NCBI GenBank assembly: GCA_017416735.1
Contig: JAFQBF010000023.1
Coordinates: forward strand, 1 to 36,252
Reading direction: 5' to 3'
Origin: Bacteroidaceae bacterium
GTDB taxonomy: Bacteria; Bacteroidota; Bacteroidia; Bacteroidales; Bacteroidaceae
DNA: 36,252 bases
Below are positions 1-36,252 of the stretch, piece by piece. Each line of letters begins with the position of its first letter. Within the stretch, counting starts at the first letter, position 1. Below the pieces are notes generated by a model. It worked only from the letters and a program-made list of their open reading frames with translations. It searched no databases and was not told the DNA's origin. Position numbers and translations under genes: made by a program.

Positions 1-168
<168 letters not shown>

Positions 169-206
169 TTATCCTTAAATTTTGGTGATTATTTCTTAAG
201 AGATTG

Positions 207-238
207 CAAAGGTACGAAATCTATTTGAATTTCCCAAA
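207..238 (-). promoter_or_regulatory. Bacteroides-type promoter of the ABC-F gene
   Basis: Reading the minus strand, TTTG (235-238) is followed after 20 bp by TACCTTTG (207-214), matching the Bacteroides -33 TTTG and -7 TAnnTTTG elements. The start codon is about 45 nt downstream. The outer end of the left inverted repeat begins only 2 bp upstream of the -33 element. Confidence 0.75.
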
Positions 239-240
239 TA

Positions 241-330
241 TGCCGCCACCCGTGCAACACGCCTGCAATGTCTTGTCATTCAATGCAAAACTGTTGCACG
301 AGTAGTGCAACGGGGCTGTTTCTCTGTCAC
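241..330 (+). repeat. Left 90-bp imperfect inverted repeat
   Basis: Pairs in inverted orientation with 2065-2154, without gaps, 69 of 90 positions identical. The best conserved blocks are the outer end (TGCYGCCACCCGTGYAACA) and an inner block AAACTGTTGCACG. Inside lie three copies of a 7-mer in alternating orientation: GTGCAAC (252-258), GTTGCAC (293-299), GTGCAAC (305-311). The last two form a perfect 7-bp hairpin with loop gagta. The inner end overlaps the stop codon of the VirE-like gene (327-329). Confidence 0.85.
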
Positions 331-1583
331 AACGGCACCACCCTATATGCACTTCCGTATCGGGTTCGGGTACGCTCCACTCCCATCGCCAAAAGCATAC
401 GCCCCATATTGCTGACGCTCCTTCCGCGGAAGGCACTCGGGAAACGTTTCTGCATCCGGCAGAAAATTTCGGTGGACGACAACTGAACTCCCTCCTCGCC
501 TTCCGAAGGCAGACGGAAGCAACGGAAGAACACATCCTGTTCGGGCGAATGTCGGTAGAACATCCGGTTATGTTCCTGAATCTCCTTTTCCTCGTCCGAC
601 GAGAACCAAAACCGCTCACCGCCAAGAAGTTCCGTTTTCAGTTGCGCATAGAGTTGGGCATAATCGGGCTTCGTGCAATCTATTTTCGCCTTCACCTCCA
701 CACACAGGAAACGTCGGCTTCCGGTGGTGTCGGTCAGCAATTCCTTCTGATTGCTGGTGCCGATGAAGGACGCAATCCTCGGCAACTGGCTATAATAGCT
801 TCGGTGCGACTTGCGGAAAGTGAGCTTCTTCAGCTGCATCAGGTTCTTCAGGGTCGCCATACTCCGCACACCGTAGCGGTCGAACTCATCCATATTGATT
901 AAGCCAAAAAGCGAGAGCTTCTGTTCGCATCCGCTTTGGCTGGTCAAATCGAACTTGTCGATGTAAAAACGTTGCAGTTCCTCCGGCAACAGCATCGAAC
1001 AGAAGGTGGATTTGCAACGCCCCTGCTCGCTGCTGATTAATAAAGGAACCACGGCATTGGCGCACTGCCCGTCCAGGCCCATCCATTGAGCCACCATCGC
1101 CAACATCCAGCGATGGAATCCGTTCACCCACCAGCCTTCGTCCGATACCCTCCGTGCCAACTCCGCTATGCGGTCTTCCCCATCCCATTCGGGAAGCGAA
1201 TCCACATATTCCACAAAGGGATGATATTCTGCGACTTGCTCGGAAAACAGCAGACGCGACACATCCTTGTCCCAACAGTTGACACCCTGTTTGCGGGCCT
1301 CCATACAGAAGGTGTTCAGCATCCGTTGATCGACCAAGCGGAAATCACCCTCTCCCCTTTTGCGAAATTCCGTCTGTTCGGTCAACACATTGAAACGGAA
1401 ATCGTACTTGCCGAACAAGCAGGCCTCCAAGTCGTCCAGCAGAGAAGGAAGCGCCTTCTTCGGCTTCCCCTCTTGAGAGGGGCATAGGGTGTGCGACACA
1501 CATTCCGAAGGTGTTTGTGACACGGCACATCCGGGAGTATTCCCGAACCATTTCTTAAAAAAATCCATCATTCTTTTCATCAT
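327..1583 (-). CDS. VirE-like (DUF3874-type) P-loop ATPase
   Basis: A 418-aa protein resembling the virulence-associated E family, D5/primase-helicase-like ATPases common in Bacteroidetes mobile DNA; the C-terminal 70 residues resemble the DUF3874 domain. Visible motifs: a P-loop at about residues 184-193, SSEQGRCKST, with the usual glycine before the lysine replaced by cysteine; Walker B LINMDEFD at about 228-235; and GSRRF at about 288-292, a likely arginine finger. A conserved stretch YIDKFDLTSQSGCEQKL follows the P-loop. There is no N-terminal primase (VirE_N) domain. The frame is open to 1634, but that start would lie upstream of the promoter at 1614-1644, so I chose the tandem ATGs at 1578-1583. 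The role is unknown; replication or DNA remodelling of the surrounding element is plausible but unproven. Confidence 0.8.
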   Translation of the reverse strand: MMKRMMDFFKKWFGNTPGCAVSQTPSECVSHTLCPSQEGKPKKALPSLLDDLEACLFGKYDFRFNVLTEQTEFRKRGEGDFRLVDQRMLNTFCMEARKQGVNCWDKDVSRLLFSEQVAEYHPFVEYVDSLPEWDGEDRIAELARRVSDEGWWVNGFHRWMLAMVAQWMGLDGQCANAVVPLLISSEQGRCKSTFCSMLLPEELQRFYIDKFDLTSQSGCEQKLSLFGLINMDEFDRYGVRSMATLKNLMQLKKLTFRKSHRSYYSQLPRIASFIGTSNQKELLTDTTGSRRFLCVEVKAKIDCTKPDYAQLYAQLKTELLGGERFWFSSDEEKEIQEHNRMFYRHSPEQDVFFRCFRLPSEGEEGVQLSSTEIFCRMQKRFPSAFRGRSVSNMGRMLLAMGVERTRTRYGSAYRVVPL

Positions 1584-1613
1584 AATCGGTTTGTTCTTGA
1601 GTTTTTCATACCG

Positions 1614-1644
1614 CAAATATAACATCTTAAACACCTGTTGTCAA
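1614..1644 (-). promoter_or_regulatory. Bacteroides-type promoter of the VirE-like gene
   Basis: On the minus strand TTGA (1641-1644) is followed after 19 bp by TATATTTG (1614-1621), a full match to the -7 consensus. The tandem ATGs at 1578-1583 are about 30 nt downstream. This fixes the gene start and excludes the longer open frame. Confidence 0.65.
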
Positions 1645-1738
1645 GTGTTTTACACAAAAATCACATCTAATGGAAATACCCGCATTTTAGGGTGTAACCT
1701 CCTATATCCATTGATTATAATTCCTTGAAGTTTAGACT

Positions 1739-1826
1739 GTATCACTAAAATGATACAGTCGTTTCACTACAGTAATAATATCGTATCATTTAAGTGAAAC
1801 ATACGTATCACAAAAGTGATAAAGTC
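1739..1826 (+). repeat. Four tandem 22-bp iteron-like repeats
   Basis: Units start at 1739, 1761, 1783 and 1805, an exact 22-bp period with no gaps. Consensus: GTATCACTAAAGTGATAA followed by AGTC. Units 1 and 4 agree at 19 of 22 positions; the others agree at 15-16. Each unit has a palindromic core, best in unit 4 (TATCAC-AAAA-GTGATA) and unit 1 (GTATCA-CTAAAA-TGATAC). The period equals two helical turns, putting all units on one face of DNA. This is the architecture of plasmid replication iterons or of a cooperative operator. They lie 95 bp upstream of the VirE-like promoter. Confidence 0.85.
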
Positions 1827-1834
1827 AAAAGATT

Positions 1835-1878
1835 TGCATCCGACAATGAATACGTCTGCATCCGTACAACGATACGAC
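1835..1878 (+). repeat. Second pair of 22-bp direct repeats
   Basis: Two adjacent 22-bp units at 1835-1856 and 1857-1878 share TGCATCCG at the start and ATACG near the end, 15 of 22 positions in total. The pitch equals that of the neighbouring array, but the sequence is different and the phase is shifted by 8 bp. Confidence 0.5.
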
Positions 1879-1905
1879 AGCAAGCTTAGGGATGTATCGA
1901 CCACG

Positions 1906-1947
1906 TACAGCTCCGTTTATAGCCGGATGAATGAAGTCAGAGCTGTA
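1906..1947. repeat. 8-bp perfect inverted repeat inside the element
   Basis: TACAGCTC (1906-1913) and GAGCTGTA (1940-1947) are perfect inverted copies separated by 26 bp. The stretch 1879-2064 otherwise has no gene I can support; short open frames crossing it have no recognisable product. Confidence 0.35.
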
Positions 1948-2064
1948 AGATATTCATCATAAAAGTGATTCTTGATTACAACATTTGCATTCAGCGAAAA
2001 AACACCATTTCACAACTTGCGGATCCATCATCCGACCCCCCAAAGATTTATATTAGCGGAAACT

Positions 2065-2154
2065 GTGGCAGGGAAACACGCCCGTTACACTGCCCGTGCA
2101 ACAGTTTCGTATTGATTCACAGAAAGTTGAAAGTTTGTTACACGGGTGGCAGCA
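2065..2154 (-). repeat. Right 90-bp imperfect inverted repeat
   Basis: Inverted partner of 241-330. It preserves the same internal order of 7-mers, read on the minus strand as GTGTAAC, GTTGCAC, GTGTAAC, so the hairpin is retained with one G-T change. Most differences between the copies are transitions, clustered in the middle third. From 2155 to 2386 I see no gene; this is the grpE leader region. Confidence 0.85.
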
Positions 2155-2386
2155 TTTTTTTGTTCTGATTTGGCCAGAACCTCTGATGTTGTGGCTATTT
2201 AGAGATTGTTTGGATTTCTTGGATAAACAGATTCTTAATAACACTGACACATACACATATTTTCAGCCAAGTTGTCAGTTTCCAGTCCCATATTCCCGGC
2301 TATTCTGTCACATTTCCTGTCAAGGCACGGAATTTGTTATAGAAAAAACAACTATATATATTGACAATAATAAAACTGCATACATT

Positions 2387-2995
2387 ATGAGCAAAGAAAT
2401 GAACCAACCTCAGGAAGAGGAAATCTTGAAGAACGAAGAACCTGTAGCCGAAAATGCGGCCCAAACCGAAGAAACACCGGCTGAAGAAACCGCACAAGCC
2501 GAAGAAACTCCGGCACAGGAACTGACCGTGGAAGAGCAACTGGCCAATATGCTGGCCGAAGCACAACAGATGGTGAACGAAGAAAAGGACAGATACCTCC
2601 GCCTGGCTGCTGAGTTCGACAACTACCGCAAGCGTACCCTGAAGGAAAAAGCTGAGCTCATCAAGAACGGTGGCGAAAAGACACTGACCGCCATTCTGCC
2701 CGTATTGGACGACTTCGAACGCGCTCTCAAGAATATGGAAGCAACCGAAGAAACCCGTGCGATGAAAGAAGGTGTGGAACTGATTTTCAACAAGTTCAAC
2801 AAAGTACTCGAACAGGAAGGTCTCCAGAAGATTGAAACTGAAGGACAGGCTTTCGATGTGGATTTCCACGAAGCCATCGCCCTCATCCCCGCCCCGAGCG
2901 AAGACATGAAAGGCAAGATTCTGGACTGCGTACAGACCGGTTACAAGCTCAATGATAAAGTAATCCGTCACGCCAAGGTGGCCGTGGCACAATAA
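2387..2995 (+). CDS. grpE: GrpE nucleotide exchange factor
   Basis: A 202-aa cytoplasmic co-chaperone that releases ADP from DnaK. The N-terminal 60 residues are acidic and low complexity, rich in Glu, Ala and Thr, as in many GrpE proteins. A long helical segment follows with RYLRLAAEFDNYRKRTLKEK, the family signature. The C-terminal beta domain ends in GYKLNDKVIRHAKVAV, the usual GrpE terminus. The open frame extends back to 2096, but the first 97 codons are not GrpE-like and cross the right inverted repeat, so the ATG at 2387 is the start. dnaJ follows after 12 bp. The 230-bp leader contains no clear TAnnTTTG box and no CIRCE operator, so its heat-shock control cannot be read from sequence. 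Confidence 0.97.
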   Translation: MSKEMNQPQEEEILKNEEPVAENAAQTEETPAEETAQAEETPAQELTVEEQLANMLAEAQQMVNEEKDRYLRLAAEFDNYRKRTLKEKAELIKNGGEKTLTAILPVLDDFERALKNMEATEETRAMKEGVELIFNKFNKVLEQEGLQKIETEGQAFDVDFHEAIALIPAPSEDMKGKILDCVQTGYKLNDKVIRHAKVAVAQ

Positions 2996-3007
2996 GAAAG
3001 GACAAAT

Positions 3008-4186
3008 ATGGCTGAAAAAAGAGACTATTACGAAGTGCTTGGCGTAGAAAAGACCGCCACGGAAGCCGAAATCAAGAAGGCATACCGCAAGCTCGCCATC
3101 CAATATCATCCCGATAAGAACCCCGGCGACAAGACTGCCGAGGAGAAGTTCAAGGAAGCTGCCGAGGCCTATAGCGTACTGAGCGACAAGGACAAGCGCG
3201 CCCGTTATGACCAATTTGGCCATGCAGGTATGGGCGGAGCAGCCGGTGGCGGCGGATTCAGCGGATTCAGCGACTTCGACATCAACGACATCCTGAACAG
3301 CGTATTCGGCAACGGCGGATTCGGAGGATTCGGAGGTTTTGGAGGATTCGGAGGCAGTGGAGGCGGACGTCCGCAACAGCGCAAGTTCCGCGGCTCAGAT
3401 CTCCGCGTCAAGGTGAAGCTCAACCTCAAGGACATCGCCACCGGTGTGGAAAAGAAATTCAAGCTGAAGAAATACGTCACCTGCGAACACTGCCACGGAA
3501 GCGGCGCAGAAGGCAACTCGGGCACCGAGACTTGTCCGAATTGTCACGGAACAGGTAGCGTGACACGCACTCAGCAAAGCATCTTCGGCATGATGCAGAC
3601 TCAGAGCGTTTGCCCCAACTGTAACGGCGAAGGCAAGATTATCAAGAACAAGTGCAAGCACTGCTCGGGCGAGGGCATCACCTACGGCGAAGAAGTAGTG
3701 GAAGTAAAAATCCCCGCAGGCGTGGCCGAAGGTATGCAACTCACCGTAAGCGGAAAGGGTAACGCCGGCAAGCACAACGGTGTGGCAGGCGATCTGCTCG
3801 TGGTAATCGAGGAAGAAGCACATCCGGACTTGATTCGCGACGAGAACGACTTGATTTACAACCTCTTGTTGGGTGTACCGACTGCCGCATTGGGTGGCAC
3901 GGTAGAAATCCCGACCATCGACTCGAAGGTGAAGGTGAAAATTGAGCCGGGCACACAACCGGGCAAGGTGCTCCGTCTGCGCGGCAAGGGACTTCCCAGC
4001 GTGAACAGCTACGGATACAGCAACGGCACAGGCGACTTGCTGGTGAACATCAGCGTCTATGTCCCTGAACACCTTAGCAAAGACGAAAAGCAAGCCCTCG
4101 AAAAGATGCAGGCATCAGACAACTTTATGCCCAACCTAAGCATCAAGGAAAAGATTTTCAAGAAGTTCAAGAATTTCTTTGACTGA
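3008..4186 (+). CDS. dnaJ: DnaJ (Hsp40) co-chaperone
   Basis: A 392-aa class A Hsp40 that delivers substrates to DnaK and stimulates its ATPase. Domains in order: J domain at 1-70 with HPD at residues 34-36; a Gly/Phe-rich linker at about 75-120 with repeated GGFGGF units; four CxxCxGxG zinc-binding repeats ([32 protein letters not shown]) at about 160-225; then the C-terminal substrate-binding domains. All zinc cysteines are present and length is normal. It is co-transcribed with grpE. dnaK is not in the window. Confidence 0.98.
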
Positions 4187-4194
4187 CAACGATT

Positions 4195-4266
4195 CACCAC
4201 AAAGTAACACAGAGTTTCACAGAGTTTTTATCTTTATACTCTGTGAAACTCCGTGTCCTCTGTGGT
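4195..4266. terminator. Long palindrome after dnaJ (terminator or dispersed repeat)
   Basis: Left arm 4196-4224 and right arm 4239-4266 form an imperfect stem of about 25 bp around a T-rich loop at 4225-4238. The inner stem pairs CACAGAG with CTCTGTG and continues through TTT/AAA with one mismatch; the outer stem pairs ACCACA with TGTGGT. It separates dnaJ from folC. The stem lacks a proper terminal T-run, so it may be a dispersed palindromic repeat and not a classic terminator. Confidence 0.6.
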
Positions 4267-4285
4267 AAGAAAAACCAGCAACACT

Positions 4286-5569
4286 ATGACCTACGAAGAA
4301 ACCATTACCTATTTATATAATAGCGCACCTCTCTTCCAGAACGTGGGAGGAGACGCTTACAAGGAAGGACTGGAAACCACCCTGACACTGGATAAGCACT
4401 TCGGACATCCACACAGAAAGTTCCGCACCATCCACGTGGCAGGCACCAACGGAAAAGGATCCTGCTCGCACACCTTGGCAGCTATCCTCCAGTCGGCAGG
4501 CTACAAGGTCGGGCTATACACCTCCCCGCACCTCGTGGATTTCCGTGAACGCATTCGGGTAAACGGTGAGATGATTCCCCGGCAACGGGTCATCGACTTC
4601 GTTGAGCAACACAGAAGTTTCTTCGAGCCTCTGCATCCCTCCTTCTTCGAACTGACCACCGCTATGGCATTCAATTACTTTGCTGAGCAACAAGTGGATG
4701 TAGCGGTAATAGAAGTAGGTTTGGGAGGACGCCTGGACTGCACCAACATCATCCGTCCCGACCTCTGCGTCATCACCAACATCAGCTTTGACCACATCCA
4801 GTTCTTAGGTGACACGCTGGCGAAGATAGCCGCCGAGAAAGCCGGCATCATCAAACCCGGCATCCCCGTAGTGATTGGCGAAACAACTCCCGAGACAAAA
4901 CCGGTGTTTATGGAAACCGCACAGAAACAAGGCGCACCCATCCATTTTGCTGAAGAAGAACAATTAGTAGTAAGCCATCTTCCGCAAAACGGGAAAAACT
5001 ACTACTGGACAAGAGACTATCCACACCTGGAAGGCGAACTGGGTGGCCTCTGTCAAGTATACAACACCAATACGCTGATGAGTGCCATCCGTACATTGAC
5101 AAACATCGGTTATAAAATAGAAGAGGAGCACGTGCGCAAAGGATTCGCCAACGTGTGTGCTTTAACCGGACTGATGGGACGCTGGCAGAAGATCCAGGAA
5201 ATCCCAGCCACATTTTGTGATACCGGCCATAACAAGGCAGGCATCGAACTCATCTTGGAACAACTTTCCCTACAAAAATACCATCATCTGCACATCGTCA
5301 TCGGTATGGTGAACGACAAAGACATTCGTGGTGTACTCAATATGCTACCTCGTAATGCCATCTATTACTTCACGAAAGCCAGCGTAAGCCGTGCCCTGAA
5401 CGAACGCGAAGTGCAACGCCTGGCCAAGGAAGTGGCAGGATTGGAAGGTAACACCTACCCAAACGTAAAGGAAGCCTTCGAAGCTGCCAATGCCAACGCA
5501 CAGAAAGACGACTTCATCTTTGTAGGCGGAAGCACGTTCGTCGTGGCAGACTTATTGAACGACAAATAA
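4286..5569 (+). CDS. folC: Folylpolyglutamate / dihydrofolate synthase
   Basis: A 427-aa Mur-ligase-family enzyme that adds glutamate to folates, and in many bacteria also makes dihydrofolate from dihydropteroate. Seen: the ATP-binding loop GTNGKGS at about residues 52-58 followed by the TSPHL folate motif; EVGLGGRLDCTN; NISFDHIQFLGDT and the AAEKAGIIK motif with the carbamylated-lysine region; and DTGHN in the C-terminal domain. The frame opens at a GTG (4253) that sits inside the palindrome at 4195-4266, so I chose the ATG at 4286. galM follows after 89 bp with its own promoter. Confidence 0.93.
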   Translation: MTYEETITYLYNSAPLFQNVGGDAYKEGLETTLTLDKHFGHPHRKFRTIHVAGTNGKGSCSHTLAAILQSAGYKVGLYTSPHLVDFRERIRVNGEMIPRQRVIDFVEQHRSFFEPLHPSFFELTTAMAFNYFAEQQVDVAVIEVGLGGRLDCTNIIRPDLCVITNISFDHIQFLGDTLAKIAAEKAGIIKPGIPVVIGETTPETKPVFMETAQKQGAPIHFAEEEQLVVSHLPQNGKNYYWTRDYPHLEGELGGLCQVYNTNTLMSAIRTLTNIGYKIEEEHVRKGFANVCALTGLMGRWQKIQEIPATFCDTGHNKAGIELILEQLSLQKYHHLHIVIGMVNDKDIRGVLNMLPRNAIYYFTKASVSRALNEREVQRLAKEVAGLEGNTYPNVKEAFEAANANAQKDDFIFVGGSTFVVADLLNDK

Positions 5570-5587
5570 GAAATTCTCCGCAAAAAG

Positions 5588-5619
5588 TTTGGAAAGTTTA
5601 AAGAAAATCTTTTTATTTG
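5588..5619 (+). promoter_or_regulatory. Promoter of the galactose cluster
   Basis: TTTG (5588-5591) and TTTATTTG (5612-5619) are separated by 20 bp and match the Bacteroides -33/-7 pattern with one mismatch in the -7 box. The galM ATG is 40 nt downstream. Confidence 0.55.
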
Positions 5620-5634
5620 CACTTAATTTAAGTG
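5620..5634. promoter_or_regulatory. Operator-like palindrome at the galM transcription start
   Basis: CACTTAA-T-TTAAGTG is a perfect 15-bp palindrome beginning directly after the -7 box, so it covers the expected start of transcription. That position suits a repressor. The regulator is not encoded next to it, and an AT-rich coincidence is possible. Confidence 0.45.
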
Positions 5635-5658
5635 TATTATATAAAAAGATTTCCTACT

Positions 5659-6756
5659 ATGATAAACACATCAAACCCAGGAGAAAATCTGTGCGGCCTT
5701 CAAAAAGCCGATTTTCAGAAAGTTATAGACGGCAAGCAGACCGACCTCTTCATTTTGAAGAACGAATCAGGTGCCGAGGTAGCCATCACCAACTATGGAG
5801 GAGCAGTAGTAGCCATTATGGTTCCCGACAAAAACGGCAACTATGCCAACGTCATCCAAGGCCACGACACCATCGACAAGGTAATCAATAGCCCCGAACC
5901 ATTCCTCAGCACCCTCATCGGACGCTACGGAAACCGCATCGCCAAGGGCAAGTTCGAGCTCGACGGAAAAGAATATCAATTGGCCGTAAACAATGGCCCG
6001 AACCATTTGCACGGCGGTCCGACAGGCTATCATGCCCGTGTTTGGGATGCCGAACAGACAGACGCCCAGACTTTGAAGTTGCATTATCTCTCAGCCGATG
6101 GCGAAGAAGGTTTCCCGGGCAACCTTGACCTGACTGTCATCTACTCATTCTCGAACGAGAACGAACTCAAAATCGATTATTCTGCCACAACTGACAAAAA
6201 GACACTCGTTAACCTTACTCATCATGCATTCTTCAGCTTGTCAGGCTTGGCAAATCCTACCGCTTCTGTAGAAAACAACATAGTAACCATCAATGCCGAC
6301 TGGTATACACCCGTGGACGAAACTTGCATTCCATTGGGCGAAATCGCACCGGTAGAAGGCACTCCAATGGACTTCCGCACCCCTCACGTGGTAGGCGAAC
6401 GCATCAACGACTACAGTTTCCGCCAGCTCGAAATCGGCAAGGGATACGACCATTGCTATGTATTGAACAAGCGTGAAGCCGGTTCGCTCACCTATGCAGC
6501 CAAGTGTGTGGAACCTATCAGCGGACGTTGCTTGGAAATGTGGACAACCGAACCTGGCGTACAACTCTATACGGCTAACTGGCTGAGCGGATTCGAAGGT
6601 TACAAGGGAGCGACATTCCCCGAAAGAAGTGCTATCTGCTTCGAAGCGCAACACTTCCCCGACACCCCGAACAAGGGTCACTTCCCATCATGTGTCCTTA
6701 CACCAGGTAACGAATACAAGCAAGTGACTATCTATAAGTTCAGCGTAGAAAAATAA
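5659..6756 (+). CDS. galM: Aldose 1-epimerase (galactose mutarotase)
   Basis: A 365-aa galactose mutarotase that converts beta- to alpha-D-galactose before phosphorylation. Seen: GRYGNRIAKGKF; the substrate-binding NHLHGG; the catalytic-histidine motif NLTHHAFF; and near the C terminus CFEAQHFPD, which holds the catalytic glutamate. No signal peptide is visible, so it is probably cytoplasmic. An upstream GTG at 5632 lies inside the palindrome and is less likely than the ATG at 5659. The MFS transporter gene follows after 31 bp and galK after that, so the three form one operon. Confidence 0.95.
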   Translation: MINTSNPGENLCGLQKADFQKVIDGKQTDLFILKNESGAEVAITNYGGAVVAIMVPDKNGNYANVIQGHDTIDKVINSPEPFLSTLIGRYGNRIAKGKFELDGKEYQLAVNNGPNHLHGGPTGYHARVWDAEQTDAQTLKLHYLSADGEEGFPGNLDLTVIYSFSNENELKIDYSATTDKKTLVNLTHHAFFSLSGLANPTASVENNIVTINADWYTPVDETCIPLGEIAPVEGTPMDFRTPHVVGERINDYSFRQLEIGKGYDHCYVLNKREAGSLTYAAKCVEPISGRCLEMWTTEPGVQLYTANWLSGFEGYKGATFPERSAICFEAQHFPDTPNKGHFPSCVLTPGNEYKQVTIYKFSVEK

Positions 6757-6787
6757 CAATCATTAAATATTAAAAAATTAAAGTATC

Positions 6788-8059
6788 ATGAATCAACAAA
6801 AAAAACAATGGGGTGCGATTGTCGTGATGATTGCCCTCTTCGCTATGATTGCCTTCGTGACCAACCTGTGCTCACCGATGGCTAACATCATCAAGGCTCA
6901 GGGAGAAATCTCGGAAGTATTGGCACAAATCGGTAACTATGGTAACTTTATCGCTTACCTGATTATGGGTATCCCGGCCGGTATGCTCATCTCAAAAGTA
7001 GGCTACAAGAAGACAGCCTTGATTGGTCTTGCCGTAGGTATCGCCGGTATCCTCATCCAGTGGGGAAGCAGCTTGATGGACGCGAAAGAAAACTTGGGTC
7101 TCGTATTTGCCGTTTATTTGATCGGCGCATTCATCTCAGGTCTCTGTATGTGTATCTTGAACTGCGTGGTTAACCCGATGTTGAACCTCCTCGGCGGTGG
7201 CGGTAACTCCGGTAACCAGCTCATCCAGACAGGTGGTGTATTCAACTCTTTGGCTGCTGTAGCCGTTTACATCATTATGGGTGCTTTGATTGGTGAAGTT
7301 ACATCTGAAACCAAAATTGCTGATGCAACCCCTGCATTGATGATTGCCTTGGCTATCTTCGTTGTAGCATTCATCACTATCCTCTTCACCAAGATTGAAG
7401 AACCGGAACAGGCTCCGGTAGATATGAGCCTCGTGAAGGGCGCTTTGAAGTATCGTCACTTCGTATTGGGTATCATCGGTATCTTTGTATATATGGGTAT
7501 CGAAGTAGGTACACCGACTTACGTGAACATGTATTTGGTAAACACTCCTGAATTGGGCATCAACGCTGCAACTGCCGGTTTGATTGTTGCCGTATATTGG
7601 GCATTGATGATGGTAGGCCGCTTCGTAGGTGCATCCATCGGTAGCAAGGTTTCAAGCCGCGCTATGATTACTACCGTATCTATCCTGACATTGATTCTCG
7701 TTTCATTCGGTATGTTTGCTCCAACAGACGTAACTGTTAACGTTCCTGGTATTGACTGGGCTAATTTGAGCCTTATCTGGGCTAAAGTTCCGGTAGGAAT
7801 CTTTGCATTCCTGTTGGTTGGTCTCTGCTCTTCTGTTATGTGGGGTGGCATCTTCAATATGGCCGTAGAAGGTTTGGGTAAGTATACAGCCGTTGCATCC
7901 GGTATCTTTATGACAATGGTATTCGGTTGCGCCGTAATGCTTGCTATTCAAGCTCAGGTTGCCGAAATGACAGACTATATGACCAGCTACTGGGTAGTAT
8001 TGTTCTGTGCTGCATACTTGTTGTTCTACGCTTTGGTAGGCTCGAAGGTAAAGAAATAA
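6788..8059 (+). CDS. MFS sugar transporter, probably galactose/glucose
   Basis: A 423-aa inner-membrane protein with about 12 hydrophobic segments. Composition and motifs such as GIPAGMLISKVGYKKT and the Gly/Asn-rich NLLGGGGNSGNQLIQTGG fit the FHS (fucose-galactose-glucose:H+ symporter) branch of the major facilitator superfamily. Its position between galM and galK suggests galactose uptake; glucose or related hexoses are also possible. Start MNQQKKQWG follows an AT-rich 31-bp gap with AAATTAAAG as a weak ribosome site. Confidence 0.88.
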   Translation: MNQQKKQWGAIVVMIALFAMIAFVTNLCSPMANIIKAQGEISEVLAQIGNYGNFIAYLIMGIPAGMLISKVGYKKTALIGLAVGIAGILIQWGSSLMDAKENLGLVFAVYLIGAFISGLCMCILNCVVNPMLNLLGGGGNSGNQLIQTGGVFNSLAAVAVYIIMGALIGEVTSETKIADATPALMIALAIFVVAFITILFTKIEEPEQAPVDMSLVKGALKYRHFVLGIIGIFVYMGIEVGTPTYVNMYLVNTPELGINAATAGLIVAVYWALMMVGRFVGASIGSKVSSRAMITTVSILTLILVSFGMFAPTDVTVNVPGIDWANLSLIWAKVPVGIFAFLLVGLCSSVMWGGIFNMAVEGLGKYTAVASGIFMTMVFGCAVMLAIQAQVAEMTDYMTSYWVVLFCAAYLLFYALVGSKVKK

Positions 8060-8098
8060 ATAACCTTATAATATTAACTTTTTAATACTTATAACATC

Positions 8099-9253
8099 AT
8101 GGATATAGAATTCGTAAGAAGTCGCTTCATCAAGCATTTTGATGGCACTACAGGCTCAGTATATGCATCTCCAGGCCGTATCAACCTCATCGGTGAACAC
8201 ACCGACTACAATGGTGGTTTCGTATTCCCGGGTGCAGTAGATAAAGGTATGATTATCGAAATCAAACCGAATGGTGAAGATAAAGTCAAGGCTTATTCTA
8301 TCGACTTGAAGGACTATGTAGAATTCGGCTTGAATGAGGAAGATGCTCCACGCGCCAGCTGGGCAAGATACATTTTCGGTGTATGCCGTGAAATGATCAA
8401 GCGTGGCGTAGAAGTGAAAGGTTTCAACACAGCATTTGCAGGTGACGTGCCCCTCGGTGCAGGTATGTCTTCTTCAGCAGCATTGGAAAGCGCATACGCA
8501 TACGCTATCAATGACTTGTTCGGTGACAACAAGATTGACAAGTTCGAATTGGCCAAGGTAGGTCAGGCAACTGAACATAATTACATCGGCGTGAAGTGCG
8601 GTATCATGGACCAGTTTGCTTCTGTATTCGGTAAGGAAGGTAGCTTGATGCGCCTCGATTGCCGTTCATTGGAATACCAATATTTCCCGTTCAAGCCGGA
8701 AGGCTACCGTTTGGTATTGGTTGACTCAGTGGTTAAGCACGAATTGGCTTCTTCAGCATACAACAAGCGTCGTCAGAGCTGCGAAAACGTAGTTGCTGCT
8801 ATCGCCAAGAAACACGAAGGTGTACAATTCTTGCGCGACTGTACGTTGGAAATGCTGGCCGAAGTGAAGGAAGAAGTTTCAGCAGAAGACTATATGCGTG
8901 CTGAATATGTAATCGAAGAAATCCAACGCGTATTGGACGTATGTGATGCTTTGGAAAAGGGCGATTACGAAACAGTAGGTCAGAAGATGTTCGAAACTCA
9001 CCATGGTATGAGCAAGAAGTACGAAGTAAGCTGCGAAGAGCTTGACTTCTTGAACGACGTGGCATTCGATTGCGGTGTGACAGGCTCACGCGTAATGGGC
9101 GGTGGCTTCGGTGGATGTACAATCAACCTCGTGAAGAACGAATTGTACGAAACATTCATCACTACAGCCAAGGAACGTTTCAAAGAAAAATTCGGTCGTA
9201 GCCCGAAGGTTTACGATGTAGTAATCAGCGATGGTTCTCGCAAATTGCTCTAA
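8099..9253 (+). CDS. galK: Galactokinase
   Basis: A 384-aa GHMP-family kinase that phosphorylates galactose at C1. Seen: the galactokinase signature GRINLIGEHTDYNGG at about residues 26-40; the ATP-binding GAGMSSSAALE in the GHMP motif 2; CGIMDQFASVFG with the catalytic aspartate; and C-terminal GGGFGGC. Length matches the family. It ends the galactose operon and is followed by a strong terminator. No galT or galE is linked to it in this window. Confidence 0.97.
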   Translation: MDIEFVRSRFIKHFDGTTGSVYASPGRINLIGEHTDYNGGFVFPGAVDKGMIIEIKPNGEDKVKAYSIDLKDYVEFGLNEEDAPRASWARYIFGVCREMIKRGVEVKGFNTAFAGDVPLGAGMSSSAALESAYAYAINDLFGDNKIDKFELAKVGQATEHNYIGVKCGIMDQFASVFGKEGSLMRLDCRSLEYQYFPFKPEGYRLVLVDSVVKHELASSAYNKRRQSCENVVAAIAKKHEGVQFLRDCTLEMLAEVKEEVSAEDYMRAEYVIEEIQRVLDVCDALEKGDYETVGQKMFETHHGMSKKYEVSCEELDFLNDVAFDCGVTGSRVMGGGFGGCTINLVKNELYETFITTAKERFKEKFGRSPKVYDVVISDGSRKLL

Positions 9254-9281
9254 TAAACCTCAAAAAAACACATAAAAGAAG

Positions 9282-9313
9282 AATACCGCCTACTAATTAG
9301 GCGGTATTTTTTT
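9282..9313 (+). terminator. Rho-independent terminator after galK
   Basis: AATACCGCCTA (9282-9292) pairs perfectly with TAGGCGGTATT (9298-9308) around a 5-nt loop, followed by a T-run. Confidence 0.92.
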
Positions 9314-9333
9314 ATATATATTAAAGATTTGCT

Positions 9334-9341
9334 TATCTTTG
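9334..9341 (+). promoter_or_regulatory. -7 box of the transketolase promoter
   Basis: TATCTTTG is a perfect match to TAnnTTTG, 27 bp before the transketolase ATG. No clear TTTG is seen 19-21 bp upstream. Confidence 0.6.
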
Positions 9342-9368
9342 CACTAAAATTCAATACCCTAATCTGTT

Positions 9369-11381
9369 ATGAACGATATAAAAGTTATGAATCATGCAGC
9401 AGATAACATCCGTATCCTGACTGCTGCGATGGTAGAAAAGGCAAAATCAGGTCACCCAGGTGGTGCTATGGGTGGTGCCGATTTCATCAACGTATTGTAT
9501 AGTGAATATTTGCAGTTTGATCCGGAAAATCCGAAATGGGAAGGTCGTGACCGTCTGTTCCTCGACCCGGGACATATGTCACCGATGTTGTATGGCGTAT
9601 TGTCTATGACCGGTCACTTCACCCTCGAAGAACTTCAACAATTCCGCCAATGGGGCTCTCCTACCCCGGGACATCCTGAATTGAACGTAATGCGTGGAGT
9701 TGAGAATTCTTCAGGTCCTCTCGGACAGGGACACACATACGGTATCGGTGCCGCCATTGCCGCCAAGTTCCTGGCAGCCCGCACCGGTAATCCAACATTC
9801 AGCAAGGAAACCATCTATATTTATATCTCCGACGGCGGTATTCAAGAAGAAGTGTCACAAGGTGCAGGACGTGTAGCCGGACACTTGGGCTTGGACAATG
9901 TCATTATGTTCTACGATGCCAACGACATCCAGCTCTCGACTGAAGTGAAGGAAGTAATGACGGAAGATACTGCAATGAAGTATCGTTCGTGGGGATGGAA
10001 CGTAATGGAAATCGACGGAAACGATTGCCAGCAAATCCGCGAAGCCCTTGATGCAGCCAAGAAGGAAGACAAGCGTCCGACTTTGATTATTGGTAAATGT
10101 GTGATGGGTAAAGGTGCCCGCAAGGCAGATGGCTCATCTTACGAAAACACCACCAAGACACATGGCGCACCTCTCGGTGCAGAGGCTTGCAAAAACACAA
10201 TCCTCAACTTAGGCGGAGATCCTGAAAATCCCTTCGTGATTTTCGAAGACGTGAAGGCGATGTACGCCAACCGCAAGGAAGAATTGAAGGCAATCGTAGC
10301 CGAACGTCACGCTGAAGAAGACGCTTGGGCAAAAGCCAACCCGGAAAAGGCAGCTCAGCAAAAGGCTTGGTTCAACAATGAAGTACCCGAAATAGACTGG
10401 GCAAGCATCCAGCAGAAAGCCAACGACCCGACACGTAACGCTTCGGCAACCGTACTCGGCGTATTGTCGGAAAAGGTTCCTAATATGATTGTATCATCAG
10501 CCGACCTCTGCAACTCAGACAAGACTGACGGATTCTTGAAGCATACACACTGCATCGTTCCAGGAGACTTCAGCGGCGGATTCTTCCAAGCAGGTGTAGC
10601 CGAATTGACAATGGCTTGTATCTGTATCGGTTTGGCTCTCCACGGTGGTGTCATTGCCGGTTGCGGTACATTCTTCGTGTTCTCTGACTATATGAAACCT
10701 GCTATCCGTATGGCAGCATTGATGAGACTTCCGGTGAAATTCATCTGGTCACACGATGCTTTCCGCGTAGGCGAAGATGGCCCAACCCACCAACCGGTAG
10801 AACAAGAAGCACAAATCCGTCTGTTGGAAAAGATGAAGAACCATTTGGGCAAGAATTCTATGCTCGTTCTCCGTCCGGCTGACGTGGAAGAAACAACCGT
10901 AGCTTGGAAACTTGCGATGGAAAACAACGATACTCCAACTGGTTTGATTTGCTCACGCCAAAATGTAACCAACTTGCCAGAAGGAACCAACTATGCAGAA
11001 GCTGCCAAGGGTGCATACATCGTGAAGGAAGACGAAAACTACGATGTAATCTTGCTCGCATCAGGCTCAGAAGTATCTACATTGGTAGCCGGTGCTGAAC
11101 TCTTGGCTAAAGACGGCATCAAGACACGTATTGTCTCTGTACCATCTGAAGGTTTGTTCCGCACTCAAAGCAAGGAATATCAGGAAAGTATCCTGCCTAC
11201 AGGTGCAAAGATATTCGGTTTGACTGCCGGTATCCCTGCCAACCTCTATACATTGGTAGGCTATAATGGCAAGGTTTGGGGTATGGAATCATTCGGTTAC
11301 TCAGCACCGTTCAAGGTTCTCGATGAAAAGTTAGGCTTCAACGCCGAGAATGTGTATAACCAAGTAAAAGCAATGCTCTAA
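9369..11381 (+). CDS. tkt: Transketolase
   Basis: A 670-aa thiamine-diphosphate enzyme of the non-oxidative pentose phosphate pathway that transfers two-carbon ketol units. Seen: N-terminal AKSGHPGGAMG; GPLGQG; a cofactor loop reading SDGGIQEE where GDG usually appears, followed by YDANDIQLS with the metal-binding Asn; HGAPLGA; and in the pyrimidine-binding domain HDAFRVGEDGPTHQPVE with the catalytic residues. Length is normal. The stop TAA shares its last base with the rpiB start codon, so translation is probably coupled. Confidence 0.96.
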   Translation: MNDIKVMNHAADNIRILTAAMVEKAKSGHPGGAMGGADFINVLYSEYLQFDPENPKWEGRDRLFLDPGHMSPMLYGVLSMTGHFTLEELQQFRQWGSPTPGHPELNVMRGVENSSGPLGQGHTYGIGAAIAAKFLAARTGNPTFSKETIYIYISDGGIQEEVSQGAGRVAGHLGLDNVIMFYDANDIQLSTEVKEVMTEDTAMKYRSWGWNVMEIDGNDCQQIREALDAAKKEDKRPTLIIGKCVMGKGARKADGSSYENTTKTHGAPLGAEACKNTILNLGGDPENPFVIFEDVKAMYANRKEELKAIVAERHAEEDAWAKANPEKAAQQKAWFNNEVPEIDWASIQQKANDPTRNASATVLGVLSEKVPNMIVSSADLCNSDKTDGFLKHTHCIVPGDFSGGFFQAGVAELTMACICIGLALHGGVIAGCGTFFVFSDYMKPAIRMAALMRLPVKFIWSHDAFRVGEDGPTHQPVEQEAQIRLLEKMKNHLGKNSMLVLRPADVEETTVAWKLAMENNDTPTGLICSRQNVTNLPEGTNYAEAAKGAYIVKEDENYDVILLASGSEVSTLVAGAELLAKDGIKTRIVSVPSEGLFRTQSKEYQESILPTGAKIFGLTAGIPANLYTLVGYNGKVWGMESFGYSAPFKVLDEKLGFNAENVYNQVKAML

Positions 11382-11815
11382 TGAAAACAATCGGATTGGC
11401 AAGTGACCACGCAGGTTACGAATTGAAAGAATATGTAAAGACTTGGCTCGAAGCCAAAGGATGGGAATACAAGGATTTTGGTACTTACAGCACAGACAGC
11501 TGTGACTATCCCGATTTCGCCCACCAATTGGCCGTAGCAGTCGAAGCAGGTGAATGTTATCCAGGTATCGCAATCTGTGGTAGTGGTGAAGGCATCAGTA
11601 TGACCTTGAACAAGCATCAAGGCATCCGTGCTGCATTGGTTTGGATTCCTGAAATCGCTCATATGACCCGTCTGCACAACGATGCCAACGTATTGGTTAT
11701 GCCGGGACGATACATCGATACGGAAACAGCCGCCCAAATTATGGAAGAATTCTTCAACACCGAGTTTGAAGGAGGCCGTCACCAGAAAAGAATCGACAAA
11801 ATACCTGTGAAATAA
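11381..11815 (+). CDS. rpiB: Ribose-5-phosphate isomerase B
   Basis: A 144-aa LacA/RpiB-family isomerase interconverting ribose 5-phosphate and ribulose 5-phosphate, feeding the transketolase encoded just upstream. Seen: N-terminal GLASDHAGYELK with the phosphate-binding Asp-His pair; AICGSGEG with the catalytic cysteine; and NDANVLVMPGR near the C terminus. Start ATG overlaps the tkt stop by one base. A terminator follows. Confidence 0.95.
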   Translation: MKTIGLASDHAGYELKEYVKTWLEAKGWEYKDFGTYSTDSCDYPDFAHQLAVAVEAGECYPGIAICGSGEGISMTLNKHQGIRAALVWIPEIAHMTRLHNDANVLVMPGRYIDTETAAQIMEEFFNTEFEGGRHQKRIDKIPVK

Positions 11816-11837
11816 TATTTATTCACATATTATCACT

Positions 11838-11871
11838 AAAAAAAGGGAAGCTTTATAGCTTCTCTTTTTTT
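11838..11871 (+). terminator. Rho-independent terminator after rpiB
   Basis: A-rich lead, GGGAAGCT (11845-11852) pairing with AGCTTCTC (11857-11864; a G-T pair is included) around a 4-nt loop, then a run of seven T. Confidence 0.85.
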
Positions 11872-11879
11872 ATTTTTCA

Positions 11880-11887
11880 TATCTTTG
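11880..11887 (+). promoter_or_regulatory. -7 box of the DUF4468 gene promoter
   Basis: TATCTTTG, perfect -7 consensus, 32 bp before the ATG at 11920. Confidence 0.6.
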
Positions 11888-11919
11888 CTAAACATTAAGA
11901 AACAACAAATAGGAATAAT

Positions 11920-12975
11920 ATGAAAACAATTTTATCATTACTTTTGATCTGTCTTCCCATCACCTTATTTGCTCAAACAAATACCCAATATCTGGAAGGT
12001 GCTGTCCCATTAAAAGACGGGAAAGTTACATTCACATCAGAAATCAGCATTCCCGGTCTGTCCCAAAAACAAATTTATGAAACCATACTCCAATGGGCCA
12101 ATAAACGTTTCCAACCCGACGAAACATTCAACGATCGTGTCCTCTACCAAAACCCGGAAGATGGAGATATCGTAATTGGCGGTGAGGAATATTTAACCTT
12201 TACCAACACATCGTTCTCATTGGACAGAACACGCATCTATTACATGATGCGTATATCTTGCCTACCCGAAAAGTGCAACATCAACATTACACGCATCCGT
12301 TATTGGTATAACGAAGCAAGAGACGGTGGTGAAAAATACACTGCAGAAGAATGGATTACAGACAAATATGCCTTGAATAAGTCCAAGACTAAATTATATC
12401 CAATCAGTGGTAAATTCAGAAGAAAAACCATTGATTTGAAGAATGAACTTATCAACGATATAAATACAACATTCAAGCAGATACTGCAAGAACAAGATAT
12501 ACGGAATATTCCTAAGACTCAAGTAGTCAATCAGCCTACATCGACACCGAAGGAACAACCACTTGTAGCATTACAACCGGCAACTCCTGTACAACCAATA
12601 GCACAGGCTCAACCCGCTACATCCGACAATCAAGAATCACTCATCGCACAAGCCACCCGCATGACCATCACAGCCGGCAATGATGAACAATTCGAAATCA
12701 GCAAGGAATGTTGGGGCGGTTTCGGTGAATTCTTTGGCAAAAAAGTAGCCTACCTTCTCATCGATACCCAAAAGACGATGGGTAATTTGTTGATGACACA
12801 AAGCGAAAGTTACAAAATTTCATTCTTCACACCCGACAACAGTCAACCAGCATTGGTTATCAACTGTAAAAAGCTGATGAGCCAAAACATCAATGGCGAG
12901 GAAGCAAAAAAAATGAGTCCAAATTGTGAGACTGCGAAATCTTACAACATGTATGTAGGTGAAGTCTTAAAATAA
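11920..12975 (+). CDS. Exported DUF4468-domain protein
   Basis: A 351-aa protein with a Sec signal peptide (hydrophobic residues 4-18, ending FAQ). Residues about 25-190 resemble DUF4468, a Bacteroidetes domain reported to have a TBP-like fold and unknown function. A Pro/Gln/Ala-rich linker at about 205-245 separates it from a C-terminal segment of about 100 residues that I do not recognise, containing two cysteines (NCKKL, PNCET). It stands between the rpiB terminator and the oxidoreductase operon promoter. The cellular location is probably periplasm or outer membrane; no lipobox is seen. Confidence 0.75.
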   Translation: MKTILSLLLICLPITLFAQTNTQYLEGAVPLKDGKVTFTSEISIPGLSQKQIYETILQWANKRFQPDETFNDRVLYQNPEDGDIVIGGEEYLTFTNTSFSLDRTRIYYMMRISCLPEKCNINITRIRYWYNEARDGGEKYTAEEWITDKYALNKSKTKLYPISGKFRRKTIDLKNELINDINTTFKQILQEQDIRNIPKTQVVNQPTSTPKEQPLVALQPATPVQPIAQAQPATSDNQESLIAQATRMTITAGNDEQFEISKECWGGFGEFFGKKVAYLLIDTQKTMGNLLMTQSESYKISFFTPDNSQPALVINCKKLMSQNINGEEAKKMSPNCETAKSYNMYVGEVLK

Positions 12976-12979
12976 ATTG

Positions 12980-12987
12980 TATCTTTG
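12980..12987 (+). promoter_or_regulatory. -7 box of the 2-oxoacid oxidoreductase operon
   Basis: TATCTTTG lies only 4 nt before the TPR gene ATG (12992). With transcription starting a few bases after the box, the message would be leaderless or nearly so. The surrounding TTGTATCTTTGCGA also occurs at 16189-16202. Confidence 0.6.
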
Positions 12988-12991
12988 CGAA

Positions 12992-13270
12992 ATGAAAGGA
13001 AATTTTTATGCTATCCAAGAGTTAATAAAGGAAGGGAAATCAGAGGAAGCCATCCGGCAATTGGATAATTACATACACACTCACCCGGATTGCAACGATG
13101 AACCTTACTACCTGTTGGGAAACGCCTATCGGAAGCAAGGCAATTGGCAATTGGCCCTCAACAACTATATGGAAGCAATGGAACGAAATCCGGAAAGCCC
13201 AGCCGTCAGTGCATATCAGATGATGATGGACATTCTGAATTTCTACAATAAAGATATGTATAACCAATAA
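12992..13270 (+). CDS. Small tetratricopeptide-repeat protein
   Basis: A 92-aa cytoplasmic protein with two TPR-like helical pairs: residues about 5-35 (EGKSEEAIRQLDNYIHTHPD) and 36-70 (YLLGNAYRKQGNWQLALNNY). It has no signal peptide. The frame opens at TTG 12977, but that codon precedes the -7 box, so the ATG at 12992 is used. It is the first gene of the oxidoreductase operon, 9 bp before the ferredoxin subunit gene, and may help assemble or tether the complex; that role is inference. Confidence 0.8.
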   Translation: MKGNFYAIQELIKEGKSEEAIRQLDNYIHTHPDCNDEPYYLLGNAYRKQGNWQLALNNYMEAMERNPESPAVSAYQMMMDILNFYNKDMYNQ

Positions 13271-13279
13271 TAAATAGCT

Positions 13280-13510
13280 ATGGCAAAAATCAAAGGCGCT
13301 GTCGTGGTAGATACAGAACGTTGCAAAGGATGCAACTTATGTGTAGTAGCATGCCCACTGAATGTGTTGGCATTAACCACCAAAGGAGTGAACAAGAGAG
13401 GATATACTTTCGCCCAAACCGTATTGGAAGACACATGCATCGGATGCGCTTCCTGTGCAACCGTATGCCCGGACGGATGTATCTCTGTATATAAAGTAAA
13501 ACAACAATAA
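13280..13510 (+). CDS. 2-oxoacid:ferredoxin oxidoreductase, ferredoxin-like delta subunit
   Basis: A 76-aa protein with two 4Fe-4S motifs: CKGCNLCVVACP at about residues 15-26 and CIGCASCATVCP at about 53-64. It is the electron-carrying subunit of a four-subunit KorABCD/VorABCD-type enzyme and passes electrons from the thiamine centre to free ferredoxin. The three other subunits follow in the same operon. Start ATG has 9 bp to the preceding TPR gene. Confidence 0.93.
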   Translation: MAKIKGAVVVDTERCKGCNLCVVACPLNVLALTTKGVNKRGYTFAQTVLEDTCIGCASCATVCPDGCISVYKVKQQ

Positions 13511-13521
13511 ATCAGAAAGAT

Positions 13522-14604
13522 ATGGCAGAAGAAGTAGTTTTAATGAAGGGTAACGAAGCCATTGCCCATGCCGCCATCCGTTATGGTGTGGACGGCTATT
13601 TCGGCTATCCCATCACTCCACAATCGGAAGTGCTGGAAACCCTTGCCGAACAGAAGCCATGGGAAACAACCGGAATGGTAGTAGTACAGGCTGAAAGTGA
13701 AGTATCGGCCATCAATATGGTCTATGGAGGCGCAGCCACCGGTAAAATGGTGATGACTTCATCATCCAGTCCTGGTGTCAGTTTAAAACAAGAAGGTATT
13801 TCCTATTTGGCAGGTGCCGAACTTCCTTGCTTAGTAGTAAACGTTATGCGTGGAGGTCCTGGACTTGGAACCATCCAACCTAGCCAAGCTGATTATTTCC
13901 AAACCGTTAAGGGCGGAGGTCATGGTGACTATCGCTTGATAGCTCTTGCCCCTGCATCGGTTCAAGAAATGGCAGATTTTGTAGGTTTGGCATTCGACCT
14001 CGCCTTCAAGTATCGAAATCCAGCCATTCTCTTGGCAGACGGCGTGATTGGTCAAATGATGGAAAAAGTAGTATTGCCAGAACAGCGTACCCGACTCACC
14101 GATGAAGAAGTGATTGCACGTTGTCCATGGGCTGCTAACGGAAAAACAGCCGGTCGCAAGCCAAACATCATTACTTCCCTTGAACTCGACCCGTCTGAAA
14201 TGGAAAAGCGAAACATCCACCTTCAGGCCAAGTACGCTGAAATAGAAGCCAATGAAGTACGATACGAAGAAATAGACTGCGAAGATGCCGAATACCTTAT
14301 CGTAGCCTTCGGTTCTTGTGCACGTATCGCACAGAAGACTATGGAATTGGCCCGCGCAGAAGGTATCAAGGTAGGTTTGCTCCGCCCGATTACTTTGTGG
14401 CCGTTCCCAAGCAAAGCCATTGCAGCACGTGCAGCCCAAGTAAAAGGTATCTTGACCGTAGAATTGAATGCCGGACAAATGGTAGAAGATGTGAAGCTGG
14501 CCGTAGAATGCAAGGTACCGGTAGAACATTTCGGACGCTTGGGTGGTATCGTTCCCGATCCAGACGAAGTGGTAAATGCCTTAAAGACCAAACTGATTAA
14601 ATAA
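13522..14604 (+). CDS. 2-oxoacid:ferredoxin oxidoreductase alpha subunit (VorB/KorA type)
   Basis: A 360-aa alpha subunit of an anaerobic 2-oxoacid dehydrogenase that makes acyl-CoA, CO2 and reduced ferredoxin. Seen: GYPITPQSE near residue 28-36, the characteristic YPITPSTP-like motif; ESEVSAINMVYGGAATG; TSSSSPG; and GGPGLGTIQPSQADY. Sequence and length resemble annotated 3-methyl-2-oxobutanoate dehydrogenase VorB proteins, but 2-oxoglutarate (KorA) is an equally reasonable substrate and cannot be decided by reading. The next gene is a 55-aa membrane protein. Confidence 0.92.
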   Translation: MAEEVVLMKGNEAIAHAAIRYGVDGYFGYPITPQSEVLETLAEQKPWETTGMVVVQAESEVSAINMVYGGAATGKMVMTSSSSPGVSLKQEGISYLAGAELPCLVVNVMRGGPGLGTIQPSQADYFQTVKGGGHGDYRLIALAPASVQEMADFVGLAFDLAFKYRNPAILLADGVIGQMMEKVVLPEQRTRLTDEEVIARCPWAANGKTAGRKPNIITSLELDPSEMEKRNIHLQAKYAEIEANEVRYEEIDCEDAEYLIVAFGSCARIAQKTMELARAEGIKVGLLRPITLWPFPSKAIAARAAQVKGILTVELNAGQMVEDVKLAVECKVPVEHFGRLGGIVPDPDEVVNALKTKLIK

Positions 14605-14611
14605 TAAGCGT

Positions 14612-14779
14612 ATGAACACTGACACGATTAGAAGCATACTGAATATGGTATTCATTGTTTTAGCCATTGCATGCGTCATTACTTATTTTGTGGTCGAAGA
14701 TTTCACCACATTCATTTACGTATGCGCTGCAGCCATATTCGTCAAATTGTGTGAATTCTTTTTACGCTTCATGTTCTAA
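14612..14779 (+). CDS. 55-aa membrane protein inside the 2-oxoacid oxidoreductase operon
   Basis: A small open frame in the 189-bp gap between the alpha and beta subunit genes. Its start ATG lies 7 bp after the alpha stop and its stop lies 14 bp before the beta ATG. The peptide begins MNTDTIRSILNM and has two hydrophobic segments, about residues 11-28 (MVFIVLAIACVITYFVV) and 32-46 (TTFIYVCAAAIFVKL), with a short acidic turn (VED) between them. I do not recognise a family. Its spacing fits the operon, and a role in tethering the complex to the membrane is possible but is inference. Confidence 0.7.
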   Translation: MNTDTIRSILNMVFIVLAIACVITYFVVEDFTTFIYVCAAAIFVKLCEFFLRFMF

Positions 14780-14793
14780 CAGGAGGAAATATT

Positions 14794-15558
14794 ATGACAA
14801 GAGAAGAAATAATTAAACCCGAAAACTTGGTTTACAAGAAACCAACGTTGATGAATGATAATCCGATGCACTATTGCCCTGGTTGTAGCCATGGTGTAGT
14901 ACATAAACTCATAGCAGAAGTCATCGAAGAAATGGGAATGGAGAACCAGACAGTCGGTGTATCACCGGTAGGTTGTGCCGTATTTGCATACAACTACCTT
15001 GACATCGATTGGGAAGAAGCCGCCCATGGACGTGCACCAGCTTTGGCAACGGCGATTAAACGTTTGTGGCCAAACCGACTTGTGTTTACATACCAAGGCG
15101 ACGGAGATTTGGCATGTATCGGTACTGCTGAAACCATCCATGCCTTGAATCGTGGTGAAAACATCACTATCATCTTCATCAACAATGCCATCTATGGTAT
15201 GACTGGTGGACAAATGGCTCCTACTACATTGTTAGGTATGAAGACCGCAACCTGTCCATACGGACGCGACGCCGCCATCCATGGTTATCCTTTGAAGATG
15301 ACAGAAATCGCAGCTACGTTGGAAGGTACAGCCTACGTCACCCGTCAGTCTGTACATAGCGTTCCAGCCATCCGCAAAGCAAAGAAAGCCATCAGAAAGG
15401 CATTCGAGAATTCCATGAACGGCAAGGGCTCCAATTTGGTAGAAATTGTATCAACTTGTAATTCAGGTTGGAAAATGACTCCAGCTGCAGCCAACAAGTG
15501 GATGGAAGAAAACATGTTCCCATTCTATCAGTTGGGAGACCTTAAAGATAAAGAATAA
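14794..15558 (+). CDS. 2-oxoacid:ferredoxin oxidoreductase beta subunit
   Basis: A 254-aa thiamine-diphosphate-binding beta subunit. Seen: CPGC at residues 28-31; the cofactor motif GDGD at 102-105 followed by ACIG; and the paired NN at 130-131 with IYGMTGGQ at 133-140, which together bind magnesium and diphosphate. A good ribosome site AGGAGG precedes the ATG by 7 bp. It is the fourth member of the operon if the 55-aa protein is counted separately as accessory. Confidence 0.95.
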   Translation: MTREEIIKPENLVYKKPTLMNDNPMHYCPGCSHGVVHKLIAEVIEEMGMENQTVGVSPVGCAVFAYNYLDIDWEEAAHGRAPALATAIKRLWPNRLVFTYQGDGDLACIGTAETIHALNRGENITIIFINNAIYGMTGGQMAPTTLLGMKTATCPYGRDAAIHGYPLKMTEIAATLEGTAYVTRQSVHSVPAIRKAKKAIRKAFENSMNGKGSNLVEIVSTCNSGWKMTPAAANKWMEENMFPFYQLGDLKDKE

Positions 15559-15571
15559 AAGTAAAAGACTT

Positions 15572-16120
15572 ATGAAACAGGAAATCATTATAGCAGGATT
15601 CGGTGGTCAGGGTGTTTTGTCTATGGGCAAAATTTTGGCATACTCCGGACTTATGGAAGACAAGGAAGTGACTTGGATGCCAGCATACGGTCCCGAACAA
15701 CGTGGTGGTACTGCCAACGTGACCGTTATTGTAAGCGACGAACGTATCTCCTCTCCTATTTTGAGTCAATACGATACCGCCATTATCTTGAACCAACCCT
15801 CGTTGGCCAAGTTTGAAAATAAGGTAAAGCCTGGTGGTATCCTCATCTACGATGGATACGGCATTATGGAACCTCCTACCCGTAAAGACATCCAGGTATA
15901 TCGTATCGATGCCATGGATGAAGCCAACGAACGTGGTATGGCCAAGACATTCAACATGATTGTTCTGGGCGGTTTGCTGAAGCTTCGCCCGATTGTCGAA
16001 ATTGAAAGCGTATTGAAAGCTTTGCGCAAGACATTGCCCGAGCGCCATCACAAATTGATTCCGATGAATGAAGAAGCTATCCACATCGGAATGGACATCA
16101 TCAAGCCCGTAGAAGTTTAA
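15572..16120 (+). CDS. 2-oxoacid:ferredoxin oxidoreductase gamma subunit
   Basis: A 182-aa gamma subunit, recognisable by GFGGQGVLSMGKILA near the N terminus and MPAYGPEQRGGTANV at about residues 37-51, both typical of the gamma domain of 2-oxoacid:acceptor oxidoreductases. It follows beta by 13 bp and ends the operon before a terminator. Confidence 0.95.
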   Translation: MKQEIIIAGFGGQGVLSMGKILAYSGLMEDKEVTWMPAYGPEQRGGTANVTVIVSDERISSPILSQYDTAIILNQPSLAKFENKVKPGGILIYDGYGIMEPPTRKDIQVYRIDAMDEANERGMAKTFNMIVLGGLLKLRPIVEIESVLKALRKTLPERHHKLIPMNEEAIHIGMDIIKPVEV

Positions 16121-16139
16121 TAAACTTTAAAGGATATGC

Positions 16140-16180
16140 AAAAAGGAGAAGCTTTCTTAGACAGAAAGTTTCTCTTTTTC
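16140..16180 (+). terminator. Terminator of the oxidoreductase operon
   Basis: AAAAAGGAGAAGCTTTCT (16140-16157) pairs with AGAAAGTTTCTCTTTTT (16163-16179) with one unpaired position, around loop tagac; a T-rich tail follows. The A- and T-rich flanks could also let it act on the other strand. Confidence 0.8.
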
Positions 16181-16191
16181 GTTTTATATTG

Positions 16192-16199
16192 TATCTTTG
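16192..16199 (+). promoter_or_regulatory. -7 box of the Porin_10 operon
   Basis: TATCTTTG ends 4 nt before the ATG at 16204, the same near-leaderless layout and the same 14-bp context as the box at 12980. Confidence 0.6.
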
Positions 16200-16203
16200 C
16201 GAC

Positions 16204-18315
16204 ATGATGAAAATGAAACATAAATATATATCTATTTTTATATGCCTTTTGTGCTGCCTCTCACCGGTTTTCGCACAAAACACGCTGAACAACCAATTCG
16301 GAACTTCTGCCAGTGGTAGAAGCTTAGGTACTCATGACCGGAACGGAAACCCTATTGATACAACAGCCGTTACCGATGCCAAAACCATTCCCATCGGACT
16401 ATACTCCTGGAAAGTGACTCGTCGGTTAGGTAATATTATACCTGTACCTGTAGATACATTACAAGCTGGTTTCCAAAATTCGAACGACCCAGCCGGGCCT
16501 ACAGGTCAATACAACTATTTGGGAAATTTAGGTTCTCCCCGTATGTCGCGCATATTTTTCGACCGTAAAGAAGAAAGCCAATTCTTCTTTACCGATCCCT
16601 ATGACCAATCTGTGCTTCGTCCAGAAGACGTAACTTTTACCAACACCTTGTCTCCTTATACGAACCTTACTTATTACAAGAGTTTCAATAGCCGAAACAG
16701 CGAAGAACGGTTCAAGTCATATTTCGCAATCAATGCAAACAAACGATTGGGGTTTGGTTTCTATATCGACTACCTTTACGGACGAGGTATGTACAACAAT
16801 CAGTCCACTGCCTTCTTCAATGGCGGTTTGTTCTCCAGCTACCGAGGCGACAAATACGAAATGCATTTCATCTTCAACAACGACAACTTGAAAATGCGTG
16901 AAAATGGCGGTATTACAGACGACCGATACATCACCGACCCGCTTGAAATGGCAGAAGGGAAGAAACAATATGCTTCGACAGACATACCTACACTTTTCAA
17001 TAAAGTATGGAATCACAATACCAGCTACCACACTTTCTTGACTCACCGTTACAACCTTGGTTTCTACAAGGAAAGAGAAGACAGTGTAACAACCGATTCT
17101 GTTCAAATTGTTCAGGACTTTGTACCCGTCACCAGTTTTATCCACACATTGGAATTGGATTTGAACGGCCGCAAATACATTACACAAGATGATAACCAAA
17201 ACAGAGATTTCTTTGAACATACATATTTCGGTAATGATTCTATCGACAAAAACCGACGAACATCCATTCGGAATACCTTTGGCATCTCCCTACGTGAAGG
17301 TTTCAACAAATGGGCAAAGGCTGGATTGACCGCTTTCCTGACTCACGAATACCGTGATTTCACCCTACCCGACTCTACCAACATACCCGGAGAAAGAGTC
17401 ATCAAGCACTATAAGGAAAATGTAGTTTATGTAGGTGGAGAATTATTAAAGCAACAAGGTAACCTGTTACATTACAAGGTATTGGGTGAATTTGCTGTTG
17501 CAGGTGAAGACGCTGGCCAATTCCGTGTAGAAGGAAATGGAGACTTGAATCTGAACATATTGGGTGATAGTGTACGTCTGGATGTAAATGCCTATGTTAA
17601 AAACTTGAATCCTGTATTCTATTACCGCAATTTCCACTCCAAGCACTATTGGTGGGATCATTCAGACTTATCAAAGATTATGCGTACCCGTATAGAAGGC
17701 AAACTGAATTTCAAACGCTTCGGAACTACCTTACGTGCAGGTGTTGAAAATATAAAGAACTATACATATCTGGCAAATACCAGCCTACCTGTTACCAACA
17801 ATCAAGGTGAGATTACAGGCTTCAAGAATAATGCTTCAGTTTTCCAGCATAGTGGAAATATACAGATATTTACTGCGATGTTACAGCAGAAACTTAAGTT
17901 CGGCATTCTTCATTTGGACGGTGAAGTTGTTTATCAAAAATCCAGCGAACAATCCATCCTTCCTTTGCCTGAATTGTCGGCATACGGTAACCTTTATCTC
18001 AAAGGAGGTCTCGTCAAAAATGTACTTCAAGCCGAATTGGGTGTTGACGTACGTTACTTCACCAAATACAATGCGCCCGACTATTCACCGGTCATCGGCC
18101 AATTCTACTTGCAGAATCCTAAAAATCAGATAGCAATTGGTGGTTGTCCAATGGTAAATGTATATGCCAACCTACACTGGAAACGCACACGCATCTTCCT
18201 GATGATGTACAATGTAAACCAGACAATGGGCAATTCGCGTTATTTTTTGGCGCCTCATTACCCGATAAGTCCAAGAATCTTAAAATTAGGCATTTCGTGG
18301 AATTTCTTTGACTAA
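16204..18315 (+). CDS. Putative porin, Porin_10-like outer-membrane beta-barrel
   Basis: A 703-aa exported protein with a Sec signal peptide (KYISIFICLLCCLSPVFAQ). The mature part has the alternating aromatic/polar strands of an outer-membrane beta-barrel and ends in a C-terminal phenylalanine within ISWNFFD (Phe-Asp). Wording such as GSPRMSRIFFDRKE and LSPYTNLTYYKSFN resembles the Bacteroidetes putative porin family Porin_10. The ATG at 16204 is followed by in-frame ATGs at 16207 and 16213; any of them gives a usable signal peptide. It starts a four-gene operon with a periplasmic binding protein 11 bp downstream. Confidence 0.8.
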   Translation: MMKMKHKYISIFICLLCCLSPVFAQNTLNNQFGTSASGRSLGTHDRNGNPIDTTAVTDAKTIPIGLYSWKVTRRLGNIIPVPVDTLQAGFQNSNDPAGPTGQYNYLGNLGSPRMSRIFFDRKEESQFFFTDPYDQSVLRPEDVTFTNTLSPYTNLTYYKSFNSRNSEERFKSYFAINANKRLGFGFYIDYLYGRGMYNNQSTAFFNGGLFSSYRGDKYEMHFIFNNDNLKMRENGGITDDRYITDPLEMAEGKKQYASTDIPTLFNKVWNHNTSYHTFLTHRYNLGFYKEREDSVTTDSVQIVQDFVPVTSFIHTLELDLNGRKYITQDDNQNRDFFEHTYFGNDSIDKNRRTSIRNTFGISLREGFNKWAKAGLTAFLTHEYRDFTLPDSTNIPGERVIKHYKENVVYVGGELLKQQGNLLHYKVLGEFAVAGEDAGQFRVEGNGDLNLNILGDSVRLDVNAYVKNLNPVFYYRNFHSKHYWWDHSDLSKIMRTRIEGKLNFKRFGTTLRAGVENIKNYTYLANTSLPVTNNQGEITGFKNNASVFQHSGNIQIFTAMLQQKLKFGILHLDGEVVYQKSSEQSILPLPELSAYGNLYLKGGLVKNVLQAELGVDVRYFTKYNAPDYSPVIGQFYLQNPKNQIAIGGCPMVNVYANLHWKRTRIFLMMYNVNQTMGNSRYFLAPHYPISPRILKLGISWNFFD

Positions 18316-18326
18316 TCTTTGCCACT

Positions 18327-19145
18327 ATGAAGAAATATCTAAAATATGGAATAATGGGAGTATTGGCCGTCACCTTGTCAGCCATCCTTTTCAAGCCTCA
18401 GCCTAAAGAAGAGACAGTACAATCTTCACGCAGCTACGAAGAAATTCTCCATTCCGGTGTTCTTCGCGCCGTAACCGAATACAATTCCATCAGTTTCCAT
18501 GTGCAATCCGACACATTGGAAGGGCTTCATTACGAATTGTTGCAAGCCTTTGCTCGTGACAAGGGGTTAAAAGCAGAGATTACTCCCGAAATGAATTTAA
18601 GAAAACGTACCGAAGGTATCCTGAACGGTACGTACGATTTGCTGGCCAACAATGTATTAATCAGCAGTGAGCGAGACGATCCAATTCTTTTCACGGATCC
18701 TATATTGCTAAGCCGCCAGATGTTGATTCAAAGAAAAGATAGCACTCGCATCAACAGTTTACTTGAGCTGGCACGTAAAACCATACACATCGTAAAAGGT
18801 TCTCCATCCATTCTGCGTATCCAAAACTTAAGCAGTGAAATTGGAGATACCATTTACATAAAAGAAGTAGAAAAATATGGTCAGGAACATCTGCTGGATA
18901 TGGTTGCTAATGGCGATATCGACTATGCCGTATGCGACGAAGGTATCGCACGTAAAACCATACACGACTTATCCCAACTCGACATTGAAACGCCTATTAG
19001 CTTCTCCCAATTTTACTCTTGGGGAGTACATAAAGAGAACACTATTTTTCTGGACAGCCTGAATGATTGGTTAAATACTTATAAGCAAACGGATGCCTTC
19101 CAGAAACTGATGAAAAAATATTCCATCAATTATAAGAAGCAATGA
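18327..19145 (+). CDS. Periplasmic solute-binding-domain protein (SBP_bac_3 / MltF-N type)
   Basis: A 272-aa protein with one N-terminal hydrophobic segment (residues 5-22, signal peptide or anchor; no lipobox cysteine) and a type-3 solute-binding domain: SGVLRAVTEYNSISFH, YELLQAFARDKGLKAEI, LLANNVLISSERDDPILFTDP, and a second lobe with IDYAVCDEG. The same fold forms the N-terminal half of the lytic transglycosylase MltF, but the catalytic transglycosylase domain is absent. No ABC permease is nearby. It lies between a porin and a dehydrogenase gene with 1-11 bp gaps, so it is part of that operon. Ligand unknown. Confidence 0.8.
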   Translation: MKKYLKYGIMGVLAVTLSAILFKPQPKEETVQSSRSYEEILHSGVLRAVTEYNSISFHVQSDTLEGLHYELLQAFARDKGLKAEITPEMNLRKRTEGILNGTYDLLANNVLISSERDDPILFTDPILLSRQMLIQRKDSTRINSLLELARKTIHIVKGSPSILRIQNLSSEIGDTIYIKEVEKYGQEHLLDMVANGDIDYAVCDEGIARKTIHDLSQLDIETPISFSQFYSWGVHKENTIFLDSLNDWLNTYKQTDAFQKLMKKYSINYKKQ

Positions 19146-19146
19146 C

Positions 19147-20136
19147 ATGAATACACTCGATAAAGTAAAGTGGGGATTTATCGGTTGCGGTGAAGTAACC
19201 GAAAAGAAAAGTGGTCCTGCCTTCAGTATGATACCGAATTCCAAAGTAGTGGCAGTTATGAGCCGTAAGGCAGAAAAGGCCGAATCGTATGCCCGTCGTA
19301 ACAACATTCCCCGTTGGTACACCGATGCTCAACTGCTAATTGGTGATGAAGATGTCAATGCTGTGTATATTGCTACTCCCCCTTCTTCGCATGCCACCTT
19401 CGCCATTATGGCCATGAAAGCCGGCAAACCCGTATATATCGAAAAACCAATGGCGGCTACCTACGAAGACTGTGCCCGCATCAACCGTATCTCCCGTGAA
19501 ACGGGTGTGCCTTGCTTTGTTGCTTATTACCGTCGTTACCTACCCTACTTTCAGAAAGTCCGCGAACTGGTACTTCAAGGTGAGATAGGCAATATCATTA
19601 ACGTACAGATCAGATTCGCCCAACCTCCTCGCGCTATGGACTACAACAACATTGACCGTCCATGGCGTGTGCAAACCAATATCGCAGGCGGTGGCTATTT
19701 CTACGATTTGGCTCCCCATCAGTTGGATTTGCTTCAAGAGATGTTCGGCTGCATTCTCGAAGCCGAGGGATACAAGAGTAACCGAGGTCGTCTGTACGAT
19801 GCAGAAGATACCGTCAGTGCCTGTTTTAAGTTTGAATCCGGTCTGCCAGGTTCTGGTTCCTGGTGCTTTGTGGCTCACGAATCAGCCAAAGAAGACCGTA
19901 TCGAAATCATCGGTGATAAAGGAATGCTCAGTTTCTCTGTATTTACTTATGACCCCATCACTCTACATACAGAAAGAGGTGTGGAAACTTTCCTTCCCGA
20001 AAATCCACCGCATGTACAGCTCCCGCTGATACAAGCCGTAGTCGAACATTTACGGGGAAAAAGTGTTTGCACTTGCGATGGATTAAGTGCTACAACCACC
20101 AATTGGGTAATGGACCGCATTTTGAACAAATTATAA
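19147..20136 (+). CDS. Gfo/Idh/MocA-family oxidoreductase
   Basis: A 329-aa NAD(P)-dependent oxidoreductase. The N-terminal Rossmann fold begins WGFIGCGEVTE; the family motif EKPMA occurs at about residues 98-102; and YYRRYLPYFQKVRELV with the following beta-sheet domain completes the fold. Substrates of this family are sugars, inositols or related polyols; this one cannot be assigned. The start ATG is 1 bp after the previous stop. No signal peptide, so cytoplasmic, which makes the surrounding envelope genes noteworthy. Confidence 0.9.
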   Translation: MNTLDKVKWGFIGCGEVTEKKSGPAFSMIPNSKVVAVMSRKAEKAESYARRNNIPRWYTDAQLLIGDEDVNAVYIATPPSSHATFAIMAMKAGKPVYIEKPMAATYEDCARINRISRETGVPCFVAYYRRYLPYFQKVRELVLQGEIGNIINVQIRFAQPPRAMDYNNIDRPWRVQTNIAGGGYFYDLAPHQLDLLQEMFGCILEAEGYKSNRGRLYDAEDTVSACFKFESGLPGSGSWCFVAHESAKEDRIEIIGDKGMLSFSVFTYDPITLHTERGVETFLPENPPHVQLPLIQAVVEHLRGKSVCTCDGLSATTTNWVMDRILNKL

Positions 20137-20143
20137 GAAAGAA

Positions 20144-21265
20144 ATGATACCTGTACGTTACTTCATGACTTTCCTTCTTTTCTTCCCTTTTGCTCTCTAT
20201 GCTCAGGAAGAAAAGAAAGATACGGTTATACAGGAACGTAAGACATTGGGTACTGAAGTAGAAAACCTGACCGATGACATCGCTAAAGCAGTTCGCCACA
20301 CCGGCCGACGCATCCGCCGTAAGGTCAAGGATTTCAATGCTATCGATACCGTATATATTTCTCCCAATCTATATAATTTGGCATTTATGCTGGAACAAAG
20401 CACCTGGTATGAACATTATCGTTTGGGTAACAATGCAGGAAACCACTCACAACAGCTCAACTTTTCTCCAACTTTAGGAACAAAGCTCGGCATCTATTTT
20501 GGGTGGCGATGGATATTCTTAGGCTACACATTCGATGTGGAAGACCTTTTCGGCAACAACAAGAACAAGCCTAAGAAAAAGGAGATGTCACTAAATATCT
20601 ACAGTTCCAAATTCGGTATCGATCTCTATTACCGCAAAACGGGAAGCGACTTTAAACTACGCTCGTACGAAGGGTTCGACTTGAACGAGCCATCGCATAA
20701 AAACATTCATTTCGATGGGCTTCAGAGCCGCATCAAAGGGCTGAATGCTTACTGGATTTTCAATCACAAGAAGTTTTCATATCCGGCTGCATACAGCCAA
20801 TCCACCAACCAACGCCGAAGTGCCGGTTCTTTCATGGCTGGATTTTCTTATTCGCAACACCGCATTTCTTTCGACTATAGTAAGCTTCCTCCACAGATGC
20901 TCAGTCAATTGAGTCCCAGTTTTCAGTTCAGTCACATCAAGTATTCGGATTACAGTCTCGGTTTTGGATATGGATATAATTGGGTATTTGCCAAGAATTG
21001 GGTATCCAACCTCTCGCTACTACCGGGTATCGGTTACAAGAAATCTCGTATCGATGACAATGATTTCAAAAATGAGAGTTGGATAAAGGACATCAATTTC
21101 GATTTAATCACCCGTGCCGCCATTGTCTATAACAACGCTAAATATTTTGTAGGAGCCTCATTGGTGCTACATACATACGATTACCGGAAACCTAACCTTT
21201 CCGTTACCAACTCATTCGGCACACTCCGCATTTATGCTGGATTCAACTTCTGGCGTAGGAAATAA
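20144..21265 (+). CDS. DUF4421-like exported outer-membrane protein
   Basis: A 373-aa protein with a signal peptide (MTFLLFFPFALYAQ at residues 8-21). A short basic, helical segment at about 45-65 (RHTGRRIRRKVKDF) precedes many aromatic beta-strands (LGIYFGWRWIFLGYTFDV; YSLGFGYGYNWVF), and the protein ends RIYAGFNFWRRK. This fits the Bacteroidetes DUF4421 family, probably a 10-12-stranded outer-membrane barrel of unknown function. An in-frame ATG at 20165 could also be the start; AAGAAAG before 20144 favours the longer form. Last gene of the operon, followed by a hairpin. Confidence 0.78.
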   Translation: MIPVRYFMTFLLFFPFALYAQEEKKDTVIQERKTLGTEVENLTDDIAKAVRHTGRRIRRKVKDFNAIDTVYISPNLYNLAFMLEQSTWYEHYRLGNNAGNHSQQLNFSPTLGTKLGIYFGWRWIFLGYTFDVEDLFGNNKNKPKKKEMSLNIYSSKFGIDLYYRKTGSDFKLRSYEGFDLNEPSHKNIHFDGLQSRIKGLNAYWIFNHKKFSYPAAYSQSTNQRRSAGSFMAGFSYSQHRISFDYSKLPPQMLSQLSPSFQFSHIKYSDYSLGFGYGYNWVFAKNWVSNLSLLPGIGYKKSRIDDNDFKNESWIKDINFDLITRAAIVYNNAKYFVGASLVLHTYDYRKPNLSVTNSFGTLRIYAGFNFWRRK

Positions 21266-21268
21266 AAG

Positions 21269-21303
21269 AAGTGTCATCCTTCGCGTTGCTCAGGATGACA
21301 CTT
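21269..21303. terminator. Bidirectional hairpin between convergent genes
   Basis: AAGTGTCATCCT (21269-21280) pairs perfectly over 12 bp with AGGATGACACTT (21292-21303), loop tcgcgttgctc. It sits between the convergent DUF4421 and S46 peptidase genes. Its TGTCAT/ATGACA ends resemble the larger palindrome at 25939-26028. Confidence 0.75.
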
Positions 21304-21337
21304 TGTTATGTGATTTCATTACACACCCACACTTCTA

Positions 21338-23356
21338 TTACTTCAGGATTTCCATTTCTTCCAACAAGTGGCTTGCACCGGCCAACTTGTCAATCACAAA
21401 CAAGGCAAAACGGATATCGAGCGAAATGTTACGACAGATTTCAGGGTCGTAAAGCACATCGCTCATAGTGCCTTCCCATACACGGTCGAAGTTCACACCA
21501 ATCAAGTTACCTTCAGCATCGAGTACCGGAGAACCGGAGTTACCGCCACTGGTATGGTTGGTAGCTATAAAGGCTACCGGTACAGAACCTTCCGATTCCC
21601 ATTGGCCATAATCCTTGGTTGCGTGGAGGTCACGAAGCTTCTGAGGGATGTTATAATCGTAGATTTCCGGATTGTCCTTTTCGATGACACCGTCCAACGA
21701 AGACACCGGCGTGTAGTAGATGGCATCTGCCGGCTTGTAACCTTTCACTTTACCATAAGTGACACGCAGGGTGGAGTTTGCATCCGGATAGAAAATCTTG
21801 CCACCGTTGGTCGCATCGTTGTATTCCATCTGACCCTTCATATAAGCACGATAAAGAAGGTTAATTTCCTTATTGACCGCTATCAAAGTCGGCGCAATGT
21901 TTTCGCGGAACCAATCGTTGGTATTCTTATAGATTTCGGCAGCCATTTCCAGATTCGGAGTTTCGGTAAACAAAGCATCTGCCCAAGCTTCGATGCTACC
22001 GAACTTCTGGAGCTGTTCCTTGAAATACGGAGACTTGTACTTGTCGGCAATGTTCTTGTTGTATGCATTATATAGAGCCACGAAACAAGCCTTGTCAATC
22101 GGCATATGGTAATCCTTGTAGAAGCGTTCGGCACCACGTTGTCCTCTACCTGCAAAACCGATGATTTCCACGGCATTCAGGGCTTCCGACTGATAATCCT
22201 GTACCAACGAGAGTTCTTCAATAGAACCATAGAGTTCCTTGAAACGTGTCACCAAACCTTCGTATTCAGGCTTGCCCTTTGCCCACTGGTCAAACTTGGC
22301 TTCGAAAGCCTGCTTGTTTTCCACGGCATGATTCTTGATAAGACCTTTGGCTTCACCCTGCCACTTCTTCCAAGCATTGGCTACACCGGCTTGTTTCGAT
22401 GCATACTTGATGCGAACAGCCTGGTCCTTGTTCATTTCTTCCTTCTGGATGTCCAGACGAAGAGTACGCAAGGCAATCTTATGAGGATTGGACGTGTAAG
22501 CTGTATATTTCACGGCATCCGAGAAAAGGTATTCTCTGGTTGAACCCGGGAAACCATAGACCATCGTGAAATCGCCTTCCTTGATGCCACGGGCATTGAT
22601 TTTGAAGAACTTCTTCGGACGGAAAGGCACGTTCTTTTCAGAATAAGCAGCCGGTTCATTGTCTTCGCCTGCATAAACACGGAAGATGGAGAAGTCGCCG
22701 GTATGACGTGGCCACATCCAGTTGTCGGTATCGCCACCGAACTTACCGATGGAACTGGGAGGAGCACCTACCAGACGAACGTCGGTATATACTTTATATA
22801 CAAACAAGAAGTACTGATTGCCGTAATAAAGCGGACGGACATTGGCACGAAGGTTGGGATTACCCTTCACGGCCTTTTCTTCAATCTTCTTGGTGTTCTT
22901 GGCGATAAGCTCGCTACGTTTTTCTTCAGTCATCTTGGTCTTGTAGCCTTTCAGTACCTCATCTGTCACATCCTGCATATATTCCAAGAAGGAAACAGAC
23001 AAGCCCGGATTAGGCAATTCTTCGGCTCTCGACATCGCCCAGAAACCGTCACGCAAATAGTCATGCTCTACCGAGCTGTGCGACTGGATTTGACCAAAAC
23101 CGCAGTGGTGATTGGTTATCAACAATCCCTCATTGGATATCAGTTCACCGGTACATCCACCGCCGAAACGCACTACAGCATCCTTCAGTGACGACTTGTT
23201 TACACTATAGATATCTTCAGCCGAAAGCTTGAAGCCCTGGCTCTGGATATCCTTAATCTTCTTCAAAATTTCGGAAGGAAGCCACATACCCTCATCGGCA
23301 TGAAGGCCCGATACTCCCGCCAAAACAAAAGCGAATAAGAATAAAAGTTTTTTCAT
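21338..23356 (-). CDS. S46-family dipeptidyl peptidase, DPP11-like
   Basis: A 672-aa exported serine peptidase with a signal peptide (KKLLFLFAFVLAGVSGLHA). Family S46 enzymes cut dipeptides from the N termini of peptides in the periplasm of asaccharolytic and gut Bacteroidetes. Seen: TNHHCGFG with the catalytic His near residue 84, and GGNSGSPV with the catalytic Ser at about 607. Arg at about 625, in NFDRVW, lies 18 residues after that Ser, the same spacing as Ser655 and Arg673 of Porphyromonas DPP11, which prefers Asp/Glu at P1; DPP7 has Gly there. The open frame extends to 23473, but the ATG at 23356 begins the signal peptide. It follows a small membrane-protein gene by 32 bp. Confidence 0.92.
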   Translation of the reverse strand: MKKLLFLFAFVLAGVSGLHADEGMWLPSEILKKIKDIQSQGFKLSAEDIYSVNKSSLKDAVVRFGGGCTGELISNEGLLITNHHCGFGQIQSHSSVEHDYLRDGFWAMSRAEELPNPGLSVSFLEYMQDVTDEVLKGYKTKMTEEKRSELIAKNTKKIEEKAVKGNPNLRANVRPLYYGNQYFLFVYKVYTDVRLVGAPPSSIGKFGGDTDNWMWPRHTGDFSIFRVYAGEDNEPAAYSEKNVPFRPKKFFKINARGIKEGDFTMVYGFPGSTREYLFSDAVKYTAYTSNPHKIALRTLRLDIQKEEMNKDQAVRIKYASKQAGVANAWKKWQGEAKGLIKNHAVENKQAFEAKFDQWAKGKPEYEGLVTRFKELYGSIEELSLVQDYQSEALNAVEIIGFAGRGQRGAERFYKDYHMPIDKACFVALYNAYNKNIADKYKSPYFKEQLQKFGSIEAWADALFTETPNLEMAAEIYKNTNDWFRENIAPTLIAVNKEINLLYRAYMKGQMEYNDATNGGKIFYPDANSTLRVTYGKVKGYKPADAIYYTPVSSLDGVIEKDNPEIYDYNIPQKLRDLHATKDYGQWESEGSVPVAFIATNHTSGGNSGSPVLDAEGNLIGVNFDRVWEGTMSDVLYDPEICRNISLDIRFALFVIDKLAGASHLLEEMEILK

Positions 23357-23388
23357 ATATACATAGATTAATATTAATTTGACTTCGA

Positions 23389-23727
23389 TTACTTTTCCTT
23401 TTCCAACTCCGAAGGGATACGGAAAGCGGTGTACAATTGAAGTACGGCAGCAGCACTGAGACAAAGCACCCACTCATTGTGACGGGTAACAAACATCAGC
23501 ACACCGGCAAAGACCAACAAGACAGCACCCAACACTTGCTGACGACGGAGACGACGGACAATGAGATTCTGTCCTTCATAACGGCTCACGAGCTGTACGT
23601 ATGCAAACATCACCGCCCCAACCGTATATATATAAGGCGAGAGTTCCCAACGGGTAATCTGCAACATAGCGCCTACCAGCAACAGCACGGCACCCACAAC
23701 TTGAACAACTGTATATGCTTTTCTCAT
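23389..23727 (-). CDS. Small four-helix membrane protein
   Basis: A 112-aa protein with four hydrophobic segments at about residues 6-23, 31-47, 65-82 and 86-102, joined by a basic loop (SRYEGQNLIVRRLRRQQ). Start and stop overlap with the upstream FtsB-like gene as ATGA (23724-23727), so translation is coupled. I do not recognise a named family; similar small proteins are found in Bacteroidetes next to divIC/ftsB-like genes as far as I recall. Function unknown. Confidence 0.75.
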   Translation of the reverse strand: MRKAYTVVQVVGAVLLLVGAMLQITRWELSPYIYTVGAVMFAYVQLVSRYEGQNLIVRRLRRQQVLGAVLLVFAGVLMFVTRHNEWVLCLSAAAVLQLYTAFRIPSELEKEK

Positions 23728-24020
23728 TCTTCAAAAACAAAAATGTCCTCATTCGGTTTCTTCATCTTATACTTCTCACGAGCTATCTTTTCCAATACCT
23801 GAGGATTGTTCATCAGCTCCTTCAGCGTTTCCGTATCTTCTTCGTACTGCTTGCGGTATTTCTCAATTTCAGCAGTCAACGCATTGATTTCCTGACGATG
23901 CTTGTTACGCTGAATCAGACTGTTCTCATCCAAGAATACGATGATTACCAAAAACGCTGCTACCGTAATCAGATACTTGTGCATACGGACATATTTCCAA
24001 ACGGTTATTAAACGGCTCAT
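23724..24020 (-). CDS. FtsB/DivIC-family septum formation protein
   Basis: A 98-aa bitopic membrane protein: short cytoplasmic N terminus, one transmembrane segment at about residues 17-30 (YLITVAAFLVIIVFL), then a coiled coil (IQRNKHRQEINALTAEIEKY) and the C-terminal motif VLEKIAREKYKMKKPNEDIF, typical of the FtsB/DivIC family that joins FtsL and FtsQ/DivIB at the division septum. Its own promoter has TATCTTTG at 24043-24050. It heads an operon with the 112-aa membrane protein and probably the S46 peptidase. Confidence 0.88.
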   Translation of the reverse strand: MSRLITVWKYVRMHKYLITVAAFLVIIVFLDENSLIQRNKHRQEINALTAEIEKYRKQYEEDTETLKELMNNPQVLEKIAREKYKMKKPNEDIFVFEE

Positions 24021-24042
24021 AAAATTGTTGTTATATTTGATG

Positions 24043-24050
24043 CAAAGATA
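24043..24050 (-). promoter_or_regulatory. -7 box of the FtsB-like gene
   Basis: TATCTTTG on the minus strand, 22 bp before the ATG at 24020. It is divergent from the dnaX promoter, 43 bp away. Confidence 0.6.
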
Positions 24051-24093
24051 GAAATAATTTCAGCGATTCCTACGCAAAAACCAATTTATTATG

Positions 24094-24101
24094 TACATTT
24101 G
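24094..24101 (+). promoter_or_regulatory. -7 box of the dnaX promoter
   Basis: TACATTTG matches TAnnTTTG, 33 bp before the dnaX ATG at 24135. It excludes the open-frame start at 24099. Confidence 0.6.
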
Positions 24102-24134
24102 CAGATAACATCACAGATAAAAAAGAATCCGCCT

Positions 24135-25919
24135 ATGGAAAATTATATTGTATCTGCACGAAAATACCGTCCAGCATCTTTCGATACGGTGGTAGGACAA
24201 CGTGCTTTGACCACAACCTTGAAGAATGCCATTGCTACCGGCAAGTTGGCACATGCCTATTTATTCTGTGGTCCGCGAGGTGTAGGAAAGACAACTTGTG
24301 CACGCATCTTTGCCAAGACCATCAACTGCCTTTCGCCGGCAGCCGACGGGGAAGCCTGTAACCAATGCGAATCGTGCCAAGCATTCAATGAACAACGCTC
24401 ATACAACATCCACGAACTGGATGCTGCATCGAACAACTCGGTAGAGGACATCCGGTCACTGATTGACCAAGTACGCATTCCGCCACAAATCGGGCAGTAC
24501 AAAGTCTATATCATCGACGAGGTACACATGCTGTCGCAAGCGGCTTTCAATGCTTTCCTAAAAACATTGGAAGAACCGCCTCATCATGCCATCTTCATTC
24601 TGGCCACTACCGAGAAGCACAAGATTCTACCAACCATCCTGAGCCGTTGCCAGATATATGACTTCAACCGCATCAACGTACAGGATACGGTAGAACATCT
24701 GCAATATGTGGCTGGCAAGGAAGGAATCCAAGCCGAACCGGAAGCCCTGAACGTCATTGCACAGAAAGCTGACGGTGGTATGCGAGATGCATTGTCCATC
24801 TTTGACCAAGTAACCAGCTTCACAAGTGGGAACATCACTTACAAAGGAGTTATCGAAAACCTGAATGTACTGGATTATGAGTATTATTTCCGTCTGGTGG
24901 ACCATTTCCTGGAAAACAAAGCAGCCGATGCAATGGTACTGCTGAATGAAGTATTGCGCAAAGGTTTCGATGCACACCACTTCATTACCGGATTGGCCTC
25001 ACACTTCCGAGACTTGTTGGTGAGTAAGGATCCTATCACCATTCCTCTGTTGGAAGTAGGTGCAAGTATCCGTGAACGCTACCTGCAACAAGCACAGAAA
25101 TGCGAACAGAAGTTCCTTTACCGCGCCATGAAGCTATGCAATGATTGTGACCTGAATTACCGCACAAGCAAAAATAAACGATTGCTCGTAGAACTGACAT
25201 TGATTCAATGTGCACAACTCACCTTGCCGGACGCAGATGATATCATTGGTGGGCGTAGCCCTAAAAAGAGACTAAAACCCCTATTCAACAAGCAGCAAGC
25301 GGTCTTACAGACTGCCATGCAAGCTCAGCCTCAGGCAGAGAATGCCGCTGCAGCAACCTCAACGGATGCAACGAATGGTAATATAGGATTACGTAAAAGT
25401 CCGCTACCCGAAATCAAGGAAGACAAGCGGAAAATTCCTGTCATCAAGGCAGGACAGCTTGGTATGTCCATACGCCATCGGAACACACAGCCTGAAACAT
25501 CCAAGCCGGTTACACCGACAACATCGGAAGCCAACAGGCAGCCCGACTACGAAGACTATACCGTTTATGAAAAGGATTTGACCTATTATTGGAGAGATTT
25601 CGCCCAGAAACTGCCGAAAGAAGAGAAAGCCAATGCAGCACGTATGATGAACATCACCCCCAAGCTACTGGATGCAACGACTTTCGAGGTAGGAGTTGAC
25701 AATGATATGGTAGAGAAATATATGAATGGGCTGATACCTGACATTCAAAACTTTTTGCGCGAAAATCTGCACAATCGGAAAATCACAATGAAAGTACGGG
25801 TACTCGAAGCCAAAGAAGTAGTCCGTGCATATAGCCATGTGGAACGTTTCCAACTGATGAGCAAAAAGAATCCGAAACTGATGAAACTGAAGGATGTGTT
25901 CGGGTTAGAGTTGTCGTGA
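24135..25919 (+). CDS. dnaX: DNA polymerase III subunit gamma/tau
   Basis: A 594-aa AAA+ clamp-loader subunit that helps load the beta clamp. Seen: Walker A GPRGVGKTT at residues 46-54; zinc-binding cysteines at 65, 75, 78 and 81; ELDAASNNSVEDIR; Walker B with D128-E129 (DEVHMLSQAAFNAFLKTLEE); and LATTEKHKILPTILSRCQ with the SRC arginine finger. A low-complexity linker (about 400-470) leads to a C-terminal DnaX domain (DYTVYEKDLTYYWRDFAQKL). The start MENYIV is chosen over 24099 because of the promoter position. No obvious A-rich frameshift site for making a short gamma form was noticed. Confidence 0.96.
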   Translation: MENYIVSARKYRPASFDTVVGQRALTTTLKNAIATGKLAHAYLFCGPRGVGKTTCARIFAKTINCLSPAADGEACNQCESCQAFNEQRSYNIHELDAASNNSVEDIRSLIDQVRIPPQIGQYKVYIIDEVHMLSQAAFNAFLKTLEEPPHHAIFILATTEKHKILPTILSRCQIYDFNRINVQDTVEHLQYVAGKEGIQAEPEALNVIAQKADGGMRDALSIFDQVTSFTSGNITYKGVIENLNVLDYEYYFRLVDHFLENKAADAMVLLNEVLRKGFDAHHFITGLASHFRDLLVSKDPITIPLLEVGASIRERYLQQAQKCEQKFLYRAMKLCNDCDLNYRTSKNKRLLVELTLIQCAQLTLPDADDIIGGRSPKKRLKPLFNKQQAVLQTAMQAQPQAENAAAATSTDATNGNIGLRKSPLPEIKEDKRKIPVIKAGQLGMSIRHRNTQPETSKPVTPTTSEANRQPDYEDYTVYEKDLTYYWRDFAQKLPKEEKANAARMMNITPKLLDATTFEVGVDNDMVEKYMNGLIPDIQNFLRENLHNRKITMKVRVLEAKEVVRAYSHVERFQLMSKKNPKLMKLKDVFGLELS

Positions 25920-25938
25920 AAAAAGCCTCAGCAAAAAC

Positions 25939-26028
25939 TGTCATTCAGAACGGAACGAAGTGTAGTGAAGAATCTCGATAACACCCACGTTGATGTTACC
26001 GAGATTCTTCGCTTCGCTCTGAATGACA
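25939..26028. repeat. 90-bp palindromic repeat between convergent genes
   Basis: TGTCATTCAGA (25939-25949) pairs with TCTGAATGACA (26018-26028), and the stem continues inward with breaks through GAAGAATCTCG (25967-25977) paired with CGAGATTCTTC (26000-26010). It lies between the convergent dnaX and porin genes and could end both transcripts. Such palindromes (tgtcattc ... gaatgaca) are dispersed in many genomes as far as I recall. Confidence 0.75.
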
Positions 26029-26033
26029 AAGGA

Positions 26034-27329
26034 TTAGAACGAATAAGTAGCACTCAAAACCAAACGGTTGTTACCTACGGCATGAGTATCTGTAACCTTA
26101 CCATTCTTCTGAGTAGTGCCATACCATGCTGAAGTATAGTTGTATTCAGCACCAATCTTCCAATGAGGCACGTTATATGTCAACTCGAATGTACCGCTGA
26201 ACAACTGGTCGATGTTAGTACCTGTACCATAAATGGCCTTGTTGCTGCCCATTTCCATATCATCGGCAGTACCCAAGTTCTTGATGTAACCGATAAAGAT
26301 TCCCGGTTTCCACTTCTTGCCATACACAATGTTAATCCAGTTGCTGGAATTACGGAACGGGGTATATTCACGTTCACCGGTGGTAATATCCTGTGACTTT
26401 ACGGCATAACCACCCAACATGGATGTGTGAGTGAAGTTAGAACCCAACGTACTCTTGGCTGCGAAGAACAATTTATCCTTCTGGTACTTCACGTGTGCTT
26501 CGTAAGAAACGGTAGTCAAACGTTCATCTACCTTATAAGTCGTTGTCGCATTTTCGGTACTGCTTGAAAGCAAATCAGGAACAGTAGCCTTGGTACGTGG
26601 AACAATAGAAAGCATATCAATACCTACACCAACAATCCATCCGTTGGCCTTGTAATCAATACCCAATGCCAATTCCGGAATGTTGGAGTTCTTGTGAGGA
26701 TACTGGTTGCGTGCATTTCCCTTGCCTGTACCATCGTCGGCTGTAGGACCATGCGACTTGAACTGAGATTGCCATACAACTGCTGCCTGCAACTGAAGGG
26801 CACCACTGTTATGACGATAACGGATTTGAGGTGCTCGACCGAACGGCTGGAATGGAGAACCGGTATTCAAGTTCAGGATTTGTGGAGACACTTCGCCGAA
26901 AAACGGATGTGAAGTCTGACCTACCAACACCTTGTTCTTGCCCCAATCGAAATTGAAGTATGCATGACGCAAGCGGAGAGCCGACAAGTTGTCATTGCCA
27001 TTACCACGGAAGTCGAATTCAATCTTAGCCGAAGTCTTGGCCTTACCAATCATCGGACCGGCAAAATCGAAACCCATACGGGAGTACACGGTGTACATAT
27101 TGCTGTTGTCCGCTCCGTTGATGTCGTTGCCATTATGATCCAACACCTCATCCTTCGGATAGGAATAGAACAAACCGTCCACCGACTGGACATTGTCACG
27201 GCTGTTGTAATAAAGGTCTGTACGTACATGACCATAAATCTTCAGACTAACGTCCTTACCCAACTTAATCTGCGCCATACCACTTACGGCAACCAGCGCA
27301 GCCATTAAAGATAATGTAATTTTCTTCAT
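26034..27329 (-). CDS. Outer-membrane porin, DcaP-like
   Basis: A 431-aa exported protein with a signal peptide (KKITLSLMAALVAVSGMAQ). The mature protein begins with short strands (LKIYGHVRTDLYY) and continues in alternating aromatic strands, ending LVLSATYSF with the C-terminal Phe signal for outer-membrane barrel assembly. YFNFDWGKNKVLVGQTSHPFF is a typical porin strand pair, and the overall design resembles DcaP/OprP-like trimeric porins. The substrate is unknown. The frame also allows a GTG at 27332, but the next codon, ATG 27329, is preferred. A promoter lies at 27358-27365. Confidence 0.8.
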   Translation of the reverse strand: MKKITLSLMAALVAVSGMAQIKLGKDVSLKIYGHVRTDLYYNSRDNVQSVDGLFYSYPKDEVLDHNGNDINGADNSNMYTVYSRMGFDFAGPMIGKAKTSAKIEFDFRGNGNDNLSALRLRHAYFNFDWGKNKVLVGQTSHPFFGEVSPQILNLNTGSPFQPFGRAPQIRYRHNSGALQLQAAVVWQSQFKSHGPTADDGTGKGNARNQYPHKNSNIPELALGIDYKANGWIVGVGIDMLSIVPRTKATVPDLLSSSTENATTTYKVDERLTTVSYEAHVKYQKDKLFFAAKSTLGSNFTHTSMLGGYAVKSQDITTGEREYTPFRNSSNWINIVYGKKWKPGIFIGYIKNLGTADDMEMGSNKAIYGTGTNIDQLFSGTFELTYNVPHWKIGAEYNYTSAWYGTTQKNGKVTDTHAVGNNRLVLSATYSF

Positions 27330-27357
27330 CACTCTTTGTTATTTTTTAAACGCGGTG

Positions 27358-27365
27358 CAAAATTA
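27358..27365 (-). promoter_or_regulatory. -7 box of the porin gene
   Basis: TAATTTTG on the minus strand, 28 bp before the ATG and within the 49-bp gap from the upstream TlpA-like gene, so the porin can be transcribed on its own. Confidence 0.5.
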
Positions 27366-27378
27366 CTGCTTTTTTATG

Positions 27379-28377
27379 TTATTTCAACAATTCTTCCAAT
27401 TTATTATGCAATTCTTCGCCCTCCAAACCTACGGCAACAATCTTGCCTTCCGGATCAATAAGGAAACTCATCGGAATCCAACGGATGCAATAAAGTACTG
27501 CCGCTTCAGAACTCCAGTATTTCAAGTCAGACACTTGTGTCCAAGCCAGCTTATCCTTTTCAATAGCCGCCAACCATTGGTCACGGGTACGGTCGAGCGA
27601 TACACCCAATACGGCAAAGTTCTTGTCCTTGTACTTTTCCCAAGCTGCTACGATGTTCGGGTTTTCCTTACGACAATCGGGACACCAAGCCGCCCAGAAG
27701 TCCACCAACACATACTTGCCACGGAACGAAGAGAGGCTCACCGGATTACCGTCCACATCGGGCAACGTGAAATCGGGAGCAACCGAACCGACCTGTACCT
27801 TCTCCATACGGGCAATCATACTTTCAATCTGATTCACATATTCAGTACCGTTCAATGAAGCATCAAACTTGGCACGCACCGCCTTCATTCCTTCCAAATC
27901 CAACTTATAGGCAAAATCCTTCACCACAAAATAAGCTGCAACTGGAGAACTTGGATGAGCTGCCAACAAACTGTCAAGGCTATATCCCTTGGTACGGGTA
28001 ATCTTGGCATTTCGCAAGAAGATATCGTTGGCAGGAGAACCAGAAACACTAAGTTCCTTGCCCGATTCGTTCAATGTCACCTGCATAGCATCGTTGTCCA
28101 AGAAGAATACTTGCGGACGATTGCTGGCTTTCCGAGTTGTCAAGCCATGCGCCAAAGCTTCCGGAGCCACACCTTCGAACCTGAACTTGCCATCGGTAAT
28201 CACAGCCGAATCCACATCAACGAAAGTCTTATCGACATACTTCTTCAAGTACATCATCCCTTCTTTCACATCGGTCACTTGACCATCAATCACATAACCT
28301 TTCTTTTCTTCGGCACAGGATGCAAAGGCCACCATCATCAATGCGCCTACCATTAACTTACTTACAAACTTTCCCAT
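27379..28377 (-). CDS. Thioredoxin-like lipoprotein with DUF4369 domain
   Basis: A 332-aa periplasm-facing lipoprotein. The signal ends AFASC with the modified cysteine at residue 21. Residues about 26-130 fit DUF4369, a Bacteroidetes domain often placed before thioredoxin domains. The C-terminal domain is TlpA/AhpC-TSA-like: APDFTLPDVDGNPVSLSSF, active site W231-C-P-D-C235, and the cis-proline region in IRWIPMSFLID. It probably reduces or shuffles disulfides in the periplasm. It is divergent from the symporter gene. Confidence 0.9.
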   Translation of the reverse strand: MGKFVSKLMVGALMMVAFASCAEEKKGYVIDGQVTDVKEGMMYLKKYVDKTFVDVDSAVITDGKFRFEGVAPEALAHGLTTRKASNRPQVFFLDNDAMQVTLNESGKELSVSGSPANDIFLRNAKITRTKGYSLDSLLAAHPSSPVAAYFVVKDFAYKLDLEGMKAVRAKFDASLNGTEYVNQIESMIARMEKVQVGSVAPDFTLPDVDGNPVSLSSFRGKYVLVDFWAAWCPDCRKENPNIVAAWEKYKDKNFAVLGVSLDRTRDQWLAAIEKDKLAWTQVSDLKYWSSEAAVLYCIRWIPMSFLIDPEGKIVAVGLEGEELHNKLEELLK

Positions 28378-28402
28378 ATTTTTATTGTTTCTATTTTGGC
28401 TT

Positions 28403-28423
28403 CAAAAATAATCATTATATTTG
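28403..28423. promoter_or_regulatory. Close divergent promoters (TlpA-like / symporter)
   Basis: TATTTTTG on the minus strand (28403-28410) and TATATTTG on the plus strand (28416-28423) are -7 boxes for the two divergent genes, only 5 bp apart. The start codons are 26 bp away on each side. The two polymerases cannot be bound at once. Confidence 0.5.
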
Positions 28424-28448
28424 CATCGTCCAATTTAAATCTGAAAAA

Positions 28449-29612
28449 ATGAAAAAGTTCTTTAACAATACGATTGTACAGCTATTGATTGCCGTAGTTT
28501 TGGGAATCGTTAGCGGTTTTTATGTAGAAGGTTCAGTGCTGAGCGCCATTGTCAGCCTGAAGCACGTCAGCGGCCAAGTTATCTTTTTCTTGGTACCGCT
28601 CATTATTTTGGGGTTCATTGCTCCTTCTATCGCCCATCTGCGTAGCAATGCATCGAAGATGCTGTTGTTTGCTTTCGGTATCGCATACCTTTCATCCATC
28701 GGAGCTTCCTTTTTCGGAGCAGCTGTAGGTTATCAAGTAATCCCCCATCTGAATATTGCTTCAGATGCCAATGTACTGAAGGCCTTGCCTGAGAATATGC
28801 TGAAAATCGATATACCACCGGTAATGAATGTAATGACAGCATTGGTTTTGGCTGCTTTAATCGGTCTTGCTACAGCTTGGGTCAAATCGGATGAATTCTC
28901 CCGGCTGTTGGACATTTTCCAGAAGATGGTTTTGGAATTGGTGAAGAAGATTCTTCTTCCGGTTCTTCCCGTATTCATTTTCGCTAATTTTTGCATCCTG
29001 AGTTATCAAGGTGCCGTAACCAAACAATTGCCGGTATTCGTTTCCATCTTATTGGTAGTCATTGTATGCCACTACATTTGGTTGGCTTTGCTTTATGGCA
29101 TCGCCGCCCTTTATTCACGTAAAAACAGCTTGAAAGTCTTGAAGTTTTACGGACCTGCTTACCTGACTGCGTTAGGCACCATGTCTTCTGCCGCCACTTT
29201 GGGAGTTGCTTTACATTGCGCCCACAAAAGCCCGGTTCTACGGAAAGAAATCAGTGATGTCACCATCCCTCTATTTGCCAACATCCACCTGTGCGGTTCC
29301 ATCTTGACTGAAACCGTATTCGTGATGACCGTATCACAATTGCTTTATGGCACAATGCCCGACGTCTTCAGTCTTGTCTTATTTATATTGCTATTGGGAT
29401 TGTTTGCCATTGGGGCTCCGGGAGTACCGGGAGGAACAGTTTTGGCTTCTTTGGGACTGATTATCTCCGTACTGCATTTCGACGAAGCGGGTACCGCTTT
29501 GTTGCTTACCATCTTTGCGTTGCAAGACAGCTTCGGTACGGCTTGTAATGTGACTGGTGACGGCGCACTTACCTTGATTACAGATACTTATGAAAAGAAA
29601 ATAGCTGAATGA
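28449..29612 (+). CDS. Dicarboxylate/amino acid:cation symporter (SDF family)
   Basis: A 387-aa inner-membrane protein with about 8 hydrophobic segments plus two re-entrant loops. The SDF signature appears as TMSSAATLGVALHC in the loop that holds the serine-rich motif, and GAPGVPGGTVLASLGL and GDGALTLI fit the second loop and the substrate/cation-binding helix. Substrates in the family are Glu, Asp, Ser/Thr or C4-dicarboxylates; this one cannot be assigned. The frame opens at 28320, inside the divergent lipoprotein gene; the ATG at 28449 follows the promoter and a GAAAAA ribosome site. Confidence 0.9.
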   Translation: MKKFFNNTIVQLLIAVVLGIVSGFYVEGSVLSAIVSLKHVSGQVIFFLVPLIILGFIAPSIAHLRSNASKMLLFAFGIAYLSSIGASFFGAAVGYQVIPHLNIASDANVLKALPENMLKIDIPPVMNVMTALVLAALIGLATAWVKSDEFSRLLDIFQKMVLELVKKILLPVLPVFIFANFCILSYQGAVTKQLPVFVSILLVVIVCHYIWLALLYGIAALYSRKNSLKVLKFYGPAYLTALGTMSSAATLGVALHCAHKSPVLRKEISDVTIPLFANIHLCGSILTETVFVMTVSQLLYGTMPDVFSLVLFILLLGLFAIGAPGVPGGTVLASLGLIISVLHFDEAGTALLLTIFALQDSFGTACNVTGDGALTLITDTYEKKIAE

Positions 29613-29634
29613 TTATTCAGCTATTTTCTTTTCA
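29591..29634. terminator. Perfect 20-bp bidirectional terminator
   Basis: Arms 29591-29610 and 29615-29634 are perfectly complementary over 20 bp with a 4-nt loop. It includes the last codons of the symporter gene (stop at 29610-29612) and ends one base before the stop of the convergent PepSY lipoprotein gene. A- and T-rich ends let it work in both directions. Confidence 0.88.
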
Positions 29635-30135
29635 TCAAAATGTTGTACTCGGTGTCACGTCATTGTTTTCCTTATCCACTTCATCTTTCAAAAGCGAACC
29701 ATCCTCAGCAAAGAACAGGTCTCTATCCTGTTGGCCATTGGTTTCGATTTCAATCAAGTAGAAGGTCCTATCCAAACGTTCATATTTGTCAATGTCATCC
29801 ACACGCCAATTGGCGTATTGTCCATTCCGAAAAGCATTCTGTACGGCATCCGGCAAAAGTCCCAAATTGGTTCCAAAATCCAATTCTGTCATTTTCCATT
29901 CGGCTTTCGAATCAATCCACACATGGGTTTCCATTCCTTCTTTCCAAAAATCGGCCACATAATAGTCTGATTTCTTTTCCCACTCCACGCCGACTACATT
30001 CGGGAACTTAGTCTCAAAAGCATTCATCACATTTTGAGGAACATCCGAAACCCGGATATCATCATCCTTATCACAACCCGTAAACACTACTACAGCAAAT
30101 AATGCCAAAATTAATCCATATAAATTCGTTTTCAT
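29635..30135 (-). CDS. PepSY-like lipoprotein
   Basis: A 166-aa lipoprotein: signal NLYGLILALFAVVVFTGC with the lipid-carrying cysteine, an acidic DKDDD after it, then two PepSY-like repeats (VPQNVMNAFETKFPNVVGVEWEKK; LPDAVQNAFRNGQYANWRVDDI). PepSY-like (BLIP-fold) proteins of Bacteroidetes are periplasmic and of unknown function, often near two-component systems. The frame opens at 30162; the ATG at 30135 gives the signal peptide. The second PepSY-like gene lies 29 bp upstream in the same operon. Confidence 0.85.
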   Translation of the reverse strand: MKTNLYGLILALFAVVVFTGCDKDDDIRVSDVPQNVMNAFETKFPNVVGVEWEKKSDYYVADFWKEGMETHVWIDSKAEWKMTELDFGTNLGLLPDAVQNAFRNGQYANWRVDDIDKYERLDRTFYLIEIETNGQQDRDLFFAEDGSLLKDEVDKENNDVTPSTTF

Positions 30136-30164
30136 AACTATACACTTTTTTAAGTTATCCATTA

Positions 30165-30605
30165 TTATCTATCAATATCCACCACTTTAAATCGCTTGTC
30201 GAACTCCAATTCAAAACCGTTGTTCAAATCCACATCATAGCCTTTATGATCTGTTTTCTCTATCTTCAAGACTTTCGCTTCCGGATAATGTTGCTTGATG
30301 TAATTCTGAATGGCCGTCGGTATAACAGCTACCGGTACTTGCGAATGTTCGCAATCTACATTCGTCCATTTTCCTTTCTTGTCAAATTCCACTTTATCAC
30401 CATTGGTAAAGATGACATCGTAGCTCTTGCTCATAAAATCGGTTTCCATCTTGGCTACCGCAACCGATTGATTGGCAAAATGTTGTTGAATAAACTGTTG
30501 AGCCATTTTAGGCATCTCCGACACTTGGATAGGTTTGTCATTACTTGCCCATACAACCACGTTAACCATCAAAAGGCTTAAAAATAAAAACGCATTTTTT
30601 TTCAT
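30165..30605 (-). CDS. Exported PepSY-like protein
   Basis: A 146-aa protein with a Sec signal peptide (NAFLFLSLLMVNVVVWAS) and two PepSY-like repeats: MPKMAQQFIQQHFANQSVAVAKMETD and IPTAIQNYIKQHYPEAKVLKIEKTD, each followed by a YDV-type strand pair. No lipobox, so soluble periplasmic or secreted. First gene of the PepSY pair. Its promoter carries the direct repeat described at 30651-30687, shared with the response-regulator promoter, so it is a likely target of the neighbouring two-component system. Confidence 0.87.
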   Translation of the reverse strand: MKKNAFLFLSLLMVNVVVWASNDKPIQVSEMPKMAQQFIQQHFANQSVAVAKMETDFMSKSYDVIFTNGDKVEFDKKGKWTNVDCEHSQVPVAVIPTAIQNYIKQHYPEAKVLKIEKTDHKGYDVDLNNGFELEFDKRFKVVDIDR

Positions 30606-30650
30606 ATTTCTATCATTTTAGGGTTTATACTATTTTTTCTTTTTCTACTG

Positions 30651-30687
30651 CAAAGATGAGGAGTGAATCTGAAAAGAATCTGAAAAT
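30651..30687 (-). promoter_or_regulatory. PepSY promoter with CTGAA-N6-CTGAA direct repeat
   Basis: The -7 box CATCTTTG (30651-30658, minus) is followed upstream after exactly 10 bp by two 11-bp direct repeats, AATCTGAAAAG and AATCTGAAAAT (30666-30687, plus-strand reading). They cover the place where a -33 box would be. An 11-bp pitch is typical of OmpR/PhoB-type regulators bound head to tail. The stretch 30688-30779 shows nothing else I can support. Confidence 0.65.
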
Positions 30688-30779
30688 CTTTTCCAATTCC
30701 TGTTTTTTTTGAAAAAAATCTCATCCCTACACCCCAAAAGACAAGAAGCTATGAAATTTGTTCCCTGAAATGAAGAGAA

Positions 30780-32051
30780 TTAACAAGAAATGTCAAACCA
30801 ATGCCAGCCTTTCACAAACTGATATTGTATGCTTAACTGAGATTGACGACAAATGGCATCGACAATGGCAAGCCCCAATCCCGTAGAGCCTTCTTTCTTT
30901 GAACCTTGATAAAAGCGTTCGAAGATGTGCTTTTCATCCAAATGTTCGTCCTTACCTGTATTGCCGAAACGGATATTCGAAGATGTGATTTCGATTTGAA
31001 TCTTACCTTTATATATATTGTGGACAAATGCATTCTTCAGAAGATTGGTTATCAATACCACCGCTAATGTTCCATTCATTGTAATATTGAAAGTGTTTTT
31101 TTCATGAACATCCAAAGTGATTCCCTTATAATCATAAACCTCTTGATAATCATGCAAATAGCGATATAGAATCTCGTTCAGGCAAACTTTCTCAACACTC
31201 GTGAATTGGCTATTGTCTATCTTCGAGAGAAGCAACAACGACTTATTCAACTTACTGACATACTCTAAAGTCTGGCAAGTCTTAGCTATCTCGCCCATCT
31301 GTTGTTCGCTCAAGGTTTCGTCTTCCATCAACATTTCCAAACGGTTTTGACAAATGGCCAAAGGAGTCTGAATTTCGTGTGAAGCATTACCTATGAATTG
31401 TTTCTGTTGCTCGAACATTTCTTCACTATGGGATGCAAAACGAGAAACGGCTTCATTCAACTTACGGAATTCCGTGGTATGAGTGGGATTATCCAAGACA
31501 TCATTCTTCTTGCCCAACCTAAACTTTTCCAGCCAATCCAACAAGATATAAAACGGCTTCATACTTTGATGAAACACCCAGACATTAATGACCAAAATGG
31601 TTATCAGCAACACGACAAACAACCCTATCAACAATTGGAAGATAGCTTCCTTCAAATCACGTTTCTCAATAGTAGGCGTATATACCGACAATTCATAATA
31701 TCGTTCATCCTTATCCTTGAAAATTGTCGTGAGGATACGTGCAGGCTCCGTTTCGCCTTTTTCAGCTATGTAAATCATAGAGTCGCGATAGCAGATGGCT
31801 TCCTTGGAGAGTGCATAAGAAACATCTACTTCTTTCAGAAAGTACTGGTTGTTCGACCCGTTATCGTGAGCCGGAAGTTCCTTTCCCGCCAACGAACGGA
31901 TGATTACCAATTCCGAATAATCTTCCAATGAGTCATCAACCTCATCATTGATTTCTTCCATGATGCCCCAATAGAAAACGATTGCCCAACCTAACAGAAT
32001 GACGAATATCCCCGTCAGCAGATGGGCCAAGACTCTATAAAACAACTTCAT
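30780..32051 (-). CDS. Two-component sensor histidine kinase
   Basis: A 423-aa inner-membrane kinase. Transmembrane helices at about residues 7-28 and 137-160 enclose a periplasmic sensor of about 105 residues that I do not recognise. The HisKA domain has the phospho-acceptor H225 in NASHEIQTPLA; the HATPase domain has the N box NLLKNAFVHN at 336-345, the F box IFERFYQGS, and GSTGLGLAIV as G2. The G1 region is the shortened NTGK form common in Bacteroidetes kinases. It follows the response regulator by 16 bp. Confidence 0.95.
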   Translation of the reverse strand: MKLFYRVLAHLLTGIFVILLGWAIVFYWGIMEEINDEVDDSLEDYSELVIIRSLAGKELPAHDNGSNNQYFLKEVDVSYALSKEAICYRDSMIYIAEKGETEPARILTTIFKDKDERYYELSVYTPTIEKRDLKEAIFQLLIGLFVVLLITILVINVWVFHQSMKPFYILLDWLEKFRLGKKNDVLDNPTHTTEFRKLNEAVSRFASHSEEMFEQQKQFIGNASHEIQTPLAICQNRLEMLMEDETLSEQQMGEIAKTCQTLEYVSKLNKSLLLLSKIDNSQFTSVEKVCLNEILYRYLHDYQEVYDYKGITLDVHEKNTFNITMNGTLAVVLITNLLKNAFVHNIYKGKIQIEITSSNIRFGNTGKDEHLDEKHIFERFYQGSKKEGSTGLGLAIVDAICRQSQLSIQYQFVKGWHWFDISC

Positions 32052-32067
32052 AGCCTCACCTCCCCTT

Positions 32068-32745
32068 TCAATGAATCACAAGTTTATAACCAAAACCATA
32101 AACAGCCTTCACCTCGATGGAAGCTCCAGCATCCTTAAGCTTCTTCCGCAGATTCTTGATTTGGGCATAAATGAAGTCGAAGTTATCTACTTGGTCGATG
32201 TGGTCGCCCCAAACCGATTCCGCCAAGGTGTTCTTGTTGACCATGCGATTGGGACGATTCAAGAAATAATGAAGAATGTCGTACTCCTTGCGACTTAAAT
32301 CCAACCTCTTCTCATCTACCCATACTTGAAACGTATCGGGATGCAGACGGACATTGCCCACCTGCAGATGATGCTCCCCATCGCGATGCTTCCGACGGAG
32401 GACACTCTTCACGCGTGCCGTAAGTTCGGCCAGATGGAAAGGCTTTGGCAAGTAGTCATCAGCTCCCAATTCCAACCCTGACACCTTGTCTTCCAAAGAG
32501 TCCTTAGCCGAGATGATGATAACATTCTCTTTCTTCCGCAACTCTTTCAAACGTGCCAACACATCCAACCCGCTTCCGCCAGGAAGCATAATGTCGAGCA
32601 GGATGCAATCATAATCGTACAATTCTATCTTGTCCAAAGCTGTGTCGAAATCAGATGCCGTCTCGGTGACGTATCTCTCCTTCTCCAACGAGCGCTGGAT
32701 AAGTTCGCGCAAAGCGGGTTCGTCTTCTACAATCAGTATCTTCAT
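32068..32745 (-). CDS. OmpR-family response regulator
   Basis: A 225-aa regulator with a receiver domain (acidic E7-D8, phospho-acceptor D51 in LLDIMLPGGSG, S79, K101 in LPKPF) and a C-terminal winged-helix DNA-binding domain (LDLSRKEYDILHYFLNRPNRMV; IYAQIKNLRKKL; VYGFGYKL). First gene of the two-component operon. Its own promoter carries the same CTGAA-N6-CTGAA repeat as the PepSY promoter, so it probably activates both itself and the PepSY pair. Confidence 0.96.
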   Translation of the reverse strand: MKILIVEDEPALRELIQRSLEKERYVTETASDFDTALDKIELYDYDCILLDIMLPGGSGLDVLARLKELRKKENVIIISAKDSLEDKVSGLELGADDYLPKPFHLAELTARVKSVLRRKHRDGEHHLQVGNVRLHPDTFQVWVDEKRLDLSRKEYDILHYFLNRPNRMVNKNTLAESVWGDHIDQVDNFDFIYAQIKNLRKKLKDAGASIEVKAVYGFGYKLVIH

Positions 32746-32746
32746 A

Positions 32747-32800
32747 AATTATGCCCTTTCTCTTTGCAAAGAAAAGGCATAATTCTGAAAAAACGCTGAA
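32747..32800 (-). promoter_or_regulatory. Response-regulator promoter: palindrome and CTGAA repeat
   Basis: The -7-like box TTTCTTTG (32767-32774, minus) has CTGAA copies at 32785-32789 and 32796-32800, 11 bp apart and again exactly 10 bp upstream of the box. A palindrome with 9-bp perfect arms (AATTATGCC at 32747-32755, GGCATAATT at 32776-32784) and a CTTTG/CAAAG core covers the -7 box and the start of transcription. Confidence 0.55.
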
Positions 32801-32816
32801 TTTCTTCCATTATTTT

Positions 32817-32906
32817 TCAAGTATGCATACATAATGCCATCAGCAGAGTGACAATCAGGACAATAGTCACCCATTCCCATTTCACTTTCCATTCATATCT
32901 GTTCAT
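32817..32906 (-). CDS. Possible 29-aa single-helix membrane peptide
   Basis: A 30-codon open frame in the 218-bp gap between the response regulator and the acyltransferase. It begins MNRYEWKVKWEW, a basic/aromatic start, then a hydrophobic stretch VTIVLIVTLLMALCM, ending HT. This is the design of bacterial small membrane proteins. No clear TAnnTTTG box or ribosome site precedes it, and it is short enough to arise by chance. It ends 17 bp before the CTGAA repeats. Function unknown. Confidence 0.35.
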   Translation of the reverse strand: MNRYEWKVKWEWVTIVLIVTLLMALCMHT

Positions 32907-32963
32907 AACTTGGCTTTATTTGTCAAGATATGAACAACGGCACGCAAGCATTTGTTCAATCGC

Positions 32964-34106
32964 TTATGCCACCAATCGGCGGGTAAGCTTCGTCATGGAA
33001 AGCAGACGCACCAAAGCATAGCAAACCACAAACACGCTCACGGCGTTCAACGGGATACGCACCAACGTAGGCACGGCATCAGGTAAAATCCGGAGATAAA
33101 GGTCATATCCCATCTGCACGAACACAAAGTGGCAGAGGTAAATGCCAAAAGTCATCGAAGCCACCTTCGAAAGCCAAGGACTGGACTTCACCGGTGCTTT
33201 CTGAATGGCCACAAAGATGGGGAAGGTCATCATGAACACATTGATGCCACTGAAGAGCCAAAGGATTTCCAGATAAGCATAATTGCCCGGGAACTGCTCG
33301 TTCATCAGCACATATCCTCCGTAAGTGATGGCATAGCCTACGAGCCACATCGGGATGCCGATGATAGCCAACTTCTTCCAACTCCAATCCAACGGATACT
33401 TTACCAAATAATGCGCCAAGACCAAATAGCCGATGAAACCCGACACATAATAGAAGGAGCCATACGCATTCCAATCGCACTCGCCGAAAAGTCCCATGTG
33501 ACCATAGTTACCCAAATAACCCAAAGCCGGAGCCGCCATCTTTATATAAGGTAAGAAAAGGGTGATTCCCCACACCTTCAGGAAAAGCTTAAGGTCTTTC
33601 CGAGAAGCCTGTTGCATCCAGGCGCTGAAGATAGGGATGATGAAATACAAGCCCACCAACATATACAGATACCAAAGCGGAGTAGTATCGTAATTGAAAT
33701 TGAAAATGAAAGTGTACATCTTCTGCAGAGTCATCTCACCCGTGAAGGTAGTCATATCGACACTGGGGCTGGATGAAGGACCCGCTAATTGAAAATAGGC
33801 ATAATACATCACCGGCAAAGCCAACGACCAGAATACCAGCGGAATAAGCAAACGTCCGAGGCGCTTTCCGTAGAACTGTCCCAACGTACCCTTGACGGGA
33901 AAAAGCAGCACACCCGTCATCATGGCAAACAAAGGAACGCAACAACGCACCGCACTCCCCATGCCACATCCTTGAAGGAATTTGGGATAATCGGCATTGA
34001 AGTGTGCAACAAACGGGTCGCAACAATGCGACAACACCACCAAAAAACAAGCTATAATGCGCAGAAGATCCACCCACGCAATGTTTTCTCTTACATCCGG
34101 ATTCAT
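32964..34106 (-). CDS. Acyltransferase-3 family membrane protein
   Basis: A 380-aa integral membrane protein with about 10 hydrophobic segments. N-terminal ENIAWVDLLRIIACFLVVLSH, with the conserved His, and FAMMTGVLLFPVKG followed by RLGRLLIPLVFWS are typical of acyltransferase family 3 (OafA/WecH-like), which O- or N-acylates surface sugars and glycans. The acceptor is unknown and no polysaccharide genes are adjacent. A promoter at 34135-34142 gives a monocistronic message. Confidence 0.9.
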   Translation of the reverse strand: MNPDVRENIAWVDLLRIIACFLVVLSHCCDPFVAHFNADYPKFLQGCGMGSAVRCCVPLFAMMTGVLLFPVKGTLGQFYGKRLGRLLIPLVFWSLALPVMYYAYFQLAGPSSSPSVDMTTFTGEMTLQKMYTFIFNFNYDTTPLWYLYMLVGLYFIIPIFSAWMQQASRKDLKLFLKVWGITLFLPYIKMAAPALGYLGNYGHMGLFGECDWNAYGSFYYVSGFIGYLVLAHYLVKYPLDWSWKKLAIIGIPMWLVGYAITYGGYVLMNEQFPGNYAYLEILWLFSGINVFMMTFPIFVAIQKAPVKSSPWLSKVASMTFGIYLCHFVFVQMGYDLYLRILPDAVPTLVRIPLNAVSVFVVCYALVRLLSMTKLTRRLVA

Positions 34107-34134
34107 AATATTCGATTTCGTTTTAAAAGTCGGA

Positions 34135-34142
34135 CAAAGATA
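34135..34142 (-). promoter_or_regulatory. -7 box of the acyltransferase gene
   Basis: TATCTTTG on the minus strand, 28 bp before the ATG at 34106. Confidence 0.6.
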
Positions 34143-34183
34143 ATCGTTTTCGGGGAAATTAAAAAACGTGAAGGCGAAATAAA

Positions 34184-34223
34184 AAAACGCGCTGACGTTT
34201 CAATCAAGACATCAGCGCGTTTT
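34184..34223. terminator. GC-rich hairpin upstream of the acyltransferase
   Basis: AAAACGCGCTGA (34184-34195) pairs perfectly with TCAGCGCGTTTT (34212-34223) over 12 bp, loop of 16 nt. On the minus strand the second arm is followed by a T-run, so it can stop transcription arriving from the tRNA side before the acyltransferase promoter. Confidence 0.75.
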
Positions 34224-34278
34224 CTTTGCGTAGAGAAGGATTGACAAGCCCATCCCCTCGCTGCCGCAAGCCTCCTTA

Positions 34279-34332
34279 CAAAAAAGAAGCAGATGAAACC
34301 CTTCAAATAAACTTGAGTATTTCATCTGCCTC
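34279..34332 (-). terminator. Terminator of the tRNA-Ser transcript
   Basis: On the minus strand GAGGCAGATGAAA (34320-34332) pairs with TTTCATCTGCTTC (34286-34298), one G-T pair, followed by a run of T (34279-34285). Confidence 0.85.
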
Positions 34333-34339
34333 TTTCTTG

Positions 34340-34424
34340 CGGAGAGAGAGGGATTCGAACCCCCGGTACCTCTCAGTACAACGGTTTTCAAGACCGCCGC
34401 GATCGACCACTCTGCCATCTCTCC
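34340..34424 (-). tRNA. tRNA-Ser (anticodon UGA)
   Basis: An 85-nt class II tRNA on the minus strand. The acceptor stem pairs GGAGAGA (34418-34424) with TCTCTCC (34341-34347), discriminator G at 34340. The anticodon stem-loop GCGGT-CTTGAAA-ACCGT has anticodon TGA at 34388-34390. A long variable arm lies before the T-arm motif GGTTCGAATCC. CCA is not encoded. The open frames read across this gene are not proteins. Confidence 0.96.
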
Positions 34425-34463
34425 AAAACTTCCGTCGGGAAGTGCTCTTTTTCAAAAGCGATG

Positions 34464-34494
34464 CAAAGGTACGGTTTTTTTTTGATTCCACAAG
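34464..34494 (-). promoter_or_regulatory. Promoter of tRNA-Ser
   Basis: TACCTTTG (34464-34471, minus) is a perfect -7 box about 40 bp before the tRNA 5' end. A weak -33 element CTTG (34491-34494) lies 19 bp upstream. Confidence 0.6.
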
Positions 34495-34577
34495 CCTTTT
34501 GGCGTTTTTTTTGAACTTTTTTTGTTCTTCTCTGAAAAAGAGTGACAGAAAATGGAGGATAATCTGAAGAATATCCC

Positions 34578-34585
34578 TACCTTTG
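34578..34585 (+). promoter_or_regulatory. -7 box of the DsbD-like gene
   Basis: TACCTTTG, perfect -7 consensus, 41 bp before the ATG at 34627. The 34495-34577 stretch is AT-rich and shows no gene. Confidence 0.6.
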
Positions 34586-34626
34586 CACCTAATTAATAAT
34601 AACATAAAGAAAATAATCCTAACTGT

Positions 34627-36252
34627 ATGAAAAAGACATTCCTCTTAAGTTGCCTTTTGATGGTATTGGGCTTGACTACAGCGTTTGCGCAGATTCAAGA
34701 CCCTGTTCAGTTCAAGTATGAATGGAAGAAGATTTCCGACACAGAGGCTCAGATTGTGTTCACCGGTACCATCGATGCCGGATGGCATGTGTATTCTACC
34801 GACCTGCCGGAAGGAGGTCCTATCTCCGCCACCTTCAATGTCGATCAGATAGAAGGTCTCGAACTGGATGGCAAGTTGATGCCGGAAGGTAAGGAAATCG
34901 AATCGTTCGACAAAGTGTTCGACATGAAACTCCGTTATTTTGAAGAAAAGGCCGTTTTCGTACAGAAACTGAAGATTACAGGCGCCAACTACTTCATCGA
35001 AGGCTATCTGCAATATGGTTCTTGCAACGATGAAAACTGCCTCCCTCCTACCAACTATGAATTTTCCGTTTCGGGTAAGGGTGTAACCAGTGCTTCGGCA
35101 TCAGAAGGCGATGTAATCCCAGCCATGAAGCTCACTCCGGCTACACAAGCCGTTTCATCCAACGTATCTACCGCTGACTACTGGGCACCGGTTATCGACA
35201 AGCTGAACGCTTTCGGTGAAGAAACCGCCAATGCAGCCAACCAATCTTGGTTCATCATCTTCATTACCGGCTTCATCGGTGGTTTGCTTGCCTTGTTCAC
35301 TCCGTGTGTATGGCCGATTATCCCGATGACCGTGAGCTTCTTCCTGAAGCGTAGCAAGGACAAGAAGAAAGGTATCCGCGATGCTTGGACATACGGTGCT
35401 TCCATCGTGGTTATCTATGTGACTTTGGGCTTGGCTATCACCTTGATTTTCGGTGCCAGCGCCTTGAATGCCCTTTCTACCAATGCAGTATTCAACATCC
35501 TGTTCTTCTTGATGTTGGTGGTATTTGCTGCTTCGTTCTTCGGTGCGTTCGAAATCACTCTCCCATCGAAGTGGAGCAACGCCGTAGATAGCAAGGCCGA
35601 ACAGACAAGTGGTCTTTTGAGTATCTTCTTGATGGCATTTACCCTCTCGTTGGTATCGTTCTCTTGTACCGGTCCTATCATCGGTTTCTTGTTGGTAGAA
35701 GTATCCACAACCGGTAGTGTGGTGGCTCCTGCCATCGGTATGTTGGGCTTTGCCTTGGCTTTGGCTTTGCCGTTTACCCTCTTCGCCATGTTCCCGTCTT
35801 GGTTGAAGCAAATGCCGAAATCGGGTGGCTGGATGAACGTAATTAAGGTGACTCTCGGTTTCTTGGAATTGGCATTTGCCTTGAAGTTCTTGTCGGTTGC
35901 CGACTTGGCTTACGGATGGCGCATCCTCGACCGCGAAACCTTCCTCGCTTTGTGGATTGTGATTTTCGGTCTCATGGGCTTCTACCTCTTGGGCAAGATC
36001 AAGTTCCCGCACGATGACGACGATACTACCGTCAGCGTACCTCGCTTCTTCATGGCTCTCTGCTCGTTGGCCTTCGCCGTATATATGATACCGGGCTTGT
36101 GGGGTGCTCCTTTGAAGGCAGTCAGCGCATTCGCTCCTCCTATGAATACTCAGGACTTCAACCTCTATAAGAACGAAGTACACGCTCAGTTCGACGATTT
36201 CGATGCCGGTATGGAATATGCCCGTCGCAATGGCAAGCCGGTGATGCTCGAC
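34627..36252 (+). CDS. DsbD-like thiol:disulfide interchange protein, C terminus cut off
   Basis: The first 542 codons; the gene runs off the window with no stop. A signal peptide (FLLSCLLMVLGLTTAFAQ) is followed by a periplasmic DsbD N-terminal domain of about 150 residues with the cysteine pair C133 and C138 (CNDENC), then about eight membrane segments. The membrane electron-transfer cysteines are visible as C227 (LFTPCVWPIIP) and C347 (SFSCTGPIIG). After the last helix the frame enters the start of a thioredoxin-like domain (ARRNGKPVMLD), whose CxxC lies beyond the window. It moves electrons from cytoplasmic thioredoxin to the periplasm. Confidence 0.93.
   Translation, partial: MKKTFLLSCLLMVLGLTTAFAQIQDPVQFKYEWKKISDTEAQIVFTGTIDAGWHVYSTDLPEGGPISATFNVDQIEGLELDGKLMPEGKEIESFDKVFDMKLRYFEEKAVFVQKLKITGANYFIEGYLQYGSCNDENCLPPTNYEFSVSGKGVTSASASEGDVIPAMKLTPATQAVSSNVSTADYWAPVIDKLNAFGEETANAANQSWFIIFITGFIGGLLALFTPCVWPIIPMTVSFFLKRSKDKKKGIRDAWTYGASIVVIYVTLGLAITLIFGASALNALSTNAVFNILFFLMLVVFAASFFGAFEITLPSKWSNAVDSKAEQTSGLLSIFLMAFTLSLVSFSCTGPIIGFLLVEVSTTGSVVAPAIGMLGFALALALPFTLFAMFPSWLKQMPKSGGWMNVIKVTLGFLELAFALKFLSVADLAYGWRILDRETFLALWIVIFGLMGFYLLGKIKFPHDDDDTTVSVPRFFMALCSLAFAVYMIPGLWGAPLKAVSAFAPPMNTQDFNLYKNEVHAQFDDFDAGMEYARRNGKPVMLD

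Follow-up and report, generated by a model that had tools for sequence, protein, structure and literature searches.

Near the start of the 36,252-nt stretch of Bacteroidaceae DNA analysed here (the window), a single ATPase gene is enclosed by two inverted repeats and lies between the 5′ part of an ABC-F gene (1–158, minus strand) and grpE (2388–2995, plus strand), both of which are outside the enclosed unit. What kind of unit is it, and by what means might it spread? In our assessment it belongs to a family of chromosomal elements with such ends, and the chances are about even (roughly 0.5) that its predicted helicase replicates it from an origin within the unit and so spreads it without a transposase encoded by the element.

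A predicted helicase gene between inverted ends

Self-BLAST aligned the inverted arms at 236–331 and 2064–2159 over 96 nt each without gaps, with 74 of 96 positions identical (77.08%, E = 8e-16), and their local score of 104 compares with a maximum of 28 in 20 shuffles. The left end unit (plus strand) has its outer edge at 236 and overlaps the last virE codon and the stop codon; the right one (minus strand) has its outer edge at 2159 and is 77% identical to the left unit over the 96 nt. A sequence-only reading of this DNA had placed the unit at 241–2154, with ends of 90 nt and 69 identities, which proved correct to a few bases. It had also reported a single ATPase gene and no transposase, integrase or recombinase, and both statements hold for the DNA between the two arms. 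The one gene there is virE (also vapE; 327–1583, minus strand, 418 aa), whose 3′ end extends to the inner edge of the left arm; a search of the enclosed DNA for further ORFs of at least 70 aa outside virE found none. The underlying ORF (327–1634, minus strand) matches the VapE-like family PF05272 (E = 5.5e-29) and DUF3874 (PF12990, E = 5.8e-23), and it has no Y1 family match. It is open from a GTG at 1634; translation probably begins at the ATG at 1583, because promoter-like boxes sit downstream of that GTG, and a family alignment of VirE was likewise used to place the start at 1583. These putative boxes, read from the sequence (1614–1644, minus strand; −7 box TATATTTG at 1614–1621 and −33 box TTGAC at 1640–1644), presumably belong to the Bacteroidetes promoter type.

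Upstream of virE lies the periodic array that had been described as iteron-like. It consists of four imperfect dyads of 18 bp (1739–1822, no strand assigned), which start at 1739, 1761, 1783 and 1805 with a spacing of exactly 22 bp, and the signal at lag 22 is above the null (match 0.64 versus a null maximum of 0.50). The array is presumably an origin or an operator. For residues 54–432 of VirE the predicted fold is of the SaPI PriRep1 type, that of a D5/SF3-like helicase, and on this model the protein of the window is predicted to be a PriRep1-like replication-initiator helicase. PF08800, the BT4734-like N-terminal primase domain, is absent from it and present in the relatives at L101, L116 and L031; long VirE relatives combine PF08800, PF05272 and PF12990, and several of them have the same kind of ends. 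The window's own genome (84.8% complete) contains 16 virE matches; an end search of that genome at E 0.001 found neither another copy of the window's ends nor a partner element carrying them. The arms of the window fold no better than shuffles (z −1.4 and −0.3).

The family of virE loci and its ends

While the sequence-only view of the unit itself stands, it had overlooked three things: the unit is a member of a family, its array is a four-site array with 22-bp spacing that precedes virE family-wide, and relatives include HU-like or primase parts. By a fixed criterion, inverted ends were found at 35 of 110 distinct virE loci, versus 3 in a mismatched-pair control and 10 in a direct-orientation control; together with the shuffles, these controls rule out chance as the source of the inverted ends. 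By size of VirE, ends are present at 26 of 65 loci below 500 aa, at 1 of 27 between 500 and 650 aa and at 8 of 18 between 650 and 800 aa. One set of loci represents the best 80 of 312. Gene content was compared across 37 end-bounded intervals, which, like the array and end comparisons below, include L029 and L129, added by hand as positive in the first end test and negative in a re-run (the threshold varies with the shuffles); L119 passed the first test and failed the re-run. virE is alone in 10 intervals and is joined by short unnamed ORFs in 8, by an HU-like gene in 14, by DUF6078 in 2 and by other cargo in 3; its constancy is partly by construction, since the loci were selected by virE, and HU-only elements exist (L335, L362). 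Five of the 14 HU-like genes were scanned against Pfam, and all five are HU-HIG (PF18291). One of the three intervals with other cargo (L205) includes an IS66 transposase, probably as a result of mispaired ends, because the ends of its ortholog L129 pair at 1.74 kb without IS66; the ends of L024, L119 and L147 are possibly mispaired as well.

The array accompanies virE whether ends are present or absent. Among 29 end-bounded elements, the same geometry is significant in 24, with site sequences that differ between lineages. More broadly, a periodic array of 20–24 bp was detected upstream of virE at 74 of 111 loci, versus 5 of 111 at control lags of 26–30; of the 74, 50 show a lag of 22. These positives comprise 30 of the 37 virE loci with ends and 44 of the 74 without, the 44 including other tandem repeats (e.g. 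L094, L261) that are not dyad arrays. Array sites and end units are candidate binding sites of VirE. Stand-alone four-site arrays are also dispersed in the intergenic DNA of G008 and G060 (L178–L183), some of them beside an end-like stretch; these are probably decayed elements.

The two arms of one element are alike (mean score 82), whereas arms of different elements are mostly unlike. The comparison kept 29 of the 35 elements, near-duplicates with ATPase identity of at least 90% having been removed and L110 and L191 left out; the within-element score is higher than the best cross-match in 23, equal to it in two and lower in four. Ends can be unrelated between ATPases that are 80–87% identical, and end similarity correlates weakly with that of the ATPases (Spearman 0.25, Mantel p = 0.0005). 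Beyond the ATPase, DUF3874 has a partial correlation with the ends of 0.01, on account of which co-evolution of the two is not claimed; this lack of coupling speaks against the ends being read by the DUF3874 domain. In the same 29 elements, repeated words are significant in 10 of 29 arms, those of the window not among them, so that such words are ruled out as a trait common to all ends. Strong folding is seen in some end units (L113, z −4.0 and −7.9; L116, −3.4; L132, −2.9).

One end type, that of L113, is present in 16 copies at 13 loci of the genomes G031 and G035. Its unit is about 107 bp long, and conservation drops sharply at both edges. Six of the copies are paired, around virE plus an HU gene (L113) or around HU alone (L335, L362), and the other ten are unpaired within the stretch fetched; among the latter, L334 adjoins the 3′ end of a virE gene near a contig start and L340 adjoins an HU fragment. 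Two sites are apparently common to both genomes (L338/L366 and L339/L364). The L113 end type is a dispersed repeat, and the gene-bearing elements are bounded by two copies of it.

Several further observations concern virE genes and short repeats. Two gene-free stretches near virE genes have inverted ends of the same make (L121, 1871–2069, 199 bp; L024, 2630–3013, 384 bp). L023 (8363–8439) holds a palindrome, about 77 bp long, that recurs: the matches listed for the ten relatives searched number well over 100. Three genomes hold many similar VirE copies of 500–630 aa (L092–L099 in G011, L102–L105 and L107 in G019, L108–L110 in G055), which have a common upstream region, lie at contig ends in several cases and are mostly without inverted ends. 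Recent transposition as an account of these multicopy genes was set aside, the ends being present at a single locus of this size class.

Mobility and its possible driver

It is very probable that the architecture is both bounded and mobile. At the ABC-F/grpE locus, virE was found in none of 29 relatives, both neighbours being shown in 21 of them (the ABC-F start was sought within a flank of about 1.5 kb, and, of the 59 genomes that matched grpE, 30 were sampled); nine of the relatives' gaps measure about 200–1250 bp. The sequence-only reading had asked whether the unit is fixed at this locus in all relatives, and it is absent there. That reading had also proposed a search for the same ends elsewhere. 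Ends of the same type (end score 90) surround a virE of the same subfamily (75% identity) at a different place in G029 (L132), and window-type ends occur unpaired in G033 (L278/L279, on two contigs with the same surroundings). As in classical insertion sequences, inverted terminal repeats are combined with absence of the unit from the site in relatives.

Other members of the family were compared in the same manner. An HU-only element is 83.6% identical over 1.24 kb between G035 (C29) and G031 (C30), where it occupies different loci with unrelated flanks; since homology stops at the end units, this sister type moves as a unit. Similarity is likewise confined to the element in the pairs L213/L223 and L142/L020. 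In five other genomes (L342, L344, L347, L348, L349), the gene that flanks L113 on the right runs on with no end unit; in G031 the end unit begins immediately after the stop codon of that gene, and the relatives' right-hand homology begins at the end unit. L164 is 86% identical to L129 inside and is without end units. Empty-site comparisons for the window, L128, L129, L132, L023, L020, L113 and the HU-only element showed the element to be absent or the site to be in a different state, and none of them gave a clean junction at base level. No target duplication was seen by eye in the elements compared, with no base-level empty site for comparison.

Some sites show other kinds of change. The two flanks of L113 are on different contigs in relatives; it is possible that L113 sits at a synteny breakpoint or rearrangement, or that the metagenome-assembled genome is misassembled. 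The DNA around virE is oppositely oriented to its flank in G008 versus G060 (L131/L173), which suggests an inversion. The place taken by a virE element in G008 and G060 (L128, 6381–8220) is occupied in G027 and G028 (L177/L155) by a gene of about 0.9 kb, SPFH/prohibitin-like by eye, and G027 retains an end-like stretch. In four relatives the ABC-F/grpE gap holds other inserts of about 150–190 bp, different in each genome (L035, 2651–2805; L038, 1119–1274; L039, 1160–1348; L040, 2621–2769). Each insert carries tandem words of 7–8 bp at its two ends, inverted relative to each other, and a palindrome rich in AT at its centre. Further copies of the L035-type insert are present in G030, and one in the window's own genome (C146). 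The gap resembles a hot spot for insertions.

What, then, might drive the spread? We would give the helicase an even chance of being the driver. VirE would load as a hexamer on the array and/or the end units and would open and unwind the element, which a host polymerase would then copy, assisted, in elements that have them, by the HU-HIG protein and by the AEP primase domain found in the long relatives. Insertion may take place through a host-dependent step, e.g. strand invasion or the repair of ends at a fork, a step proposed because no target duplication was seen. A bolder formulation would make these elements a new class of mobile element, whose mobility protein is a self-loading initiator helicase that, with a four-site loading array and an origin-like unit per end, spreads its own ends (full, HU-only and solo) through the chromosome by copying, without a transposase, integrase or nuclease of its own. 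We advance it tentatively and would not bet on it.

Counting against the helicase as driver are the 75 of 110 virE loci that failed the end test, the 10 of 110 positives in the direct-orientation control and the HU-only elements L335 and L362, which are without virE. So do the low share of arms with significant repeated words, the unremarkable folding of the unit's own arms, the lack of coupling between ends and DUF3874, the unrelated ends of ATPases 80–87% alike, and the failure to see a target duplication or an exact empty site. The failed loci also favour the main alternative, which we rate as rather unlikely, namely that a transposase, RAYT or integrase encoded at another place moves the ends in trans, with virE and HU as passengers. 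Unpaired ends and HU-only elements would then move without virE inside, as MITE-like derivatives, and the ends would not have to be coupled to DUF3874. However, no recombinase is present in 36 of the 37 intervals, as far as these were scanned or judged by eye; end types differ among copies within one genome, so that several partners would be needed; and no target duplication was seen by eye.

A stripped SaPI/PICI-like phage satellite, replicating by an initiator that it encodes and relying on a helper phage to be integrated and packaged, is improbable. The predicted PriRep1-like fold is consistent with it, and VapE relatives are found in 462 phage records, eight of which cover at least 80% of the long protein query; these eight are unannotated virome contigs among the matches listed, and one of them (L312) has inverted ends. 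On the other hand, a scan of IMG/VR gave only two loci, no integrase, terminase or capsid gene was named inside the intervals, and there are many copies per genome at unrelated loci. The two viral-contig loci and the low number of well-covered records led us to reject the idea that the element is carried by phages. L312 and L314 are phage and plasmid records that have ends; for neither was a further record found that shares the flanks but lacks the element.

The reading of the locus as immobile, with paired repeats that terminate virE transcription or act as its operators and with virE perhaps serving in defence, is just as improbable and the weakest of the three first offered: it can draw on the array before virE with or without ends, on the many end-less virE loci that are plain genes, on the strongly folding units of L113, L116 and L132, which could terminate transcription, and on the HU-HIG expansion in Bacteroidetes, reportedly proposed to pre-empt mobile elements, but the unit is absent at the syntenic site in relatives, the bounded unit is found at different loci and the window protein has no PADLOC match. 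The other two of those readings, a mobile unit and a minimal integrated replicon, are jointly supported.

Significance and relation to known systems

The sequence-only reading took the combination to be undescribed in Bacteroidales. This holds within the open PMC papers searched, in which we found no description of such an element (subscription papers and preprints lie mostly outside that search); open PMC likewise returned no papers on DUF3874, BF3469 or PriRep1. VapE/virE, DUF3874, HU-HIG, DUF6078 and BT4734-type genes recur in Bacteroidales and are annotated singly, mostly without a role. Brought together in a single bounded element that has mobile ends and an origin-like array, those genes would gain a joint, testable role. 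If the helicase alone drives the spread, this would be mobility beyond the known recombinase chemistries, and one source of intergenic repeats in Bacteroidales.

Among known systems, classical transposons and insertion sequences differ from the unit in the window by the transposase between their ends, and PICIs and other phage satellites by integrase, packaging and interference genes, all absent between the two arms of the unit. With the dyad-symmetry element of EBV oriP, in which the dyad spacing is 21 bp, the array has a likeness of geometry only, namely four dyads about two helical turns apart. From the BT4734-like AEP primase-helicases of Bacteroidetes the window protein differs in being without PF08800, and the accessible part of PMC5862659 describes no ends or array for that family.

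The SaPI initiators (PriRep1, SaPI5 Rep) and SCCmec Cch2 resemble the window in the predicted fold of residues 54–432 and in having an initiator-type helicase beside repeats. They occur in islands that span many kb and encode an integrase or recombinase, whereas the unit in the window has one 418-aa gene between inverted ends, with a four-site 22-bp array upstream. In SaPIs the origin repeats sit directly downstream of rep, according to the accessible part of PMC7581432, and in the window, likewise, one end unit starts at the virE stop codon. MITEs and other non-autonomous derivatives share with the family inverted ends without a transposase and short gene-free forms (such as those at L121 and L024); in contrast to them, most of the sampled intervals keep an intact virE, no partner transposase was found within the intervals and no target duplication was seen by eye.

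In REP/RAYT pairs (REPtrons) two end repeats enclose a gene and other copies of the repeat stand alone; RAYTs are HUH/Y1 transposases. The likeness lies in a gene between inverted end repeats and in dispersed unpaired ends, as seen in G031 and G035; the window's own ends are without solo copies in their genome at E 0.001. The differences are a helicase instead of a Y1/HUH transposase and ends of about 100 bp. By analogy, the family may follow a logic like that of REP/RAYT pairs, with the helicase taking the place of the Y1 transposase.
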